A DNA stretch of 64,000 nt. Origin: Streptomyces boluensis. Lineage in GTDB: Bacteria > Actinomycetota > Actinomycetes > Streptomycetales > Streptomycetaceae. Under the pieces are notes generated by a model that had not been told where the DNA came from, did no database searches, and was given only the letters and a program-made list of their open reading frames with translations. Each line of letters opens with the position of its first letter. Position 1 is the first letter of the stretch. A program made the translations under genes and the position numbers. Of this stretch, positions 1 to 64,000 are shown in pieces. The stretch lies in assembly GCF_009908195.1 (NCBI RefSeq), contig NZ_JAAAHS010000001.1, positions 1 through 64,000 on the forward strand, in the 5' to 3' direction.

Positions 1-879
1 CTCCCCCTCCCCCGCCGCCACGAACTCCGCCCGCCCGAAGACGACATCGGCGAAGTGGACGCCGTAGCCGAGGGTGCCGGGCTCGGCGAGTTCGGCGACG
101 AGGCGGCGGCGGTGCTCGGCGGAGCGGTCGGCGTCGACATCGGGCCCCGCGGACCACTCCGGCCGGCCGATCTGCACGGGCGAGTGCAGGGCGTCGCCGA
201 ACGCGATCAGCCTGCGCCCGCCGGACTCGATGACGTACGCGGTGTGGCCGACGGTGTGGCCGGGCGTCGCGAGGACCCGTACGCCCGGGAAGATCTCCTC
301 CCCGTCGACGACGGTACGGGCGCGGGGTTCGAGGGCCGCGAGTATCTCCTCGGTGATCCCGTGCTCGGCGGGGATGCGGTGGCGGCCGTTCCACTCGTCG
401 GCGCCGAAGAGGTACGCGGCGCCGGCGAGGGCGGGCCGGCCGTCGCCGCCCGGCGCGGGATGCCAGGCCCAGCCGATGTGGTCGGTGTGCAGATGGGTCA
501 CCGCCACGGCCTCGATCTCACCCGGCACCCGCCCCAACTCCGCGAGGTTGTCAAGGAGTCGGCCGCCGTGGATGGCACCGATCCAGGGGTTCTCCGGGTC
601 GGCGGGCGCGGCGTCGGGGCCGAAGCCGGAGTCGATGAGCAGCGCACGGTCCCCGTACTCCACGAGGAGTCCGCCGATCCCGGCGACCAGGTAGCCCTCG
701 GGGTCGAGATGGTCGGCGTACCGCACCCAGTCCTCGGCGGTCGACGCGGGGAACCAGCCGCGCGGCCTCAACTGCACGGCGCCGTCCGGGACATGGCTGA
801 TTCGGAGATCGCCGAGGTGGAAGGTACGGGCACGGGAAGGGCGGCGCAGCCGCTCGCCCTGAACGGTAGTGGCAGGCAT
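1..879 (-). CDS. MBL-fold metallo-hydrolase (3' end cut by window edge)
   Basis: Cytoplasmic metallo-beta-lactamase-fold hydrolase; substrate unknown. The ATG is at 879-877 and the frame stays open to the window edge (293 residues visible, near the usual family length, so little is missing). The zinc signature H129-x-H131-x-D133-H134 is followed by GW. Further downstream TPGHTVGH, FGDALH and a late GVHFAD histidine supply the remaining metal ligands. No signal peptide is seen. It is divergent from a MarR-type gene 84 bp away, and the gap carries two inverted repeats, so control by that regulator is likely. The mRNA appears leaderless (-10 TAACCT, 6 nt from the ATG). MBL/MarR pairs often handle xenobiotics or lactones, but nothing here identifies the substrate. 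Confidence 0.85.
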   Translation of the reverse strand, partial: MPATTVQGERLRRPSRARTFHLGDLRISHVPDGAVQLRPRGWFPASTAEDWVRYADHLDPEGYLVAGIGGLLVEYGDRALLIDSGFGPDAAPADPENPWIGAIHGGRLLDNLAELGRVPGEIEAVAVTHLHTDHIGWAWHPAPGGDGRPALAGAAYLFGADEWNGRHRIPAEHGITEEILAALEPRARTVVDGEEIFPGVRVLATPGHTVGHTAYVIESGGRRLIAFGDALHSPVQIGRPEWSAGPDVDADRSAEHRRRLVAELAEPGTLGYGVHFADVVFGRAEFVAAGEGE

Positions 880-885
880 GGAAAA

Positions 886-926
886 AGGTTATAGCTCGAA
901 TCATTAGAGCTGCAACTATTTCAGCT
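886..926. promoter_or_regulatory. Divergent promoter/operator between MBL and marR
   Basis: Two overlapping inverted repeats share one architecture: AGCTC-N9-GAGCT (893-911) and AGCTG-N9-CAGCT (908-926). The left one overlaps the MBL promoter (minus-strand -10 TAACCT at 891-886). The right one lies just upstream of the marR promoter. Same arm length and spacing and a location between divergent genes suggest a dimeric regulator bound at two phased sites, probably the adjacent MarR protein. Seen: the repeats. Inferred: the binding protein. Confidence 0.6.
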
Positions 927-950
927 GAACGCTTTCGCTTCCCGCTTGCG

Positions 951-956
951 TACGAT
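951..956 (+). promoter_or_regulatory. marR -10 box, leaderless start
   Basis: TACGAT ends 7 nt before the ATG at 964 and no Shine-Dalgarno sequence is present, so a leaderless transcript is expected. No convincing -35 is visible. Confidence 0.5.
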
Positions 957-963
957 GGGACGC

Positions 964-1365
964 ATGGCAACCGAACGGCAGCTCTGCGGACTGGTCACCG
1001 GACTGGCCCGGCAGATCGAGGCGCATGTGCGCGACCGCGCCGGCACGCTCGGCCTGACCGCGTCGCAGGCCATCGCACTGCGCGAGCTGACGGGCCCGCT
1101 GACCCTGCGCGAGCTCTCCGGGCGCATGGGCTGCGAGCCGTCCAACGCGACGTTCGTCTCGGACCGCCTGGAGGAACAGGGCCTGGTCGAGCGCCGCCCG
1201 CACCCCCAGGACCGCCGCGCCAAGCAACTCGTCCTCACGGACAAGGGCACAGAGCTGCGCGAACAACTCCTCGCGCGCTTCGCCGAGGGCTCCCCGCTCG
1301 CCCCGCTCACCCAGCAGGAACAGGACCGGCTGCACGCGCTGCTGCTACGGGCGGTCTCCTCGTAA
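964..1365 (+). CDS. MarR family transcriptional regulator
   Basis: Winged-helix DNA-binding regulator of 133 aa. The frame is open further upstream (946), but the ATG at 964 fits the leaderless -10 box. The winged HTH runs from about residue 45 (LTLRELSGRMGCEPSNATF) through the wing RRPHPQDRRAKQLVLT at about 80-95, matching the MarR signature DxRxxxLxLT. Flanking helices would form the dimer interface. It is divergent from the MBL hydrolase and likely represses that gene and itself through the inverted repeats at 893-926. Ligand unknown. Confidence 0.9.
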   Translation: MATERQLCGLVTGLARQIEAHVRDRAGTLGLTASQAIALRELTGPLTLRELSGRMGCEPSNATFVSDRLEEQGLVERRPHPQDRRAKQLVLTDKGTELREQLLARFAEGSPLAPLTQQEQDRLHALLLRAVSS

Positions 1366-1403
1366 CCTGGCGCGTACCCGTGGGCGAGGACGCGGAACGC
1401 TGA

Positions 1404-1955
1404 GTCACCCGCACCGGCTGCCGCCGCGTCCTGCCCTGGGAACAGGCCAAGCAGACGACGTACGACCTGGCGGTATCGGCGAGCTACGGCGGTGAACTGG
1501 GCGCGACCCAGGGCGACTTGGCCGTATTGCCCCATGGTGTCGGCTGCGGTGAGGGCTGCAAACGCCGAACGCCGGTCCTCGGCCCCGGTTTTCGGGTCGT
1601 CGCCGGACTGGCTCCTGGAAGACGGGCGTCCGCTCGCCTCGGCCACCGTCCTCTCGCACCCCGAACAGCTAGCGCGTCTGGTGGACCGCGAGCGGCTGGC
1701 GGGTCTCGACGCGATCCCTCCGCTCGAAGGCCGGCGCCAGGCTCTGATCGCGGCCGACTGCGTGGTCGGTGACCACTCCAGCGTCACGTAGTACGCGGCG
1801 TCCATCGGCACCCCGTACTCCTCGGAGCATCACCGCAGGAGGACCTCGCCCGGCTCTCCCCCGTGGCCGCCCTCGGCCGCACGGCACCCCGCCTGGTGCG
1901 CCGCGGCCGCCTGCGGTCCCGACAGCCACCCTCGCCGCCCGGCTCGGCAGACCCA
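1404..1955 (+). pseudogene. Broken CDP-glycerol glycerophosphotransferase-like gene
   Basis: Translated pieces in successive frames resemble a Streptomyces family annotated as CDP-glycerol glycerophosphotransferase or 'translation factor-like' (recalled pattern, not searched). The first piece, from about 1428, contains VLPWEQAKQTTYDLAVSAS and VLPHGVG. After a frameshift near 1560 comes SPDWLLEDGRPLASATVLSHP, then RRQALIAADCVVGDHSSVT. An in-frame TAG follows at 1789, then YAASIGTP, and after another shift EDLARLSPVAALGRTAPRL. About 100 residues between the LSHPEQL and GRRQALIAAD blocks are missing. Frameshifts, a stop and a deletion make this a dead gene. It ends against the 45-bp repeat at 1957. 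Confidence 0.65.
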
Positions 1956-1956
1956 G

Positions 1957-2001
1957 GACATGAAAAAGCCCCAGGTCACGGCGAGTGTGTCCTGGGGCTG
2001 A
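1957..2001 (-). repeat. 45-bp direct repeat, copy 1; acts as lectin terminator
   Basis: It matches 4616-4660 at 44 of 45 positions. Read on the minus strand it is a rho-independent terminator (AGCCCCAGG stem, CCTGGGGCT, then T5) starting 11 nt after the lectin stop codon. The other copy is the terminator of tRNA-Thr. The duplication brackets 2002-4615. Confidence 0.9.
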
Positions 2002-2012
2002 GGAAGTGGACC

Positions 2013-2966
2013 TCAGGAGAGGGTGTCCTTGAGCTTCAGGAAGCCGCGCTGGACAACCCACTGCTGGTTGGTGTTGGTGCTGGTGCACCGGTAGATGCGG
2101 ACGTTGTCGTTGTTGTTGCGGGTGCCGCCGCCATCCAGGCACATCTCATTGCCGGTGCCGATCGTGTCCTTCACCACGATCTGCCCTTCGCGGGCGACCC
2201 ACTGCTGGTTGCTGGAAGCCACACATCCGCGGATACGGACGTTCTGGCCGTTGGTGCGACCGCCCGCGACGCTCAGACACATCTCGCTGCCGGTGCCGAT
2301 CGTGTCCTCGACCTTGATCTGACCGCCTTCGATCACGAACCGCTGGTTGGTGTGGTCGAGGCAGTCGTAGATCCGGGCGTTGTCGTCGGAGTTGCGGGTA
2401 TTGCCGATGTCCAGGCACATCCCCTTGGGGGCCGGGGGCGGGAAGGCCTCCGAGTTCCACTTGAGGTTCCTGGCGAAGGTGTTGTTCGAGCCGTGCCACA
2501 GGTAAGCCTGCACGCGGCTGCCCGTCGTGGTGGGCGCGTGCTCAATGACATAGCCCGTGGCGACGTTCTTGATCAGCTTGGTCGCCGGGTCGTACGTCCA
2601 CTTGAGGTTGCGGGCGAAGGTGTTGTTCGAGTCGTGCCAGGCCGTCAGCTGCACCCGGTTGTCCGTCTGGCCGGGAGCGTGCTCAAGGACATGGCCCGTG
2701 GCGACGTTCTTGATGTGCTGGGTCTGCGGGTCGTACGTCCACTTGAGGTTGCTGGCCGTGTTGTTCGGGTCGTGCCAGAGCGTGACGTTGACCCGCTGGC
2801 CGCTGGAGCCCGGGGCGATCTCCAGGACGTAGCTGGTCTCCAGGTTCTCGATCGTGTCCGCCGGCCCGGGTACGGCGAGGGCGGCCGGGGCCTGGAACAC
2901 GGAGAGGGCCACCAGTGCGGTCGTCAGGACTGCGATGACGCGCGCGGTGAGGTTCTTCAGGAGCAT
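2013..2966 (-). CDS. Secreted ricin-type (beta-trefoil) lectin-like protein
   Basis: Predicted secreted carbohydrate-binding protein of 317 aa. Residues 1-32 form a Sec signal peptide ending ALA. Residues 40-172 hold three repeats of about 45 aa built on VLE-APG, RV-L-WHDSNNT, NLKW and IKNVATG. Residues 182-317 hold three ricin-B repeats beginning MCLD or MCLS and ending in QxW/QxF signatures (QRF 208-210, QQW 254-256, QQW 301-303), each followed by IKVEDTIGTG-like spacers. Two trefoil-like units of different families are therefore joined, with no catalytic domain. It is monocistronic with its own terminator (1957-2001). It lies inside the segment flanked by 45-bp repeats, so it may be acquired. 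Ligand unknown. Confidence 0.85.
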   Translation of the reverse strand: MLLKNLTARVIAVLTTALVALSVFQAPAALAVPGPADTIENLETSYVLEIAPGSSGQRVNVTLWHDPNNTASNLKWTYDPQTQHIKNVATGHVLEHAPGQTDNRVQLTAWHDSNNTFARNLKWTYDPATKLIKNVATGYVIEHAPTTTGSRVQAYLWHGSNNTFARNLKWNSEAFPPPAPKGMCLDIGNTRNSDDNARIYDCLDHTNQRFVIEGGQIKVEDTIGTGSEMCLSVAGGRTNGQNVRIRGCVASSNQQWVAREGQIVVKDTIGTGNEMCLDGGGTRNNNDNVRIYRCTSTNTNQQWVVQRGFLKLKDTLS

Positions 2967-3240
2967 CGCGTTGCTTCCTGCTTCGGTTGTGTGAGTGAGA
3001 CGCTCGCGATCATCAGAGGGATCTGCGGAATAAGCGACCAGGCGAAACGATCAAGTAATCAGTCCGTGTCGGACATTTACTCCGCTTGGGTCCACCAAAC
3101 GTCCAAACACAACAGACCAGTGCATGTGTCCGGTGTCACCGAATCTTGAGCTCGCGCCGCGCCGCGCGGCCCGCGACAGCGGGTCAACGGCAATGTGCGG
3201 AAGCTTCGCACTTCGGGATCAGATTTCCGTCGACCTAAAA
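2967..3240. other. Lectin upstream region, no gene seen
   Basis: Comparatively AT-rich for this genome and presumably holds the lectin promoter. Small open frames lack coding bias or ribosome sites. Confidence 0.5.
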
Positions 3241-3277
3241 CGCAGTCCCGTCAGCCCTGGGGACTGACGGGACTGCG
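3241..3277 (-). terminator. Hairpin terminator of the small secreted protein gene
   Basis: A perfect 14-bp stem (CGCAGTCCCGTCAG, loop 3255-3263) lies 57 nt beyond the stop of the minus-strand gene at 3335. There is no T-run, so it could act in both directions. Confidence 0.75.
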
Positions 3278-3334
3278 GCGGCTTCAGAGAGTTTCGGGAT
3301 TCACTGCTGTTCCTGATCCCTTAACTAAGCCCAT

Positions 3335-3754
3335 TCAGTTGGAGAAGGTGTGGACGCTGATGACCTTCGCACAGATCGCGTACGAATGGAGCGTTCCGGA
3401 ATTACCGGAGTCCATGTTGGTGGCGAAGGCCCACCACTTCTGCCCGCTGATCGGCTGGGATGAGGTGAGCTGGTACAGGTCGGCACGCGAGCTGCCTGCC
3501 GTGACGTTGGCGCCGCCCCCGGTGAGGACCTCGCCATCGGGGCACTCGGCTACGGACACGGCCCGGCCGGGGTAGCCGCCGCTCGGCGCCGGAATCGTCG
3601 AAACCTGTCCCCTCACCAGGTGCGGAACCCCGATCGACGGGTCAATCGGAACCTTCCGCGCTGTCGAGGCGTCCCCCTGTGAGGCGGCGTTTCCCACGCC
3701 GGCCATTCCGAGCATCGCGACTGAAATCGCGGCCACTGCGATCTTCTTACGCAC
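3335..3754 (-). CDS. Small secreted protein of unknown function
   Basis: 139 aa with a clear Sec signal peptide (MRKK, hydrophobic core, GNA cleavage site near residue 23). The mature part has only two cysteines (AECPDG and YAICAK), likely one disulfide. A conserved-looking core (CPDGEVLTGGGANV, then SxP, KWWAFATNM and YAICAK) resembles a small-exported-protein pattern common in Streptomyces with no known role. No enzyme motif is seen. It is monocistronic, and its 3' hairpin supports expression. It lies inside the repeat-flanked segment. Confidence 0.7.
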   Translation of the reverse strand: MRKKIAVAAISVAMLGMAGVGNAASQGDASTARKVPIDPSIGVPHLVRGQVSTIPAPSGGYPGRAVSVAECPDGEVLTGGGANVTAGSSRADLYQLTSSQPISGQKWWAFATNMDSGNSGTLHSYAICAKVISVHTFSN

Positions 3755-4086
3755 AGTTTTTCCTACTCGCTCGTTCGAAGAGTTCTCGCGTCAGCGTGAA
3801 CTCGCGAAATATGTAGCACGGTTGGAAAGGTTCAAAATGCCGGGCTCGCCGCGCCGAATGGCCGGAGAATCGACTCCCTCGCCGGGATTTCCCTTGGCGT
3901 GTCTACGGATTTAGCCACCAACCGCTCCCAGCGGACCCCGTTTCCATGAATTACAAGTTCAGCCGAATGCGGTAGCCGTAGCGAGTGCCCGTGAGCGGCC
4001 GCGCTGATCCGACAGGGCACCCGTCTTGCCCAAGTTCGGTCGGCGCGGGGAGTGTTGGGCAGCCGCCGCAGGTTGAGCAACTGGAT
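3755..4086. other. Intergenic, no supported gene
   Basis: Holds the presumed promoter of the small secreted protein. An 82-codon minus-strand frame (4080-3832) has no ribosome site and no recognisable family and is not accepted. Confidence 0.5.
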
Positions 4087-4390
4087 TCTGTTCCGGGACC
4101 ACCGGGGTACTGGTGTGTCGATGGGGGCCCGGTCTCTGGTTGGGTACGGGGTGGCGGCCGGTGATGACGTCTCGGGCTGCGATGCGTACAGCGTCGGCGG
4201 ATCGGTCTTCGGCTCGGACCTGGGAGCGCTGGGCTCGGGCGAACGCCCCTGATGCGGCGGGGAGTTCGGCTCGCAGGCCTTCAGGGGCGCGCTGCGCGGT
4301 CGCTTCGATCAGTTCGGCGAGGGCTGCGATGTGGGCTCGGGCCCGCGCGTCGCCGCCTTCGCCCCCGGGGAGCCCGCCATGAGACCGCCG
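4087..4390 (-). pseudogene. Possible relaxase C-terminal remnant
   Basis: One minus-strand frame reads like the alanine-rich C-terminal helix region of actinobacterial MobA/relaxase proteins: ARAHIAALAELIEATAQRAP, FARAQRSQVRAEDR, then ADAVRIAARDVITG. It lacks an intact start, the catalytic domain and a sensible end. The recall is low-specificity because alanine-rich helical proteins look alike. If correct, it is debris of a mobilizable element beside tRNA-Thr. Confidence 0.35.
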
Positions 4391-4615
4391 AATCCCTCGC
4401 CACCGTACGGACGTTGTGGGGCGAGCTGCTGCTCGCGATCGAGTCCCCGCCGTCGGCCGAGGGATGGCCGCCGATCCATGAGTCGAGCAGGTCGCACAGA
4501 TTGCTCTCGCTCACGTTGCCGGGAAGCCTGCCGAGGCGGTTGCAAATCAGGATGGCCACGCAACGGCCACACATGAGGACGCGAAGATCATCGCGTTCCG
4601 CCCCTGCCGGGTTCC
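4391..4615. other. Decayed coding-like sequence
   Basis: The plus strand contains ETAESLATVRTLWGELLL followed by PPSAEGWPP, which looks protein-like. It has no start or ribosome site and runs into the 45-bp repeat. Probably another fragment of the same decayed insertion; no family is claimed. Confidence 0.3.
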
Positions 4616-4660
4616 GACATGAAAAAGCCCCAGGTCACGGCGAGTGAGTCCTGGGGCTGA
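4616..4660 (-). terminator. tRNA-Thr terminator = 45-bp direct repeat, copy 2
   Basis: On the minus strand, five nt beyond the tRNA 3' end, a 9-bp GC stem (AGCCCCAGG/CCTGGGGCT) is followed by TTTTT. It is nearly identical to the terminator behind the lectin gene (1957-2001), with one mismatch in the loop. Confidence 0.9.
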
Positions 4661-4664
4661 TCCG

Positions 4665-4738
4665 AGCCGCCTTCGGGATTCGAACCCGAGACCTACGCAT
4701 TACGAGTGCGTTGCTCTGGCCATCTGAGCTAAGGCGGC
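4665..4738 (-). tRNA. tRNA-Thr(CGT)
   Basis: 74-nt cloverleaf. The acceptor stem GCCGCCT pairs with AGGCGGC. The T-loop is GGTTCGAATCC, the anticodon loop carries CGT (reads ACG), and the CCA is not encoded. Its 3' flank (left side) is the terminator duplicated at 1957, making this locus a likely past integration hotspot. Confidence 0.97.
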
Positions 4739-4945
4739 AAGCTGCGGAGATGAGGGATTCTCCCGCAGGGAGAGGTTCGCATCAGCAGCGGCGATAAGTC
4801 TACAGGGTTAGAAGGGGTGCCCCTGACCACCCCTGATCGAGGCCCCGCGCCCGGCCCACGGAAGCCCGGAACGCCGCCCGCGCAGGCCTCAGCCGGGCTC
4901 AGCGGCAGCACCGGCGCCCCGCAACAGCGCAGCGCAGCGCCTCCC

Positions 4946-6484
4946 TCAACACTTCTTCGCCTCCGCCGGAGCCTTCCCCTCCAAGAGGTAGCTGTTGATC
5001 GCGCCGTCGATGCAGTCGCTGCCCCGGCCGTACGCGGTGTGGCCGTCGCCGTCGTAGGTGAGGAGGCGGCCGGTGTCCAGCTGGTCGGCGAGGGACTCGG
5101 CCCACTTGTACGGGGTGGCCGGGTCGCGGGTGGTGCCGACCACGACCATCGGGGCCGCGCCCTCGGCCTTGATGGAGTGCGGCTCGCCGGTCGCCTTGGC
5201 CGGCCAGTACGCGCAGTTCAGGGAGGCCCAGGCGAGGCCCTCGCCGAAGACCGGGGAGGCCTTCTCGAACTCCGGCACCGCCTTCTCCACCTCGTCCGGG
5301 GACGTGAACGCGGCAGGCAGGTCAAGGCAGTTCACGGCGGCGTTGGCGAACATCAGGTTCGCGTACTTCCCGTCGCCGTCCCGCTCGTAGTAGCTGTCGG
5401 CGAGTGAGAGCAGGCCCGCGCCGTCCTTGTCCTGGATGGCCGTCGCGAGACTGTCGCGCAGCTGCGGCCAGGCGCCCTCGTCGTACATCGCGGCGATCAC
5501 CCCGGTCGTGGCCAGGGACTCGCCCAGCTCACGGTCCATGCCGGTCGGGATCGGGGCCTTGTCCAGGGTGCGGAAGAACTGCTTCATGCGCTTGCCCGCC
5601 TCCGCCGGGGTGCCCGTGCCGAGCGGGCAGTCCTTGTGGGCCACGCAGTCCTTGGCGAAGGACTGGAACGCGGTCTCGAAGCCCTCCGTCTGCTCCAGGT
5701 TCATCTGCCGCGCGGGCAGCGACGGGTCCATCGCGCCGTCGAGCACCAGCCGCCCGGTGCGCGACGGGTAGAGGCTCGCGTATGTGGCGCCCAGGAACGT
5801 GCCGTACGAAGCGCCCACGTACTGGAGCTTCTTGTCACCGAGGACCTCGCGCAGCACGTCCATGTCGCGGGCCGCCGCCACCGTGGAGACATGCGGCAGG
5901 ACCTTGCCGGACTTCTGCTCGCAGCCCTTCGCGAACCCCTTGTAGGCGGTGACGAGTTGATCCGTCTCCGCCTGGTCGTCGGGGGTCACGTCGGTCTGGG
6001 TGTACGCGTCCATCTGCTTGCCGTCGAGGCACTCGACGGGCTCGCTGCGGGCCACGCCGCGCGGATCCACGGCCACCATGTCGTACTGCGCGCGGACCGG
6101 CTCGGGGTAGCCGATCGCGGCGTACGCCTGGAGGTACTCGATCGCGGAGCCGCCCGGTCCGCCCGGGTTGACCATCAGCGAGCCGAGCCGCTTGCCGGGG
6201 CTCGTGGCCTTCTTGCGGGCGACGGCGAGCTTGATGTCGCCCTCCTGCGGCTTCTCGTAGTCGAGCGGCGCCTTCATCGACGCGCACTCGAACCCCGGCA
6301 CACCGCACTCGCGCCAGTTCAACTTCTGCTCGTAGTACCCCGCCAGGGCCTTCGGGGTCTGCGTCGGCAGCGCGGACTCCGAGGCGTTGGACGGCGAACT
6401 GCCCGACGAGCAGCCCGAGACCAGCAGCGCGGCCGCGGTGAGGAGAGTGCCGCCGGTGCGGATGATGTGACGCCTGGTGTCCAT
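4946..6484 (-). CDS. Lipoprotein alpha/beta hydrolase, TAP-like tripeptidyl aminopeptidase family
   Basis: Exported serine hydrolase of 512 aa resembling Streptomyces SlpD/SlpE/Tap proteases. The N-terminus has twin arginines, a hydrophobic stretch and the lipobox VSGC, so it is membrane-anchored outside the cell. The alpha/beta-hydrolase core has MVNPGGPGGS as oxyanion region and nucleophile GAS226YG, with D454 in TTRDPATPY and H482 in DGHTAYG forming the triad. The C-terminal TAP-like domain is rich in cysteines (NCLDLP, NCAYWP, SDCIDG). The start is set at the ATG 6484 rather than an upstream ATG at 6520, because a -10 TACGCT ends 6 nt before it (leaderless). Likely releases N-terminal di/tripeptides. 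Confidence 0.9.
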   Translation of the reverse strand: MDTRRHIIRTGGTLLTAAALLVSGCSSGSSPSNASESALPTQTPKALAGYYEQKLNWRECGVPGFECASMKAPLDYEKPQEGDIKLAVARKKATSPGKRLGSLMVNPGGPGGSAIEYLQAYAAIGYPEPVRAQYDMVAVDPRGVARSEPVECLDGKQMDAYTQTDVTPDDQAETDQLVTAYKGFAKGCEQKSGKVLPHVSTVAAARDMDVLREVLGDKKLQYVGASYGTFLGATYASLYPSRTGRLVLDGAMDPSLPARQMNLEQTEGFETAFQSFAKDCVAHKDCPLGTGTPAEAGKRMKQFFRTLDKAPIPTGMDRELGESLATTGVIAAMYDEGAWPQLRDSLATAIQDKDGAGLLSLADSYYERDGDGKYANLMFANAAVNCLDLPAAFTSPDEVEKAVPEFEKASPVFGEGLAWASLNCAYWPAKATGEPHSIKAEGAAPMVVVGTTRDPATPYKWAESLADQLDTGRLLTYDGDGHTAYGRGSDCIDGAINSYLLEGKAPAEAKKC

Positions 6485-6490
6485 CCGGCG

Positions 6491-6496
6491 AGCGTA
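6491..6496 (-). promoter_or_regulatory. -10 box of the TAP-like hydrolase, leaderless
   Basis: Minus-strand TACGCT with a 6-nt gap to the ATG at 6484; no Shine-Dalgarno sequence. Confidence 0.5.
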
Positions 6497-6597
6497 TCCG
6501 GAGCGTGGCAGGACGTGCACATTCCGTGGCCGCGAGGCCCGTACGAGTGATCCCGAGAGCCCAGGTCCCCGAGGCCCACGACCCGAGTGGGCGTCCC

Positions 6598-7803
6598 TCA
6601 GCCCCGTCTCAGGGACACGGCCATCGCCTCCACCGCGAGCAGCGGGGCCACATTGCGGTCAAGTGCCGTACGGCAGGCGGCGATCGACTCGATACGGCGC
6701 AGCGTCGTCTCCGGCGAGGTGCCGCGCGCGATGCGGTCGAGGGCGTCGCGCATCTCCGTATTGGCGAGGGCGACGCTGGAGCCGAGCTGGAGCGCGAGCA
6801 CATCGCGGTAGAAGGCCGTGAGGTCGACCAGGGCGAGGTCGAGGCTGTCGCGCTGCGTGCGCGTTCTGCGGCGCTTCTGCTTGTCCTCCAGGTCCTTCAT
6901 CACGCCGGCGGTGCCACGCGGCATCCGGCCGCCCTGCGCCGCGCCGAGCGCCGCCTTCAGCTCCTCGGTCTCCTTGGTGTCGATCTCCTCGGCGACCTGC
7001 TTGGCGTCCTCCGACGCCGCGTCGATCAGCTCCTGCGCGGCCTTCAGGCAGCCGCCGATGTCGTCCACCCGCAGCGGGAGTTTGAGCACGGCCGCTCTGC
7101 GCGCGCGGGCGCGCTCGTCGGTGGCCAGGCGGCGGGCCCGGCCGATGTGGCCCTGGGTGGCGCGGGCCGCGGCGGCCGCGACCTCCGGCTCGATGCCGTC
7201 CCTGCGGATCAGGATGTCCGCGACCGCGTCCACCGGCGGGGTGCGCAGCGTCAGGTGGCGGCAGCGGGAGCGGATCGTGGGCAGCACATCCTCGAGGGAC
7301 GGCGCGCACAGCAGCCACACAGTGCGCGGAGCAGGCTCCTCCACGGCCTTCAGGAGGACGTTCCCCGCGCCTTCGGTGAGGCGGTCGGCGTCTTCGAGGA
7401 CGATGACCTGCCAGCGTCCTGTGGCCGGCGAGAGCTGGGCCCTGCGCACCAGTTCGCGGGTCTCCTTGACGCCGATGCTGAGCATGTCCGTACGTACGAT
7501 CTCGACGTCCGCGTGCGTGCCGATCAGGGACGTGTGGCAGCCGTCGCAGAAACCGCAGCCGGGGACTCCGCCCAGGGCGCGGTCCGGGCTGACGCACTGG
7601 AGGGCGGCGGCGAAGGCACGGGCGGCGGTGGAGCGGCCGGAGCCGGGCGGGCCCGTGAACAGCCAGGCGTGCGTCATCTTGGAGGCCTCGGGAACGGCCT
7701 CGCCCGCCGCCTGCGCGGTCACCTGGGCGTCGGCGTCCCGGGCGGCGGCGGCGAGCTGCGTGCCGACGCGCTCCTGTCCGACCAGGTCGTCCCATACGGG
7801 CAT
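6598..7803 (-). CDS. holB: DNA polymerase III, delta' subunit
   Basis: Clamp-loader subunit that helps open and load the beta clamp during replication. 401 aa starting MPVWDDLVGQ at 7803, since SD-like GAGAGGCAGGGG lies upstream; an alternative start at 7827 is less likely. The AAA+ region has GPPGSGRSTAA, with Arg in place of the Walker A Lys, fitting a weak or inactive ATP site. A four-cysteine zinc finger follows (CVSPDRA, CGFCDGC), then the VLEDADRL Walker B-like strand and the sensor region RCRHLTLR. The C-terminal collar domain is helical. It is in the same orientation as tmk upstream and is a core replication gene of this block. Confidence 0.93.
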   Translation of the reverse strand: MPVWDDLVGQERVGTQLAAAARDADAQVTAQAAGEAVPEASKMTHAWLFTGPPGSGRSTAARAFAAALQCVSPDRALGGVPGCGFCDGCHTSLIGTHADVEIVRTDMLSIGVKETRELVRRAQLSPATGRWQVIVLEDADRLTEGAGNVLLKAVEEPAPRTVWLLCAPSLEDVLPTIRSRCRHLTLRTPPVDAVADILIRRDGIEPEVAAAAARATQGHIGRARRLATDERARARRAAVLKLPLRVDDIGGCLKAAQELIDAASEDAKQVAEEIDTKETEELKAALGAAQGGRMPRGTAGVMKDLEDKQKRRRTRTQRDSLDLALVDLTAFYRDVLALQLGSSVALANTEMRDALDRIARGTSPETTLRRIESIAACRTALDRNVAPLLAVEAMAVSLRRG

Positions 7804-8008
7804 GGCGCCCCTGCCTCTCCGCGACACCCCGCTGCTCCGGGCGCCGCATTCCTGCTGCTTACGCTGCGACGTCCATTGTGCGGCAGGGGTCTGACAGTCG
7901 ACGCCGCCCGCCGGAACGGAACCTCTCGTACCGCCCCGGCAGACCGCTATGCGCGACCGCTACCCACGCCCGCGCCCGGGCCCACGACCGGGCCCACGAC
8001 CACGATCG

Positions 8009-11000
8009 CTACCGCCCGCCACGCCGCTTGCCGCCGCGGCCGTCCTCGTCGTCCCGCGGCCCGAGCAGTTCATCGGCGAGCGTCGGCAGGTCGTCGAGCG
8101 GGGTCTCTTCCGCCCAGTCCGGGCGGGGGCGGGCGCCGCGGCGCGGAGACAGCGACTCCGGGTCGATCTGCGGGAGTTCACGGGTCTCGTCGTCCGGCGC
8201 CCGCTCCGGGGCGGGAGCCTGCGACCGCTCGTCCCGGAAGGTGCCGTGCGGCACCCGGTCGGCCGGGTCCTGCGCGGGGCCCGCGTCGCGTACCGGAGGC
8301 AGTACCGCAGTCTCCTCGGCCGCGCCCTGAGGGGCGGGCGGCTGCGGCAGTACGGCCGTCTCCTCGGAGTCCTGGCCGCCCGGTACGGGCAGCACGGTGG
8401 TCTCGTCGGAGGCGCCGGAACCGCCCGGCTGCCGCACCGGCTCGACCTGCTGCGGCCTGACCATGGGCGTCTGCACCGTCGTCTCGCTGTCCGATTCCAC
8501 CGGAGCCCCGGACTCCACCGAAGCAGAATCCGCAGCCGGAGCCGAAGCACCCGCACCCGCACCCGCACCCGGCGAAGTAGCGCGCCGAGCCTGCTCCGCG
8601 CGCAGCAGCGCCTCCTCCGCCTTGCGCTGCTTCTCCAGGCGCCGCTCCTCGGCCTCCGCCCGCAGCCGCGCCTCTTCCTCGGCCTGGCGGCGCCGGCGCT
8701 CCTCCTCGGCCGCGCGGACCTGCTCCTCGGCCTCGCGGCGCTTGCGCTCCTCCTCGGCGAGGCGGCGGGCCTCCTCGGCGCGCTGCCTGGCCTCCTCCGC
8801 CTGGCGCTCAGCCTCGCGGCGGCGCGCCTCCTCCAGCTCGCGGCGCTTGCGCTCCTCCTCCTCGGCGCGCAACTTGGCGAGCTGCTCCTGCCGTTCACGC
8901 TCCAGGCGCTCTTCCTCGGCCTTCCGCGCGGCCTCTTCCTCGGCCTTGCGCCGGGCCTCTTCCTCGGCCGCCTTGCGCGCCTCGTCCTGCGCCTTCAGCT
9001 CGGCGTCGGACAGCGGCAGCATCTGGTCGAGGCGGTGGCGTACGACCGTGGTGACCGCTTCGGGCTCCTGGCCCGCGTCCACCACCAGGTAGCGGCCCGC
9101 GTCGGCGGCGGCGAGCGTCAGGAAACCCGCCCGTACGCGCGCGTGGAACTCGGCAGGCTCCGACTCCAGGCGGTCGGGCGCCTCGGTGAACCGTTCCCTC
9201 GCCGCTTCCGGGGAGACATCGAGCAGCACCGTGAGATGCGGAACCAGGCCGTCCGTCGCCCACCGCGAGATCCGGGCGATCTCGGTCGGCGACAGGTCAC
9301 GACCGGCGCCCTGGTACGCGACCGAGGAGTCGATGTACCGGTCGCTGATCACGACGGCACCGCGCTCAAGGGCGGGCCGTACGACGGTGTCGACGTGCTC
9401 CGCGCGGTCCGCGGCGTACAGCAGCGCCTCCGCGCGGTGCGAGAGTCCGGCCGACGAGACGTCGAGCAGGATCGAGCGCAGCCGCTTGCCGACCGGCGTC
9501 GCGCCCGGCTCGCGGGTGAGGACGACCTCGTGCCCCTTGGCCCTGATCCACTCGGCGAGCGCCTCGGCCTGGGTGGACTTGCCCGCTCCGTCGCCGCCTT
9601 CGAGGGCGATGAAGAACCCGGTGGTGGCGGGCGCCTGCACCGGCTCTGCGCCACGCAGCGCCTCGCTCAGGTCGCGCCGCAGCGGCACCCCGGACCGGTC
9701 GTCGGCCTTCGCGAGTACGAGAGCGGCGACCGGAAGCAGCAGCGCACCGGCCAGCATCAGCGTGAAGGCGGCGCCGCCGTGCGCGAACACGAACTTGCCG
9801 CTCTCAAGGCGGTGCGGCCCGATCGCCGCGGCCAGCAGCGGAGCGGAGATCGCGCCGAGCGCCACGAGGACGCGTACGACCGCCTGCAGGTGTTCTGTCG
9901 TACGGGCCCGCCGGAAGTCCTCGACCTCCAGGTCGAGCAGGGCGTGCCCGGTGTTGGCGGCGACTCCGGCGGTGAAGCCGGAGAGCGCGACGATGAGCAG
10001 GACCGTCGTCGGGTCGGGCACCAGACCGGCCGCGAGCAGGCCGATGCCGGTGATCGCGATGGCCAGGGCCAGCAGTCGGCGGCGGGACAGGCCGGGCAGT
10101 ACGGACGGCGCCGAGCGGATGCCGATGACGGTGCCGCCGGTCAGCCCGGCGACGAGCAGGCCGAAGAGGACCGGACCGCCGTCCAGGTCCACGGCGTGCA
10201 GCACGGCCACGGCGACCGCGGCCGAGATCGCGCCGGCGACCGCGGCGCAGGCGAGCACGAACAGCGGGATGGCACCGGTGCGCCCCTTGTCCACGCCGGA
10301 CCCGGTCTTCGGGCGGCGCATGCCCTCCAGCGGCGAGCGGGGGCGCGGGGTCTGGGTGTCGGGCAGCTCGATGAAGTACACGACGGAGAACGACGCCGCG
10401 AAAAGACCGGCCGCCACGTACGAGCCGAGTGCCGCCTGGTGCTGGGCGAACCAGTCGATCCCGGCGCCGAGCAGATTGCCCACGAGCGTCACGGCGATCA
10501 GGGAGAGCGCGGCCAGCGGCAGGGCGACGAACCCAGTGCGCAGGGAGAGCCGGCGCAGCGCGTCCAAGTGGTCGGGGAGCGGCCGCACCGTGGCGCCCTC
10601 GGGCGGCGGCGCGGGCAGCAGGGCGGGCGCGGCGCTCTCGCGGGACACCGTCCAGAAGCGCTCGGCGACACCGATGACGAAGCCGGTGATGAGCAGCACC
10701 GCGAGGGCGTTGTCGGGCGTCCAGTCGATCCACAGCGGCGCGACGATCAGCAGCACGGCCCGCAGGGCGTCGGCCGTGACCATCGTCCAGCGCCGGTCGA
10801 GCGGGCCCTGCGCGGAGGTGAGCGAGGTGAGCGGGCCGAGCAGGACCGCGCCGAAAAGCAGCGTGGCGAGGACGCGCACACCGAAGACCGCCGCCACGGC
10901 GAAGGCCGCTCCGCGGTATCCGCCGCCGAACGTGCTCTCCGCGACCGCCGCCTGGAGCGACAGCACCACGAGAACGAGGAGGGCGAGGGCGTCACCGATA

Positions 11001-11140
11001 CTGCCCACCAGTTGTGCGCTCCACAGCCGCTTGAGCGGGGGGAAGCGCAGCAGCGCACGGACGGCGCGTTCGCGGGAGTCGGCGACCAGGGCGTCGTCGG
11101 GGTCGTGGTTCACGACCGTTGGCTGCTCGGCACGCGTCAT
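8009..11140 (-). CDS. tmk: Membrane domain-thymidylate kinase-coiled coil fusion
   Basis: dTMP kinase (dTMP to dTDP, essential for dTTP) embedded in a 1,043-aa protein. Residues 1 to about 505 form a multi-spanning membrane region resembling major facilitator-type transporters. Residues about 510-710 are the kinase: P-loop GGDGAGKST at 515-523, TREPGATPVG, SDRYIDSSVAYQGAGR. Residues about 715-860 are a highly charged Glu/Arg/Ala coiled coil. The rest is Pro/Gly/Ala/Thr-rich and probably disordered, ending basic (GGKRRGGR). Streptomyces relatives have this fusion (recalled SCO3542). The membrane part has no obvious substrate residues and may only tether the kinase. Leaderless promoter (TAGGCT, 6-nt gap). 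Confidence 0.93.
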   Translation of the reverse strand: MTRAEQPTVVNHDPDDALVADSRERAVRALLRFPPLKRLWSAQLVGSIGDALALLVLVVLSLQAAVAESTFGGGYRGAAFAVAAVFGVRVLATLLFGAVLLGPLTSLTSAQGPLDRRWTMVTADALRAVLLIVAPLWIDWTPDNALAVLLITGFVIGVAERFWTVSRESAAPALLPAPPPEGATVRPLPDHLDALRRLSLRTGFVALPLAALSLIAVTLVGNLLGAGIDWFAQHQAALGSYVAAGLFAASFSVVYFIELPDTQTPRPRSPLEGMRRPKTGSGVDKGRTGAIPLFVLACAAVAGAISAAVAVAVLHAVDLDGGPVLFGLLVAGLTGGTVIGIRSAPSVLPGLSRRRLLALAIAITGIGLLAAGLVPDPTTVLLIVALSGFTAGVAANTGHALLDLEVEDFRRARTTEHLQAVVRVLVALGAISAPLLAAAIGPHRLESGKFVFAHGGAAFTLMLAGALLLPVAALVLAKADDRSGVPLRRDLSEALRGAEPVQAPATTGFFIALEGGDGAGKSTQAEALAEWIRAKGHEVVLTREPGATPVGKRLRSILLDVSSAGLSHRAEALLYAADRAEHVDTVVRPALERGAVVISDRYIDSSVAYQGAGRDLSPTEIARISRWATDGLVPHLTVLLDVSPEAARERFTEAPDRLESEPAEFHARVRAGFLTLAAADAGRYLVVDAGQEPEAVTTVVRHRLDQMLPLSDAELKAQDEARKAAEEEARRKAEEEAARKAEEERLERERQEQLAKLRAEEEERKRRELEEARRREAERQAEEARQRAEEARRLAEEERKRREAEEQVRAAEEERRRRQAEEEARLRAEAEERRLEKQRKAEEALLRAEQARRATSPGAGAGAGASAPAADSASVESGAPVESDSETTVQTPMVRPQQVEPVRQPGGSGASDETTVLPVPGGQDSEETAVLPQPPAPQGAAEETAVLPPVRDAGPAQDPADRVPHGTFRDERSQAPAPERAPDDETRELPQIDPESLSPRRGARPRPDWAEETPLDDLPTLADELLGPRDDEDGRGGKRRGGR

Positions 11141-11146
11141 CCTGTC

Positions 11147-11152
11147 AGCCTA
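11147..11152 (-). promoter_or_regulatory. -10 box of tmk fusion, leaderless
   Basis: Minus-strand TAGGCT ends 6 nt before the ATG at 11140. Confidence 0.55.
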
Positions 11153-11230
11153 TCGGCAAGCGTGGTGTCCCCGGAGGCCTGGCCGAACATACGGCCGCAC
11201 GCGACCGCGCCCGGCGGCCCGCCCGTACGA

Positions 11231-11266
11231 CCGCGGGGCGGGCCGATTGCTCGGCCCGCCCCGCGG
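11231..11266 (-). terminator. topA terminator
   Basis: A perfect 15-bp GC stem (CCGCGGGGCGGGCCG, 6-nt loop) lies 53 nt beyond the topA stop and before the tmk promoter. No T-run. Confidence 0.75.
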
Positions 11267-11318
11267 GTTAGTGCCACGCGCTCCACAGAGGCGCGGAGGA
11301 GAGTGACGGAGGTGAGTC

Positions 11319-14174
11319 TCAGTCCTCCGACGACGCCTCCGACGACACCTTCGCGGAGGCCGTCTTCTTGGCCGGGGCCTTCTTCGCGGCCGCGGTCTTG
11401 GCTGTGGTCTTCTTCGCCGCCGTCTTCTTGGCGGTGGTCTTCTTGGCGACCGTCTTCTTAGCGGCGGTCTTCTTGGCCGGAGCCTTCTTCGCGGGCGCCT
11501 TCTTGGCGGTCTTCTTCTTCGCCGGGCCCTTGGCGCGCTTCTCCTCGAGCAGCTCGAAGCCGCGCTCCGGGGTGATGTCCTCGACGGAGTCAGCCGCCCG
11601 CAGAGTGGCGTTGGTCTCGCCGTCCGTGACGTACGCGCCGAAGCGACCGTCCTTGACGACCACCGGCTTCCCGCTGACCGGGTCGTCGCCGAGCTCCTTG
11701 AGCGGCGGCTTGGCGGCCGCGCGGCCACGCTGCTTCGGCTTGGAGTAGATCTCCAGGGCCTCTTCCAGCGTGATCGTGAACAGCTGCTCCTCGGCGTCGA
11801 TGGAGCGCGAGTCGGTGCCCTTCTTCAGATACGGGCCGTACCGGCCGTTCTGCGCGGTGATCTCCACGCCTTCGGCGTCCGTGCCCACCACGCGTGGCAG
11901 GGACATCAGCTTCAGGGCGTCGTCGAGGGTCACCGTGTCCAGGGACATCGACTTGAAGAGGGAGGCGGTCCGCGGCTTCACCGCGTTCTTGCCGGTCTTC
12001 GGGGTGCCCTCGGGGAGCACCTCGGTGACATACGGGCCGTACCGGCCGTCCTTGGCGACGATCTCGTTGCCGCCGACCGGGTCCTTGCCGAGCGCGAAGT
12101 CGCCGCTGGGCTTGGCGAGCAGCTCCTCCGCGAACTCCACCGTCAGCTCGTCCGGAGCCAGGTCGTCCGGAACGTCCGCGCGCTGGTGGCTCTCCTCGCC
12201 CTTCTCGCCCCGCTCGATGTACGGGCCGTACCGCCCGACGCGGAGCAGGATGCCCTCGCCGACCGGGAAGGAGGAGATCTCACGGGCGTCGATCGCACCG
12301 AGGTCGGTGACGAGTTCCTTGAGGCCGCCGAGGTGGTCCCCGTCGCCGTTCCCGGCGTCCGAGGCGGAGCCCTCCGCCTCGCCCTCGCCGAAGTAGAACC
12401 GCTTCAGCCACGGCACGGCCTGCGCCTCGCCCCGCGCGATGCGGTCGAGGTCGTCCTCCATGCGCGCCGTGAAGTCGTAGTCGACGAGCCGCCCGAAGTG
12501 CTTCTCGAGCAGGTTGACCACGGCGAAGCTCAGGAAGGACGGCACGAGCGCCGTGCCCTTCTTGAAGACGTACCCGCGGTCGAGGATGGTGCCGATGATC
12601 GACGCGTACGTCGACGGGCGGCCGATCTCGCGCTCTTCGAGCTCCTTGACCAGGGACGCCTCGGTGTACCTGGCCGGCGGCTTGGTGGCGTGGCCGTCGA
12701 CGGACAGCGCGTCGGCGGAGAGCGCGTCGCCCTCGCTGACCTGCGGAAGCCTGCGCTCACGGTCGTCGAGCTCGGCGTTCGGGTCGTCCGCGCCCTCGAC
12801 GTAGGCCTTCATGAAGCCGTGGAAGGTGATGGTCTTGCCGGAGGCGCTGAACTCGGCGTCGCGGCCGTCGGCGGCGGTGCCACCGATCTTGACCGTGACG
12901 GAGTTACCGGTCGCGTCCTTCATCTGGGAGGCGACGGTCCGCTTCCAGATCAGCTCGTAGAGCCGGAACTGGTCGCCGGTCAGACCGGTCTCGGCGGGGG
13001 TGCGGAAGCGGTCGCCCGAGGGGCGGATCGCCTCGTGCGCCTCCTGCGCGTTCTTGACCTTGCCGGCGTACGTACGCGGCTTGTCCGGCAGGTAGTCGCT
13101 GCCGTAGAGCTGCGTGACCTGCGCACGGGCCGCGGACACGGCGGTGTCCGACAGCGTCGTGGAGTCCGTACGCATATAGGTGATGAAGCCGTTCTCGTAC
13201 AGCTTCTGCGCGACCTGCATGGTGGCCTTCGCGCCGAAGCCGAGCTTGCGCGACGCCTCCTGCTGCATCGTCGTCGTACGGAACGGGGCGTACGGCGAGC
13301 GGCGGTACGGCTTCGACTCGACGGAGCGGACCGCGAACCGGGTGTTCTCCAGGGCCGCGGCGAGCGAGCGGGCGTTGGCCTCGTCCAGGTGCAGCGTGTC
13401 TGACTTGAGCTGTCCGACCGAGTTGAAGTCGCGGCCCTGCGCGATGCGCTTGCCGTCGACCGTGGTGAGCCGGGCGATCAGCTGCGAGGGGTCGGAGGCG
13501 TCCCCGCCGCGGCCGGTGCCGAAGGTGCCGGTCAGGTCCCAGTACTCGGCGGAGCGGAAGGCGATGCGCTCGCGCTCACGCTCGACGACGAGGCGGGTGG
13601 CGACGGACTGCACACGGCCCGCCGACAGGCGCGGCATGACCTTCTTCCACAGGACCGGCGAGACCTCGTAGCCGTAGAGGCGGTCGAGGATACGGCGGGT
13701 CTCCTGGGCGTCGACCATGCGCTTGTTGAGCTCGCGCGGGTTGGCCACGGCGCTGCGGATCGCGTCCTTGGTGATCTCGTGGAAGACCATCCGGTGGACC
13801 GGGACCTTGGGCTTCAGGACCTCGAGGAGGTGCCACGCGATGGCTTCGCCCTCGCGGTCCTCATCGGTGGCGAGGAAGAGTTCGTCGGACTCCTTGAGGA
13901 GGTCCTTGAGCTTCTTGACCTGGGCCTTCTTGTCAGCGTTGACCACATAGATCGGCTGGAAGTCGTGCTCGACGTCCACCCCGAGGCGGCGCACCTCGCC
14001 GGTGTACTTGTCGGGTACCTCGGCGGCGCCGTTGGGGAGGTCGCGGATGTGCCCGACGCTCGCTTCGACGACGTAACCAGGGCCGAGGTAGCCCTTGATC
14101 GTCTTCGCCTTGGCAGGCGACTCGACGATGACGAGTCGGCGGCCGCCGTGTGCGGTCTCGCTGGTCGGGGACAA
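11319..14174 (-). CDS. topA: DNA topoisomerase I (type IA)
   Basis: Relaxes negative supercoils by single-strand passage. 951 aa. The Toprim domain is at the N-terminus (VIVESPAKAKTIKGYLG, then ATDEDREGEAIAWH for metal binding). The catalytic tyrosine Y333 lies in ITYMRTDST. Instead of zinc fingers the C-terminus has repeated topoisomerase C-terminal blocks (GRYGPYI/GRYGPYV/GRYGPYL/GRFGAYV), then a tail of KKTAAKK-type repeats. This is the actinobacterial arrangement, where basic tails raise processivity. The start is a TTG at 14174 with SD-like GGAGAG upstream. Monocistronic, with a strong terminator. Confidence 0.97.
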   Translation of the reverse strand: MSPTSETAHGGRRLVIVESPAKAKTIKGYLGPGYVVEASVGHIRDLPNGAAEVPDKYTGEVRRLGVDVEHDFQPIYVVNADKKAQVKKLKDLLKESDELFLATDEDREGEAIAWHLLEVLKPKVPVHRMVFHEITKDAIRSAVANPRELNKRMVDAQETRRILDRLYGYEVSPVLWKKVMPRLSAGRVQSVATRLVVERERERIAFRSAEYWDLTGTFGTGRGGDASDPSQLIARLTTVDGKRIAQGRDFNSVGQLKSDTLHLDEANARSLAAALENTRFAVRSVESKPYRRSPYAPFRTTTMQQEASRKLGFGAKATMQVAQKLYENGFITYMRTDSTTLSDTAVSAARAQVTQLYGSDYLPDKPRTYAGKVKNAQEAHEAIRPSGDRFRTPAETGLTGDQFRLYELIWKRTVASQMKDATGNSVTVKIGGTAADGRDAEFSASGKTITFHGFMKAYVEGADDPNAELDDRERRLPQVSEGDALSADALSVDGHATKPPARYTEASLVKELEEREIGRPSTYASIIGTILDRGYVFKKGTALVPSFLSFAVVNLLEKHFGRLVDYDFTARMEDDLDRIARGEAQAVPWLKRFYFGEGEAEGSASDAGNGDGDHLGGLKELVTDLGAIDAREISSFPVGEGILLRVGRYGPYIERGEKGEESHQRADVPDDLAPDELTVEFAEELLAKPSGDFALGKDPVGGNEIVAKDGRYGPYVTEVLPEGTPKTGKNAVKPRTASLFKSMSLDTVTLDDALKLMSLPRVVGTDAEGVEITAQNGRYGPYLKKGTDSRSIDAEEQLFTITLEEALEIYSKPKQRGRAAAKPPLKELGDDPVSGKPVVVKDGRFGAYVTDGETNATLRAADSVEDITPERGFELLEEKRAKGPAKKKTAKKAPAKKAPAKKTAAKKTVAKKTTAKKTAAKKTTAKTAAAKKAPAKKTASAKVSSEASSED

Positions 14175-14703
14175 CGTTTGCTCTTCTCTCCGGTCGACGC
14201 TCGGTGGCTCTGCGGTGGCTCCGCGAATCGCTGTTCTGCGGTCCCCGTACGCCCTCGCACGGCGGTTCGTGCACCTTCATCAGGTGACGCCGTACGCGTT
14301 CATACGGTGACGCTGCGGAGTGTGACGGTACAGCCCGCCCCCGTGTCAAACGGGAAAAGCCCGCAACGGCCACTCGAACGGTAACCCGACTACCGTCATT
14401 CCTGCCGCCCGGAGTGTCTACCTGCCCTTTCGGCAATATCCGGAATCGTGCCTCTCAGATTCCACCCGGCGGTCACACCGGAGCCACACCTGGATCATCC
14501 CCAGGTCACCCTGCCGTCCACCACTGTCCGCCACCCCGGTTTTCCGCTCCCCGCGCTGGTCACGGGTGCTCGCGGGCCGGCCACAGTCGTGCCGTCGCCG
14601 GGCCCGTTCTAGAGCCCTGCCAGAAGCCCTGCCAGGTGTCCGCTCACCGCTGCTCGCGGGAGCCCGTACGCGGCCCGATCGCCGTGGCCTTCCGTGGGAC
14701 GGC
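14175..14703. other. topA upstream region
   Basis: 529 bp without a supported gene. It must hold the topA promoter; GTACGCG/GTACGCC-rich stretches around 14245-14310 are visible but no clear -10/-35 pair could be assigned. Confidence 0.4.
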
Positions 14704-14901
14704 TCACAGTCGCGTGAAACACCACACCCCGAGCGCCAGGGCGACCACGCCGACCCCGGCACCGAAGGCCACCGATGCGACCGGGTTCACACCCTGCGCC
14801 ACCGGGGCGCGGTGCAGCGCTCTCGTTCCGGTCCATGCCAGCAGCCCGACCCCGAACAGGGTGAACACCGCTCCCGCGAAGATCGCTGGTCCGCTCTCCA
14901 T
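14704..14901 (-). CDS. Small two-helix membrane protein
   Basis: 65 aa, ATG at 14901 with ribosome site GGGAGG 8 nt upstream. Two hydrophobic segments (about residues 5-25 and 40-62) are separated by a short basic loop (RALHRAPVAQG), giving a hairpin membrane protein. It ends CFTRL. No family recognised. It lies between topA and the methyltransferase on the same strand, about 200 bp from the latter. Confidence 0.65.
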   Translation of the reverse strand: MESGPAIFAGAVFTLFGVGLLAWTGTRALHRAPVAQGVNPVASVAFGAGVGVVALALGVWCFTRL

Positions 14902-15097
14902 GTCCGCATCCTCCCGCCCGGGTGCCCAGGGCTCGGACGCTGACACGTGCGGAACACGACCTCCACACGTCCGGGCGTCCCGGGCGCGAACCACGGGTGA
15001 ACGGGGACCGTCGCGCGAGCCGACCCCGCACCCGCCGCGCCGAAGCGGGTCACGCGGGTCACGCCCCGTCGGCCCACGCGGATCGCACCCCGACCAC

Positions 15098-16612
15098 CTA
15101 CGCCGGTCGCGCCACCGGCTCCAGGAACCCCTGCTCGACCAGGAGCCGGATCTGCTGCGGCGTGCGGTCGCGCAGCAACACCGGGTCCTCGCCGACCAGT
15201 TGCGCGATGGCGTCCAGGATGCGGCCCGCGCTGAGCGTGCCGTCGCACACCCCGGCGAAGCCCGCACCGACGGTGTCCACCTTGGTGGCCCGGCGCATAC
15301 CGCGGTGCTGGCGAAGCACGACGTGCTCCGGGTCCTCTGCGCCCGGGAGCCCGACCTGCTCCTGCACGACCTCGGCGCCCAGCTTGAAGTGCCCGGCGAG
15401 CAGCGCCGCGTCGTCCGTGTCCCGCAGGTAGTCAAGGCGCTCGAAGTGCGCGCGCACCTCGTCACCGAGGGGCTGCTCGACCGGGTGCGGCCACTCCTCG
15501 ACGGTCACCGAGGGGTTCGCCGAGCCGGACTTCCTGAGCGTGATCCAGCCGAAGCCCACGGCTTTGGTCTCGCGGGCCTCGAACTCGTCGAGCCACTCCT
15601 CGTACCGGGCCGCGTACTCGTCGGGGTCCTGGCGGTGGTCCCCCGCGTCGCGCAGCCACAGTTCGGCGTACTGCGTGATGTCCTGCACCTCGCGCTGCAC
15701 GATCCAGGCGTCGCAGTCACGCGGCACCCAGGAACGGAGCCGGTCCTGCCACTCCTCCCCCTCCACGTGCTGCCAGTTGGCGAGGAACTGGGCGTACCCC
15801 CCTTCGTTCAGCCGTGCCCCCGCCTCCTGAACGAGCGAGCGGCACAGATCGTCCCCGCCCATCCCGCCGTCGCGGTAAGTCAGGCGCGCGCCGGGCGAGA
15901 TGACGAACGGCGGGTTGGAGACGACCAGGTCGTACGTCTCGTCGCCGACCGGCTCGAACAGCGAGCCCTCCTTGAGCTCCGCCGCGGGCGCGCCGGACAG
16001 CGCAAGAGTGAGCCCGGTGACGCTCAGCGCACGGGGGTTGAGGTCGGTCGCGGTGACCCGCGTCGCGTGCTGGGCGGCGTGCAGGGCCTGGATCCCGGAG
16101 CCGGTGCCGAGGTCGAGCGCACGGCCGACGGGGGTACGCACGGTGATCCCGGCGAGCGTCGTGGACGCCCCGCCCACGCCGAGCACTACGCCTTCGTCGT
16201 GGCTCCCGATGCCGCCCGCGCCGCCGACGGCGCAGCCGAGGTCCGAGACGATGAACCAGTCCGCACCGTCGGTCCCGCTGTACGGACGCACGTCCACCGT
16301 GGCCCGTACCGCGTCGCCGTCCTGGGTGAGCCACCCGTCGGCGAGGCACGCGTCGACGGGCAGAACCGACGCCACGCGCGCGTGCGGTACGGCCTGTTGG
16401 AGCAGGAAGAGGCGGACGAGCGCGGCCAGTGGCTCGTCGCCACGCGTGGCCCGCAGCGCGGGCACCGTCTCGCTCCGGGCGAGCGCGGCGTACGCGGGGG
16501 CGCCGAGGAGTTCGAGCAGTCCGTCAGCGGTGAAGTCCGCGTCGAGGAACGCCTCCCTGAGGCGGGCGGCGACTTCGGGGCGGTCGGTCGTGGGCAGGCT
16601 TGTCGTACGCAC
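15098..16612 (-). CDS. Class I SAM-dependent methyltransferase with NPPF motif
   Basis: Predicted 504-aa methyltransferase. The N-terminal ~150 residues form a helical accessory domain (DUF7059-like as recalled). The central Rossmann fold has DLGTGSGIQAL (SAM loop), TDLNPRAL and SNPPFVIS. NPPF/NPPY marks enzymes that modify an exocyclic or amide nitrogen (rRNA guanine/adenine or release-factor glutamine). The C-terminal ~200 residues are a separate domain with a WxxR-like QIRLLVEQGF end. The GTG at 16612 is chosen for its upstream GAGGAG; a longer frame from 16699 is unsupported. Exact substrate unknown. Confidence 0.85.
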   Translation of the reverse strand: MRTTSLPTTDRPEVAARLREAFLDADFTADGLLELLGAPAYAALARSETVPALRATRGDEPLAALVRLFLLQQAVPHARVASVLPVDACLADGWLTQDGDAVRATVDVRPYSGTDGADWFIVSDLGCAVGGAGGIGSHDEGVVLGVGGASTTLAGITVRTPVGRALDLGTGSGIQALHAAQHATRVTATDLNPRALSVTGLTLALSGAPAAELKEGSLFEPVGDETYDLVVSNPPFVISPGARLTYRDGGMGGDDLCRSLVQEAGARLNEGGYAQFLANWQHVEGEEWQDRLRSWVPRDCDAWIVQREVQDITQYAELWLRDAGDHRQDPDEYAARYEEWLDEFEARETKAVGFGWITLRKSGSANPSVTVEEWPHPVEQPLGDEVRAHFERLDYLRDTDDAALLAGHFKLGAEVVQEQVGLPGAEDPEHVVLRQHRGMRRATKVDTVGAGFAGVCDGTLSAGRILDAIAQLVGEDPVLLRDRTPQQIRLLVEQGFLEPVARPA

Positions 16613-16682
16613 CCGGCCATTCTCCTCTTCCCGGCGCGCTCCTTCGCGCCCACCCGCGCCACGCACCGCGCGTGGGCGTCGA

Positions 16683-16714
16683 AAAGGCCCGGCACGCACG
16701 CGTGCCGGGCCTTT
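16683..16714. terminator. Bidirectional terminator
   Basis: A perfect 13-bp stem (AAAGGCCCGGCAC/GTGCCGGGCCTTT) lies between the lipoprotein stop and the methyltransferase start and isolates the two minus-strand genes. Confidence 0.85.
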
Positions 16715-16771
16715 CGGTGTTCCTGGTGTTCCTGGGCCAAAGGCGTTACGCCCCGGCCCGCCGCGTGAGCG

Positions 16772-17356
16772 TCACGCCGTGGACGGCTCGGAGCCGTTCG
16801 ACGGGGTGGCCTTGCAGCCGTCCTGCTTCTTGATGGCGTCGCCGACCTCGCCGCTGAGCAGCGTGTCCAGGGCTCCGTCGCCCTCTTTCTGGATCTTGCC
16901 GAGGTCGTCGGCGACCTTCTGGAGGCCCTCCGAGAACTCCTTGAGGCCCTCGGGCGACTGGTCCTTGGCGTCCAGGCCGTCGATGTTCTTCTTCAGTTCC
17001 TCGTACGACTTCGAGGCCTCGTTGAGGTCCTTCACGGCGTCCGTCTGGATCTTCTCGCCGTTGTCCACGGGCGGCGGCCCGGCCTTCTCCAGGGCCTGGG
17101 CGATCGCCTTGTCGGCGTCGGCGATGGCCTGGAACGCCTCCGAGTCGGCCTTCTGGATCTCCTCGGGCTTGCCGTCCGCGGCCGTGGAAACGATGGTCTG
17201 CTGCGCCTTCACGCTCTTCTCGAGCTGCGGCTGGATCTGGCCGCACAGCGACTTGGCCCAGTCGTTGAGCTTGTCTTCGTCGCTGTCTCCACACCCCGAC
17301 AAGGCCAGTACCAGTACCGCACCGCCGGACAGTGCGGCTGCAAGCTTCTTGTTCAC
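16772..17356 (-). CDS. Small secreted lipoprotein, helical
   Basis: 194 aa. GTG start at 17356 with AAGGGA 8 nt upstream; an ATG at 17374 is the alternative. The signal peptide ends in lipobox LALSGC, so it is lipid-anchored outside the membrane. The mature part is charged and helical with heptad-like Leu/Ile spacing, and carries one cysteine pair (SLCGQI, DGCKAT). No catalytic motif. It resembles uncharacterised actinobacterial lipoproteins next to hppA. Confidence 0.8.
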   Translation of the reverse strand: MNKKLAAALSGGAVLVLALSGCGDSDEDKLNDWAKSLCGQIQPQLEKSVKAQQTIVSTAADGKPEEIQKADSEAFQAIADADKAIAQALEKAGPPPVDNGEKIQTDAVKDLNEASKSYEELKKNIDGLDAKDQSPEGLKEFSEGLQKVADDLGKIQKEGDGALDTLLSGEVGDAIKKQDGCKATPSNGSEPSTA

Positions 17357-17510
17357 CGGATTGGTCCCTTCCATGGCTCTCGGCCCCGGAACATACACGC
17401 CAAGTGGGCGACAACCTCGGGTCGTGCGTCCGATTACCGCCCTATTAAAGCCATTTGCACCAAGGGAGAGGAGAGTCACTGAAACAAAAAGCGGACGTAT
17501 GGCGCAACAA

Positions 17511-17550
17511 GGCGGGCGGACGGCGCGTCAAGAAGCGCCGCCCGCCCGCC
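17511..17550 (-). terminator. hppA terminator
   Basis: A 16-bp GC stem with one A-C mismatch and an 8-nt loop, 20 nt past the hppA stop. Short A-runs on the plus strand further left provide weak T-runs on the minus strand. Confidence 0.75.
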
Positions 17551-17570
17551 TGTTGAGCGGTTGTCTCCGG

Positions 17571-19973
17571 TCAGGACACCACCGCCGGATCGGTCTGCTG
17601 CGCCACCCGGTCGGCCTCGGACTCGTCTCCCACGGCGATCCCGCGCCGCTTGGAGATGTACACCGCGACGACGATCACGACGATCGCGAACAGCGCGATG
17701 ATCAGCCGTACGCCGACGCTGGCGTCGTCGCCGTAACTGAACTGCACGATCGCCGGAGCGATCAGCAGCGCCACCAGGTTCATCACCTTGAGCAGCGGGT
17801 TGATCGCCGGGCCCGCGGTGTCCTTGAACGGGTCGCCGACGGTGTCACCGATGATGGTCGCCTCGTGCGCCTCGGAGCCCTTGCCGCCGTGATGGCCGTC
17901 CTCGACGAGCTTCTTGGCGTTGTCCCACGCGCCACCGGAGTTGGCGAGGAAGACCGCCATCAGCGTGCCGGTGCCGATGGCGCCCGCGAGGAACGAGCCG
18001 AGCGCGCCGACGCCGAGCGTGAACCCGACGGCGATCGGCGTGAGCACCGCGAGCAGACCGGGGGTGGCCAGCTCGCGCAGCGCGTCCTTGGTGCAGATGT
18101 CGACGACGCGTCCGTACTCCGGCTTCTCCGTGTAGTCCATGATCCCGGGGTGCTCGCGGAACTGCCGACGCACCTCGAAGACCACCGCTCCCGCCGACCG
18201 CGAGACCGCGTTGATCGCGAGCCCGGAGAAGAGGAAGACGACCGCGGCGCCGAGGATCAGGCCCACCAGGTTGTTGGGCTGCGAGATGTCCATGACGAGG
18301 TTCATCGGAGCCCCGTCACCGAGTTTCTCGCCCACGTCCCTGGCCGCGCCCGCGATGGCGTCGCGGTACGAGCCGAAGAGGGCCGAGGCCGCGAGGACCG
18401 CCGTCGCGATGGCGATGCCCTTGGTGATGGCCTTGGTGGTGTTGCCGACGGCGTCCAGGTCGGTGAGCACCTGCGCGCCCGCGCCCTCGACGTCACCGGA
18501 CATCTCGGCGATGCCCTGCGCGTTGTCGGAGACCGGCCCGAACGTGTCCATGGCGACGATGACGCCGACCGTGGTGAGCAGCCCGGTGCCGGCCAGGGCC
18601 ACCGCGAACAGCGCCAGCATGATCGACGTACCGCCGAGCAGGAACGCCCCGTACACGCCGAAGCCGATCAACAGGGCGGTGTAGACGGCCGATTCGAGCC
18701 CGATGGAGATACCGGCGAGCACCACCGTGGCCGGTCCGGTCAGCGAGGTCTTGCCGATGTCCCTGACGGGGCGCCGGTTGGTCTCGGTGAAGTAGCCGGT
18801 CAGCTGCTGGATCAGGGCGGCGAGCACGATGCCGATGGCCACGGCGACCACGGCGAGCACCCGCGGATCCCCGCTCTTGGACTGGATCGCCGCGTCGGTG
18901 ACGCCCTCCAACTCGGCGTACGTGGACGGCAGATAGACGTAGACCGCCGCCGCCACGAGGGCGAGCGAGATCACCGCGGAGATGAAGAAGCCACGGTTGA
19001 TGGCGCTCATCCCGCTGCGGTCCTTGCGCCGCGGCGCCACGGCGAAGATGCCGATCATCGCCGTGATCACCCCGATCGCGGGCACGATCAGCGGAAACGC
19101 GAGTCCGGCGTCACCGAAGGCCGCCTTGCCGAGGATGAGCGCGGCGACCAGCGTGACGGCGTACGACTCGAAGAGGTCGGCGGCCATACCCGCACAGTCG
19201 CCGACGTTGTCGCCCACGTTGTCGGCGATGGTCGCGGCATTACGCGGATCGTCCTCCGGAATGCCCTGCTCGACCTTGCCGACCAGGTCGGCGCCGACGT
19301 CGGCGGCCTTGGTGAAGATGCCGCCGCCGACTCGCATGAACATCGCGATCAGCGCGGCACCGAGGCCGAATCCTTCGAGCACCTTGGGCGCGTCGGCGGC
19401 GTACACGAGGACCACGCAGGCAGCTCCGAAGAGGCCGAGCCCCACCGTGAACATGCCGACGACGCCACCCGTACGAAAAGCGATCTTCATCGCCTTGTGT
19501 GAAACGTCCGTCAGATCCTTTGCCGGTTCTCCTTCGGCCGGCGTCGCTTCACGAGCGGCCGCCGCCACCCGCACATTGCTGCGGACGGCGAGCCACATGC
19601 CGATATAGCCGGTGGCCGCCGAGAAAAGTGCTCCGACCAGGAAGAAGATCGAACGTCCTGCGCGCTGATCCCAGTCGTCCGCGGGCAGTAGCAGGAGCAG
19701 GAAGAACACCACGACGGCGAATACGCCGAGGGTTCGCAACTGCCGTGCCAGATACGCGTTCGCACCTTCCTGGATCGCGGTCGCGATCTCCTTCATGCTG
19801 TCGGTTCCTTCGCCCGCGGCGAGTACCTGGCGTACCAGGACCCCGGCCACGGCGAGCGCCGCGAGCCCGACAACACCGATCGCCAGCACGATGAGGCGGT
19901 TGTCGGAGGTCAGTACCGCGGCTGCGAAGGTTGAGGGGTGGTCAAACTGATGAGGGGTAGAAAGCCCCGCCAT
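17571..19973 (-). CDS. hppA: Membrane-bound proton-translocating pyrophosphatase
   Basis: Hydrolyses pyrophosphate and pumps H+ outward across the membrane. 800 aa with about 16 membrane helices. The substrate-site signature DVGADLVGKVE is followed by EDDPRNAATIADNVGDN and a late DNAKK-type motif (WDNAKKLVEDG). NTTKAITKGIAI carries Lys/Thr at the positions that separate K+-independent pumps from K+-dependent ones (Ala/Gly), so this should be the K+-independent H+-type. Strong ribosome site AAGGAGG 6 nt before the ATG. Typical Streptomyces length. Confidence 0.96.
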   Translation of the reverse strand: MAGLSTPHQFDHPSTFAAAVLTSDNRLIVLAIGVVGLAALAVAGVLVRQVLAAGEGTDSMKEIATAIQEGANAYLARQLRTLGVFAVVVFFLLLLLPADDWDQRAGRSIFFLVGALFSAATGYIGMWLAVRSNVRVAAAAREATPAEGEPAKDLTDVSHKAMKIAFRTGGVVGMFTVGLGLFGAACVVLVYAADAPKVLEGFGLGAALIAMFMRVGGGIFTKAADVGADLVGKVEQGIPEDDPRNAATIADNVGDNVGDCAGMAADLFESYAVTLVAALILGKAAFGDAGLAFPLIVPAIGVITAMIGIFAVAPRRKDRSGMSAINRGFFISAVISLALVAAAVYVYLPSTYAELEGVTDAAIQSKSGDPRVLAVVAVAIGIVLAALIQQLTGYFTETNRRPVRDIGKTSLTGPATVVLAGISIGLESAVYTALLIGFGVYGAFLLGGTSIMLALFAVALAGTGLLTTVGVIVAMDTFGPVSDNAQGIAEMSGDVEGAGAQVLTDLDAVGNTTKAITKGIAIATAVLAASALFGSYRDAIAGAARDVGEKLGDGAPMNLVMDISQPNNLVGLILGAAVVFLFSGLAINAVSRSAGAVVFEVRRQFREHPGIMDYTEKPEYGRVVDICTKDALRELATPGLLAVLTPIAVGFTLGVGALGSFLAGAIGTGTLMAVFLANSGGAWDNAKKLVEDGHHGGKGSEAHEATIIGDTVGDPFKDTAGPAINPLLKVMNLVALLIAPAIVQFSYGDDASVGVRLIIALFAIVVIVVAVYISKRRGIAVGDESEADRVAQQTDPAVVS

Positions 19974-20225
19974 TCGTCCTCCTTGGCGCTTGGGCTGAGC
20001 TCAAGATGTGGACGGATTGTAGGGAGCGGAACCTGATCAAAACAGTGCGCGACAAACGGAATTGGCCTGCTCTTGCCCATCAGCAAATGATCGCGTCCGA
20101 TGATTGCCCTCGAAAGTGGTAATGCTTCAAAGGCATTGACGCTTGATCAGTTTTGTTCAACAGCCGGATGTCAATACCTTTGGCCGAACCGGCGAGTGAT
20201 CCAGAAATATGCCCGGACAGCGAAA
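19974..20225. other. hppA promoter region
   Basis: About 250 bp, relatively AT-rich, between two minus-strand genes; expected to carry the hppA promoter. No gene seen. Confidence 0.5.
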
Positions 20226-20246
20226 AGGCCCTGTTGGACAGGGCCT
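20226..20246 (-). terminator. Terminator of the bldG-anti-sigma operon
   Basis: A 9-bp stem AGGCCCTGT, 3-nt loop, then TTTT on the minus strand, 75 nt past the stop at 20321. Canonical rho-independent form. Confidence 0.85.
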
Positions 20247-20320
20247 CGGGAAAAGATCGCTGTGCGACGTTCAGCGAGCGTTGTCGCTCAACGAACGTGT
20301 TTGTTCAGGGAGGTGTTTGT

Positions 20321-20764
20321 TCAGGGAAGGGGTGTCGACGGTGCCGTGGGCCAGCTCATCTTGATGAGTCCGCCATCGGCTCCCGCCGTGACTTCCACGT
20401 CGTCGACAAGGCCGCTGATGACCGCGAGCCCCATATCGTCCTCGCCCTCGGCGTCCAGCTCCGCCGCGCCGTGCGCGCCCGGCCCTGAGTCCGCCCCGGA
20501 CTGGCTCTCGGGGTGCGGAACCTGGTCACCCACCTCGATGGAGAACAGCTTCTCCTCCTCGACGAGGACCACCCGCACGGGCTCTCTGATGTCGTTGCTC
20601 TGGTGCAGACCGACGGCGCGCGAACAGGCCTCGCCGACCGCGAGTCGCACCTCGTCGAGTACGGCCTCGTCCACTCCGGCTCTGCGTGCCACTGCGGCCG
20701 CCACGAGCCTGGCGGTCCGGACGTGCTCGGGCAGCGCGCTGAAGCGGAGTTCAACGGTGGCCAT
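20321..20764 (-). CDS. Anti-sigma factor-like HATPase protein (RsbW/SpoIIAB type)
   Basis: 147 aa. Belongs to the GHKL ATPase anti-sigma family that binds sigma factors and phosphorylates anti-anti-sigma partners. The N-box helix is DEVRLAVGEACSRAVGLH, where the usual catalytic Glu-x-x-x-Asn is Glu-x-x-x-Arg. The G1 box is weak (EVGDQVPH) and the G2 box is DDMGLAVISGLVDDV, with an acidic loop between. ATP binding or kinase activity may therefore be reduced. It lies 106 bp downstream of bldG on the same strand. In S. coelicolor the equivalent gene is co-transcribed with bldG (recalled). Ribosome site GAGGGGGA. Confidence 0.85.
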   Translation of the reverse strand: MATVELRFSALPEHVRTARLVAAAVARRAGVDEAVLDEVRLAVGEACSRAVGLHQSNDIREPVRVVLVEEEKLFSIEVGDQVPHPESQSGADSGPGAHGAAELDAEGEDDMGLAVISGLVDDVEVTAGADGGLIKMSWPTAPSTPLP

Positions 20765-20800
20765 GCATCCCCCTCAGACGAGTGAGCGTGTTTTCAAAGG

Positions 20801-20862
20801 TGCCGGGCCGACAACGGCCCGGCATCCCTCTGCTCCAACCGCCCCGGGCCGAGACCCGGGGC
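20801..20862 (-). promoter_or_regulatory. Tandem hairpins between bldG and anti-sigma gene
   Basis: Two perfect hairpins lie back to back: TGCCGGGCCG-ACAA-CGGCCCGGCA (20801-20824) and GCCCCGGG-N6-CCCGGGGC (20841-20862), 9 nt after the bldG stop. They probably end part of the bldG transcripts, giving more BldG than anti-sigma protein. Confidence 0.7.
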
Positions 20863-20870
20863 GTCGGCCG

Positions 20871-21212
20871 TCAGTCGGTGGCCGCCACCGCCTCGTCGAC
20901 CGAGGTGTGAATGGGGAACACCTTGGTCAGGCCGGTGATGCGGAAGATCTTCAAAATGCGCTCCTGGTTGCACACCAGTCGCAGCGAGCCCTCATGGGCC
21001 CGCACTCGCTTGAGACCGCCAACCAGCACGCCGAGCCCGGTGGAGTCGAGGAAGTCCACGCCCTCCATGTCTACGACAAGGTGGAAACTGCCGTCATTCA
21101 CCAGCTCGACCAGCTGCTCGCGCAGCTTGGGCGCGGTATATACATCGATTTCGCCACCGACCTCGACGACCGTACGATCGCCGACGGTACGGGTCGACAG
21201 GGACAGGTCCAC
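20871..21212 (-). CDS. bldG: Anti-sigma factor antagonist BldG
   Basis: STAS-domain regulator of 113 aa, required in Streptomyces for aerial growth and antibiotic production. The family works by partner switching: unphosphorylated BldG binds anti-sigma proteins and frees sigma factors. Visible motifs are [10 protein letters not shown] and [18 protein letters not shown], with the phosphorylatable serine in DSTGLG. Start GTG at 21212 with GGAGGA 7 nt upstream. The sequence matches BldG as recalled almost throughout. It is divergent from the helicase gene and upstream of the anti-sigma gene. Confidence 0.96.
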
Positions 21213-21289
21213 GGATCCTCCAGCACCTTGCTATCGAGCGCTCGCCCCTCGGACACCTGTCATCAGGCCTGGGACGGTCGCCAGCCGCG

Positions 21290-23743
21290 ATGGCATTCAA
21301 TCACTTACCGGCGGGCGTGCACGACGCCTTACGACCATTGTCCGTCACGCCAGTGACACACTCGGTGCCGATGGCCAAGAATCACCGACCCGATCACCCC
21401 TCGGCGGGCACCCCGGAGCGCCCCTCTCCACGTGCGGTCCTGGACCGGCTCGCCTCCGGGGGAAGCCGGGCTTCGCGCATCACTCATACGGAGCACTTGC
21501 CCCCCAGGGAGGGCCGCCATGCCGTCTGGCCTGATCGCATCCGGACAGAAGTGATCTCAGCCGTTCATCAAGCGGGCATCGAGCATCCTTGGGCCCATCA
21601 GGCGGAAGCCGCCGAGCACGCCCTCGACGGCGAGTCGGTCGTCGTCGCCACCGGCACCGCCTCCGGCAAGTCCCTCGCCTACCTGGTGCCGACCCTCTCC
21701 GCGCTCCTGGACGGCTCCGAGGCGCCGAACGGGCGAGGCGCGACCGCCCTCTACCTCGCGCCCACCAAGGCCCTCGCCGCCGACCAGTGCCGGGCCGTGA
21801 AGGAGCTGGCCGCCCCACTCGGACACGCCGTGCGACCCGCGGTCTACGACGGCGACACCCCCGTCGAGGAACGCGAATGGGTACGTCAGTACGCCAACTA
21901 CGTCCTCACCAACCCGGACATGCTGCACCGCGGCATACTCCCGTCCCACCCCCGCTGGTCCTCCTTCCTGCGCGCGCTGCGCTATGTCGTGATCGACGAG
22001 TGCCACACCTACCGCGGTGTCTTCGGCTCGCATGTCGCCCAGGTGCTGCGCCGACTGCGCCGCCTCTGCGCCCGCTACGGCTCCGACCCGGTCTTCCTCC
22101 TCGCCTCCGCCACCGCCGCCGACCCGTCCATAGCCGCGGGCCGGCTCACCGGTCTGCCCGTGAAGGAGGTCGCCGACGACGCCTCCCCGCGCGGCGAACT
22201 CGTCTTCGCCCTGTGGGAGCCTCCGCTCACCGAGCTGCACGGCGAGAAGGGCGCCCCCGTCCGCCGTACCGCCACCGCCGAGACCGCCGACCTCCTCACC
22301 GACCTGACCGTCCAGGGCGTGCGAACGGTCGCCTTCGTACGGTCCCGCCGGGGCGCCGAGCTGATCGCCCTGATCGCGCAGGAACGGCTCGCCGAGGTCG
22401 ACCGCTCCCTGGTGCACCGCGTCGCCGCCTACCGGGGCGGCTACCTTCCCGGCGAGCGGCGCGCCCTTGAACGCGCCCTGCACTCCGGCGAGTTGCTCGG
22501 CCTCGCCGCCACCACCGCCCTCGAACTCGGCGTCGACGTCTCCGGCCTGGACGCCGTCGTCATCGCCGGTTACCCAGGCACCCGCGCCTCCCTCTGGCAG
22601 CAGGCGGGCCGCGCCGGCCGCTCGGGGCAGGGCGCGCTCGCGATCCTCGTCGCCCGGGACGACCCGCTGGACACGTATCTCGTCCACCACCCCGAGGCGC
22701 TCTTCCAGCAGCCCGTCGAGTCGACCGTCCTGGACCCGGACAACCCGTACGTCCTGGCGCCCCACCTGTGCGCGGCGGCGGCCGAACTCCCCCTCACCGA
22801 CGATGACTTGAACCTCTTCGGGCCGACCACCGAGGAGCTCATGCCGCAGCTGGAGGCCGCGAAGCTGCTGCGCCGCCGCGCCAAGGCCTGGCACTGGACC
22901 CGCCGCGAACGCGCCGCCGACCTGGCCGACATCCGGGGCGAGGGCGGCACCCCCGTCCAGGTCGTCGAGGCCGGGACCGGCACGCTCCTCGGCACCGTCG
23001 ACGCCTCCGCCGCCCACACCGCCGTGCACGCCGGGGCCGTCCACCTCCACCAGGGCCGTACGTATCTGGTGCGCGAACTGGACCTGGAGGACTCGGTCGC
23101 CCTCGTGGAGCAGGCCGACCCGCCCTACTCCACGACCGCCCGCGACACCACCGCCATCTCCGTCCTGGAGACCGACGTGGAGGTCCCCTGGGGCCAGGCC
23201 CGCCTCTGCTACGGCTCCGTCGAAGTCACCAACCAGGTCGTCTCCTTCCTCCGCCGACGCCTCATCACCGGCGAGGTCCTGGGCGAGACCAAGCTCGACC
23301 TCCCTCCTCGTACGCTGCGCACCCGCGCCGTGTGGTGGACGGTCACCGAGGACCAGCTGGACGCGGCGCGCATCAACCCGGAGATCCTCGGCGGCGCCCT
23401 GCACGCCGCCGAACACGCCTCCATCGGCATGCTGCCGCTCTTCGCCACCTGCGACCGCTGGGACATCGGCGGCGTGTCCGTGCCCCTGCACCCCGACACC
23501 CTGCTGCCCACCGTCTTCGTCTACGACGGTCAGCCCGGCGGGGCCGGCTTCGCCGAGCGCGCCTTCCACACCGCCCGCGAGTGGCTGTCCGCCACCCGGC
23601 AGGCCATCGCGTCCTGCGAGTGCGACGCCGGCTGCCCGTCCTGCGTGCAGTCCCCCAAGTGCGGCAACGGCAACGACCCCCTGCACAAGCGCGGAGCCGT
23701 CCGCCTTCTCACGGAACTCCTGAAGGCGGCGCCCGCACCGTAG
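21290..23743 (+). CDS. MrfA-like DEAD/DEAH-box helicase with C-terminal zinc cluster (DUF1998)
   Basis: Superfamily 2 helicase of 817 aa. Motif I is ATGTASGKSLAYL, motif II VIDECHTYRG, motif III LASAT, motif VI QQAGRAGRSGQG. The C-terminal DUF1998 region ends with four cysteines in CECDAGCPSCVQSPKCGNGN, the metal-binding signature of Bacillus MrfA, a mitomycin-repair helicase acting outside classical excision repair (recalled). Role here: repair of DNA adducts or crosslinks, inferred. The start is uncertain, since ATG at 21290 and 21371 both lack a good ribosome site. Its 3' end overlaps the convergent Tad operon by 35 bp. Confidence 0.9.
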   Translation: MAFNHLPAGVHDALRPLSVTPVTHSVPMAKNHRPDHPSAGTPERPSPRAVLDRLASGGSRASRITHTEHLPPREGRHAVWPDRIRTEVISAVHQAGIEHPWAHQAEAAEHALDGESVVVATGTASGKSLAYLVPTLSALLDGSEAPNGRGATALYLAPTKALAADQCRAVKELAAPLGHAVRPAVYDGDTPVEEREWVRQYANYVLTNPDMLHRGILPSHPRWSSFLRALRYVVIDECHTYRGVFGSHVAQVLRRLRRLCARYGSDPVFLLASATAADPSIAAGRLTGLPVKEVADDASPRGELVFALWEPPLTELHGEKGAPVRRTATAETADLLTDLTVQGVRTVAFVRSRRGAELIALIAQERLAEVDRSLVHRVAAYRGGYLPGERRALERALHSGELLGLAATTALELGVDVSGLDAVVIAGYPGTRASLWQQAGRAGRSGQGALAILVARDDPLDTYLVHHPEALFQQPVESTVLDPDNPYVLAPHLCAAAAELPLTDDDLNLFGPTTEELMPQLEAAKLLRRRAKAWHWTRRERAADLADIRGEGGTPVQVVEAGTGTLLGTVDASAAHTAVHAGAVHLHQGRTYLVRELDLEDSVALVEQADPPYSTTARDTTAISVLETDVEVPWGQARLCYGSVEVTNQVVSFLRRRLITGEVLGETKLDLPPRTLRTRAVWWTVTEDQLDAARINPEILGGALHAAEHASIGMLPLFATCDRWDIGGVSVPLHPDTLLPTVFVYDGQPGGAGFAERAFHTAREWLSATRQAIASCECDAGCPSCVQSPKCGNGNDPLHKRGAVRLLTELLKAAPAP

Positions 23744-24242
23744 GACCGGGCGGCAAGGCAGATCCCGCACCCGGCGGGCCAACACCCAGCGGCCCAGCGC
23801 TCGGTGGCCCGGCTCTGGGTGGTCCAGCGCTGGGTGGCCCGGCGAGCGCCCGTTGCCGCGCCCGGAACGCACCCGCTTGCGCCCGCACCGTCACATCGGC
23901 GATCTCCCCACGCACGGCGCACCGCACGACCTCGGCGCCCTGCGCCCGAGCCACCCGCACGGCCCTGGCGCAGGCCTCCTGCCGCCCCCGCAGAGCCCCG
24001 TCGGCGGCAGCGAGCGCCGCCAGGTCAGCGGCGCCACCGGCCCGGTGCCGGACCAACACCGCCTGCCCCAGGAGCAGTACGGCACCGAAGACGGCACACA
24101 ACGCCGCGGCCACCATCACCACCCAGATCGTCGCCGAGCCCCGCTCACCGTCGACCCCGCCGATCCCCTCGCCCCTGGGCGCCCTGCCCTTCCGCCACAC
24201 CTCAACGCCCTTGCCCCGTAAGGCCTTCACCCCTCCCGTCAC
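23709..24242 (-). CDS. TadE-like membrane protein (Rv3654c type) with repetitive tail
   Basis: 177 aa, last gene of the Tad operon. The GTG start overlaps the stop of the preceding gene (GTGA). After a charged N-terminus comes DGERGSATIWVVMVAAALC, one long transmembrane helix typical of TadE/TadG minor pilin-like proteins, then VRHRAGGAADLAALAAADGAL, the usual helix after it. The C-terminal ~45 residues are a Pro/Gly/Ala tail encoded by 15-bp tandem repeats. Its end overlaps the convergent helicase gene. Likely a minor pilus or envelope component. Confidence 0.75.
   Translation of the reverse strand: MTGGVKALRGKGVEVWRKGRAPRGEGIGGVDGERGSATIWVVMVAAALCAVFGAVLLLGQAVLVRHRAGGAADLAALAAADGALRGRQEACARAVRVARAQGAEVVRCAVRGEIADVTVRAQAGAFRARQRALAGPPSAGPPRAGPPSAGPLGVGPPGAGSALPPGPTVRAPPSGVP
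23776..23850. repeat. 15-bp tandem repeat, five degenerate units
   Basis: Units related to GGCCCAGCGCTGGGT repeat five times and encode the (A/P)GPPS-like tail of the TadE-like protein. Confidence 0.8.
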
Positions 24243-24739
24243 GATGGCCCCACGCTCTCCTCCGCCAGCGCGACCGCCTCGGCCTCCAGGTCGAGCGTCA
24301 GCGCCCGCGGGCCCGGCGCATGGGCCTCGACCGTCACGCGGACCAGGTCGCCCTCCCTGCGCACCACGACCCGGGCGCCCTTCGGAGCGGCCTGCTCCGC
24401 CGCTCTGATCGCCGCGTGGTCCGGTTCCTGCCGGGCCGCCGCCCGCGCTCCCGCACGGGCCGCGTCCACACACTGGATCTGCGCCATGGCGGCCATCAGC
24501 CCCCACAACAGGGCCACTCCGAAGATCAGGAGCACCGGAATCGCGGTGGCGGCCTCGGCGGTCACATAGCCACCGTCACGCTCCCCGCCGAAGGGCGACC
24601 GCGCGGCACGGGCCACCTCCGACTCCGGCTCGTCGAAGTCGTGCCCGCCGGAGTCCGGCTCGTCGAAGTCGGCCTCGTCGAAGTCCGGTCCCACGCAAGT
24701 GCGTTCCGGGTACGGCAACAGCCCCTCACACCTGGACAC
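24239..24739 (-). CDS. TadE family minor pilin
   Basis: 166 aa. An acidic N-terminus with DFDE repeats (DFDEADFDEPD, HDFDEPE) precedes GGYVTAEAATAIPVLLIFGVA, the processing site and single transmembrane helix of TadE proteins. QIQCVDAARAGARAAAR then follows, a strongly conserved TadE motif. The ATG at 24739 overlaps the upstream gene by 14 bp; with the pilin-like helix starting near residue 57 the true start could be further in. Expected to be an exported minor subunit of the Tad/Flp machine. Confidence 0.8.
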   Translation of the reverse strand: MSRCEGLLPYPERTCVGPDFDEADFDEPDSGGHDFDEPESEVARAARSPFGGERDGGYVTAEAATAIPVLLIFGVALLWGLMAAMAQIQCVDAARAGARAAARQEPDHAAIRAAEQAAPKGARVVVRREGDLVRVTVEAHAPGPRALTLDLEAEAVALAEESVGPS

Positions 24740-24968
24740 CGAGCGCCTTCCCGATCACCGACTCCAGGGCCGCTTTCACCCCGTCGGACGTCACGATCTT
24801 GTAGAGCAGCGCGGCGAAGCCACACGCCGCGACCGTGCCCAAGGCGTACTCGGACGTCGTCATGCCCGCGTCGCCCGCCCGCATCCGGGCCCGTACCGCT
24901 CGCAGCGCGGCGCCCGTCAGGCCGCGTACGCCGCAGCCCTCTCGACCCCGATCCATCACATACCGCAT
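24726..24968 (-). CDS. DUF4244 pilin-like protein (Flp-type major subunit candidate)
   Basis: 80 aa. Signature AGDAGMTTSEYALGTVAACG, a glycine-flanked site followed by TSEY and one hydrophobic helix, matches DUF4244 and resembles Flp prepilins. The short C-terminus (VTSDGVKAALESVIGKAL) is amphipathic. ATG at 24968 has GGAG upstream; the frame opens at a TTG (24989). Positioned after tadC and before the TadE genes, it is the best candidate for the structural pilin. Confidence 0.8.
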   Translation of the reverse strand: MRYVMDRGREGCGVRGLTGAALRAVRARMRAGDAGMTTSEYALGTVAACGFAALLYKIVTSDGVKAALESVIGKALGVQV

Positions 24969-25007
24969 CACAACCCCCGTACTCTCCAACTCAGTTGATC
25001 TTCACTT

Positions 25008-25847
25008 TCAGTCGGTGCCGAGCACTCCACCGGCGAGCCCGATGACCACCGGGACCACGCCGACCGTGAGGAACGCGGGCAGCAGGCACAGCCCCACCGG
25101 GGCGGCGATGAGCACACCCGCCCGATGTGCCCGCGCCGCCGCCGTGCGCGCCCATTCCGCTCGGCAGTCACCGGCGATCCGCTCCAGCTCCTCGGACGCC
25201 GGCGCCCCCGATTCACAGGCCCGGCCGAGGCAGCGGGCCAGCGGGTGCGCACCCGGTATCGCCTCCAACCGGCCCCATACCTGGGTCACTTCGCCACCGA
25301 GCCGCAGTTCCACGGCAGCCCGCGCGAGCCGGTCGCCCACCGGGCCGCGCAACGACTCCCCCACCGCTTCGGCGGCGGCCACGGGACCGGCGCCCGCTGT
25401 CACGCATGCCGCCACCAGGTCGGCGGCGAGCGGAAGTTGACGCTCCGCCTCGGCCAGCTCAGCAGGGCTTACGGCACCGTCCGAGGCCTCAGCCGCCGAT
25501 CGCTCACGTTGACGCATCCACAGCCGCCCGCCGTACCCCGCGAGACCACCGACAACAGCGCCGAGGACTCCGCCCACCAGCACGAAGCCACCACAGGCAG
25601 ACCCCAACACCGGGGCCCACCCGGCCAGTTCAGCCACCCGGAACGGGCGCCTGCGCGGCGCAGGCTCCTCGCCGAACAGTTCGCGCGTCCGCCTTCGTGC
25701 CCTGCGCGCCCGGCGGTCCGCCGCCACCGCGAACGCGACGACCACCAGCATGGCAGCCAGGGCCATCGACGCCCCCAGCCTGTGGATAACCTCGGGCCCT
25801 GCACCGCTTCGCCCCAGAAACGCGAGCCCCGCACCCGTATCCACCAC
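25008..25847 (-). CDS. Type II secretion F-domain protein TadC-like
   Basis: 279 aa inner-membrane platform protein for Tad pilus assembly. N-terminal helix (about 25-45), a second hydrophobic pair near 75-100, then the cytoplasmic T2SSF domain (LPLAADLVAACVTAGAGP, ELRLGGEVTQVWGRLE, CESGAPASEELERIA) and a final long helix pair. The GTG at 25847 follows the tadB stop almost directly with GGAGGGG upstream; ATG 25766 would lose the first helix. Confidence 0.85.
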   Translation of the reverse strand: MVDTGAGLAFLGRSGAGPEVIHRLGASMALAAMLVVVAFAVAADRRARRARRRTRELFGEEPAPRRRPFRVAELAGWAPVLGSACGGFVLVGGVLGAVVGGLAGYGGRLWMRQRERSAAEASDGAVSPAELAEAERQLPLAADLVAACVTAGAGPVAAAEAVGESLRGPVGDRLARAAVELRLGGEVTQVWGRLEAIPGAHPLARCLGRACESGAPASEELERIAGDCRAEWARTAAARAHRAGVLIAAPVGLCLLPAFLTVGVVPVVIGLAGGVLGTD

Positions 25848-25848
25848 G

Positions 25849-26739
25849 TCACCGCCCCTCCGCGCGGCGCACGATGCGCACCGCCCACCAGATGCCCGCC
25901 CCTTCCAGCACACCGCCGAGCGCCAGACAGCCGACCCCGGCAGGGGTGTGCAGCAGGACGCCCAAGGGGTCGGCGCCGAGTCCGATGCCCATGAGGAGCC
26001 CCACCACCGGCAACGCGGCAAGCAGAACCGCGGTGGACCGCGCCGTCGACAACCGCACCCGCAGATCGGCACGTTGGTCCCGCTCGGCGCGCAGCGCACC
26101 CTCCAGCCGGCCGAGCCCCGCGGCGAGCCCGCCACCGCTGTCGACCGCGACCCGCCAGCACGCGGCGATGCCGAGCAGGCCCTCAGCCCCGGGTTCGGCG
26201 CCCGCGGCCCGCAACGCCCCCGGCACGTCCCCGCCGAACCGTGCCGCCGCGAGCACCGCACCCTCCGCCTCGCCCAGCCCCGACTCACCCTCGACCGAGC
26301 GGACGGCCGCCAGCATCGCCGCCCCCGGCTGCCGTCCGGCGCGCACCTCGGCCGCGACCGCGCCGCACAGGGTGATCACCGCGTCGGCCCGCACCTGGCG
26401 CGTCCTGCGCCGCTCCCGGCTCCGCAACACCCGCCGTAGGAGCGGCACCCCGAGCGCACCCGCGAGCAACGGCAGCACCGACTCCCCGACGACCGCCACC
26501 ACCGCTCCGACGGCCAGGCACCACCACTCGCGCCCTACGCGTGCCCGCACCCGCGCGAGCAGCCGTTCCCACGGCGGCACCGCCATCGGCTCGTACGCCG
26601 CCGCCCCGGCGAGCACAAACCGCGCCCGCCGCAGTCCACGGTCCTGCCCGACGAGCAGCCACGCCGCCGCGCCCGCGCACACTGCCGCGGCGTACACCGG
26701 TGCGGCCTGTCCACCCATCGCGCCCAACTCCCCGTTCAC
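25849..26739 (-). CDS. Type II secretion F-domain protein TadB-like
   Basis: 296 aa partner of TadC in the pilus platform. Two N-terminal helices (about 10-30 and 65-90), then the F-domain with DAVITLCGAVAAEVRAGRQP and FGGDVPGALRAAG, and two C-terminal helices near VLLAALPVVGLLMGIGLG and GVGCLALGGVLEGAGI. The GTG start overlaps the tadA stop (GTGA), with GGAGGGG upstream, which indicates translational coupling. Confidence 0.87.
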   Translation of the reverse strand: MNGELGAMGGQAAPVYAAAVCAGAAAWLLVGQDRGLRRARFVLAGAAAYEPMAVPPWERLLARVRARVGREWWCLAVGAVVAVVGESVLPLLAGALGVPLLRRVLRSRERRRTRQVRADAVITLCGAVAAEVRAGRQPGAAMLAAVRSVEGESGLGEAEGAVLAAARFGGDVPGALRAAGAEPGAEGLLGIAACWRVAVDSGGGLAAGLGRLEGALRAERDQRADLRVRLSTARSTAVLLAALPVVGLLMGIGLGADPLGVLLHTPAGVGCLALGGVLEGAGIWWAVRIVRRAEGR

Positions 26740-27884
26740 GCGGCCCCCTCCAGCAGTCGCTGCAACCTCGGCCAGCCACGCTCGTAGGCGAACGACTCCG
26801 CACCCCACCGCAGGGCCGGCACCGCCACCACGAGGCCCGTGGAACTCCGGTCGATGACACACACCTCAGCGATCCGCCGCCGCCCCGCTCGGTCCCGTAC
26901 GAGATGGAGCACCACCGAGACCGCCGCGGCCACCTGGCTGTGCAGCGCCGCCCGGTCCAGACCCGCCGCGGTGCCGAGGGCCTCGAGGCGGGCCGGCACG
27001 TCGGTGGCGGCGTTGGCGTGGAGCGTGCCGCACCCTCCTTCGTGGCCGGTGTTCAGCGCGGCGAGGAGGTGCACGACCTCCGCTCCGCGCACCTCGCCGA
27101 CGACCAGCCGGTCGGGCCGCATACGCAGGGCCTGACGGACCAGGTCCCGCAGGGTGACGCGGCCCGCGCCCTCCTGGTTGGCGGGCCGGGTCTCAAGCCG
27201 CACCACGTGCGGATGGTCAGGGCGCAGCTCGGCGGAGTCCTCGGCCAGCACGATCCGCTCGTCGGGTCCGACCAGACCGAGGAGAGCCGACAACAAGGTG
27301 GTCTTGCCCGAGCCCGTACCCCCGCTGATCAGAAACGAGATCCGGGCGTCGACCAGCGCGCGCAGCACCCGGTCACCGCCGGGCGGCACCGTGCCCGCCT
27401 CGACCAACTCCGTGAGCGAGAAGGCCTTCGGCCGCACCACCCGCAGCGACAGACAGGTCGAGCCGACGGCCACCGGTGTAAGCACCGCGTGCAACCGCGT
27501 CCCGTCGGGCAGCCGGGCGTCCACCCAGGGCCGGGCGTCGTCAAGACGGCGCCCGGCAACCGCGGCGAGCCGCTGGGCGAGCCGTCGCACCGCGCCCGCG
27601 TCCGTGAACGACACCCGGGTGAGCTCAAGGCCACTGCCCCGGTCCACCCACACCTGGTCGGGCCCGGACACCAGCACGTCGGTCACCTCGGGGTCGGCGA
27701 GCAGCGCCTCCAGCGGCCCCGCTCCGACCAGCTCTGAGCGCAAGTCCCGCACCACACGCAGTAGTTCGGCATCGCCCAGGACCCGGCCCTGTTCCCGCAG
27801 TGCCCGCGCCACCCCTGCCGGTGTCGGATCGGCGCCGGACGCGGCGAGCCACTGTCGTACTCCGTCGAGCAGTTCGGCCGTCAT
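26736..27884 (-). CDS. tadA: Tad/CpaF secretion ATPase
   Basis: 382-aa hexameric ATPase powering Tad pilus assembly. An N-terminal helical domain is followed by the RecA-like core: Walker [16 protein letters not shown] (about residues 185-200), an Asp box, Walker B near [15 protein letters not shown], and the His box [14 protein letters not shown]. All catalytic motifs are intact. ATGA overlap with the upstream ssd-like gene. Confidence 0.92.
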
Positions 27885-28972
27885 GACGCGCCCTCCACCG
27901 GAACGCGCTCCCAGAAGCCCGCGCAGAACCGGGCGAGCGCACCACGCGCGTCGGCACCCGGTGGCCGCTCGCCCTTCGTGAGGCCGTGCTCCTCCGGAAC
28001 CTCGCCCGCGAGCGGGAGGCCGAGCAGCCGGGCGACCTGTTCGCCGTCGAGACCCGCGGTGCCGGGGCCTCGGACCACGGCACGCAGGTCCCGCAGCACC
28101 ATCCCGACCGCCGAGGCGACCCGGCCGGCCGCCGCCACCGCGCGCAGCTCGGCCGGAACCACGAGGAGGCCGACATCGACCTGCGCCAGCGCTTCCGCGA
28201 TGCCCTCGTCCACGCGGCGCGGCAGGTCCACCACGACCACACCGCCGCGGCGGCGGGCAGCCGCGAGTACGGCCCGCATGGCACCCGGAGGCACCGTCAC
28301 CGTGTCGCCCCGGTCCCAGCTGAGCACCCGCAGGTCGTGCAGGCGGGGCAGCGACTCCTCCAGCGCCCTGGCCCCGACGCGCCCCTTGGACTCGGCGAAC
28401 GCGGGCCAGCGCAGCCCCTTCGTGGTCTCACCGCCGAGCAGTACGTCCAGGCCGCCGCCCAAGGGGTCCGCGTCGATGAGCATGGTGCGCGTACCGGACC
28501 GCGCCGAGGTCAGCGCCAGGGCGCACGCGAGCGAGGAAGCCCCCGCGCCGCCCCTGCCTCCGACCACGCCGATGGTCAGCGCCGGTTCTCCCACGCCCTC
28601 GGCGACATCCGCGATGCGGTCGACGAGCCACGGTTCGGCGTCCGGCAGCCGCAGCACATGGTCGGCGCCGATCTCCACCGCCCGCTGCCAGACATCGGGG
28701 TCGTCCTGGTCGTGGCCGACGAGGACGACGCCACGTCGCCGGGCGGCGCCGCGCACCCGGTGCACCGCGTCGTCGCCGACCAGGACCATCGGCGCCGCCT
28801 CCCAGCCGCCCCTGCGCTCCGGCACCCCGTGATGGACCTCGGGCCTCGCCCCCGCGGCGGCACACAGCTTCAGCAGATCGTCGAGCAACCGCGGATCCTC
28901 GGTGACGATCAGCGGCCCGGCCCGCTCCTCTTCCTCGGCCGATCCCCGGTCATGCGTGATCGAACCCGTCAT
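27881..28972 (-). CDS. CpaE/Ssd-like MinD-family protein, first gene of the Tad operon
   Basis: 363 aa. N-terminal ~130 residues look like a receiver-like domain (LIVTEDPRLLDDLLKLCAAA; VLVGHDQDDPDVW), as in CpaE. The C-terminal ParA/MinD fold has GVVGGRGGAGASSLACALAL in place of KGGVGKST: both P-loop lysines are absent (Arg and Ala), so ATP hydrolysis is doubtful. VDLPRRVDEGIAEAL is the switch II region. The M. tuberculosis homologue Rv3660c (Ssd) has been linked to septum-site control (recalled). Likely positions the Tad machine or affects division. Confidence 0.85.
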   Translation of the reverse strand: MTGSITHDRGSAEEEERAGPLIVTEDPRLLDDLLKLCAAAGARPEVHHGVPERRGGWEAAPMVLVGDDAVHRVRGAARRRGVVLVGHDQDDPDVWQRAVEIGADHVLRLPDAEPWLVDRIADVAEGVGEPALTIGVVGGRGGAGASSLACALALTSARSGTRTMLIDADPLGGGLDVLLGGETTKGLRWPAFAESKGRVGARALEESLPRLHDLRVLSWDRGDTVTVPPGAMRAVLAAARRRGGVVVVDLPRRVDEGIAEALAQVDVGLLVVPAELRAVAAAGRVASAVGMVLRDLRAVVRGPGTAGLDGEQVARLLGLPLAGEVPEEHGLTKGERPPGADARGALARFCAGFWERVPVEGAS

Positions 28973-29280
28973 GACGCGGCCCCCCCTCTCGCTTGTGAAC
29001 GTTGCGAACGATGTGAATCCGGCAGCCGCGATGGCGCCGATGAACGGGGCACGGACTTCGCGGCTGGAATCACGATGAGGCGAGGCGGGAAATCGTGTGG
29101 ATCTTGGTCAAAAACTGTGGACAACTCAGCGGTTGTGAATAACTTCGTCACCCAAACCGGTGACGCCACAGAAATCTCCCGCAGAGCAGCGCATCCACTA
29201 CGCACAGTCACGGATCTTGGGATGCGGCAGGCACACGCCGGACAGGCGTGACCAGGGCCAGGGAGGGCTGGAGAGGGCAA
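28973..29280. other. Tad operon upstream region
   Basis: About 310 bp with no gene. It presumably includes the ssd/tad promoter. One perfect DnaA-box-like 9-mer (TTGTCCACA, minus strand, 29124-29116) is present but isolated. Confidence 0.45.
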
Positions 29281-29460
29281 GAAAAAGGGGCCCAACCGGG
29301 CCCGGACATGCGACGACCCCCGCCGGGGGGGAGAGCGGGGGTCGTCCCCACGGTCCGACTCGGGGGGGGAGGAGCCAGACCGGGTTAGCACGGTCGCGAA
29401 CGATCCGTGACTTCCATGGTGTACCCGAGAGCCTTCTCAGGCAAACCCACGCGCCACACC
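29281..29460 (-). ncRNA. Candidate small RNA between the ssd-like and HAD genes
   Basis: On the minus strand a canonical terminator (GGGCCC-N4-GGGCCC then CTTTTT, 29303-29282) follows a 12-bp GC hairpin (29312-29346). No minus-strand protein gene ends here, since the HAD gene to the right is on the plus strand, so the terminator implies a short antisense or intergenic transcript. S. coelicolor has a described sRNA, scr3558, named for this neighbourhood (recalled). The right end is a guess. Confidence 0.35.
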
Positions 29461-29481
29461 TTACGCCGAATGGTTGGCGCC

Positions 29482-29487
29482 TATGCT
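29482..29487 (+). promoter_or_regulatory. -10 box of HAD gene
   Basis: TATGCT ends 7 nt before the GTG at 29495. It favours a leaderless GTG start over the overlapping ATG at 29483, which would lie inside the box. Confidence 0.45.
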
Positions 29488-29494
29488 CGGGCTC

Positions 29495-30316
29495 GTGGAA
29501 AACCACTCCTTGCCCCGCACAGCTGCCTTCTTTGACCTGGACAAGACGGTCATTGCGAAGTCGAGCACGCTCACCTTCAGCAAGTCCTTCTACCAAGGCG
29601 GACTGATCAACCGCAGGGCCGTACTGCGCACCGCATATGCGCAGTTCGTGTTTCTCGCGGGTGGCGCCGATCACGACCAGATGGAGCGTATGCGCGCATA
29701 CCTGTCGGCACTCTGCCGCGGGTGGAACGTGCAACAGGTCAAGGAGATCGTCGCCGAGACGCTGCACGACCTCATCGACCCGATCATTTACGACGAGGCC
29801 GCCTCCCTCATCGAGGAGCACCACACAGCCGGCCGCGATGTCGTGATCGTCTCCACTTCGGGTGCCGAGGTCGTCGAGCCGATCGGCGAACTCCTGGGCG
29901 CGGACCGGGTGGTGGCGACCCGCATGGTGGTCGGCGAGGACGGCTGCTTCACGGGCGAGGTGGAGTACTACGCGTACGGCCCGACGAAGGCCGAGGCGAT
30001 CCGGGAACTTGCCAGGTCGGAGGGGTACGACCTGGACCGCTGCTACGCGTACAGCGACTCGGCGACCGACGTACCCATGCTGGAGACGGTCGGCCACCCG
30101 CACGCGGTCAACCCGGACCGCGCGCTGCGGCGTGAGGCGCTCGCCCGGGACTGGCCGGTGCTGGATTTCCACCGGCCGGTCCGCCTGAAGCAGCGGGTAC
30201 CTGCCCTGTCGGCTCCGCCGCGACCCGCGCTGGTCGCGGCGGCCGCGGTCGGGGCGGCAGCGGCAACCGCGGGGCTCGTCTGGTTCGCGAGTCGGCGGCG
30301 TGCACTCGCCTCGTGA
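29495..30316 (+). CDS. HAD-IB phosphatase (SerB-like) with C-terminal membrane anchor
   Basis: 273 aa. Catalytic loop FFDLDKTVIAKSS supplies the two aspartates, STSGAEVVEP is motif II, the lysine in GPTKAEAI is motif III, and YSDSATDVPML holds the motif IV aspartates. A C2-type helical cap lies between. The last ~45 residues hold a hydrophobic helix (LVAAAAVGAAAATAGLVWF) and basic end, so it probably sits on the inner membrane face. Related proteins are called phosphoserine phosphatase-like; the substrate may be a phospholipid or phosphoserine. Homologous in position to Rv3661 (recalled). Confidence 0.88.
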   Translation: MENHSLPRTAAFFDLDKTVIAKSSTLTFSKSFYQGGLINRRAVLRTAYAQFVFLAGGADHDQMERMRAYLSALCRGWNVQQVKEIVAETLHDLIDPIIYDEAASLIEEHHTAGRDVVIVSTSGAEVVEPIGELLGADRVVATRMVVGEDGCFTGEVEYYAYGPTKAEAIRELARSEGYDLDRCYAYSDSATDVPMLETVGHPHAVNPDRALRREALARDWPVLDFHRPVRLKQRVPALSAPPRPALVAAAAVGAAAATAGLVWFASRRRALAS

Positions 30317-30399
30317 ATTCGGGTCGGCCCCAGCGGAAACACAAGGGCGCCGGTTCGCCCGTATTTGAACCTAAAAGTAAAGATGTGAGCCCAGGGCTT

Positions 30400-30678
30400 T
30401 CGCATACCCCATGACAGGAGTACAAAGGAGTCAACGGCCCGCGAGACCAAGGACATCCGAGAGGATCACCTTTAAACGCAACTGAAGGCCCCACGGACCG
30501 AAGCATGGACGCCAAGCACCCACGCGACGTCGACCCGTCGATTACGGGCCAGCCGCACCAGGCAACGGGCAAAGTCCCCGACCTGATGGGCAATATTTCG
30601 AGGACGCATGGTAACTGGGTGAACATGCCAGCGGCGGTACCAGGACTGGTACCGCCGCAACCCTGTTCAGGGACTTTT
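30400..30678 (+). ncRNA. Candidate Ms1/MTS2823/scr3559-type RNA (6S-like)
   Basis: The 412-bp gap between the HAD gene and the Fic-like gene has no credible ORF. It ends in a 13-bp perfect hairpin (GCGGCGGTACCAG, 2-nt loop) and a second stem CCCTG/CAGGG before TTTTT on the plus strand. Internal small stems such as ATCC-GAGA-GGAT (30455-30466, GNRA loop) suggest structured RNA. In M. tuberculosis MTS2823, the Ms1 homologue, lies between Rv3661 and Rv3662c, and in S. coelicolor the 6S-like scr3559 lies by SCO3559, which is exactly this position (recalled). Ms1 binds core RNA polymerase. The 5' end is unknown. Confidence 0.55.
30631..30678 (+). terminator. Double hairpin terminator of the candidate RNA
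   Basis: Stem 30631-30643/30646-30658 (13 bp, perfect), then stem 30661-30665/30668-30672 followed by ACTTTTT. Confidence 0.8.
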
Positions 30679-30728
30679 TCGAAGCTTCCTTTTCTGAAGT
30701 TCCCGGGACATCGCCCCGAAAGTCGCCG

Positions 30729-31544
30729 TCAGGCCGCTCCGCGCTGAAGCGCCTCGCAGACCGCCGTCGACTCCCGCGCCCCGAGCTCAACCGCCTTGCC
30801 ACAGTGCGCGATCCACGCCGCCATGCCCTCCGGCGTACCGGATGCGTACCCGTCGAGCGCGGCCACATAGGCGGCGCGTCCCAGCTCCCCGTGACCGGCC
30901 TCGGCCGGGCAGATCGCCTTCGGGTCGAGGCCGCTGCCGACCAGCACGAGGCGCTGCGCCGCCCGCGCGACCAGGCCGTTGTACGAGCCGAAGGGGCGCA
31001 GCGCGAGCAGCTCGCCGTGCACCACCGCCGCGGTCACCAGGGCGGGCGCGGAACTCCCGGCGATGATCAGTTCCGACAGGCCCTCCAGGCGCCCGGCGAC
31101 CTCGTCCGCGGTGGGCACCGGAAGCTCCACGACCGGTTCATCGACCGGCTCGCCCGCGAGCCGCGGCCGCCCCACCGTGTCCTCCTGCACGCCGGCCGCG
31201 ACCAGGTGCAGGCGGGCCAGGACGCGCAGCGGGGACTGCCGCCAGATGGACAGGAGTTGTCCCGCCTCGGCGGTGAGCCGGAGCGCGCCGCCCACCACGC
31301 GGGACTCCGCGTCACCGCTGAAGTCACTGCGCCTGCGCACCTCTTCGAGCGCCCAGTCGGCGCCGGACAGCGCGGCGGAACCACGGGCTCCACGGAGCGC
31401 CGCCTCGGCGGTGATCTCGGCGCTGCGGCGGCGCATGACGCGGTGGCCGTAGACCCGGTCGACGCTCTTGCGCACGGACTCCACGGACTCGGGGACGCCC
31501 GGCAGCGAGGCCAGCGCGGAGAGCGGATCGGCTGTCGTACTCAT
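30729..31544 (-). CDS. Degenerate Fic-like protein (Rv3662c family)
   Basis: 271 aa; from ATG 31544 (MSTTADPLSALASLPGVPESV). A helical protein whose central segment LLALRPFGSYNGLVARAAQR (about residues 178-197) matches the Fic core HPFxDGNGRxxR. However the catalytic His is Leu and GNGR is replaced by YNGL, so AMP transfer is unlikely. Conserved in position next to the HAD gene in mycobacteria, where it is often mislabelled oxidoreductase. Leaderless promoter TAGGCT (31558-31553). Function unknown. Confidence 0.75.
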   Translation of the reverse strand: MSTTADPLSALASLPGVPESVESVRKSVDRVYGHRVMRRRSAEITAEAALRGARGSAALSGADWALEEVRRRSDFSGDAESRVVGGALRLTAEAGQLLSIWRQSPLRVLARLHLVAAGVQEDTVGRPRLAGEPVDEPVVELPVPTADEVAGRLEGLSELIIAGSSAPALVTAAVVHGELLALRPFGSYNGLVARAAQRLVLVGSGLDPKAICPAEAGHGELGRAAYVAALDGYASGTPEGMAAWIAHCGKAVELGARESTAVCEALQRGAA

Positions 31545-31552
31545 AGGTAAGC

Positions 31553-31558
31553 AGCCTA
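31553..31558 (-). promoter_or_regulatory. -10 box of Fic-like gene
   Basis: Minus-strand TAGGCT with an 8-nt gap to the ATG at 31544. Confidence 0.45.
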
Positions 31559-31632
31559 CGCACTGGGCCCCGCCACCCCACGATGGAGTGGTCTTCTTCA
31601 CGTGGAGTGACCGCGTACCGCGACCATCGCAC

Positions 31633-31638
31633 TACTCT
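31633..31638 (+). promoter_or_regulatory. -10 box of CooC-like ATPase gene
   Basis: TACTCT lies 8 nt before the ATG at 31647 and 2 nt before an in-frame GTG at 31641; this favours the ATG as a leaderless start. Confidence 0.4.
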
Positions 31639-31646
31639 TCGTGAAC

Positions 31647-32657
31647 ATGAAGATCGCTTTCGTGGGGAAGGGCGGCAGCGGCAAGACCACGCTGTCCTCG
31701 CTCTTCATCCGACACATCGCCGCCACCGGCTCGCCCGTCGTCGCGGTCGACGCCGACATCAACCAGCACCTGGGTCCCGCCCTCGGTCTCGACGACGAAG
31801 AGGCCGCGGCGCTGCCCGCGATGGGCGCGCAGCTGCCGCTCATCAAGGACCATCTGCGCGGCAGCAACCCGCGGATCGCCTCCGCCGAGACAATGATCAA
31901 GACCACGCCCCCCGGCAGCGGTTCGCGACTGCTGCGGGTGCGCGAGGACAACCCGGTGTACGACGCGTGTGCGCGGACGCTGGAACTCGACGGCGCCGCC
32001 ATCCGTTTGATGGTCACCGGCCCCTTCACCGAATCAGACCTCGGCGTCGCCTGCTACCACTCCAAGGTGGGCGCCGTGGAGTTGTGCCTCAACCACCTCG
32101 TGGACGGCCGCGACGAGTTCGTCGTGGTCGACATGACGGCGGGCTCCGACTCGTTCGCCTCCGGCATGTTCACCCGCTTCGACATGACGTTCCTGGTGGC
32201 CGAGCCGACCCGTAAGGGCGTGTCCGTCTACCGCCAGTACAAGGAGTACGCACGGGACTTCGGCGTCGCCCTCAGGGTCGTCGGGAACAAGGTGCAGGGG
32301 CAGGACGACATCGACTTCCTGCGCGCGGAGGTGGGCGACGACCTGCTCGTCACGGTCGGACACTCGGACTGGGTACGGGCGATGGAGAAGGGTCGGCCGC
32401 CCCGCTTCGAGCTGCTCGAGAACGCCAACCGGCACGCCCTGGCGACGATGTTCACCGCCGCCGACGCCACATACGGGCACCGCGACTGGGAGCGGTACAC
32501 CCGGCAGATGGTGCACTTCCACCTGAAGAACGCGGCGAGTTGGGGGAACGCGAAGACCGGGGCCGACCTGGCGGACCAGGTCGACCCCGACTTCGTACTG
32601 CGTGAGAACCCCGAGACGGTCGGGGTCAGTGCTGCGGGTGCTCCTCAGCCGGCTTGA
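31647..32657 (+). CDS. ParA/CooC-like P-loop ATPase
   Basis: 336 aa. Opens with MKIAFVGKGGSGKTTLSSLF, a full deviant Walker A including the signature lysine, then VVAVDADINQHLG. Switch II-like FVVVDMTAGSDSF (residues about 155-170) and VGNKVQ (base recognition) complete the fold. Closest recalled relatives are CooC/nitrogenase-reductase-like ATPases involved in metal-centre assembly, but the CooC zinc CxC is not seen. Its 3' end overlaps the convergent deacetylase-like gene by 32 bp. Function unknown. Confidence 0.85.
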   Translation: MKIAFVGKGGSGKTTLSSLFIRHIAATGSPVVAVDADINQHLGPALGLDDEEAAALPAMGAQLPLIKDHLRGSNPRIASAETMIKTTPPGSGSRLLRVREDNPVYDACARTLELDGAAIRLMVTGPFTESDLGVACYHSKVGAVELCLNHLVDGRDEFVVVDMTAGSDSFASGMFTRFDMTFLVAEPTRKGVSVYRQYKEYARDFGVALRVVGNKVQGQDDIDFLRAEVGDDLLVTVGHSDWVRAMEKGRPPRFELLENANRHALATMFTAADATYGHRDWERYTRQMVHFHLKNAASWGNAKTGADLADQVDPDFVLRENPETVGVSAAGAPQPA

Positions 32658-33918
32658 CGGCGGGGGCGCCCGGAACGCCCTTGGGCGCCGGAGCGGGACG
32701 GCCGGAGAAGAAGGCCGGCCAGCCCTCCTTCGGCGCCTTGCCCACGGGCAGGTCGGCGAGCTTCGCCAGGACCTTCGGGTCCTGGGCGTCCAGCCAGTCG
32801 GAGAGCTGGCGGAAGGAGACGCAGCGGACCTCGCTCTTGGTGCAGACCCGCTCGATGGTCTCCTCGATGGCACGCATGTAGGTGCCGCCGTTCCAGGACT
32901 CGAAGTGGTTGCCGATGATCAGCGGGGCGCGGTTGCCCTTGTAGGCGCGGTCGAAGCCCTGGATCAGGCCGTCGCGCATCTGGTCGCCCCAGTACTCGTG
33001 CTTCGACGGGTCACCCTGTGAGCTGGTGCCGGACTGGTTGACCATGAAGTTGTAGTCCATGGTCAGCGTCTCGAACTTCCGCCCGGGGACCGGGACCAGC
33101 TGCATCGACAGGTCCCACAGGCCGGCCTTCTTCTTCGGCCAGACCTGGTTGTTGACGCCGCTGGTGTCGTAGCGGAAGCCGAGCTCGCGGGCCGCGCGGG
33201 TGAAGTTCTTCTGCCCCTCGAGGCAGGGCGTGCGGGCGCCGATGAGCTCCTTTTCGTAGTCGAAGGGCAGTGCCGCGGCCTTCTTGGCGCCGGTGTTCGT
33301 CTTCCAGCGCTTCACGAAGGACTTGGCCTGCTCGATCTCCGACTTCCACTCCTCGACCGACCACTCGCCGACCCCGCCGCCCTTGCCGCAGAAGTGGCCG
33401 TTGAAGTGCGTGCCGATCTCGTTGCCCTCCAGCCACGCGCCGCGCAGCTGGGTCACGGTGTTCTCGATGCCCTCGGTGTCGTTGAAGCCGATGTCGGAGC
33501 GGCCTGCCGAGTGCTGCGGCGGCTCGTAGAGGTCCTTCTTGTCCTCGGGGAGCATGTACACGCCGCTGAGGAAGTACGTCATGGTGGCGTTGTTCTTCTT
33601 CGCCACCTTGCGGAAGTGCGAGAACAGCTTCTGGCTGTCCTCGCCCGCGCCGTCCCAGGAGAACACCACGAACTGCGGCGGCTTCTGACCCGGCTTCAGC
33701 CGTTCTGCCGTGGGCAGATGCGGCTGGGTTCCGGTGTACGCGGTGGATCCGTCGCCGATGAGCCGGACCGCGCTCTTGGGGGCGGGCGCGGGCTGCGCCT
33801 TCTTCGGGCCGTGCGCGCCTTCCTTGACGCCGGTCGCAGCGCTTCCGCAACCGGCCAGTGCGACGGCGCAGGCCGCGACGGCGACGCCCGCGGCGAGCTT
33901 CTTGGTGGCGGCCATCAT
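32626..33918 (-). CDS. Lipoprotein with polysaccharide-deacetylase-like fold
   Basis: 430 aa. Lipobox ALAGC follows a short signal peptide, then a Pro/Ala/Lys linker. The catalytic region resembles NodB-type deacetylases: FVVFSWDGAGED aligns with the FDDGP motif (Asp kept) and EIGTHFNGHFCGKGG with the HxxxH metal motif. Later PLIIGNHFESWNGG matches the HxxxW-type motif region. The tail is Pro/Ala/Lys-rich. ATG at 33918 with GAGGTGG upstream. Likely modifies cell-wall or surface glycans; substrate unknown. Confidence 0.8.
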   Translation of the reverse strand: MMAATKKLAAGVAVAACAVALAGCGSAATGVKEGAHGPKKAQPAPAPKSAVRLIGDGSTAYTGTQPHLPTAERLKPGQKPPQFVVFSWDGAGEDSQKLFSHFRKVAKKNNATMTYFLSGVYMLPEDKKDLYEPPQHSAGRSDIGFNDTEGIENTVTQLRGAWLEGNEIGTHFNGHFCGKGGGVGEWSVEEWKSEIEQAKSFVKRWKTNTGAKKAAALPFDYEKELIGARTPCLEGQKNFTRAARELGFRYDTSGVNNQVWPKKKAGLWDLSMQLVPVPGRKFETLTMDYNFMVNQSGTSSQGDPSKHEYWGDQMRDGLIQGFDRAYKGNRAPLIIGNHFESWNGGTYMRAIEETIERVCTKSEVRCVSFRQLSDWLDAQDPKVLAKLADLPVGKAPKEGWPAFFSGRPAPAPKGVPGAPAVKPAEEHPQH

Positions 33919-34302
33919 CCGCCCACCTCTTCCTTCGGGTCGTGATTCTTCGGCGTGGAGGGGGCCGGGCGCGCCTGAATTCGCCGGGAATTCCGACATG
34001 AAGGGATGAAACACCCAACCCAGAAATTTCGTCCTATAACCGACGGTGCCGTCAAAGTCGCATGCCCGCCCGAACCAGCCGGAACGACAAGCCGCACGAA
34101 AGGACTAATCACTCTCCGGAGTGAATACTTACCCCATTCGCCCGGAATATCCGACCCTTGCCTTTACTCTCCATTACGGTTTGTTTACCGAGAGTTGATT
34201 AATCCCGCCGCTGTACGCCGTGACCCACGGCCGCGTCCCCCTGCCCCGGTACCGCCCCGGGGAGTCCGAGCGACCGCGTAAGCCCCGGAGGAGACGGGAA
34301 CC
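33919..34302. other. Divergent promoter region, deacetylase-like / SulP-CA
   Basis: About 380 bp, noticeably AT-rich around 34010-34200. No gene or clear operator found. Confidence 0.5.
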
Positions 34303-36696
34303 ATGACTGCCTACGTCCACACCCGCACCGACGACTCTTCAGAACCGGCGGACGACCGGCGACCACACGGCCCGCCGCCCGCCCCCAGGCGCCGTTTCAA
34401 GATCGCCGGCGCCGATCTGTCCGCATCGATCGCCGTCTTCCTGATCGCGCTGCCGCTGTCCCTCGGCATCGCTCTCGCCACCGGGGCACCGCTCCAGGCC
34501 GGACTCGTCGCCGCAGCCGTCGGCGGACTCGTGGCCGGGCGTCTCGGCGGTGCACCCTTGCAGGTGAGCGGGCCCGCGGCCGGGCTCACCGTGGTCACCG
34601 CCGACCTGATCCAGCAGTTCGGCTGGCGCACCACCTGCGCCATCACCGTCATCGCCGGGCTCGCCCAACTCGGCCTGGGCTGCCTGCGGGTGGCCCGGTC
34701 CGCGCTCGCCGTCAGCCCGGCGATCGTGCACGGCATGCTGGCCGGTATCGGCGTCACCATCGCGGTGGCGCAGCTGCACATCGTGCTCGGCGGCAATCCG
34801 CACAGCTCGGTGTTGGGCAACGTGCGGGAGCTGCCGGCCCAGTTGGCTCATCTGCACCCGGCCGCGCTGGCGATGAGCGCGCTGACGATCACGCTCCTGC
34901 TGCTGTGGCCCCGGATGCCGGGCCGGGCCGGCCGCCTCGCCCGCAAGGTGCCCGCGCCGCTCGTCGCGGTAGCCGGTGCCACTGCCGTCGCCGCGCTGGC
35001 CGGGCTGAGCCTGCCCAAGGTCGATCTGCCGTCCTGGAAGAGCCACGCGCTGGCCGGGCTGCCCGAGGGGCCCGTGCTCGCTCTGGTCGCCGCTGTCCTG
35101 ACGACCACGCTGGTGTGCAGCGTGCAGTCACTGCTCGGCGCCGTCGCCGTGGACAAGCTGACGGCCGGGCAGTCCGGGCTTTCCTCACCGCCGCAGCGCG
35201 CCGATCTCGACCGGGAACTGCTGGCTCAGGGCGCGGCCAACATCGCCTCCGGGGCGCTCGGCGGGCTGCCGGTCGCCGGGGTCGCTGTGCGCAGCACGGC
35301 CAATGTGCGAGCGGGTGCGGTCAGCCGGAACTCCACGATGCTGCACGGCGTTTGGGTAGTAGTGGCCGCCCTCGCCCTGGCGTCCGTCCTTGAACTGATC
35401 CCGCTCGCCGCACTCGCCGCACTCGTCATGGCCGTCGGCATCCAGATGGTCAGCCTCAACCACATCCGAACAGTGACCCGTCACCGCGAAGTGCTCGTCT
35501 ACTCGGTGACCACGCTCGGCGTCATTCTGCTCGGCGTCCTGGAAGGGGTGGCCCTCGGTATCGCCGTCGCCGTGGGTGTCGCCCTGCAGCGCCTCGCTCG
35601 TACGCGGATCACGCACGAGGTGACGGACGGCGTGCACCACGTGCGGGTGCGGGGGCAGTTGACGTTCCTGGCCGTTCCGCGGCTGAGCAGAGCGCTGCAC
35701 CTGGTGCCCCACGGGGCCGATGCCGTCGTCGAGTTGGACGGCTCCTTCATGGACCATGCCGCGTTCGAGACGCTCCAGGACTGGGAGGTCTCGCACACCA
35801 CGCACGGCGGCTCGGTCGAGCGGACCGGGCGGAGCGGCGGCCGGATCGCCGAGCCCTTCTCCGCCGCGCACTCCTGCTGCCGCCCCTGGACGCCGTGGCG
35901 GAACCACACGTGCCAGGAGTCGACCCCGGTCGTGCGCGGTGGGCGGCGGCTCGCGGACGGCATCAGCTCGTTCCAGCGGAACACCGCGCCGCTGGTCCGC
36001 GGCGAGTTGGCGCGGTTGGCCCGGGAAGGGCAGCAGCCCTCGCAACTCTTCCTCACCTGCGCGGACTCCCGCTTGGTGACCTCGATGATCACGTCGAGCG
36101 GCCCCGGCGACCTCTTCGTCGTACGCAATGTGGGCAACCTCGTCCCACTGCCGGGGGCGGAGAGCGGGGACGATTCGGTGGCGGCGGCCATCGAGTACGC
36201 GGTGGACATCCTGCGCGTGGAGTCGATCACCGTGTGCGGGCATTCCGGGTGCGGGGCGATGCAGGCACTGCTCAACTCGCCGTCCGTGGGCGGGCAGACG
36301 CCGCTGGGGCGCTGGCTGCGGCACGGCAAGCCGAGTCTGGAGCGACTGGCGGAAGCCGGGCACACCTGGGCGCGGATCGCGGGGCGAGCCCCGGCCGACG
36401 CGGCGGAGCAGCTGTGCCTGACCAATGTGGTGCAGCAGTTGGAGCACCTGGGGCAGCACGAGGCGGTGCGGCGCGCGGTCGCGGAGGGGCGGGTCGCGCT
36501 GCACGGGATGTACTTCCACGTCGGTGAGGCGCAGGCGTATCTGCTTGCCGACAGCGAGCACCTCTTCGACCGGGTGGCACCCGGCAGTTCGGAGTCATCC
36601 GGCGGTTCGGAGTCCGACAGGTCGGCGGCCGGCGGTTCGGTGGCCGGCGGTTCGGTGGCCGGGGTGCCGATGGGTCTGGAGCGTTCTCCCGTGTGA
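34303..36696 (+). CDS. SulP anion transporter fused to beta-carbonic anhydrase
   Basis: 797 aa. Residues about 30-440 form a SulP-type permease (ADLSASIAVFLIALPLSLGIALATGAP start, about ten or more helices), followed by a STAS-like domain (VRGQLTFLAVPRL, VVELDGSFMDHAA) to about 530. The C-terminal beta-carbonic anhydrase has zinc ligands C586 (CADSR, with the D588-R589 dyad), H647 and C650 (HSGCGAM). This is a bicarbonate uptake/hydration pair in one chain, a known fusion. Ends in a Gly/Ser/Ala-rich repetitive tail. Ribosome site GGAGGAG 9 nt before the ATG. A hairpin terminator follows. Confidence 0.93.
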   Translation: MTAYVHTRTDDSSEPADDRRPHGPPPAPRRRFKIAGADLSASIAVFLIALPLSLGIALATGAPLQAGLVAAAVGGLVAGRLGGAPLQVSGPAAGLTVVTADLIQQFGWRTTCAITVIAGLAQLGLGCLRVARSALAVSPAIVHGMLAGIGVTIAVAQLHIVLGGNPHSSVLGNVRELPAQLAHLHPAALAMSALTITLLLLWPRMPGRAGRLARKVPAPLVAVAGATAVAALAGLSLPKVDLPSWKSHALAGLPEGPVLALVAAVLTTTLVCSVQSLLGAVAVDKLTAGQSGLSSPPQRADLDRELLAQGAANIASGALGGLPVAGVAVRSTANVRAGAVSRNSTMLHGVWVVVAALALASVLELIPLAALAALVMAVGIQMVSLNHIRTVTRHREVLVYSVTTLGVILLGVLEGVALGIAVAVGVALQRLARTRITHEVTDGVHHVRVRGQLTFLAVPRLSRALHLVPHGADAVVELDGSFMDHAAFETLQDWEVSHTTHGGSVERTGRSGGRIAEPFSAAHSCCRPWTPWRNHTCQESTPVVRGGRRLADGISSFQRNTAPLVRGELARLAREGQQPSQLFLTCADSRLVTSMITSSGPGDLFVVRNVGNLVPLPGAESGDDSVAAAIEYAVDILRVESITVCGHSGCGAMQALLNSPSVGGQTPLGRWLRHGKPSLERLAEAGHTWARIAGRAPADAAEQLCLTNVVQQLEHLGQHEAVRRAVAEGRVALHGMYFHVGEAQAYLLADSEHLFDRVAPGSSESSGGSESDRSAAGGSVAGGSVAGVPMGLERSPV

Positions 36697-36716
36697 GCGG
36701 GGGCAGTTGTCGCGTT

Positions 36717-36743
36717 GACGGCGGAGGCTGTTCTTCCGCCGTC
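36717..36743 (+). terminator. Terminator after SulP-CA
   Basis: GACGGCGGA/TCCGCCGTC 9-bp stem, 20 nt past the stop; no T-run. Confidence 0.6.
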
Positions 36744-36797
36744 CGCGTACCGGGTGCGGTCCCGTCCTGCCCGGGGCGCCCCCATACAGGCACCCAC

Positions 36798-36813
36798 ACA
36801 GGTCTAAACCAAT
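36798..36813 (+). promoter_or_regulatory. DasR-box-like element upstream of acs
   Basis: ACAGGTCTAAACCAAT matches the Streptomyces dre consensus ACTGGTCTAGACCACT at 13 of 16 positions and keeps its GGTCTxxACC core palindrome. It lies about 100 bp before the acs GTG. DasR represses GlcNAc-related genes, whose catabolism yields acetate, so control of acs is plausible. Confidence 0.45.
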
Positions 36814-36909
36814 TTCTCGTCTGCCCTTGTCATCGGCGGGGTCCGTCTGATGAGCTGTGGCCTGGGACACAACGGTCGCGCCCCGGCAAAGCACCGTAAG
36901 GGAGATGTC

Positions 36910-38874
36910 GTGAGCAACGAAAGCCTGGCCAACCTCTTGAAGGAGGAGCGCCGCTTCGCACCGCCGGAGGATCTGGCCGCGAACGCCAATGTCACGGCGG
37001 AGGCGTACGAACAGGCCAAGGCTGACCGGCTGGGCTTCTGGGCCGAGCAGGCCCGTCGGCTGAGCTGGGCGACCGAACCGACCGAGACGCTCGACTGGTC
37101 GAACCCGCCGTTCGCGAAGTGGTTCGCCGACGGCCGGCTCAACGTCGCGTACAACTGCGTCGACCGCCATGTCGAGGCCGGCAACGGCGACCGGGTCGCC
37201 ATCCACTTCGAGGGCGAGCCCGGCGACAGCCGTGCGATCACCTACGCCGAGCTCAAGGACGAGGTCTCGCGGGCCGCAAACGCCCTGCTCGAGCTGGGAG
37301 TTCAGAAGGGCGACCGGGTCGCCGTCTACATGCCGATGATCCCGGAGACGGCCGTCGCCATGCTGGCCTGCGCCCGGATCGGCGCCGCGCACTCCGTGGT
37401 CTTCGGCGGCTTCTCCGCCGACGCGATCGCGAAGCGCATCGAGGACGCCGACGCCAAGGTCGTCATCACCTCCGACGGTGGCTACCGCCGCGGTAAGCCC
37501 GCCGCCCTCAAGCCCGCCGTGGACGACGCCATCGCGCGCGTGGACAACGTCGAGCACGTCCTCGTGGTGCGGCGTACGGGCCAGGACGTCGCGTGGACCG
37601 AGGGCCGCGATGTCTGGTGGCACGACGCGGTCGCGCGGCAGAGCGCCGAGCACACCCCTGAGGCCTTCGAAGCGGAGCAGCCGCTGTTCATCCTCTACAC
37701 CTCGGGTACGACAGGTAAGCCGAAGGGCATCCTGCACACCTCGGGCGGCTACCTCACCCAGGCCGCGTACACCCACCACGCGGTCTTCGACCTGAAGCCC
37801 GAGTCGGACGTCTACTGGTGCACGGCCGACGTCGGCTGGGTCACCGGCCACTCGTACATCGTCTACGGGCCGCTGGCGAACGGCGCGACGCAGGTCATGT
37901 ACGAGGGCACCCCGGACACCCCGCACCAGGGCAGGTTCTGGGAGATCGTGCAGAAGTACGGCGTCACGATCCTCTACACGGCGCCGACGGCGATCCGTAC
38001 GTTCATGAAGTGGGGCGACGACATCCCCGCGAAGTTCGACCTGAGCAGCCTTCGGGTCCTGGGGTCGGTCGGTGAGCCGATCAACCCCGAGGCGTGGATG
38101 TGGTATCGGAAGAACATCGGCGCCGACAACTGCCCCATCGTGGACACCTGGTGGCAGACCGAGACCGGCGCCATGATGATCTCGCCGCTGCCCGGCGTGA
38201 CCGAGACCAAGCCCGGATCCGCGCAGCGCGCGCTGCCCGGAATCTCGGCGACCGTCGTCGACGACGAGGCGCGCGAGGTGCCGGACGGCGGCGGTGGCTA
38301 TCTCGTCCTGACCGAGCCGTGGCCGTCGATGCTCCGCACCATCTGGGGCGACGACCAGCGCTTCCTCGACACGTACTGGTCGCGTTTCGACGGCAAGTAC
38401 TTCGCCGGTGACGGGGCGAAGAAGGACGACGACGGCGACATCTGGCTGCTCGGCCGGGTGGACGACGTGATGCTGGTGTCCGGCCACAACATCTCGACCA
38501 CCGAGGTGGAGTCGGCGCTCGTCTCGCACCCCTCGGTCGCGGAGGCCGCCGTGGTGGGCGCCGCCGACGAGACCACCGGCCAGGCCATCGTGGCCTTCGT
38601 GATCCTGCGCGGCGACGCCGCCAAGGCCGCGGACGACACGGCCCTGGTGGGCGAGCTGCGCAACCACGTGGGCGCGACCCTCGGCCCGATCGCCAAGCCC
38701 AAGCGGATCCTGCCGGTCGCGGAGCTGCCCAAGACCCGCTCCGGCAAGATCATGCGGCGCCTCCTCCGGGACGTCGCGGAGAACCGGGAGCTCGGTGACG
38801 TGACCACGCTGACCGACTCGTCCGTGATGGACCTGATCCAGACGAAACTCCCCTCGGCGGGCTCCGAGGACTGA
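36910..38874 (+). CDS. acs: Acetyl-CoA synthetase (AMP-forming)
   Basis: Converts acetate, ATP and CoA to acetyl-CoA via acetyl-AMP. 654 aa, the standard length. A3 core [15 protein letters not shown]; acetate-site stretch [17 protein letters not shown]5 WWQTETG; A8 hinge-loop [17 protein letters not shown]-terminal [14 protein letters not shown] holds the catalytic lysine that is acetylated to switch the enzyme off. GTG 36910 with AAGGGAG 5 nt upstream; the ATG at 36850 is rejected. Monocistronic with a strong terminator. Confidence 0.97.
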
Positions 38875-38897
38875 CGCAGCACCCGCGCACGTACCCC

Positions 38898-38933
38898 AGA
38901 GGGCACCCGGCAACGCGCCGGGTGCCCTCTTTG
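38898..38933 (+). terminator. acs terminator
   Basis: Perfect 14-bp stem AGAGGGCACCCGGC with 5-nt loop, followed by TTTGT. Confidence 0.9.
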
Positions 38934-39098
38934 TACGTAGGGTGATGATCACCCGATGCACCTGTAGGACCGCCCGGTAGAGTGGTGGCCGCGTCAAGAA
39001 CGCGACAACCGAAAACGACACAAATGGTGCGCCGGGAAGTCTGGTCGGCAATCGCTTCAGCGACCCCAGTTGCCGAACGAGACCGGGAGGTCTTCTCC

Positions 39099-40541
39099 GT
39101 GCCCGCGCCCGCACCGCAGAACAGCAAGAGCAGTAACAGCAGAGACAGAGGCAGGGACAGGGACAGCAGCAAGGTTTTCGGTCGGCTCTCGCTCCCCGAG
39201 CGGACCTTCGTGGCCGAAGCCCTGCGCACCGAGACCGTCGGCGGAGTGCTCCTCCTGATCGCCGCGGTCGCCGCCCTGATCTGGGCGAACACCCCCCTCA
39301 GCGACAGCTACGCGACGGTCCGCGAGTTCCACATAGGCCCCGGGGCGCTCGGCCTCGACCTGAGCCTCCAGCACTGGGCGGCCGACGGACTACTGGCGAT
39401 CTTCTTCTTCGTCGCGGGCATCGAGCTCAAGCGCGAACTGGTCGCCGGAGACCTCCGCGACCCCAAGGCCGCGATCCTGCCGGTGGTCGCCGCGATCTGC
39501 GGCATGGCCGTCCCGGCTCTCGTCTACGTCCTCACCAATGTCGTCGGCAGCGGATCGACGGACGGCTGGGCCGTACCGACCGCCACCGACATCGCGTTCG
39601 CGCTCGCCGTGCTCGCGGTGCTCGGCACCTCGCTGCCGTCGGCGATGCGGGCGTTCCTGCTCACCCTCGCCGTCGTCGACGACCTGTTCGCCATCCTGAT
39701 CATCGCGGTGTTCTTCACCAGCGAGCTGAACTTCGCCGCCCTGGGCGGCGCGTTCATCGGCCTCGCGGTCTTCTGGCTGCTGCTCCGCAAGGGCGTACGC
39801 GGCTGGTACATCTACGTGCCGCTCGCCGTGGTCATCTGGGGGCTGATGTACAACAGCGGCGTCCACTCCACCATCGCCGGTGTCGCCATGGGCCTGATGC
39901 TGCGCTGCTCCAGGCGGGACGGCGAGGAGCACTCCCCCGGCGAGCACATCGAGCACCTGGTGCGGCCGCTCTCGGCCGGGCTCGCGGTGCCGCTGTTCGC
40001 GCTGTTCTCCGCCGGGGTGGCGGTCTCCGGCGGCGCGCTGTCGGACGTGTTCACCCAGCCCGAGACGCTCGGCGTCGTACTCGGCCTGGTCGTCGGCAAG
40101 GCCGTCGGCATCTTCGGCGGCACCTGGCTCGCCGCCCGCTTCACCCGTGCCTCGCTCAGCGACGAGCTGGCCTGGCCCGATGTCTTCGCGATCGCCTCGC
40201 TCGCCGGTATCGGCTTCACCGTCTCCCTGCTCATCGGCGAACTCGCCTTCCAGGGCGACCAGGCCATGACGGACGAGATCAAGGCGGCCGTGCTCATGGG
40301 CTCCCTGATCGCGGCCGTACTCGCGGGCTTCCTGCTCAAGCTGCGGAACGCCAAGTACCGCCGGATGTGGGAGGAAGAGGAGCGCGACGAGGACCTCGAC
40401 GGCATTCCGGACATCTACGAGCAGGACAACCCGGAGTACCACCTCCGGATGGCCGAGATCTACGAGAAGAAGGCCGCCGAACACCGTCGTCTCTCCGAAC
40501 TGCCCACCGGGGGAAGCGGCCGCGACGACAGTCCGGCATGA
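39099..40541 (+). CDS. nhaA: NhaA-type Na+/H+ antiporter
   Basis: 480-aa inner-membrane antiporter for Na+ export and pH homeostasis. A Ser/Arg/Asp-rich N-terminal tail of about 30 residues precedes LRTETVGGVLLLIAAVAALI. About 12 helices. Functional motifs are FFFVAGIELKRELV, PTATDIAFALAVLAVLG (ion-binding Asp region) and TLAVVDDLFAILII with the paired aspartates. The C-terminus is charged. GTG start 39099 with GGGAGG 8 nt upstream. Confidence 0.94.
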   Translation: MPAPAPQNSKSSNSRDRGRDRDSSKVFGRLSLPERTFVAEALRTETVGGVLLLIAAVAALIWANTPLSDSYATVREFHIGPGALGLDLSLQHWAADGLLAIFFFVAGIELKRELVAGDLRDPKAAILPVVAAICGMAVPALVYVLTNVVGSGSTDGWAVPTATDIAFALAVLAVLGTSLPSAMRAFLLTLAVVDDLFAILIIAVFFTSELNFAALGGAFIGLAVFWLLLRKGVRGWYIYVPLAVVIWGLMYNSGVHSTIAGVAMGLMLRCSRRDGEEHSPGEHIEHLVRPLSAGLAVPLFALFSAGVAVSGGALSDVFTQPETLGVVLGLVVGKAVGIFGGTWLAARFTRASLSDELAWPDVFAIASLAGIGFTVSLLIGELAFQGDQAMTDEIKAAVLMGSLIAAVLAGFLLKLRNAKYRRMWEEEERDEDLDGIPDIYEQDNPEYHLRMAEIYEKKAAEHRRLSELPTGGSGRDDSPA

Positions 40542-40630
40542 TCTGACAGAAGGCCGCCGCGCGCGCAGAGCGCCACCGGCACGCGGCGCCACCGTCCGGA
40601 ACAGAGCCAGAAGAGCAGAGGGAGACCACG

Positions 40631-41122
40631 ATGAGCGCAGCCGATGGCGCCGACCGCAGCCTCGGGCAGCTGGTCGCCTCGGCGACCGCCGAGATGTCCG
40701 CGCTGGTGCACGACGAAATCGCGCTGGCCAAGGCGCAGTTGCGGCAGGACGTCAAGCGCGCCGGGATCGGCAGCGGCGCGTTCCTCGCGGCCGGGGCCGT
40801 ACTGATCTTCTCGCTGCCGATGCTGAGCTTCGCCCTCGCGTACGGCATCCAGTCCTGGAGCGGCTGGCACCTGTCGGTCTGCTTCCTGCTCTCCTTCGCG
40901 GCCAATGTCCTCGTCGCGGTGCTGCTCGCGCTGATCGGCGTCGCGTTCGCCAAGAAGGCCAAGAAGGGCAAGGGGCCGCAGAAGACGGTCGCTTCGGCCA
41001 AGGAGACGGCCGCCGTGCTGCAGAACGTCAAGCCGCATCCGCGTCCGGTCACCGCTTCGACCACGGGCCTGAGCATCGAGAAGCCGGCCGACACCGCGGC
41101 TGTGGCACGCTCGTCCTCATGA
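40631..41122 (+). CDS. Actinobacterial phage-holin-superfamily membrane protein (PF07332-like)
   Basis: 163 aa. An amphipathic N-terminal helix (LGQLVASATAEMSALVHDEIALAKAQLRQD) is typical of this family. Two transmembrane helices follow (about 45-70 and 78-105), then a lysine-rich cytoplasmic tail. Despite the family name these are chromosomal proteins of unknown role, not lysis holins. ATGA overlap with the next gene indicates one operon. Confidence 0.82.
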   Translation: MSAADGADRSLGQLVASATAEMSALVHDEIALAKAQLRQDVKRAGIGSGAFLAAGAVLIFSLPMLSFALAYGIQSWSGWHLSVCFLLSFAANVLVAVLLALIGVAFAKKAKKGKGPQKTVASAKETAAVLQNVKPHPRPVTASTTGLSIEKPADTAAVARSSS

Positions 41123-42078
41123 CGGAACCCGCCACACCTCCCACCGCCTCCGGTCCGCCCCCTTCGGTCGTACGGATCGGCATCCCCGGCGACCGGGAAG
41201 TGCTCCACCGGGACGTGGCCGCCAACGGCGCGCGTTTCCACATCGCGGAGGTCGGCGAAGGGCCGCTCGTGCTGCTGCTGCACGGCTTCCCGCAGTTCTG
41301 GTGGACCTGGCGGCACCAGCTCACGGCGCTCGCCGACGCGGGCTTCCGCGCGGTCGCCATGGACCTGCGCGGGGTCGGCGGCAGCGACCGCACCCCGCGC
41401 GGGTACGACCCGGCGAACCTCGCGCTCGACATCACCGGTGTGGTGCGCTCCCTCGGTGAGCCGGACGCCGCGCTCGTCGGCCACGACCTCGGCGGCTATC
41501 TGGCGTGGACGGCGGCCGTGATGCGGCCCAAGCTGGTGCGCCGCCTTGCCGTCTCGTCGATGCCGCACCCGCGCCGCTGGCGCTCGGCGATGCTCGCCGA
41601 CTTCAAGCAGACCGCGGCGGGTTCGTACGTGTGGGGCTTCCAGCGGCCGTGGCTGCCGGAGCGTCAACTCGTCGCGGACGACGGGGCCTTGGTCGGCGAG
41701 CTCATCCGGGACTGGTCGGGGCCGCGGCTCCCGGAGGACGAGGCGGTGGAGACGTACCGCCGGGCGATGTGCATTCCGTCGACGGCACACTGCTCGATCG
41801 AGCCGTACCGGTGGATGGTGCGGTCCCTCGCACGGCCCGACGGCATCCAGTTCAACCGGCGCATGAAGCGTCCGGTGCGGGTGCCGACGCTGCATCTGCA
41901 CGGCTCCCTCGACCCGGTGATGCGGACGCGGAGCGCTGCGGGCTCGGGGGAGTACGTGGAAGCGCCGTACCGCTGGCGGCTGTTCGACGGGCTCGGGCAC
42001 TTTCCGCACGAGGAGGACCCGGTCGCGTTCTCCACGGAGCTGGTGAACTGGCTGAAGGACCCGGAACCGGACCGATAG
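41119..42078 (+). CDS. Alpha/beta hydrolase, epoxide hydrolase-like
   Basis: 319 aa. HGFPQFWWTWRHQL is the HGxP oxyanion motif. The nucleophile elbow GHDLGGYLAW carries Asp, as in epoxide hydrolases and haloalkane dehalogenases rather than Ser esterases. MDLRGVGGSDRTP precedes it, and a late GLGHFPHEEDP supplies the catalytic His. It corresponds in position to Rv3670 (EphE), recalled. Translationally coupled to the holin-like gene. Confidence 0.88.
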   Translation: MTEPATPPTASGPPPSVVRIGIPGDREVLHRDVAANGARFHIAEVGEGPLVLLLHGFPQFWWTWRHQLTALADAGFRAVAMDLRGVGGSDRTPRGYDPANLALDITGVVRSLGEPDAALVGHDLGGYLAWTAAVMRPKLVRRLAVSSMPHPRRWRSAMLADFKQTAAGSYVWGFQRPWLPERQLVADDGALVGELIRDWSGPRLPEDEAVETYRRAMCIPSTAHCSIEPYRWMVRSLARPDGIQFNRRMKRPVRVPTLHLHGSLDPVMRTRSAAGSGEYVEAPYRWRLFDGLGHFPHEEDPVAFSTELVNWLKDPEPDR

Positions 42079-42116
42079 CCGCCCCCTGGGGCCGGACCGG
42101 TAGCCGCCGCCTGGGG
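42067..42116. repeat. 25-bp tandem duplication at the hydrolase stop codon
   Basis: Two adjacent 25-bp units, 23 of 25 identical, the first covering the TAG stop at 42076-42078. Confidence 0.85.
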
Positions 42117-42244
42117 CCGGTCGTGGCACTGCCACGATCCGGAAGCGAACTGCCGTTCCTCGAACGGCCACTTGCCTGGCGCATAGGCCGATTGAGGGCC
42201 GTGCGGGCGGTTACCGACCATGAGCCACGGGCACACGTCCGGGT

Positions 42245-42433
42245 ATGGGCTGGACGCACGACTACAGTGACGCAGCACGAAATCGCCGCTCGGCCGCAGC
42301 GCTGAGCACGCATCAGAGGGGCGGCTCGTCGGGCCCGCCCGAGCACCCCGCGCAAGCGGGCGTGGGAATTCCGCGCATCCTGCGGCGCAGAGCCCGCTGG
42401 GTCTCCGCCCGGCTGCGGCACACCCGCGACTGA
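42245..42433 (+). CDS. Small hypothetical protein
   Basis: 62 aa, basic (MGWTHDYSDAARNRR start, RRRARWVSARLRHTRD end), no membrane helix or known domain. Third-position GC is about 80%, a little low for this genome. A strong hairpin begins 10 nt after its stop, which supports a real transcribed unit. No clear ribosome site. Confidence 0.45.
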   Translation: MGWTHDYSDAARNRRSAAALSTHQRGGSSGPPEHPAQAGVGIPRILRRRARWVSARLRHTRD

Positions 42434-42442
42434 ACCGGGCCC

Positions 42443-42469
42443 GGCCCGCCGGGGCACACCCGGCGGGCC
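42443..42469. terminator. Terminator after small ORF
   Basis: GGCCCGCCGG/CCGGCGGGCC 10-bp stem, 7-nt loop; between convergent genes, probably bidirectional. Confidence 0.75.
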
Positions 42470-42614
42470 CATCCAGAGCCCGTGAACCACCGGAGCCGAG
42501 CCTTACGGTTCTACGGCGTCGCGCTCTGCGGCTTCCGGCTTGGTGCTTGCGCCTTACCGGTTACCGCTCACGCCTTACCGGTTACCGTTCACGGCGTCTT
42601 CGGGCGGCCCCGGG

Positions 42615-43814
42615 TCACAGGGCGCAGCCTTCCGTGTCGACCTGCTGGTTCGCCGTGCGGCCGAGCCGGATGTCGTTGCGGACCTCGTCGACCGTCAGCG
42701 CGTACCCGGTCTCCGGGTCGTCGAGGGACTTGGCGAAGACCACTCCGTACACCTTGCCGTCCGGGGTGAGCAGCGGACCGCCGGAGTTGCCCTGACGCAC
42801 CGTCGCGAACAGCGAGTACACATCGCGGCGCACCGTGCCGCGGTGGTAGATGTCCGGGCCGTTGGCGTTGATACGGCCGCGGACCCGGGCCGAGCGGACG
42901 TCGTACCCGCCGTTCTCCGGGAAGCCCGCGACGATCGCGCTGTCGCCGCTCGCCGCGTCCTGCTCGGTGAACTCCAGCGGATCCGCCCGCAGGTTCGGCA
43001 CGTCCAGTACGGCGATGTCGCGCTCCCAGTCGTAGAGCACGACCTTCGCGTCATACCGCCGGCCTTCGCCGCCGATCTGGACGGTGGGCTCGTCGACACC
43101 GCCGACCACGTGCGCGTTGGTCATCACGCGGCGCTCGTCGAAGACGAAACCGGTGCCTTCCAGGACCTTGTTGCAACTGGTCGCCGTGCCCATCACCTTG
43201 ACGATGGAGTCCTTGGCGCGGTCCGCGACCGGGCTGTTGCGCAGCTTCGGGTCGGGCGCCTGGACCTCGGTGATCGGCTCGTTGGAGAACGGGCTGAAGA
43301 CCTGCGGGAAGCCGTTCTGCGCGAGGACCGAGGAGAAGTCCGCGAACCAGGTGCTGGCCTGGCTGGGCAGCGCCGTGGAGACGCCCTGCAGCACCTTGGA
43401 GTTACGCACTTCCTTGCCGAGCGTCGGCAGGGTCGTGCCGGCCAGGGCGGAGCCGATCAGCCAGGCGACGAGGAGCATCGCCAGGACGTTGACCAGGGCG
43501 CCGCCGGTGGCGTCCAGGGCGCGGGCCGGGGACCAGGTGATGTATCTGCGGAGCTTGTTGCCCAGGTGTGTGGTGAAGGCCTGGCCGATGGAGGCGCAGA
43601 CGATGACCACGACGACGGCGACCACGGCGGCCGTGGTGCTCACTTCCTGGTCGTCGGTGAGGGCACCCCAGAGCACCGGCAGCAGGTACACCGCGACGAG
43701 ACCGCCACCGATGAAGCCGATCACCGAGAGGATGCCGACGACGAAGCCCTGGCGGTATCCGACGATGGCGAACCACACGGCGGCGACGAGCAGCAGTATG
43801 TCGAGCACGTTCAC
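42615..43814 (-). CDS. MarP-type membrane serine protease (CvpA-trypsin fusion)
   Basis: 399 aa. Residues 1 to about 165 form four membrane helices of the CvpA domain (MNVLDILLLVAAVWFAIVGY start). The extracytoplasmic chymotrypsin-fold protease has catalytic His in TNAHVVGG, Asp in DIAVLDV and Ser in QGNSGGPLL. A cysteine (TATSCNKVLEGTG) and one near the C-terminus (DTEGCAL) may form a disulfide. The M. tuberculosis homologue Rv3671c (MarP) protects against acid stress (recalled). Downstream of a NUDIX gene on the same strand. Confidence 0.92.
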   Translation of the reverse strand: MNVLDILLLVAAVWFAIVGYRQGFVVGILSVIGFIGGGLVAVYLLPVLWGALTDDQEVSTTAAVVAVVVVIVCASIGQAFTTHLGNKLRRYITWSPARALDATGGALVNVLAMLLVAWLIGSALAGTTLPTLGKEVRNSKVLQGVSTALPSQASTWFADFSSVLAQNGFPQVFSPFSNEPITEVQAPDPKLRNSPVADRAKDSIVKVMGTATSCNKVLEGTGFVFDERRVMTNAHVVGGVDEPTVQIGGEGRRYDAKVVLYDWERDIAVLDVPNLRADPLEFTEQDAASGDSAIVAGFPENGGYDVRSARVRGRINANGPDIYHRGTVRRDVYSLFATVRQGNSGGPLLTPDGKVYGVVFAKSLDDPETGYALTVDEVRNDIRLGRTANQQVDTEGCAL

Positions 43815-43897
43815 CGATTCAGACCTCGCCTCGCATCAATTCGACCTCGTCCCGCGCCGCGGACCGGCTCCGCCCCCATGGACGAGGGCCAAGCCTG

Positions 43898-44608
43898 TCA
43901 TGCGTGCCAGTCGAGGGGGACCTCCTTCGAGCGGTCCCAGGGTCTCTCCCAGCCGGCGAAGTGCATGATGCGGTCGATGAGTCCGGCCGTAAAACCCCAG
44001 ACCAGCGCGGATCCCACGAGGAACGCCGCACCCTTGTGACCGCGCGGGTGCACGGACGTGACGCGGTTCGCCGGGTCCGTGAGATGTGCCACGGGAACCG
44101 TGAAGACCCGGGCGGTCTCCGCCGGATCGACCACCCCGACCGGGCTCGGCTCCCGCCACCAGGCGAGCACCGGCGTGACGACGAAGCCGCTCACCGGGAT
44201 GTACAGCTTCGGCAGCACGCCGAAGATCTGCACGCCCGCCGGGTCGAGGCCGGTCTCCTCCTCCGCCTCGCGCAGGGCGGCGCGCAGCGGGCCCGTGGTG
44301 TGCGGGTCGCCGTCCTCCGGGTCGAGGGAGCCGCCGGGGAAGGAGGGCTGGCCCGCGTGCGAGCGAAGCGCGCTGGAGCGCTCCATCAGGAGCAGCTCGG
44401 GCCCGGTCTCCGGGGTGCCCTCGCCGAACAGGATGAGCACGGCGGACTGCCGCCCCTCACCGCTCTCCGGCGGCAGGAAGCGGCTCAACTCCTGTGGCCG
44501 TACCGAGGCGGCCGCGCGGGCCACCGGCATCAGCCAGTCGGGCAGGCCCTCGTCGGTCACCGCCACCGCGTCGCCGTACGTATCGCTTGTATGCCGCCCA
44601 TGGGTCAT
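43898..44608 (-). CDS. NUDIX hydrolase, CoA pyrophosphatase-like
   Basis: 236 aa. The Nudix box is GGSLDPEDGD...LREAEEETGL. The preceding SALRSHAGQPSFPGG matches the NuCoA/UPF0035 signature of CoA and acyl-CoA pyrophosphatases (cleaving to 3',5'-ADP and phosphopantetheine). ATG at 44608; an upstream frame to 44638 is possible but has no better site. Operon with the MarP-like gene. Confidence 0.88.
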   Translation of the reverse strand: MTHGRHTSDTYGDAVAVTDEGLPDWLMPVARAAASVRPQELSRFLPPESGEGRQSAVLILFGEGTPETGPELLLMERSSALRSHAGQPSFPGGSLDPEDGDPHTTGPLRAALREAEEETGLDPAGVQIFGVLPKLYIPVSGFVVTPVLAWWREPSPVGVVDPAETARVFTVPVAHLTDPANRVTSVHPRGHKGAAFLVGSALVWGFTAGLIDRIMHFAGWERPWDRSKEVPLDWHA

Positions 44609-44792
44609 GGGCACCCCCGTCCATCCATGCCTGCACAACGTCGAGGGGCGTCCCCTGCGTTCCGCCCCTGGGCTTCTTCGGTTCCGGATCTGCTGCCGGC
44701 GTATCCGCGTCTGCTGCCGGCGTATCCGGGTTTGGTGTGCGCGTGCCAGGGCCTGGTCCCGGCGCTCCGGTGCGCCGCCGCTCGGGGGCGGG

Positions 44793-46088
44793 TCATCCGG
44801 CCGCGGACTGGGCGGCGGGGCGGCCCGGGTAGTCCGGCGGGGGCTTCAGGCGCTGGCCCGGCAGGCCGCCCTTCTCGTACTTGAGGAGCTTCTCCGCCTT
44901 CTCCGGGTCCGTCTCGCCCTCGCCGTACGACGGACAGAGGTGGGCGATGGGGCAGGCTCCGCAGGCCGGTCTGCGGGCGTGGCAGATGCGGCGGCCGTGG
45001 AAGATGATCCGGTGCGACAGCATCGTCCAGTCACTCTTCGGGAAGATGTCGCAGACCAGCGCCTCGATCTTCTCCGGGTCGTCGGAGTCGGTCCACTTCC
45101 AGCGGCGCACGAGGCGGCCGAAGTGGGTGTCGACCGTGATGCCGGGGACACCGAAGGCATTGCCCAGGACTACGTTCGCCGTCTTGCGGCCGACTCCCGG
45201 GAGCTTCACCAAGTCCTCCAGGCGGCCGGGCACCTCACCCCCGTGCCGGTCCCGCAGCGCGGCCGCGAGCCCCATGATCGATTTGGTCTTCGCGCGGAAG
45301 AACCCGGTCGGCCTGATCAGCTCCTCGACCTCCTCCGGGTTGGCCGCGGCCAGGTCCTCGGGGGTCGGGTACGCGGCGAAGAGGCGCGGCGTCGTCTGGT
45401 TCACCCTCAGGTCGGTGGTCTGGGCGGAGAGCACCGTGGCGACGAGCAACTGGAAGGGGTTCTCGAAGTCCAACTCCGGGTGTGCGTACGGATAGACCTC
45501 GGCGAGCTCGCGGTTGATGCGGCGGGCGCGACGGACGAGCGAGAGACGGGACTCCGGCTGAGAGATCCGCACCGCGGGCGCCTTGGCGGCGGGCTTCTTG
45601 GAGGCGGGCTTCTTGGCGGTGGCGGAGGTCTTCGGCGTCTGCTTCGGCGTCTGCTTCGGCGTCTGCTTCGGCTTCTGCTTCTGGTTCGGCTTGGCAGTTT
45701 CGGCGGGTTCGGCCTTGGCCTTGGTGGCGCGCGACGAGCTGCCTGTCGACTTGGGCTTGATTGTCGACTTGGCCTGAGGCTTCGCAGCGGATTTCTTCGC
45801 GCCTGCCGTCTCCGTACGAGTCGGCTCAGCGGCTGTCACCGAGTTGGCCGACGGAGCCGAATTTCTTGCCGCCGTCTTCGCTGCCGCGGTCTTCTTCGCT
45901 ACCGTCTTCTTCGTTGCCGTCTGGTTCCGCTTAGCGGGCGCTTGCGCCACCGACTCCACACCCTCCCCGGTTGTCCGTTTTGCGGCTTTCTCTGCGGTAG
46001 CTGACGACTGTTCGCCCACAGCAGAATCACCGTGCTCCACCACCGCCCCAGCCCCCTCGGCCTGCGCTCTCACCGGCTTGTTGGACAC
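44793..46088 (-). CDS. nth: Endonuclease III with long basic N-terminal tail
   Basis: Bifunctional DNA glycosylase/AP lyase for oxidised pyrimidines. 431 aa, about twice E. coli Nth. Residues 1 to about 180 are a Lys/Ala/Thr/Pro-rich disordered tail ([19 protein letters not shown] repeats). The enzyme core has [13 protein letters not shown], helix-hairpin-helix [17 protein letters not shown] with catalytic Lys, [14 protein letters not shown] with catalytic Asp, and a 4Fe-4S loop C-x6-C-x2-C-x5-C ([17 protein letters not shown]). GTG start 46088, 6 nt after a -10 TACTCT (leaderless). The tail may raise DNA affinity, like the topA tail. Confidence 0.93.
45630..45677. repeat. 12-bp tandem repeat in nth tail
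   Basis: CTTCGGCGTCTG repeats three times perfectly plus one variant unit, encoding KQTP/KQKP repeats. Confidence 0.9.
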
Positions 46089-46094
46089 TCGGCC

Positions 46095-46100
46095 AGAGTA
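46095..46100 (-). promoter_or_regulatory. -10 box of nth, leaderless
   Basis: Minus-strand TACTCT with a 6-nt gap to the GTG at 46088. Confidence 0.55.
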
Positions 46101-46271
46101 AAGCCAGCCACCGACATCCGCCCCTGACCCTGGTGAACAGCCCCCGATTGGGCCCCCTGTCGCACAGGACGCCACGCCGGTACGGCAAACTTGTGACTGA
46201 TCACACTGTTTGGACCGTCCGGCATCATGGGGACCACGGTCCCCTGAGCAGGTCGACATAGGAGAGAACTC

Positions 46272-46946
46272 GTGGACGACGTTCTGCGGCGCGCCCCGCT
46301 CTTTGCGGCGCTCGATGACGAGCAGGCTGCGGAGCTGCGCGCCTCCATGAGCGAGGTGACCCTCGCACGCAGCGAAGCGCTGTTCCACGAGGGCGACCCC
46401 GGTGACCGCCTGTACGTGGTCACCGAGGGCAAGGTGAAGCTGCACCGCACCTCCCCCGATGGACGCGAGAACATGCTCGCCGTCCTCGGCCCCGGAGAGC
46501 TGATCGGCGAGCTGTCGCTGTTCGACCCGGGCCCGCGCACCGCCACCGCATCCGCCCTCACCGAGGTCAAGCTCCTCGGCCTCGGCCACGGCGACCTCCA
46601 GCCCTGGCTGAACGCCCGCCCCGAGGTGGCCACCGCGCTGCTGCGCGCCGTCGCCCGGCGCCTGCGCAAGACCAACGACCAGATGTCCGACCTGGTCTTC
46701 TCCGACGTGCCGGGCCGTGTCGCCCGCGCGCTCCTCGACCTGTCGCGTCGCTTCGGCGTGCAGTCCGAGGAGGGCATCCACGTCGTGCACGACCTCACGC
46801 AGGAGGAGCTGGCCCAGCTGGTCGGCGCTTCCCGCGAGACGGTCAACAAGGCCCTCGCGGACTTCGCGGGCCGCGGGTGGCTCCGCCTGGAGGCTCGCGC
46901 CGTGATTCTGCTCGACGTGGAGCGTCTGGCGAAGCGGTCGCGCTAG
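46272..46946 (+). CDS. crp: Crp/Fnr family cAMP receptor protein
   Basis: 224 aa. In Streptomyces Crp controls germination and antibiotic production. The N-terminal cyclic-nucleotide domain contains [34 protein letters not shown] (the phosphate-binding cassette, with GELSL and PRTAT), then a long dimer helix. The C-terminal winged helix has [21 protein letters not shown] as recognition helix. GTG start with AGGAGAG 6 nt upstream. Divergent from nth, as in mycobacteria. Confidence 0.95.
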
Positions 46947-46967
46947 TCGCGGTTCTTTTTGTACGTA

Positions 46968-47003
46968 CGAGGGGTCCCGCCGGTCGTTCGGCGGGACCCC
47001 TCG
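46968..47003. terminator. Bidirectional terminator, crp / MBL operon
   Basis: Perfect 15-bp stem CGAGGGGTCCCGCCG with 6-nt loop, between convergent genes. Confidence 0.85.
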
Positions 47004-47112
47004 CACGTATGCCGTCCCGGCCGTCGTTCCTCTGACGGCGCGTCGTGGCCGGGCTTTCGCGCAGTTCCCCGCGCCCCTGAACAGGCGCCCCCCTGCGGAG
47101 CGCCACGCGGCC

Positions 47113-47943
47113 TCAGATCAAGCCGTGCTCCCGCAAGTACTCCAGCTGTGCCCGTACCGACAGTTCCGCCGCGGGCCACAGGGAGCGGTCCACGTCCGCG
47201 TAGACGCGGGCCACCACTTCGGTCGGCGTGCGGTAGCCGTTCTCCACGGCCGTCTCGACCTGGGCGAGGCGGTTGGCGCGGTGGGCGAGGTAGAAGTCGA
47301 CGGCGCCCTGGGCGTCGTCCAGGACCGGACCGTGGCCCGGCAGCACCGTGTGCACGCCGTCGTCCACCGTCAGGGAGCGCAACCGCCGCAGTGAGTCGAG
47401 GTAGTCGCCGAGGCGACCGTCGGGGTGGGCGACGACCGTGGTGCCGCGCCCCAGGATCGTGTCGCCGGTCAACACGGCCCGGTCGGCGGGCAGATGGAAG
47501 CTGAGCGAGTCCTCGGTGTGCCCGGGGGTCGGTACGACGCGGAGTTCGAGTCCGCCCACGGTGATCACGTCGCCCGCCCCGAGCCCCTCGTCGCCCAGGC
47601 GCAGCGCCGGGTCGAGGGCCCTGACCTTCGTACGGGTCAGTTCGGCGAAGCGGGCCGCGCCCTCCGCGTGGTCGGGGTGACCGTGCGTCAGAAGCGTCAG
47701 ACCGACCCGTCGGCCCGCCCGCTCGGCGGTCTCGATCACGTGCCGGAGGTGGCCGTCGTCCAGCGGGCCGGGGTCGATGACCACGGCGAGGTCGGAGTCG
47801 GGCTCGGCGACGATCCAGGTGTTGGTGCCGTCGAGCGTCATCGCCGAGGCGTTGGGGGCGAGCACGTTGACGGCACGGGCCGTGGCGGGGCCGGAGAGCA
47901 CCCCGCCACGCGGCTGTCCGGGCAGGGCGGCGGCTTCGGTCAT
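47113..47943 (-). CDS. MBL-fold hydrolase (Rv3677c-like)
   Basis: 276 aa. Zinc motif [15 protein letters not shown], then [30 protein letters not shown] and VLPGHGPVL. These are the glyoxalase II/LACTB2-type set of ligands. The LACTB2-like group includes RNA endonucleases and thioester hydrolases; the substrate is unresolved. ATGA overlap with the upstream NUDIX gene, so the pair is translationally coupled. Confidence 0.88.
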
Positions 47944-48830
47944 GCGGAGGTTCCCTGGGCGTTCGGGCCGCTCGGCGCGGCCGGGAGGTGCTTGGTGAAC
48001 TCTTCGTGGCCGGGCCAGGCGAGCACCAACTCACCGTTCTCCAGGCGGGCCTGGGCCAGTACGGGGGTCAGGTCGCGGCCGGCCGCGGCGGCGAGCGCGT
48101 CGGCTGCCGTCGGGTACGGGCCGAGCTGGCGCAGCGTCGCGACGGTCGGCGGCATCATCAGCAGCTCACCGCGGTCGTACCCGGCGGCCGCGTCGGCGGG
48201 TCTGATCCACACCGTACGGTCGGCCTCCGTCGAGGCGTTGCGGGTGCGCTGACCCTCCGGGAGCGCGGCGACGAAGAACCAGGTGTCGTACCGCCTGGGT
48301 TCGAACTCGGGGGTGATCCACCGCGTCCACGCCCCGAGCAGGTCGCCGCGCAGCACCAGGCCGCGCCGGTCGAGGAACTCCGCGAAGGAGAGCTCGCGCG
48401 CGACGAGGGCCGCGCGGTCGGCCTCCCAGTCGGCTCCCGTGGTGTCGGTGACCACCGAGTCGGCCGTCGGCCCGGCGAGCAGGACGCCCGCCTCCTCGTA
48501 CGTCTCGCGCACCGCGGCGCACACGACGGCCTGCGCCTCGGCCGCGGTGACGCCCAGGCGCTCCGCCCACTCCTCGCGGCTCGGTCCGGCCCAGGCGACG
48601 AGCCGTTCGTCGTCGCGCGGGTCGACACCGCCGCCCGGATACGCGTACGCGCCCCCGGCGAAGGCCATGGAGGCGCGTCTGCGCAGCATGTGGACGGCGG
48701 GGCCGTCGGCGGTGTCCTTGAGGAGCATGACCGTGGCCGCCCGGCGCGGTGTCACCGGCGTCAGGGTGCCGTCCGCGAGAGCACGAATGCGGTCCGGCCA
48801 CTCGGGGGGATACCACTGCCCATTCGACAT
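47940..48830 (-). CDS. NUDIX hydrolase, NUDT19-like
   Basis: 296 aa. The split Nudix box has GGGVDPRDDE followed about 40 residues later by AAVRETYEEAGVLL. This spacing is typical of the NUDT7/19-like group, some of which hydrolyse CoA derivatives. N-terminal PRRAATVMLLKDTADGPAVHMLRR is the Nudix first strand. Leaderless start (TAGCCT, 6-nt gap). Coupled to the MBL gene. Confidence 0.87.
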   Translation of the reverse strand: MSNGQWYPPEWPDRIRALADGTLTPVTPRRAATVMLLKDTADGPAVHMLRRRASMAFAGGAYAYPGGGVDPRDDERLVAWAGPSREEWAERLGVTAAEAQAVVCAAVRETYEEAGVLLAGPTADSVVTDTTGADWEADRAALVARELSFAEFLDRRGLVLRGDLLGAWTRWITPEFEPRRYDTWFFVAALPEGQRTRNASTEADRTVWIRPADAAAGYDRGELLMMPPTVATLRQLGPYPTAADALAAAAGRDLTPVLAQARLENGELVLAWPGHEEFTKHLPAAPSGPNAQGTSA

Positions 48831-48836
48831 GGGCGG

Positions 48837-48842
48837 AGGCTA
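48837..48842 (-). promoter_or_regulatory. -10 box of NUDIX-MBL operon, leaderless
   Basis: Minus-strand TAGCCT with a 6-nt gap to the ATG at 48830. Confidence 0.55.
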
Positions 48843-48914
48843 TCCGGTGCGGCGCGGATGTTCGAGGGGCGACCGTGGATCACGGTCGCCCCTCGCCATA
48901 CGGTCCGGTCGGCG

Positions 48915-49391
48915 TTACGCCGCCGCATCCTCGAGCTCGACCTGGATCTCGACCTCGACCGGTGCGTCAAGGGGCAGCACGGCGACGCCGACGGCGCTGC
49001 GCGCGTGCACGCCCTTGTCACCGAGGACCTCGCCGAGCAGCTCGCTCGCGCCGTTGAGCACGGCGGGCTGGCCCGTGAAGTCCGCGGCCGAGGCGACGAA
49101 TCCGACGACCTTCACGACGCGCTTGATCCGGTCCAGGTCACCCGCGACCGACTTGACCGCCGCGAGGGCGTTCAGCGCGCAGGTGCGGGCCAGGTCCTTG
49201 GCGTCCTCCGGGGTGACTTCGGCGCCGACCTTGCCGACCCGCGGAAGCTTGCCGTCCACCATGGGCAGCTGGCCCGCGGTGTAGACGTACGGCCCGGTCG
49301 TCACGGCCGGTTGGTACGCCGCGAGCGGCGGGACGACGTCCGGCAGCGTCAGGCCGAGCTCGGCGAGCTTCGCCTCTACCGCGCCGCTCAT
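48915..49391 (-). CDS. RidA family protein
   Basis: 158 aa. Trimeric RidA/YjgF proteins deaminate reactive enamine/imine intermediates. The fold is visible: VTTGPYVYTAGQLPMVDGKL, DAKDLARTCALNALAAVKSV, KVVGFVASAADF, ARSAVGVAVLPLDAPVEVEIQ. The catalytic Arg of the RidA subfamily is expected near the GVAxLPL strand. There Val-Leu-Pro-Leu is seen and the Arg position reads Ala-Arg-Ser, so the exact subgroup is uncertain. ATG 49391 overlaps the DUF4177 stop (ATGA). Confidence 0.88.
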   Translation of the reverse strand: MSGAVEAKLAELGLTLPDVVPPLAAYQPAVTTGPYVYTAGQLPMVDGKLPRVGKVGAEVTPEDAKDLARTCALNALAAVKSVAGDLDRIKRVVKVVGFVASAADFTGQPAVLNGASELLGEVLGDKGVHARSAVGVAVLPLDAPVEVEIQVELEDAAA

Positions 49392-49549
49392 GCCTGCCGC
49401 TCCCGCTTGAGGTAGGCCACCAGCTGCTCGGGGTTGTTGGGGCCGGGGACGACCTGGACGAGCTCCCAGCCGTCCTCGCCCCAGGTGTCCAGAATCTGCT
49501 TCGTCGCGTGCACGAGAAGGGGCACGGTCGCGTATTCCCACTTGGTCAT
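49388..49549 (-). CDS. DUF4177 small protein
   Basis: 53 aa. MTKWEYATVPLL...ILDTWGEDGWELVQVVPG is the DUF4177 signature (WEY...DGWELV). Function unknown. Start ATG 49549 sits 6 nt after -10 TACAGT (leaderless). ATGA overlap couples it to RidA. Divergent from the ArsA pair. Confidence 0.85.
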   Translation of the reverse strand: MTKWEYATVPLLVHATKQILDTWGEDGWELVQVVPGPNNPEQLVAYLKRERQA

Positions 49550-49555
49550 ACGGCG

Positions 49556-49561
49556 ACTGTA
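49556..49561 (-). promoter_or_regulatory. -10 box of DUF4177-ridA operon, leaderless
   Basis: Minus-strand TACAGT with a 6-nt gap to the ATG at 49549. Confidence 0.55.
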
Positions 49562-49686
49562 ATGCCTGCCTCGGACAGCCCCGCGCCGGAGCCCTGGGCA
49601 CGGTTCCACGAGGCGGCGTAACGGACCTCACTGCCCGAACGCGACGGTGATCGCACCCGAAGCCTCCGCAGTGCACGCAAAGGAAT

Positions 49687-49692
49687 TAGGCT
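49687..49692 (+). promoter_or_regulatory. -10 box of arsA-pair operon, leaderless
   Basis: TAGGCT with a 7-nt gap to the GTG at 49700; no ribosome site. Confidence 0.55.
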
Positions 49693-49699
49693 CGAATGC

Positions 49700-50668
49700 G
49701 TGAGCAGGTTCCAGGTCGTCAGTGGCAAGGGCGGTACCGGTAAGACCACGGTGGCCGCCGCTCTCGCGCTCGCGCTCGCGACCGAGGGCAAGCGGACTCT
49801 CCTCGTCGAGGTCGAGGGCAGGCAGGGCATCGCGCAGCTATTCGAGGCCGAGGCGCTGCCGTACGGGGAGCGGAAGGTCGCGGTCGCCCCCGGCGGCGGC
49901 GAGGTGTACGCGCTGGCGATCGACGCCGAGCTGGCGCTCCTCGACTACCTCCAGATGTTCTACCGCCTCGGCAGCGCGGGCCGTGCCCTGAAGAAGCTCG
50001 GCGCGATCGACTTCGCCACCACCATCGCCCCCGGCGTCCGCGACGTCCTCCTCACCGGCAAGGCCTGCGAGGCGGTCCGCCGCAAGGACAAGAAGGGGCG
50101 GTACGCGTACGACTACGTGGTCATGGACGCGCCCCCGACCGGCCGCATCACGCGCTTCCTGAACGTGAACGACGAGGTGGCCGGGCTCGCCAAGATCGGC
50201 CCCATACACAACCAGGCACAGGCCGTGATGCGGGTCCTCAAGTCCCCCGAGACAGCGGTGCACTTGGTCACCCTGCTCGAGGAGATGCCGGTGCAGGAGA
50301 CCGTCGACGGCATCGGTGAACTGCGGGACGCGAACCTCCCGGTGGGCCGGATCCTGGTGAACATGGTGCGGCCCGCGGTACTCGAAGGCCCCGTACCCAC
50401 CGACGTACGCCGTACGGACCTCGCGAAGGCGCTCTCCGGTGTCGGCCTCGGCGGGGCGCGCAAGGGCGGGCTCGCGGAGCAGCTGGTGGACCCGCTGCTC
50501 GCACAGGCCGCGGAGTACGAGGAGCGGGTCGCCCTGGAGCGCGGGCAGCGGGCGCTGCTCGGCGAAGTGGGCCTGCCTGTGCAGGAGTTGGAGCTGCTCA
50601 CCGAAGGCATCGATCTGGCCGGGCTCTACCGCCTGGCCACGGACTTGCGCAAGCAGGGGGTCGCATGA
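49700..50668 (+). CDS. ArsA/Get3-family ATPase, subunit 1 (Rv3679-like)
   Basis: 322 aa. Deviant Walker A QVVSGKGGTGKTTVAAALALALA has both the signature lysine and the P-loop lysine. Switch I-like LLVEVEGRQGIAQLFEAE; switch II YVVMDAPPTGRITRFL. No ArsA metal-binding cysteines are seen, so arsenite transport is unlikely. First of two adjacent, ATGA-coupled ArsA genes. The mycobacterial pair Rv3679-Rv3680 forms a heterodimer linked to nitric oxide and glycerol-dependent stress (recalled as BagAB). Confidence 0.9.
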   Translation: MSRFQVVSGKGGTGKTTVAAALALALATEGKRTLLVEVEGRQGIAQLFEAEALPYGERKVAVAPGGGEVYALAIDAELALLDYLQMFYRLGSAGRALKKLGAIDFATTIAPGVRDVLLTGKACEAVRRKDKKGRYAYDYVVMDAPPTGRITRFLNVNDEVAGLAKIGPIHNQAQAVMRVLKSPETAVHLVTLLEEMPVQETVDGIGELRDANLPVGRILVNMVRPAVLEGPVPTDVRRTDLAKALSGVGLGGARKGGLAEQLVDPLLAQAAEYEERVALERGQRALLGEVGLPVQELELLTEGIDLAGLYRLATDLRKQGVA

Positions 50669-52023
50669 CGCTGGATCCGGTACCGGCCCTCGACGTCGAT
50701 CCGCTGATCGACGACCCGGGGACCCGGATCATCGTGTGCTGCGGCGCGGGTGGCGTCGGCAAGACCACGACGGCCGCGGCGCTCGGGCTGCGGGCGGCGG
50801 AGCGCGGCCGCAAGGTCGTGGTGCTCACCATCGACCCGGCGCGCAGGCTCGCCCAGTCCATGGGCATCGACTCGCTCGACAACACCCCGCGCAAGGTGAC
50901 GGGCGTGGACGGTACGGGCGAACTGCACGCCATGATGCTCGACATGAAGCGCACCTTCGACGAGATCGTCGAGGCGCACGCGGACTCCGAGCGGGCGGAC
51001 GCGATCCTCAACAACCCCTTCTACCAGTCGCTTTCGGCGGGCTTCGCGGGCACGCAGGAGTACATGGCGATGGAGAAGCTGGGCCAGTTGCGGGCCCGCG
51101 ACGAGTGGGACCTGATCGTCGTCGACACCCCGCCGTCCCGCTCGGCCCTGGACTTCCTGGACGCCCCGAAGAACCTGGGTTCGTTCCTCGACGGCAAGTT
51201 CATCCGCGTCCTGATGGCGCCCGCGAAGGTGGGCGGCCGGGCCGGCATGAAGTTCCTGAACGTCGGGATGTCGGTGATGACCGGCACCCTGGGCAAGCTG
51301 CTCGGCGGCCAGTTCCTGCGGGACGTGCAGACGTTCGTGGCCGCGATGGACACCATGTTCGGCGGCTTCCGCACGCGGGCGGACGCCACGTACCGGCTGC
51401 TTCAGGCGCCGGGCACGGCGTTCCTCGTGGTGGCGGCCCCGGAGCGGGACGCGCTGCGCGAGGCCGCGTACTTCGTGGAGCGGCTGGCCGCGGAGGAAAT
51501 GCCGCTGGCCGGGCTTGTGTTGAACCGGGTGCACGGCAGCGGCGCCGCCCGGCTTTCGGCCGAGCGGGCGCTCGCCGCTGCGGAAAATCTTGACGAGCCC
51601 GGCATTGTGGATCAGGAGGCCGGGAAAGAAGCATTGCGTAGCTCTCCCGAACCGCCCACATCCACGGCTTCTTCCGAGCCCTCGGTTTCTCCCGAGCCCC
51701 CGGTTTCCGCCCCCGCGACACAGCACGACGAGACCATGAACGACCAGACTTCGAGCGATCAGGCTTCGAGCGACCGTGCTTCGAGCGATCAGACGCAGCC
51801 GTCCGACGCACGCCAACTGGCCGCCGGACTCCTGCGGTTGCACGCCGAGCGCATGCACTTGCTCGCTCGCGAACAGCGCACACGTGACCGCTTCACCGCG
51901 CTGCACCCCGAGGTGCCCGTGACCGAGGTGGCCGCTCTGCCCGGCGATGTCCATGACCTCGCAGGGCTGCGCGACATCGGCGACCGGCTCGCGTCCGGAA
52001 TCCGCCCGGCGGGAGCCGCCTAG
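50665..52023 (+). CDS. ArsA/Get3-family ATPase, subunit 2 (Rv3680-like)
   Basis: 452 aa. IIVCCGAGGVGKTTTAAALG keeps the P-loop lysine but has Ala where the signature (intersubunit) lysine should be. LTIDPARRLAQSMG and LIVVDTPPSRSALDFLDAP are the switch regions. From about residue 320 to 385 a low-complexity Ser/Asp/Pro/Thr linker (ASSDRASSDQ type) interrupts the fold, and a helical end (LRLHAERMHLLAREQRTRDRF) follows. The lost lysine suggests an asymmetric heterodimer where subunit 1 supplies it. Confidence 0.9.
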   Translation: MTLDPVPALDVDPLIDDPGTRIIVCCGAGGVGKTTTAAALGLRAAERGRKVVVLTIDPARRLAQSMGIDSLDNTPRKVTGVDGTGELHAMMLDMKRTFDEIVEAHADSERADAILNNPFYQSLSAGFAGTQEYMAMEKLGQLRARDEWDLIVVDTPPSRSALDFLDAPKNLGSFLDGKFIRVLMAPAKVGGRAGMKFLNVGMSVMTGTLGKLLGGQFLRDVQTFVAAMDTMFGGFRTRADATYRLLQAPGTAFLVVAAPERDALREAAYFVERLAAEEMPLAGLVLNRVHGSGAARLSAERALAAAENLDEPGIVDQEAGKEALRSSPEPPTSTASSEPSVSPEPPVSAPATQHDETMNDQTSSDQASSDRASSDQTQPSDARQLAAGLLRLHAERMHLLAREQRTRDRFTALHPEVPVTEVAALPGDVHDLAGLRDIGDRLASGIRPAGAA

Positions 52024-52039
52024 GGGAGACGTCCCCTAG
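52020..52039 (+). terminator. Short hairpin at arsA-pair stop
   Basis: CTAGGGGA-GACG-TCCCCTAG, 8-bp stem overlapping the TAG stop codon; between convergent genes. Confidence 0.5.
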
Positions 52040-52087
52040 CTCCTGCCGAGCCGAGCCCGCCCGGGCCGGCCGTTCACACCTGATCGG

Positions 52088-52465
52088 CTACCCCACGGCG
52101 GCGTACGTCTCGTACTCGTAGTGCTCCTGCTCGTGGACCTCGTCAAGGTCGTCGAGATCGTCCACGCCCACAGGAAGGATTCCCGCGCTGCGTTCGTACT
52201 CGCTGCGCGCGGTCTCAAGGAGTCTGCGCCACGAGGTGACGGTGGGACGTCTGCGCAACAGTGCGCGGCGCTCCCGCTCCGTCATCCCACCCCACACGCC
52301 GAATTCGACGCGATTGTCCAGCGCATCGGCCAGGCATTCCGTGCGCACCGGGCATCCGGTGCACACCGCCTTGGCGCGGTTCTGCGCGGCTCCTTGAACG
52401 AACAGTTCATCTGGATCGGTAGTGCGGCAGGCCGCCTGCGCACTCCAGTCGGTTACCCAGCCCAT
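52088..52465 (-). CDS. wblA: WhiB-like Fe-S regulator WblA
   Basis: 125 aa from MGWVTDWSAQ (ATG 52465, GGGAGAGGA upstream); in-frame ATGs at 52522 and 52516 are alternatives. Four cysteines (AACRTT, AVCTGCPVRTECL) bind a redox- and NO-sensitive 4Fe-4S cluster. The turn EFGVWGGMTERERRALLRRR is the WhiB signature with its basic DNA-binding stretch. WblA is a pleiotropic switch from vegetative growth to sporulation and a repressor of antibiotic clusters in Streptomyces. The acidic C-terminal tail (DDLDDLDEVHEQEHYEYE) is longer than the roughly 112-aa form recalled from S. coelicolor. Confidence 0.94.
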   Translation of the reverse strand: MGWVTDWSAQAACRTTDPDELFVQGAAQNRAKAVCTGCPVRTECLADALDNRVEFGVWGGMTERERRALLRRRPTVTSWRRLLETARSEYERSAGILPVGVDDLDDLDEVHEQEHYEYETYAAVG

Positions 52466-53035
52466 ACCGGCGCCGTCCTCTCCCGAATCGAGGCTCCCCC
52501 ACGGCGGCAGCGGCATATTCACCGCCGCCAGTTGAGGACGTTACGGAAGGTGGGCACAGCGCAACACCCCCTTCGGGCCCAATTCTGGATGGCCCGAACG
52601 GACTATGCGTAAGCGGCAGATCACCCGACGGAGTGAGCTGACGACATGCGTGACTATCCCCAGCAAACTGGGACAGTTCAGTTGAGTCACACCGGAATTC
52701 CGGTGACGTACAAGGCGAATTCGGGCACCCGCTCCGCCGGATTCGGGGACGGCGGAAGCGACCCGAACGGGCCGGGCTCCACTCAAGGTCGTTGAGAACT
52801 CAAGGTCTTGAGGTCTCGGAGTCCTGAGGACTCAGGATTCAGGGTCTCGGTCTCGATGTGCTCGTACGCGCCTTGATGCGGAACCGCGCTGCATTGACAG
52901 CTGAAGAAGCTGAAATCCAGCTTAGGCCAAGGCGTTACGCCTGTCCGGCGATTCGGAACGTCCGTGCCTCACATCGCCGTTCCGCCCGAACATCCCGAGA
53001 AGCGACCGTGCCTCGGAAGGCACGCGGGTACGGAT
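52466..53035. other. wblA / PBP divergent intergenic region
   Basis: About 570 bp without a supported gene; the upstream region of wblA is long, as expected for a gene under several developmental regulators. Contains the palindrome cluster at 52782-52837. Confidence 0.6.
52782..52837. promoter_or_regulatory. Three clustered palindromes upstream of PBP and wblA
   Basis: CTCAAGGTCGTTGAG (52782-52796), CTCAAGGTCTTGAG (52799-52812) and TCCTGAG-GA-CTCAGGA (52822-52837). The first two are near-copies 17 bp apart, each a dyad. Likely operator sites; the binding protein is unknown. Confidence 0.45.
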
Positions 53036-53041
53036 TAGGCT
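53036..53041 (+). promoter_or_regulatory. -10 box of PBP gene, leaderless
   Basis: TAGGCT with a 6-nt gap (GCCCCC) to the ATG at 53048. Confidence 0.6.
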
Positions 53042-53047
53042 GCCCCC

Positions 53048-55279
53048 ATGGGAAACAAGCGCTCGGGCGGAGGCCTGTCGCCGACTCAGCAGGCCGCCAA
53101 GTTCCTCGGCGTCAGCGCCCTCGCGGGTGCTGTGCTGGCCGGTATCGCCCTGCCCGCGGCAGGTGCGCTCGGACTCGCCGCGAAGGGATCCGTCGAGGAG
53201 TTCGACGAGATCCCCGCCAACCTCAAGCGGCCACCGCTCAGTCAGCGCACCACGATCCTCGACAACAAGGGCGGCACGATCGCCACGGTCTTCTCGCGTG
53301 ACCGCACGCTCGTGGACCTCAAGGACATCTCGCCGTACATGCAGAAGGCGATCGTCGCGATCGAGGACTCACGGTTCTACGAGCACGGCGCGGTCGACCT
53401 CAAGGGCATCCTGCGCGCGGTGAACCAGAACGCGCAGTCGGGCAGCGTCTCTCAGGGCGCGTCCACGCTCACCCAGCAGTACGTGAAGAACGTCTTCGTC
53501 GAGGAGGCGGGCAACGACCCGACGAAGGTCGCGGAGGCCACTCAGCAAACCCTCGGCCGCAAGATCCGCGAGTTGAAGTACGCGATCCAGGTCGAGCAGG
53601 AGCTGGGCAAGAAGAAGATCCTGGAGAACTACCTCAACATCACGTTCTTCGGACAGCAGGCGTACGGCGTCGAGGCCGCGTCCCAGCGGTACTTCTCCAA
53701 GCCCGCCAAGGACCTGAAGCTGCAGGAGGCCGCGCTGCTCGCCGGCATCGTCCAGTCCCCGAGCCGGTACGACCCGGTCAACGACTCGGAAGAGGCCACG
53801 AAGCGGCGGAACATCGTGCTCCAGCGCATGGCCGCCACCCGCGACATCTCGCAGGAGGAGGCCGCCGCGGCGAAGAAGAAGCCGCTCGGCCTCCAGGTCA
53901 GCAGGCCCAAGGAGGGCTGCATCACCGCGGTGCGCGGCGCCGGCTTCTTCTGCGACTACGTCCACAACGCCTTCGTGAGCGACCCCACCTTCGGCAAGAC
54001 CCGCAAGGACCGCGCGAAGATCTGGAACCAGGGCGGCCTGAAGGTCAGGACGACACTCGACCCGCAGACCCAGGAATCGGTTCAGGCGTCGATAAAGGAC
54101 AACGTCAACCAGTCCGACCAGGTGGCCACCGCGGTCTCCATCGTCGAGCCCGGCACCGGCAAGGTCCTCGGCATGGGCCAGTCCCGGCCGTACGGCTACG
54201 GGCCCAACGAGATGGCCATCAACCTCTCCGTGGACAAGCGCATGGGCGGCGGCGCGGGCTACCAGCCCGGCTCCACCTTCAAGCCGATCGTCGCCGCGGC
54301 GGCCATCGAGCAGGGCAAGTCACCGACGCAGAAGTACGGTTCGCCGTACGAGATGCCGTATCCGAGCCCGGTGAACACCTGCTCCGGCAACTGGACCAAC
54401 ACCCAGAACGAGAAGCTCACCAACGAGAACGAGGAAGAGGTCGGCCCCTACGGCATGCGGGAGGCGACCGCGAAGTCGGTCAACACCTACTTCGTGGAGC
54501 TGATCAGCGACATCGGCATCTGCCCGGTGACCTCCATGGCCGAGAAGATGGGCGTCAACCGCGCCGACGGCAATCAGATCGCGCAGGCCCCGTCCATCGC
54601 GCTCGGCACCCAGGAGATGTCGCCGCTGACGATGGCGTCGGCGTACGCCACGTTCGCCAGCCGGGGCACGTACTGCACGCCCATCGCGATCGAGGCGGTC
54701 GTCGACGCCGACGGCAAGTCGATGCCGGTGCCGCAGAGCAAGTGCAACCGGGCCATGTCGCCGAAGACCGCCGACACGGTCAACACCCTGCTCAAGGGTG
54801 TGGTCGAGGACGGCACCGGAAAGCAGGCCGGACTCGGCAGCCGGCCGAGCGCGGGCAAGACCGGAACCACCGACTTCCGTTACGCGGCCTGGTTCGTCGG
54901 CTACACGCCGAACATGTCGGGCGCCGTCTGGGTCGGCGACCCGCACCACAAGCGGCAGATGACCGACATCACCATCGGCGGCAGCTACTACGACAAGGTC
55001 TACGGCGGTGAGGTCCCCGGCCCCATCTGGAAGGCGGCCATGTCGGGCGCCCTGATGGGCAAGCCCGCCCCGGACTTCAACCTCATCAACATCCCGAAGG
55101 ACAAGCCCAAGGACAAGGACGAGGGCGACCACGAGGAGGACGAGAAGCCGACGAAGCCGGGCGGCGGTGACGGCGGCGGCGACCCGTGGCCCGACATCAC
55201 GTTGCCCCCGGACGTCCTCGGCGGCGGAGGCAACGGCGGGAACGGCGGCGGCAACGGCCGGTGGCCACAGGGCCGATGA
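53048..55279 (+). CDS. Bifunctional class A penicillin-binding protein
   Basis: Peptidoglycan glycosyltransferase/transpeptidase, 743 aa (PonA2-like by position). One N-terminal transmembrane helix (about 20-45). The GT51 domain has catalytic E106 in AIEDSRFYEHGAVD, then STLTQQYVKN and RKIRELKYAI. The transpeptidase has S409-x-x-K412 (GSTFKP), SVN, and K604-T-G-T. Cysteines at GCITAVRGAGFFCDY and NTCSGN may pair. The C-terminus is a charged, then Gly/Pro-rich tail with GGGNGGNGGGNG, typical of Streptomyces PBPs. Confidence 0.95.
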   Translation: MGNKRSGGGLSPTQQAAKFLGVSALAGAVLAGIALPAAGALGLAAKGSVEEFDEIPANLKRPPLSQRTTILDNKGGTIATVFSRDRTLVDLKDISPYMQKAIVAIEDSRFYEHGAVDLKGILRAVNQNAQSGSVSQGASTLTQQYVKNVFVEEAGNDPTKVAEATQQTLGRKIRELKYAIQVEQELGKKKILENYLNITFFGQQAYGVEAASQRYFSKPAKDLKLQEAALLAGIVQSPSRYDPVNDSEEATKRRNIVLQRMAATRDISQEEAAAAKKKPLGLQVSRPKEGCITAVRGAGFFCDYVHNAFVSDPTFGKTRKDRAKIWNQGGLKVRTTLDPQTQESVQASIKDNVNQSDQVATAVSIVEPGTGKVLGMGQSRPYGYGPNEMAINLSVDKRMGGGAGYQPGSTFKPIVAAAAIEQGKSPTQKYGSPYEMPYPSPVNTCSGNWTNTQNEKLTNENEEEVGPYGMREATAKSVNTYFVELISDIGICPVTSMAEKMGVNRADGNQIAQAPSIALGTQEMSPLTMASAYATFASRGTYCTPIAIEAVVDADGKSMPVPQSKCNRAMSPKTADTVNTLLKGVVEDGTGKQAGLGSRPSAGKTGTTDFRYAAWFVGYTPNMSGAVWVGDPHHKRQMTDITIGGSYYDKVYGGEVPGPIWKAAMSGALMGKPAPDFNLINIPKDKPKDKDEGDHEEDEKPTKPGGGDGGGDPWPDITLPPDVLGGGGNGGNGGGNGRWPQGR

Positions 55280-55304
55280 GGCTCGCTGCGCGGCCTTGAC
55301 CTTG

Positions 55305-55350
55305 ACGTGAAAGTGGGCGCCCCCTGCTCAGGGGGCGCCCACTTTCACGT
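55305..55350. terminator. Strong bidirectional terminator, PBP / YqeY
   Basis: Perfect 20-bp stem from 55305-55324 to 55331-55350 with a 6-nt loop, 26 nt past the PBP stop. Confidence 0.95.
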
Positions 55351-55370
55351 ATCCGCGCGGACCGGTTCCG

Positions 55371-55420
55371 CGTGTGTATCCGTCGGCCGGTTCAGCGTGT
55401 GTATTTGTCGGCCGGTTCAG
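55371..55420. repeat. 25-bp tandem duplication at the YqeY stop
   Basis: Two adjacent 25-bp units, 23 of 25 identical. The second covers the YqeY stop codon (55417-55419), so the duplication supplies or displaced the C-terminus. Confidence 0.85.
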
Positions 55421-55881
55421 CCGGCGAGGAGGCTCTTGACCACCGCGGCCACCCGGCCGCCCTCGGCCAGGCCCGCGACCTTCGGGTTCACGATCTTCAT
55501 GACCTGGCCCATGGCGCGCGGCCCTTCGGCTCCGGCGGCCTTCGCCTCCGCCACGGCCTGCGTGACGATCTCCGTGAGCTCGTCGTCGCTGAGCTGCTTC
55601 GGCAGGTACTCCGCGAGCACCTCGCCCTCGGCCTTCTCCCGCTCCGCCTGCTCGGCACGCCCGCCCTGCGCGAAGGCGTCGGCGGCCTCGCGGCGCTTCT
55701 TCGCCTCGCGGGTGATCACCTTCTGCACCTCGTCGTCGGAGAGCTCACGGGACGACTTGCCCGAGACCTCCTCCTTGGTGATCGCGGTCAGGGTCAGCCG
55801 AAGCGTGGAGGAGCGCAGTTCGTCGCGCTGCCTGATCGCCGTGGTGAGGTCGTCGTGCAGCCTGGACTTGAGCGTGGTCAT
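55417..55881 (-). CDS. GatB/YqeY domain protein
   Basis: 154 aa. Opens MTTLKSRLHDDLTTAIRQRDELRSS. Contains VITREAKKRREAADAFAQGG and YLPKQLSDDELTEIV, then AMGQVMKIVNPKVAGLAEGG, all YqeY landmarks also found at the C-terminus of the GatB amidotransferase subunit. It may act in tRNA-dependent amidation or tRNA binding; the precise role is unknown. ATG 55881. Confidence 0.92.
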   Translation of the reverse strand: MTTLKSRLHDDLTTAIRQRDELRSSTLRLTLTAITKEEVSGKSSRELSDDEVQKVITREAKKRREAADAFAQGGRAEQAEREKAEGEVLAEYLPKQLSDDELTEIVTQAVAEAKAAGAEGPRAMGQVMKIVNPKVAGLAEGGRVAAVVKSLLAG

Positions 55882-55957
55882 GGCCCAAGTGTCGCAGGTG
55901 CGCGGCTGATGGCGCCCGCCGATTTCTCGGCGGTACGGCTTCTGCGACGATGGGCGC

Positions 55958-56929
55958 ATGCGCGCGCGATACGGAGTACCTCTGGGAATCACCGCGGCCG
56001 GAGCCGCCGGTGTGGTGTACGCGGCCGGGTTCGAGGCCCGCTCCTTCCGGCTCCGCCGGGTCACGGTGCCGGTACTGCCGCCCGGGATGCGCCCCTTGCG
56101 TGTGCTCCAGGTCTCCGACATCCACATGGTGAGCGGCCAGCGCAAGAAGCAGCGCTGGCTCCAGTCGCTCGCCGGCCTGCGCCCCGACTTCGTCATCAAC
56201 ACCGGCGACAACCTGTCCGACCCGGAGGGCGTACCGGAGGCGCTGGACGCGCTCGGCCCGCTCATGGAGTTCCCCGGCGCGTACGTCTTCGGCTCCAACG
56301 ACTACTACGGCCCCAAACTCCGCAACCCCGCCCTGTACTTGATCGAGAAGCTCCAGGGCAAGCACGGCCTCAACGGCAACGCGCCCGCCGTCGGCGTCGT
56401 CCACAACCCGTGGGAAGATCTGCGCGACGCGTTCGACGCCGCGGGCTGGGTCGGCCTCAACAACACCCGCGGCTCGCTGAAGATCGACGGTTACGAGATC
56501 GGCCTCACCGGCCTGGACGACCCGCACATCAAGAGGGACCGGTACGCGCGCGTGGCGGGCGGTCCGGAGGCGGGCGCCGACTTCTCGCTCGGCGTGGTGC
56601 ACGCCCCGTACATCCGCTCCCTCGACGCGTTCACCGCGGACGGCTATCCCCTGGTCCTCGCCGGCCACACCCACGGCGGCCAGCTCTGCATCCCCTTCTA
56701 CGGCGCCCTGGTCACCAACTGCGACCTGGACACGGAGCGCGTGAAGGGCCTGTCACGGCACGCGGCCGGGGGCAACGAGTCGTATCTGCACGTCTCCGCG
56801 GGCTGCGGCACCAACCGGTACACCCCGGTCCGCTTCGCCTGCCCGCCGGAGGTCACGCTCCTCACCCTCGTACCGCGCGACGGTCTGCACGGCTCACACG
56901 GATCGCCCGTCTCGCGCGTCGTTCGCTGA
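55958..56929 (+). CDS. Membrane-anchored metallophosphoesterase
   Basis: 323 aa. N-terminal hydrophobic helix (GITAAGAAGVVYAAGF). Dinuclear-metal motifs: VSDIHMV (D-x-H), VINTGDNLSD (GDxx), GSNDYYG (GNH/D-type) and LAGHTHGGQ (GHxH). Matches the YkuE/LpxH-like calcineurin group and Rv3683 in position. Substrate unknown, possibly a phospholipid pyrophosphate. The upstream GACGAT, 6 nt from the ATG, is only a weak -10. Confidence 0.88.
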   Translation: MRARYGVPLGITAAGAAGVVYAAGFEARSFRLRRVTVPVLPPGMRPLRVLQVSDIHMVSGQRKKQRWLQSLAGLRPDFVINTGDNLSDPEGVPEALDALGPLMEFPGAYVFGSNDYYGPKLRNPALYLIEKLQGKHGLNGNAPAVGVVHNPWEDLRDAFDAAGWVGLNNTRGSLKIDGYEIGLTGLDDPHIKRDRYARVAGGPEAGADFSLGVVHAPYIRSLDAFTADGYPLVLAGHTHGGQLCIPFYGALVTNCDLDTERVKGLSRHAAGGNESYLHVSAGCGTNRYTPVRFACPPEVTLLTLVPRDGLHGSHGSPVSRVVR

Positions 56930-56965
56930 GGCGGCTCTCCGGCGGCCTGTCACGGCACCTTTGCT

Positions 56966-56971
56966 TACGGT
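56966..56971 (+). promoter_or_regulatory. -10 box of Pr6Pr gene, leaderless
   Basis: TACGGT with a 6-nt gap to the ATG at 56978. Confidence 0.5.
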
Positions 56972-56977
56972 TGGGGC

Positions 56978-57757
56978 ATGATCACCCCTTTTGCCGAGGA
57001 CGAGGACGCTGACGCTGACGCCGGAGCCTCCAGGCCCTCGGAAGCGGTCGCTCCGCCGGTGCGCAGGCCCCCCGTACGCAGACCGCTGGTCGCCGGGGCC
57101 TGCGCGCTGATCGCCCTGGCCGCCGCGACCGGCATCGTCATCGACCTGTTCCTCGGCAGCCCGCTGCGGGTGCTCAGCTATTTCACGATCCAGAGCAACG
57201 TGCTGGTCGCCGCGGTACTGGCCGCGTCGGCCCACCGCGCCTGGACCGGGCGCCCGGCGCTGGCGCCGTGGATCACCGCGGGCACGACCCTCTTCATCTC
57301 GATCACCGGCCTCGTCTACCACCTGGTCCTGGCCAACTCAGCCAGCGATTTCGCGACGACCGACGGCCCGGAGACCCTGACCGGCCTGCACGCCGCGGCC
57401 AACGACCTCCTCCACACGGTCACGCCGATCGGCACCGCCCTGATCTGGCTCCTCCTGACCCACCCCGGCGGCCTCCGCCCGCGCCACTCGGGCCTGTGGA
57501 TGCTCTACCCCCTGGCCTACCTGATCTTCGCCCTCACCCGCGGCGCTCTCCTGCCCCCTGGCTCGGTGGCCCGCTACCCGTACCCCTTCGTCGACGTGGA
57601 ACAACACGGCTACGCGGCCATCCTCGGCAACTCCGTGCTCTTCGGCCTGGTCTTCTACGCCCTCGCCCTGGCCATCGTCGGCCTGGACCGGATCCGCCCG
57701 ACCCTCCGGCCCCGCGAAAACCGGATTTCGTCTACGGGCGACGGTCCGCTAAAGTAA
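56978..57757 (+). CDS. Pr6Pr family six-helix membrane protein
   Basis: 259 aa. Acidic N-terminal ~20 residues (EDEDADADAG), then six membrane helices. YFTIQSNVLVAAVLAAS and a helix with FATTDGPETLTGLHAAANDLLHTVTPIGTAL are typical of Pr6Pr proteins. WMLYPLAYLIFALTRGALL and YPYPFVDVEQHGYAAIL complete the pattern. Function unknown. Last chromosomal gene before the element's tRNA site. Confidence 0.85.
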   Translation: MITPFAEDEDADADAGASRPSEAVAPPVRRPPVRRPLVAGACALIALAAATGIVIDLFLGSPLRVLSYFTIQSNVLVAAVLAASAHRAWTGRPALAPWITAGTTLFISITGLVYHLVLANSASDFATTDGPETLTGLHAAANDLLHTVTPIGTALIWLLLTHPGGLRPRHSGLWMLYPLAYLIFALTRGALLPPGSVARYPYPFVDVEQHGYAAILGNSVLFGLVFYALALAIVGLDRIRPTLRPRENRISSTGDGPLK

Positions 57758-57796
57758 TCGATGTCGCCGCGACGTGGTCACACAACGCAGCGACAT

Positions 57797-57870
57797 CGGG
57801 GTGTAGCGCAGCTTGGCAGCGCGCTTCGTTCGGGACGAAGAGGTCGTGGGTTCAAATCCCGCCACCCCGA
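57797..57870 (+). tRNA. tRNA-Pro(CGG)
   Basis: 74 nt. The acceptor stem CGGGGTG pairs with CACCCCG. The anticodon stem CTTCG/CGAAG holds the loop with CGG (reads CCG), the T-loop is GGGTTCAAATCC, and no CCA is encoded. It is the insertion site of the element that follows. The 3' half is intact, as expected when an element restores the gene on integration. Confidence 0.97.
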
Positions 57871-57887
57871 CAGCCGAAACACCAGGT

Positions 57888-57921
57888 CAGGCCCGGTGCT
57901 GAGAGATCAGCACCGGGCCTG
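57888..57921 (+). terminator. Terminator after tRNA-Pro
   Basis: Perfect 15-bp stem CAGGCCCGGTGCTGA with GAGA loop, 18 nt beyond the tRNA. Confidence 0.85.
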
Positions 57922-57942
57922 ATTGGCGTTGCGGGGGCGATC

Positions 57943-57990
57943 TGGGAGCCGTTTGGGAGCCGACTTCGAGATCCGGCTCCCAGGGGAGCC
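57943..57990. promoter_or_regulatory. attL arm-type repeats next to integrase
   Basis: TGGGAGCCG occurs twice directly (57943-57951, 57954-57962) and once inverted (57974-57982), with a degenerate GGGGAGCC after. The cluster sits between tRNA-Pro and the integrase 3' end. Probable integrase or excisionase arm sites; the core crossover site within the tRNA cannot be fixed without the other end. Confidence 0.5.
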
Positions 57991-57991
57991 A

Positions 57992-59509
57992 CTACTGGAG
58001 GGCAGCAACCCTCGCTCGCAGTAGGTCATTCAGCGCGCGCACCGGCGACGTCGGGCACACCGCGAGGCGCGCATCAAGCGCCGCTTCCCACTGCTTGGTC
58101 AGGCCGGCCATGAGGCGCTTGCGCATGCCCGGCGTGACGTGGGCGTAGCGCGCGGAGACCGAGCCGTCGATGTGGCCCATGCGTTCGTCCATGAGGACTT
58201 TCTCGGTGCCGAGGTCCTCCATCATCGTGCGGTGGGTGTGGCGCAGGCCGTGGGGCGTGAGGCCCTTGGCGATCGGGAGCCAGCAGGCATCCGCCCGAGT
58301 GGTGGCCCCTCGGCCTCGGGCCGGGATGCCCGGCCAAGGCTCTGCGAGGACGGGTACCGGGCGGGCCTCCTGTGGTGCCTTCTTCGGGTACCAGCCGGAG
58401 ACCGCCGGGGTGAACAGCCAGGTGGCGAAGCCGTTTCGGCGCCAGTGGGCCGCGTTTTCCGACGTGGTGCCGCCTCGTATGAACCCGAGCTCTTCGATGG
58501 CGATTTGGACGCGTACGCGGGTGTCCTCGCGTACGCGGTCGGGTCGGTTGAGGACGTTGGACACCGTGCCCGTGGAGACTCCGGAGCGGCGTGCGACGTC
58601 GGTGAGCTTCGCGCCCTGGTGGCCGCCGGTGCGCGCCGAACCTTGGCCTCGGAAGACGTACGTCCTGCCGTGGCAGGGGCAGGGGTTCGGCTTCGCACGG
58701 GCGATGTGGTTGATGACGAGGGCAGACAGCCAGTCCGGCGCATCGATGGTGCGGTAGCTGTCGTCCTTGGGCGGGCAGCGGACCAGTTCGCCGGTGTCGA
58801 GTTCGTACAGCTGCCACTCGACGCGGAAGGCGTCGGGGCGTACGAACTCCGTTTCCAGGCCGACGATTTCGCCCCAGCGCTTGCCGGTGTAGCCCTTGAG
58901 GACCGTGGCGATGAACTCATCGTCGCGGCCGGAGAGCAGGGCCGCCCGCTCGGCGGTGAGCAGGATGCCGAGCGCGTCGGTGATGACCTTTTCCGGGCCT
59001 CGGTCGCGGGAGCGGCCTGCGCGCTTGCCGCGTCCGCGTCGCCGGACGGCCGGGTTGGACGTGAGCAGGCCCTCGTCGATCGCGTCCTCGAAGATCAGGT
59101 GGAGCGTGGAGCGCCAGGTCTTGACGCTCGAAGCCGCGTACGCGGCCCGCTCCTTCTTCTCCCACAGCTCGACGTCCGTGCGCAGGATGGCCGCGAGCGC
59201 CTTGTCCTCGAAGTCGGGGAGCAGGTGCTCCTCGATGTGGCGTTTGTAGTTCTGCATCGTCGAGGCGGCCAGATCCTGGGCGGCGTACCAGCGGCTGGCG
59301 TACTCGCCGAAGGTCTCCTGGCCGAGTTTCGGGTCGCGCCACTCGCCGCGCCGGTACTTGTTCTCGGCTTCGCTCGCGGCGCGCTGGGCCTCTCCCTTGT
59401 TGGCGAACTTGATCGGCTTGCCGTCCTCGCCGACGACGGTGAGGTGTTTGCCGGGCGCGATCTTGTAGCGGCCGCGCCAGTAGTTTCCGCGCTTCTCGCC
59501 GAAACCCAT
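57992..59509 (-). CDS. int: Tyrosine recombinase with inserted LacI-type HTH
   Basis: Site-specific integrase, 505 aa. N-terminal arm-binding region (1-65), SAM-like core-binding domain (about 66-150, TFGEYASRWYAAQDLA), catalytic domain from about 180. Catalytic residues: R211 (TGKRWGEIVGL), K248 (PPKDDSYRT), H420-x-x-R423 (TPHGLRHTHRT), H446 (MGHIDGS) and Y455 (ARYAHVT). Between K248 and H420, residues about 301-345 form a full LacI-family HTH plus hinge (KLTDVARRSGVSTGTVSNVL then NRPDRVRE...EELGFIRGG). The frame is unbroken and residues 356-420 (WRRNGFATWLFTPAVSGWYP) resume a normal integrase pattern, so this is an insertion, not a misassembly. Transcribed toward tRNA-Pro. Confidence 0.93.
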   Translation of the reverse strand: MGFGEKRGNYWRGRYKIAPGKHLTVVGEDGKPIKFANKGEAQRAASEAENKYRRGEWRDPKLGQETFGEYASRWYAAQDLAASTMQNYKRHIEEHLLPDFEDKALAAILRTDVELWEKKERAAYAASSVKTWRSTLHLIFEDAIDEGLLTSNPAVRRRGRGKRAGRSRDRGPEKVITDALGILLTAERAALLSGRDDEFIATVLKGYTGKRWGEIVGLETEFVRPDAFRVEWQLYELDTGELVRCPPKDDSYRTIDAPDWLSALVINHIARAKPNPCPCHGRTYVFRGQGSARTGGHQGAKLTDVARRSGVSTGTVSNVLNRPDRVREDTRVRVQIAIEELGFIRGGTTSENAAHWRRNGFATWLFTPAVSGWYPKKAPQEARPVPVLAEPWPGIPARGRGATTRADACWLPIAKGLTPHGLRHTHRTMMEDLGTEKVLMDERMGHIDGSVSARYAHVTPGMRKRLMAGLTKQWEAALDARLAVCPTSPVRALNDLLRARVAALQ

Positions 59510-59536
59510 GTGTCCCTCCCCTGCTTCGTCGTCGTG

Positions 59537-59914
59537 CTAGGCCGCGGTCCCGAACTGGCTCTGCCGGGCTCGGCGTGGCGGCCGGGCGCGGAGACGAGCC
59601 GCGGGAGCGGCGGGTGACGAAGGATGTTGCGGAGCAGGGGACTTGGCGGCCGGAGCCGCTTTCGCTGCCTGTTGCTGCGGCAGGGCAGGGCGGGCCTCGT
59701 TCATGCGGATGATCTCCGCGAGGTGCTCGCCGGTGAAGCGGTACGCGCGGCCGACGCGGGTGAACGGGATGAGCCGACGGCGGGCTCGGTCCTTGACCCA
59801 CCAGGCGGAGCAGCCCAGTACGGCCGCGACTTCCTCGGGGACGTAGAGGCGCGGCGGGCCGACCTCTGCGTGTGCCGTCGGTGCGGAGGCAGGGGTTATC
59901 GCGGGTTGGCGCAA
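59537..59914 (-). CDS. xis: Excisionase-like small HTH protein
   Basis: 125 aa. Central MerR/excisionase-type winged HTH: PRLYVPEEVAAVLGCSAWWV, KDRARRRLIPFTRVGRAYRF, TGEHLAEIIR. The rest is an Ala/Pro/Arg-rich disordered tail of about 50 residues. Located 27 bp upstream of int on the same strand, the usual place for the directionality factor of such elements. Confidence 0.8.
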   Translation of the reverse strand: MRQPAITPASAPTAHAEVGPPRLYVPEEVAAVLGCSAWWVKDRARRRLIPFTRVGRAYRFTGEHLAEIIRMNEARPALPQQQAAKAAPAAKSPAPQHPSSPAAPAARLRARPPRRARQSQFGTAA

Positions 59915-60037
59915 GGGGTGGGTCCTCTTCTGGCGGGCATGGGGCGCGGCAACGCCGACCGCCGGTCGATCGCTAGGGATGAGAGTGAGTGCCCGTACTG
60001 GGGGTTTGCGGGGCCAGGACGGGAGGGGCGCCGAGGG

Positions 60038-60550
60038 CTATGCCTCGTCGGCGGATTGGGTGTCGTCGCGACCAGGCTGAGGACCGTGCATCTTCAGCAT
60101 GGTCTTGCTGGCCTCTTCCGCCATGGCGCTCTGGACCATGAGGTCGGCTTCCTCGCGGATGTCGGGGTGCTCGGCGAGGTAGGTGTCGAGCGCGTCGCGC
60201 GCCTTCGTGAAGGCCATGTTGGCTCTCTGGGTCGCGCGGAATGCATCCACGACCTCGTCGATGAGTTCCATGGCGCGGGCCTTCGCCGCCAGCTGCGGTG
60301 GCCCGACGAGATTGCGCAGGTCGATGCCTAGGACCTCGGCGAAGCCGATGGCATCGTCGAGGTTGATGCGGCGCTTCCCGTTTTCGATCCGCCAGACCGC
60401 GGACGGGTTCATCTCGAAGCCGGCTTCGTTGAGCCGGTCGGACAGGGCGTTGGTGCTCCAGCCGCGCGCCTCGCGCTCCACCCTGATGCGGGTCGCGACG
60501 TTCGCCTCGCCGCTGAGCAGGACGCCCTCGGACGGTTCTTCCTCCGCCAC
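60038..60550 (-). CDS. XRE-family repressor of the element
   Basis: 170 aa from GTG 60550, chosen for AAGGAGG 5 nt upstream over the ATG-like frame start at 60580. HTH at about 20-75: ATRIRVEREARGWSTNALSDRL, NPSAVWRIENGKRRINLDDAIGFAE. The C-terminal helical part (ELIDEVVDAFRATQRANMAF) may be for oligomerisation. Divergent from the plus-strand transfer/replication genes across a 285-bp region with three operator-like repeats. Likely maintains quiescence and autoregulates. Confidence 0.85.
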   Translation of the reverse strand: MAEEEPSEGVLLSGEANVATRIRVEREARGWSTNALSDRLNEAGFEMNPSAVWRIENGKRRINLDDAIGFAEVLGIDLRNLVGPPQLAAKARAMELIDEVVDAFRATQRANMAFTKARDALDTYLAEHPDIREEADLMVQSAMAEEASKTMLKMHGPQPGRDDTQSADEA

Positions 60551-60578
60551 CGGCACCTCCTTCCGTTCGTAGCGATGC

Positions 60579-60650
60579 ACTGCGGTTTGCAGTACAGCCT
60601 AAACAGTAGCATTGATACTGCGAGATGCAGAATGCTTCTGCGATCTGCAA
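60579..60650. promoter_or_regulatory. Triple operator region CTGC-N5-GCAG
   Basis: O1 ACTGCGGTTTGCAGT (60579-60593), O2 CTGCGAGATGCAG (60618-60630) and O3 CTGCGATCTGCAA (60638-60650). All are dyads with a 5-nt spacer. O2 and O3 are 20 bp apart and O1 is 38 bp from O2, close to whole helical turns. A minus-strand -10 TAGGCT (60601-60596) abuts O1. The layout resembles a phage repressor switch. Confidence 0.7.
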
Positions 60651-60723
60651 TTCATGTGGCATAGTGGTGGCATCCCACCCCACCGACCTCAGGAGTCGGC
60701 ACGCCCGCACGTCACATGAAAGA

Positions 60724-60746
60724 AGCCCCCGGCGATGCCGGGGGCT
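60724..60746 (+). terminator. Leader hairpin/attenuator before the DUF3631 gene
   Basis: AGCCCCCGGC-GAT-GCCGGGGGCT, a perfect 10-bp stem about 90 nt before the ribosome site of the DUF3631 gene. Terminator-like but without a T-run; it could limit leaky transcription of the transfer operon. Confidence 0.55.
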
Positions 60747-60835
60747 CAAGCGCAAACCTCTCAACCGCCATCCCTAGCGATCAACCTGCGGAGACCGGGA
60801 TTGCCGTCCCATATGGCCCGCAAGCAGAGGAGCTG

Positions 60836-62062
60836 ATGCCCAGTATGGCCGATGTCCAGCCGAATACGCCATCCCTTACCGATGCCTCAGACGAGGCCGG
60901 CCATGCCAGTGCGGTCCCGGCAGAGCCCCTGACCGAGGGGGCGGAGATCTTGGATGACCTGCGGGCGCAGCTCAAGCGGTACGTGGCGATGCCCAGCGAA
61001 GAGGCGCTCACTGCGGTGGCCTTGTGGGTCGCCGCCACCCATCTGCAGCCCGCGTGGCAGCACGCGCCGCGCCTGGCGATCGTGGCTCCGGAGAAACGGT
61101 GCGGTAAGTCCAGGCTCCTGGACATGGTGACCGAGACGGTGCACAACCGCCTGATCACGGTCAATGCCAGCGCGGCGGCGATCTTCCGGTCGATCGACGG
61201 GGACGACCCGCCCACGCTCCTGGTCGACGAGGCCGACACCCTCTTCAGCAGCCCCAGGGCGGCGGAGAAGAACGAGGAGGTCCGCGGCCTCATCAACGCC
61301 GGGCACCAGCGCGGCCGACCGACACTTCGGGTGTCCGGGCCGGAGCACCAGGTGCATGAGTTCCCCACCTTCGCCATGGCCGCCCTCGCCGGGATCGGCA
61401 ACCTGCCCGACACGATCCAGGACCGGGCGGTGGTCATCCGGATGCGCCGTCGCGCGGCGGGCGAGAAGGTGGCGTCCTTCCGCACCGGCCGGGACACCCC
61501 CGCCCTGAACGCGATCCGCGACCGCCTCCACACCTGGCTCCAGCCGCTGTTCGCGCAGGCCATGGAGACGGAGCCACCGATGCCGGTCGAGGACCGCGCG
61601 GCAGACACCTGGGAACCCCTGGTCATCATCGCCGACCTCGCCGGGGGCGACTGGCCGATGCTGGCCCGTACCGCCTGCCGCACCATGACCGACTACGAGG
61701 CCGGTCAGGACGAGGAGGGCGGCCTGCGCACCCGCCTCCTGGTCGGCATCCGCCGCGCCTTCGCCGCCGTCGGCGACCCGGCCATGCTGGGCACGAAGCA
61801 CCTCCTTGAGTCCCTCAACGCGGACAAGGAAGCACCGTGGGCGGAGTACGGCGCCAACGGCCTGACCCCGCGCGGCCTGCAGCTGCTCCTGAAGCCGTAC
61901 GGGATCGGCTCGGCCAACCGCCGCTTCCCCGACGGCACTCAGGCCAAGGGCTTCGCGCGCAACCAATTCCTCGACACGTGGGCGCGCTACTGCCCCGAGC
62001 CGAAGCCGGCTGACGGGCCCGCCCCACCTGCGGACGTGCCGCTGCCCGGCACCGCAGCCTGA
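60836..62062 (+). CDS. DUF3631 P-loop ATPase, stand-alone
   Basis: 408 aa. Walker A-like VAPEKRCGKSRLLDM, Walker B TLLVDEADTLF, then FPTFAMAALAGIGNLPDTI, a sensor-like region, and RMRRRAAGEKV. C-terminal DUF3631 (DEEGGLRTRLLVGIRRAF; GLTPRGLQLLLKPYGI). In many elements DUF3631 is fused to a primase-polymerase or is the replication ATPase; here no primase is attached. ATG 60836 is preceded by AGAGGAG; the longer frame to 60716 would run through the leader hairpin. Presumed replication or maintenance role. Confidence 0.85.
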   Translation: MPSMADVQPNTPSLTDASDEAGHASAVPAEPLTEGAEILDDLRAQLKRYVAMPSEEALTAVALWVAATHLQPAWQHAPRLAIVAPEKRCGKSRLLDMVTETVHNRLITVNASAAAIFRSIDGDDPPTLLVDEADTLFSSPRAAEKNEEVRGLINAGHQRGRPTLRVSGPEHQVHEFPTFAMAALAGIGNLPDTIQDRAVVIRMRRRAAGEKVASFRTGRDTPALNAIRDRLHTWLQPLFAQAMETEPPMPVEDRAADTWEPLVIIADLAGGDWPMLARTACRTMTDYEAGQDEEGGLRTRLLVGIRRAFAAVGDPAMLGTKHLLESLNADKEAPWAEYGANGLTPRGLQLLLKPYGIGSANRRFPDGTQAKGFARNQFLDTWARYCPEPKPADGPAPPADVPLPGTAA

Positions 62063-62080
62063 CTCGACGCCACTCGCATC

Positions 62081-62195
62081 ACTCGTCCCCGCGCAGGTCA
62101 GCGCGGGGACGAGTGAACAGCCCGCAACGAGTCGTCTCGACATCACCGCACCACTCGTACCTGTACTGACCAGGCACGCGACGAGTGGTACGAGT
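62081..62195. repeat. ACGAGT iteron cluster with 15-bp hairpin
   Basis: ACTCGT/ACGAGT occurs six times in 115 bp (62081, 62109, 62127, 62153, 62181, 62190). The first two cap a perfect 15-bp hairpin (CACTCGTCCCCGCGC, 6-nt loop, 62080-62115). Lies in the only long gap between the DUF3631 and DUF2637 genes. Candidate replication origin, oriT or operator array. Confidence 0.7.
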
Positions 62196-62284
62196 CCCAG
62201 CACCTCACGGCGGCCACGCCCTGCCCTCCCTTGCGCCGAGGCCGCCCCCAAGCCCACCTGGAGTACCCCCACTTGTTCGCCCGT

Positions 62285-63013
62285 ATGAACGCCTGGAGCG
62301 CCGCCGTCCGTGGCACCGGTGCGATCCGCGCCGGAATCGCCCTGCTCGCCGCGTTCGCCTTCGCCCTCTCCTACGACGCCCTGCGTCAGATGGCCGTCGC
62401 CATCCACATCCGCGGACTCCTCACCTACGCCTTCCCGCTCGTCATCGACGGGTTCATCGCCATCGGCGTCGGCGCGCTGCTCATGCTCCGCACCGCCCCG
62501 ACACGCTCCCGCGTCTACGTGTGGCTACTCGTCGGCGCAGCCACCCTGACCAGCATCTGGGCCAACGCCCTGCATGCGGTCCGCCTCAACCAGCAAGCCC
62601 GCAACGGCGTTGGCCTGCGGCTCGACGACGTCACCGTCGGCGGCCTGTCCGCCATCGCCCCGCTCGCCCTGGCCGGAGCCGTACACCTCTACATCGTCGT
62701 ACGCCGTCAGGACGTGGCTGATGTGGCTCCGGGTTCCGCCGCAGTGGCTGATGCACCGCAAGGGGCCGGTACGTCGGAAGAGCCCGTGCCCGATGAGGTC
62801 TCCGCCGAGAGGCTCGCCATCGCGCGCACGGCACCGCTCGGACGACAGGGCCGCGCCTCCCGCCGCCACATCGAAGCCACCTTCCGAGAACGCGACCTCA
62901 CCATCGGCCGCAAGGAAGCGGACCTGCTTAAGGACCTCGTCCAGGCCGAACTCGACGCAGCAGCCACCGCGCAGCGGCCAGAGCTCATCGCGACCGGCGC
63001 CGACGCCGCCTGA
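62285..63013 (+). CDS. DUF2637 membrane protein
   Basis: 242 aa. Four predicted membrane helices in the first ~140 residues (AGIALLAAFAFALSYDALRQ; LTYAFPLVIDGFIAIGVGALLML; YVWLLVGAATLTSIWANALH; GLSAIAPLALAGAVHLYIVV), the DUF2637 signature. A soluble helical domain (RHIEATFRERDLTIGRKEADL, an HTH-like C-terminus) follows. Found in actinobacterial integrative elements and plasmids, possibly linked to spread or transfer. The start is uncertain: ATG 62285, or TTG 62273 with GGAG upstream. Confidence 0.8.
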   Translation: MNAWSAAVRGTGAIRAGIALLAAFAFALSYDALRQMAVAIHIRGLLTYAFPLVIDGFIAIGVGALLMLRTAPTRSRVYVWLLVGAATLTSIWANALHAVRLNQQARNGVGLRLDDVTVGGLSAIAPLALAGAVHLYIVVRRQDVADVAPGSAAVADAPQGAGTSEEPVPDEVSAERLAIARTAPLGRQGRASRRHIEATFRERDLTIGRKEADLLKDLVQAELDAAATAQRPELIATGADAA

Positions 63014-63044
63014 CTCTGCGGACGAGCCGTCCTCAGCCCTCGCC

Positions 63045-63079
63045 GGTCGTCCCCGTGCTTCGCCGGTACGGGGACGACC
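63045..63079. other. Hairpin upstream of mobC (terminator or oriT element)
   Basis: Perfect 12-bp inverted repeat GGTCGTCCCCGT/ACGGGGACGACC with an 11-nt loop, 44 bp before mobC. No T-run. Position beside mob genes is typical for oriT. Confidence 0.45.
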
Positions 63080-63122
63080 CGCTCCTCCGCCAACAGCCCT
63101 GCCCACACTGGAGAACTAGTCC

Positions 63123-63785
63123 ATGCACGACGAATCCCGCCAACCCCCCACCCCCAAGCAGCAGATGACCACCGACCTCACGCACGAAAACAGCGGAGCA
63201 AGGTATCCCGTTGGACCGTCCAAGGGCCGGTTCCCCGGGGCAGCCTCCGCCCCGGGGGTGGCGGAGGCACGCGGGCGCCAGGGGGCACCCACGTCGGAGA
63301 AGCCCACCGTCGACACCGAGTTGCCGCTGCCGCGTGCCGCCGACGAAGCCGCCTTCCACCGCGTCGCCCGCCGCCGCACCCGCGACTCCGTCCAGCGCAA
63401 GCAGCGCGTCGACGCCCGCTACAGCACCACCGAGAAGACCAAGATCCTCTCCAAGGCCCGCTCCCTGAACATCTCCGGCGCCCACCTCGTGGCCACCGCC
63501 GTCATGGCCTACATCGACGGCGACCTCGCCCTGCCCGGCCAGCGCACCGAACTCGACGACTACATCGACGAACTCAACGCGCTACGCGAGCAGGTCGCCC
63601 GCGTCGGCCGCAACGTCAACCAGATCGCCAAGAAGCTCAACTCCGACGGCACCGCACACCCCACGGACATCGCCCTGCTCGCCCTGGCCGACCGCACCCT
63701 GGAGCACACCACCTCCGCCGTCCAGACCATCGCCGCAGCCGCGAACCAGGCCGTATCCACCGCCAGGAAGGCGACGGCCCGGTGA
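63123..63785 (+). CDS. mobC: MobC-type relaxosome accessory protein
   Basis: 220 aa. N-terminal ~85 residues look disordered. A ribbon-helix-helix-like stretch follows (DARYSTTEKTKILSKARSLN, ISGAHLVATAVMAYIDGD). The MobC motif REQVARVGRNVNQIAKKLNS is followed by two coiled helices. MobC helps melt oriT and load the relaxase. GGAG ribosome site; its stop overlaps the relaxase GTG start (GTGA). Confidence 0.88.
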   Translation: MHDESRQPPTPKQQMTTDLTHENSGARYPVGPSKGRFPGAASAPGVAEARGRQGAPTSEKPTVDTELPLPRAADEAAFHRVARRRTRDSVQRKQRVDARYSTTEKTKILSKARSLNISGAHLVATAVMAYIDGDLALPGQRTELDDYIDELNALREQVARVGRNVNQIAKKLNSDGTAHPTDIALLALADRTLEHTTSAVQTIAAAANQAVSTARKATAR

Positions 63786-64000
63786 TCGCGAAGATCACCG
63801 GAGGCAGGGACACCGCCGGCCTGCTCCGCTACCTCTACGACACCCGCAAGAAGGGCCACACCGACCCGCACCTGGTCGCCTCCTGGGACGGCTTCGCCCC
63901 CGACCCCGGACGCACGGCCGGCGACCCCGACGTGACCCGTCGGCAGCTGGTGGCGGACCTCGACCTGCACGTCGAGCAGGCCGAGCGGTTGGGCCGTGCG
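63782..64000 (+). CDS. Relaxase/mobilization nuclease, N-terminal fragment (cut by window edge)
   Basis: 73 codons visible. Starts VIAKITGGRDTAGLLRYLYD, then HTDPHLVASWDGFAPDPG, the recognisable beginning of actinobacterial MOBP/VirD2-like relaxases that nick oriT. The GTG overlaps the mobC stop. The catalytic tyrosine and HxH metal site lie beyond the window. Confidence 0.9.
   Translation, partial: MIAKITGGRDTAGLLRYLYDTRKKGHTDPHLVASWDGFAPDPGRTAGDPDVTRRQLVADLDLHVEQAERLGRA

Follow-up and report, generated by a model that had tools for sequence, protein, structure and literature searches.

A LacI-type helix-turn-helix headpiece inserted in the catalytic domain of a Streptomyces tyrosine integrase

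The window, a 64,000-nucleotide stretch of DNA from Streptomyces boluensis, holds an integrase gene that raises a simple question: what does the DNA-binding headpiece of a transcription factor do inside the catalytic domain of a tyrosine recombinase? The gene (57992..59509, minus strand) was recognized from its ORF, Pfam matches, a structure model, and fold comparison. It is the sole long ORF at these coordinates and encodes 505 aa. Its frame is unbroken, as the sequence-only reading had stated while leaving the strand unnamed. The recombinase parts of the model match Tn1549 Int (Z 20.0), lambda Int (Z 16.3), and Cre (Z about 13), and the protein shares with the tRNA-targeting integrases of the lambda Int/Tn1549 Int fold its arm-binding, core-binding, and catalytic domains and the RKHRHY residues. 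The N-terminal arm-binding domain (aa 1-60, 59330..59509, minus strand) is modeled with three strands and one helix and is further defined by its covariation with the arm-site allele. The core-binding, SAM-like integrase domain (aa 64-160, 59030..59320, minus strand) is found by Pfam (PF14659/PF22022) and by fold matches, and a weak Phage_integrase match covers the C-terminal motifs. The set of catalytic residues, previously noted as complete, is indeed present on the minus strand with R211 (Arg I, 58877..58879), K248 (β-hairpin Lys, 58766..58768), the HxxR motif H420-R423 (58241..58252), H446 at the His/Trp position (58172..58174), and the nucleophile Y455 (58145..58147). R211, K248, H420, R423, H446, and Y455 are unvarying in alignments of 13 diverse relatives and of 40 relatives. 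Judged by its sequence, this tRNA-targeting tyrosine integrase appears to be intact. Two cysteines ahead of the YVF strand, C277 and C279 in CPCH (within the stretch from 58766-58768 to 58250), likewise do not vary in any aligned relative, a hint that they have a metal or structural role.

The feature that is foreign to the lambda Int/Tn1549 Int fold is a LacI headpiece between K248 and H420 (aa 301-345, 58475..58609, minus strand), assigned from PF00356, the model helices, and superposition on PurR. The PF00356 match at aa 302-344 lies over the curated cut-off (E=1.8e-14), which rules out a chance HTH match and upholds the central claim made earlier for this gene. In an AlphaFold2 model built with 40 relatives (mean pLDDT 86, pTM 0.72), the expected three-helix HTH is seen (helices 302-309, 313-321, and 328-341; block mean pLDDT 79-88), and the HTH alone superposes on that of PurR with 1.3 Å over 45 aa. 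The recognition helix (aa 313-321, TGTVSNVLN, 58547..58573, minus strand) is nearly invariant in the alignment. Two tethers connect the block to the recombinase, tether 1 at aa 288-300 (58610..58648, minus strand; pLDDT under 50 at 291-298) and tether 2 at aa 346-354 (58448..58474, minus strand; pLDDT under 50 at 347-350), and the HTH is predicted to be a separate folding unit on these two floppy linkers. Tether 2 occupies the place of the LacI hinge helix, where no helix is predicted.

The module had been described as a complete LacI domain with a hinge-like helix. The HTH is there, but the hinge is not: the Pfam match stops at 344, the LacI hinge motif is missing from the sequence (EELGFIRGGTTSENAAHWRR), and the model has a low-confidence tether at 347-350 and no helix at 345-357, the next helix (358-371) being part of the recombinase fold. 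Because both hinge motif and hinge helix are absent, the module is a LacI HTH headpiece and not a complete LacI DNA-binding domain. The periplasmic-binding-protein-like core for ligand binding and dimerization is absent as well, the remainder of the protein being recombinase in both the Pfam search and the model. Compared with VSVGTVSNVINRP-type LacI regulators, the HTH family is therefore the same (the nearest regulators have VSVGTVSN helices), whereas the hinge helix and the ligand-binding or dimerization core are missing and the host protein is a recombinase. Four residues of the module, Ser312, Thr315, Ser317, and Asn321, which are the counterparts of DNA-contact residues of LacI, are nearly invariant in the Streptomyces rows. 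Directly after the recognition helix, the window integrase has Arg322 (58544-58546) where 93% of its Streptomyces relatives have His.

When a profile of LacI-less relatives is aligned with the solved integrase 3nkh, the insertion point falls in the loop that leads from the "FVF" strand to the next helix. This helix presumably corresponds to helix J in Cre numbering, and in Cre, the corresponding loop and helix contact DNA. By homology, the module may thus be placed beside the DNA. The idea of a second DNA-binding module in an exposed loop holds insofar as the loop is exposed, the recombinase otherwise intact, and the module selected; counted along the protein, however, it is the third, after the arm-binding and core-binding domains. 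Among solved chains matched by sequence, none covers LacI and recombinase parts together. The integron integrase IntI4 (2a3v) has the same fold (Z 15.7). In integron integrases, the extra element inside the catalytic domain is a short helix for folded attC DNA, whereas the insert described here is an HTH. A functional study of LacI-containing integrases was not found in the open-access literature searched. Fold and HTH are both known, and the architecture is widespread.

The integrase gene lies at one end of an integrated element. Its target is tRNA-Pro (CGG) (57797..57871, plus strand), in whose anticodon loop a 46-bp att core repeat begins (57829..57874, plus strand). The repeat recurs outside the window at positions 89683-89728 of the contig, which gives an element of about 31.9 kb, and the direct repeats imply past integration at tRNA-Pro(CGG). 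Upstream of int follow an excisionase-like HTH_17 protein, the candidate RDF (59537..59914, minus strand, directly adjacent), and an XRE-type regulator (60038..60580, minus strand), and on the plus strand a DUF3631 protein (60716..62062), a DUF2637 protein (62231..63013), and a MobC-like mobilization protein (63123..63785, a weak match just under the Pfam cut-off). A MobA/VirD2-type relaxase gene comes next (63782-65476, mostly outside the window). Relaxase and MobC-like protein together suggest a mobilizable element; in the annotated part of the element, they were found instead of the single FtsK-like translocator (TraB) for double-stranded transfer that is a feature of AICEs.

The att region resembles that of the lambda Int/Tn1549 Int-fold integrases in having the core in a tRNA gene, paired direct-repeat arm sites on both arms, and an adjacent excisionase-like gene. 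On the int side, two direct repeats CGGCTCCCA with an 11-bp period form the arm-type sites (57942..57963, minus strand; GGGAGCC on the plus strand at 57944 and 57955), and an inverted pair GGCTCCC/GGGAGCC beside the int stop (57975..57990) may provide further arm sites. A hairpin between arm sites and core (57888..57921, minus strand), read directly from the sequence and kept in position in other elements, is the probable int terminator. The motif CTGACCTG adjoins the core (57883..57890, minus strand) and is common to LacI-plus and LacI-minus elements. The int-side motif TGACCTGG (57883-57890) and a far-side CCAGGTCA/CCTGGTCA-like motif (contig position about 89629-89640) flank the core in both kinds alike, so that the elements have a common layout of arms, hairpin, TGACCTGG, core, CCAGGTCA-like motif, and arms. 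For five loci (L043, L044, L045, L047, and L040), far-end att copies were not found within the sequence stretches examined.

The cargo of the element, outside the window, contains type III Wadjet genes (contig 81263-89231, corresponding to L070 6263-14231) with matches to JetA3 (8e-203), JetC3 (E=0), and JetD3 (7e-130). A 271-aa protein without a PADLOC match occupies the JetB place between JetA3 and JetC3. Adjoining the attR copy (contig 89683, L070 14683-14728) lies an apparent second element end with TTCTCCC-type arm sites at 89795-89815, and a further tRNA-like repeat is found at contig position 94865 (L070 19865 onward). Probably, a single tRNA gene holds tandem elements or remnants here.

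The sequence-only reading had mentioned similar annotated integrases in other Streptomyces genomes, and the architecture is in fact very common. With a threshold of E below 1e-40, homologs, some fragmentary, occur in 103 of 393 sampled genomes of the genus. A scan of named genomes gave 80 loci (79 in named Streptomyces and one in Streptantibioticus), and further homologs lie on viral contigs and on two plasmids, one of them phage-like (RecT, lambda exonuclease) and the other named phiM2. A phylum-wide search with alignment found the window only, probably owing to sparse sampling. In two loci (L067 and L068; NZ_CP134608.1 and NZ_CP036456.1), RefSeq calls the integrase a "LacI family DNA-binding transcriptional regulator." The name misleads, and because of it, surveys of integrases and of regulators would both miscount such proteins.

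The LacI module is present in every full-length Streptomyces member read. In the actinobacterial family f19, by contrast, members with 55-59% identity over the first 290 residues are cleanly without the module, the alignment running straight from the VF strand into the (H)WRR helix. In a tree calculated without the insert columns, three state changes are required, at least two of them by well-supported branches. The LacI carriers as a single clade are rejected (AU p=0.0014; p=0.046 without the arm domain in a quick tree). Rejection of a single clade points to repeated loss and/or gain of the module, always at the same place. A tree of the HTH only (45 aa) carries too small a signal to separate one origin from several. 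In three LacI-less relatives (L048, L056, and L057), another insert of about 60 aa, for which no Pfam match was found, separates the CxC motif from the VF strand, close to the loop that elsewhere holds the LacI module. This loop in the catalytic domain is possibly a hotspot for insertions, and recombinases may tolerate added DNA-binding modules there.

Across 90 gap-free Streptomyces rows, the HTH has a dN/dS of 0.19 and its recognition helix region one of 0.12; the arm domain stands at 0.40 and the C-terminal catalytic part at 0.08. STGTVSNVLN is nearly unvarying. Judged from the low dN/dS and the nearly invariant recognition helix, the module is kept by purifying selection and in this selective sense functional. 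If so, it represents a natural case of a transcription-factor HTH grafted into a recombinase catalytic domain and kept by selection in many elements.

What it is kept for is answered most readily, though tentatively and at less than an even chance, by an accessory role in which the module, as a monomer, touches DNA beside the core site; this role would be optional, and the module lost and/or regained repeatedly. The LacI headpiece, one per catalytic protomer, would act as a monomeric clamp instead of a classical dimeric operator-binding repressor. It would grip one more short piece of DNA immediately flanking the core site, on the tRNA side of attB/attP, and would thereby stabilize the intasome or bias one direction of the reaction. 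Without hinge helix and dimerization core and on flexible tethers, the module is unlikely to bind a palindromic operator by the usual LacI mechanism. The clamp is also favored by the match and fold of the HTH, by the purifying selection on it, by the insertion point, which precedes the helix after the VF strand in the 3nkh alignment, and by the recognition helix, which is constant while arm alleles switch and upstream DNA is unrelated. On either att arm, no module-specific DNA site was seen in seven LacI-plus and two LacI-minus elements; the int-xis coding DNA, also common to the elements, is a possible target.

The contribution of such a clamp would be modest or conditional, because LacI-less relatives manage with the same tRNA and similar arms. 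L055, which has no LacI module, lies at the same tRNA-Pro(CGG) and has CTCCC-type arms, so the module is dispensable for the use of this tRNA. LacI-plus members occupy tRNA-Pro(CGG), Pro(GGG), Ala, and Ile, whereas Val, Pro(CGG), and Ala are the sites of LacI-minus members, a distribution that disfavors a tRNA-choosing role. Close LacI-less relatives at the same tRNA are ready-made natural controls and make the effect of the extra module on the integrase directly testable.

In a narrower and improbable proposal, the module is a recognition cassette that can be transferred between proteins, and its docking place would be the T-arm of the tRNA gene, which lies about 14 bp outside the crossover stem. 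Of all half-site-like sequences, TGAACC in the T-arm, which differs from TGAATC by one mismatch, alone keeps a fixed position in 26 of 26 att regions; this is no more than compatible with docking, because the T-arm is conserved for its own reasons. If true, the recombinase would read two separate parts of its target gene, and the constancy of the recognition helix despite changing arms and promoters would be explained.

Rather unlikely, yet the likeliest alternative to the clamp, is a directionality or regulatory role through protein-protein contacts, with the HTH touching the excisionase or neighboring protomers or serving as a structural wedge without specific DNA binding. HTH domains can be used for protein contacts, and the other insert of about 60 aa in L048, L056, and L057 indicates that the loop tolerates diverse modules. 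The recognition helix, however, is the most conserved stretch of the module and keeps its DNA-contact-type residues.

A further alternative, that the module is an autoregulator, had been raised by the sequence-only reading. Here, the HTH would bind an operator at the xis-int/regulator promoter or elsewhere in the element and repress or activate transcription. LacI headpieces are normally repressors, and an AT-richer divergent region with inverted repeats is conserved upstream of the XRE regulator gene. The KplE1 integrase IntS sets a precedent by repressing its own gene, the int promoter overlapping attL (PMC2951348). Both are integrases of tRNA-associated elements, but the window int points to att, so that att binding would miss its promoter, and the abstract on KplE1 describes no extra HTH (PMC2951348). 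When 94 Streptomyces elements are sorted by the DNA upstream of xis, they fall into two non-homologous groups of 63 and 28 and three singletons; both groups have an identical recognition helix and share the tRNA/core region and the int-xis genes. Shared 7- or 8-mers upstream of xis did not rise above shuffles, in a weak test with only seven representatives, and 7-mers enriched near int were merely GC-rich background. The closest Streptomyces LacI regulators have VSVGTVSN recognition helices, and a TGAATCGATTCA palindrome lies upstream of two among about 30 of their loci. Operators of this type match five times in the window versus 7.9 expected, with none in the element part; with two mismatches allowed, TGAATCGATTCA still does not occur in the element, and four three-mismatch matches occur in the rest of the element. 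The inverted repeats are more simply explained as the XRE regulator's own, and the module has neither hinge nor dimerization core. On this sequence evidence, in which the operator search covered the TGAATCGATTCA type, a promoter-binding autoregulator of int is unlikely and disfavored.

It is very improbable that the module is a neutral hitch-hiker from an accidental, functionless insertion: close relatives without it sit in presumably working elements, but its dN/dS of 0.19 over 90 rows, the nearly invariant recognition helix, and its presence in every full-length Streptomyces member read speak against this.

The 11-bp-period direct-repeat pairs occur on both att arms and also in LacI-less relatives, which makes them independent of the module. 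In Streptomyces elements, they come in two types, GGCTCCC and TTCTCCC, and among 18 and 10 elements, 13 integrase positions split the types perfectly; each of these lies within aa 1-60, and the 67-aa insert region contributes none. When the arm domain is left out of the tree, the allele shows three changes, and a single clade of TTC elements is rejected (p=0.022). Because arm domain and arm sites switch together, the arm sites are evidently read by the N-terminal domain (aa 1-60) and not by the LacI module. The weakest reading, binding of these arm-type att sites by the module, could appeal to TGGGAGC, which looks superficially like LacI-family half-sites, but is refuted as far as sequence can refute it by sites that exist without the module and covary only with the N-terminal 60 residues. 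The joint switching amounts to a clean genetic demonstration of the arm-reading domain. One element (L116) was set aside as an exception in this comparison; it combines a GGC-type N terminus with TTC-type tRNA-proximal arms 2,968 bp from int, arms that possibly belong to a neighboring element.

Follow-up and report, generated by a model that had tools for sequence, protein, structure and literature searches.

A candidate replication origin of phased iterons downstream of the DUF3631 (RepAM) gene in an integrative element of Streptomyces boluensis

The initiator helicases SaPI Rep and SCCmec Cch2 act at origins that sit directly 3' of their own genes, contain iterons and are bound by the C-terminal domain of the helicase (PMC7581432). 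The Cch2 origin also has inverted repeats; binding is lost when the direct repeats are deleted and kept when the inverted repeats are deleted, and the C-terminal domain binds alone (PMC7581432). RepAM, the DUF3631 protein, has been described as the replication initiator of actinobacterial integrating elements and predicted to be of the rolling-circle (RCR) type (Ghinet et al., PMC3218068). No origin for DUF3631 elements was found in the literature searched, in which their replication mode had been predicted only, and the phased origin described here is absent from PMC3218068 and from the rest of that literature.

The window analysed here is a stretch of 64,000 nucleotides, and its region 62062-62195, some 135 bases, is likely, with a probability of roughly 0.8, to be the replication origin of an excised element, bound by a DUF3631 helicase that would unwind DNA both ways. 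The best reading, by analogy, is that this origin works like those of SaPI Rep and SCCmec Cch2. As in those systems, it lies directly 3' of an AAA+ helicase gene in an integrative element and combines short iterons with an inverted repeat; their C-terminal dsDNA-binding domain may have a counterpart here in a predicted winged helix. Unlike them, the DUF3631 protein has no detectable sequence similarity to solved structures, and the site has another word and core, is GC-rich, contains two fixed inverted units 93 bp apart, shows clade-wise diversification of its word and belongs to a Streptomycetaceae host. Elements of the RepAM pMEA300 type (PMC3218068) share the protein family and at times have a prim-pol neighbour, whereas the element in the window has a relaxase beside rep, and no FtsK/TraB dsDNA translocase was recognised among the proteins scanned, which comprised part of the reading frames of the element.

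The element and the anatomy of the array

An integrative element begins within the window, which contains its left part. The 3' end of a tRNA-Pro(cgg) gene (57797-57871) forms the attL, and a 43-bp exact repeat at 57829 and at contig position 89683 defines an element of 31.85 kb, which therefore continues past the window end. The module follows the order integrase (-), xis-like (-), XRE (-), DUF3631 (+), array, DUF2637 (+), MobC-like (+) and relaxase (+):

57829-57871, plus strand: attL, 43-bp 3' part of tRNA-Pro(cgg), with its exact repeat outside the window at contig 89683
57992-59509, minus strand: tyrosine integrase with an inserted LacI-type HTH
59537-59914, minus strand: excisionase-like HTH_17 protein
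60038-60580, minus strand: XRE-type regulator
60716-62062, plus strand: DUF3631 (RepAM) AAA+ initiator helicase, the proposed origin-binding protein, with a C-terminal winged helix predicted for residues 335-425 or so
62274-63013, plus strand: DUF2637 membrane protein gene, start uncertain (TTG 62231, TTG 62274 or ATG 62286)
63123-63785, plus strand: MobC-like accessory protein
63782-64000, plus strand: 5' part of a MobA/VirD2-type relaxase, whose gene runs on to contig position 65476

The LacI-type helix-turn-helix of the integrase (PF00356, E 1.8e-14) occupies residues 302-344, between the core-binding and catalytic parts, and the gene containing it aligns over its full length in close relatives. 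A strong hairpin (GGTCGTCCCCGT..ACGGGGACGACC) lies between DUF2637 and mobC at 63045-63082, a site where some relatives have a partial or degenerate origin copy. The cargo of the element includes a Wadjet anti-plasmid set (L183:8264-16232, contig 81263-89231), with matches to the JetA, JetC and JetD models and a 271-aa gene at the JetB place that has no model match; the element carrying it is itself expected to form a circle. Another cargo protein (L183:2303-4153) has a weak caspase-like domain and a PAS domain.

An earlier note on this DNA had described six ACGAGT copies in 115 bp, in alternating orientation, with a perfect 15-bp hairpin, in the only sizeable non-coding gap. The six copies are exact and occur at 62081(-), 62109(+), 62127(+), 62153(-), 62181(+) and 62190(+), but this run of -,+,+,-,+,+ is not strictly alternating. 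The hairpin is indeed perfect, with arms at 62079-62094 and 62101-62116 that are 100% complementary, but these are 16 bp long; the loop of the inverted repeat (62079-62116) is AGGTCA. The gap, from 62063 to about 62273/62285, exceeds every other in the module, although gaps of 135 and 109 bp exist as well.

The array is formed by two inverted units, one on the minus strand (62072-62102) and one on the plus strand (62165-62195), with a start-to-start distance of 93 bp. Each has a TGACC(T/A)G box followed, after 14-15 bases, by outward-pointing iterons at 9-bp spacing, and degenerate minus-strand iterons (GCGAGT, 62072-62077; TCGAGT, 62062-62067) stretch the array on the left to the DUF3631 stop codon:

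62062-62102, minus strand: left origin unit, core TGACCTGCG, then ACGAGT, GCGAGT and TCGAGT toward the DUF3631 gene
62079-62116, no strand: perfect 16-bp inverted repeat, the loop of which holds the left core
62109-62114, plus strand: inner iteron ACGAGT, dyad partner of 62081
62127-62132, plus strand: inner iteron ACGAGT inside the conserved block GCAACGAGTCG..TCGACATC
62153-62158, minus strand: inner iteron ACTCGT, left flank of the right unit
62165-62195, plus strand: right origin unit, core CTGACCAGG, then ACGAGT (62181) and ACGAGT (62190), 9 bp apart

When the window was simulated 200 times with a first-order Markov model, ACGAGT reached at most three copies per 115 bp, and no second cluster of comparable kind occurs across the rest of the element. 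However, the local density by itself is weak evidence, because 11 of 1,924 6-mers also attain six copies within some 115-bp stretch of the real window; conservation decides. The RNA fold z-score is -5.0. The array has a GC content of 64.7%, compared with 70.2% for the window, and by that content it includes no AT-rich unwinding region.

Conservation of the unit and its linkage to the DUF3631 gene

Eighty loci that encode a relative of the DUF3631 protein were collected, 24 of them close, and the array region is kept in all 24 close relatives. Across 25 elements, the 140 bp 3' of the stop codon have a mean column identity of about 0.9, whereas third codon positions in the DUF3631 gene have 0.81 and the sequence just past the 140 bp has 0.5-0.8; the strongly conserved block stops about at the last iteron. 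More distant relatives have a different iteron word in an unchanged layout, in which tandem iterons of 9-bp period start 14-15 bases after the box GCAGGTCA (complement TGACC(T/A)GC). The word varies with the initiator clade, and includes ACGAGT (here), ACGGGT, ACGGAT, ACGGC, TAGCGG and TTGCGG. The lag-9 periodicity after the core has a z of 14.6 in 35 non-redundant units, with no comparable peak at other lags from 3 to 15, and the inverted units are 92-93 bp apart in other genomes where both copies fit one strict pattern.

In 124 of 170 loci the core lies no more than 450 bp 3' of the DUF3631 gene, at a density of 2.97/kb compared with 0.20/kb elsewhere. A strict unit pattern overlooked loci with 8- or 10-bp spacing, and a relaxed pattern (TGACC-N8..12-RCGR-N4..6-RCGR) was adopted. 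With this pattern, 143 of 152 order-level loci have a unit in the 500 bp 3' of the gene, which corresponds to 2.9/kb versus 0.068/kb elsewhere, a 43-fold difference. The earlier note had named iterons not conserved among relatives as a refutation, and this check has been run with the opposite outcome: in those 143 loci the site keeps its position, its core box, the 9-bp phase and the inverted pairing. The note's suggestion of an origin recognised by the ATPase is supported by this layout beside the DUF3631 gene and by a word that follows the initiator clade. A unit-like sequence is also present in a locus of a different family (L180), the protein of which is 49% identical to a plasmid homologue.

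Because the first locus set was gathered through the DUF3631 protein, the linkage within it is partly built in, and genomes were therefore searched with DNA only. In the loci fetched, the linkage to DUF3631 is exclusive. The 138-bp array used as a query has matches in 43 of 246 genomes; the strong ones adjoin listed DUF3631 genes, and four weak, short matches have no DUF3631 gene in the DUF3631 gene list. A one-unit pattern was detected in 25 of 392 genomes (reversed-pattern control, 0), and all of the loci fetched have a DUF3631 gene terminating near the units. The stop codon had been placed wrongly for L191, L224, L228 and L244; for L224, a second look puts the gene end beside the units. An orphan array (L197) lies 3' of a truncated DUF3631 remnant. 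Two circular plasmids (13.5 and 14.3 kb) have prim-pol, DUF3631 and the unit, and no further replication gene is annotated on them, in support of such a module replicating autonomously; pMEA300 was not among the plasmid matches.

Neighbouring genes, the initiator and competing readings

The mob, integrase, regulator and DUF2637 genes are swapped independently of the array. This bears on whether the iterons could instead be an operator array, bound by a regulator (DUF3631 itself, XRE or xis) and controlling the DUF2637-mobC-relaxase operon that lies downstream. Initiators do often autoregulate at their own iterons. However, the divergent XRE/DUF3631 promoter region has no ACGAGT, many array-bearing loci have no integrase, xis or XRE homologue (among ACGAGT-array loci, L018-L022, L024-L026 and L029), and in the TAGCGG clade the site sits ahead of xis/integrase genes instead. 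The supposed targets are no more constant: DUF2637 is missing or unlike in L007, L009, L012, L013 and L028, and mobC and the relaxase are likewise missing or very different in other array-bearing loci, with a strongly divergent relaxase in the ACGAGT-array loci L009, L011, L013, L014 and L028. An operator is thus an unlikely description of the site, and the earlier note's alternative of an array for another regulator is weakened, since the array persists in elements that have lost or exchanged XRE, xis, integrase, DUF2637, mobC or relaxase.

Six loci (L046, L054, L056, L064, L072 and L074) have a relaxase at 0.6-0.67 of self score, a value also typical of many array-bearing relatives, yet have another initiator and a matching ACGGC array. 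The genome has another mobilisable element (L005, contig C423), in which the DUF2637 and relaxase genes are similar; DnaC-like and other replication genes replace DUF3631 there, and the ACGAGT array is absent. Across these comparisons, the iteron word tracks the initiator rather than the other genes tested.

The initiator contains a PF12307 domain (E 2.6e-71, full model covered), and the Walker motifs CGKS and VDEAD are invariant in an alignment of 34 DUF3631 proteins. A profile of the family has no similarity to any PDB sequence. An AlphaFold model of moderate confidence (mean pLDDT 63) resembles MCM helicases (Z 11.1) and SCCmec Cch (Z 9.5), with weak Foldseek listings of NrS-1, vaccinia D5 and PriRep1. 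Modelled alone, the C-terminal domain is a winged helix (pLDDT 80), and the structures nearest to it, with middling Z values of about 7, show winged-helix proteins on oriT and on replication origins. The prediction for the protein is accordingly an AAA+ helicase of MCM/D5-like type that ends in a winged helix. Association of initiator residues with the iteron word has a mean signal of 0.168 in the winged helix and 0.093 in the AAA part, a difference confounded by phylogeny in that different-word pairs are also more distant; the top associated columns fall in both domains, not in the winged helix alone. A tentative parallel is phage P4 alpha, an initiator helicase that recognises its origin, with short repeats oriented both ways, through a winged helix; it differs in including a primase and in acting at two separate sites. 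Foldseek lists it weakly (1ka8, E 0.58).

The predicted fold also bears on whether the site is a rolling-circle double-strand origin nicked in the hairpin, as would follow from the RCR prediction for RepAM and the putative pC194-like nick sites reported with it (Ghinet et al., PMC3218068). The strong hairpin with its conserved loop would suit such an origin. However, no invariant H-x-H pair of the HUH nuclease motif exists among the 34 aligned DUF3631 proteins, the predicted fold is that of a helicase, and in the TAGCGG and TTGCGG clades the hairpin does not enclose the core box. A nicked origin is very improbable on this evidence, and the DUF3631 array is, contrary to the RepAM prediction, probably not of the rolling-circle type.

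The position of the array upstream of mobC-relaxase might suggest an oriT serving that pair, as might degenerate copies immediately before mobC in L054, L056, L064, L074, L006, L010 and L027. Such copies are partial and confined to a minority of relatives; they are missing or degenerate in most, with none in L046, and an oriT is disfavoured for that reason. In addition, the array does not travel with its relaxase: the same relaxase is found with other arrays (L046, L054, L072) and the same array with other relaxases (L009, L011, L014), and the site also occurs in TraB plasmids annotated without a relaxase. There is very little likelihood left for this function. The degenerate ACGAGT-type copies at L054:10685-10802, L056:10685-10802, L064:10476-10594 and L074:10461-10580 occur in loci with an initiator and working origin of the ACGGC type; a leftover of this sort is expected if the site's initiator was replaced, and these four appear to record a module replacement.

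In the ACGAGT clade the hairpin arms carry iterons and the loop is the core box, whereas in the TAGCGG and TTGCGG clades the core box is outside the hairpin and a separate strong hairpin lies upstream of it. By this comparison the hairpin is not a fixed part of the core, and it may therefore be a rep terminator or a by-product of head-to-head iterons. The arms covary, a signal that RNA or ssDNA pairing and paired protein sites could equally produce; it lies to a large extent within the iteron words, as expected if one protein must fit both arms. A transcription terminator or structured RNA as the whole explanation would fit the strong, covarying inverted repeat directly past the stop codon, but it is scarcely credible given the absence of a T run, the covariation largely in iteron words, and the loop box and distant phased iterons that it leaves unexplained; sigma-70 promoter and T-run terminator scans found nothing, and an Rfam search returned no more than a spurious miRNA match far below threshold. 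The hairpin may nevertheless act as an additional terminator beside an origin role.

A replication scheme and its significance

If region 62062-62195 is the origin, the DUF3631/RepAM protein would bind the 9-bp iterons through its C-terminal winged helix, and the two inverted units would seat two oligomers, loaded as hexamers, back to back and 93 bp apart, with a short inner region containing the TGACC boxes between them. The AAA+ motor, as a self-loading helicase, would then melt and unwind the DNA bidirectionally, with priming and extension by host or helper enzymes leading to autonomous replication. Priming would require host enzymes, because no prim-pol gene was recognised near rep of the window's element, unlike in the two circular plasmids. 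Against the origin reading stand this missing prim-pol gene, the lack of an AT-rich unwinding region, the partial second copies before mobC in a minority of relatives, the moderate confidence of the helicase model, the middling Z values of the winged helix and the word-associated residues outside that domain.

It is about an even chance that DUF3631/RepAM elements in general share one design, in which two outward units at a fixed 93 bp position opposed, MCM-like, self-loading motors for bidirectional replication. Under such a design, the clade-wise iteron words would confer origin specificity and compatibility. Of 246 genomes sampled from the order (Streptomycetales), 125 have DUF3631 genes, and what is new, as judged from the loci compared, is a two-unit, 93-bp, 9-bp-phased design common to this large initiator family; also new is evidence, from the predicted models, for an initiator that is helicase-like rather than HUH-like.

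If the shared bidirectional design is true, the rolling-circle view of RepAM would be superseded. The defined core and iterons make the mode of replication directly testable and provide a marker with which DUF3631 elements can be found and typed, and the natural initiator-origin pairs would be usable for vectors. Finally, the different words would account for the coexistence of several related elements in one cell.
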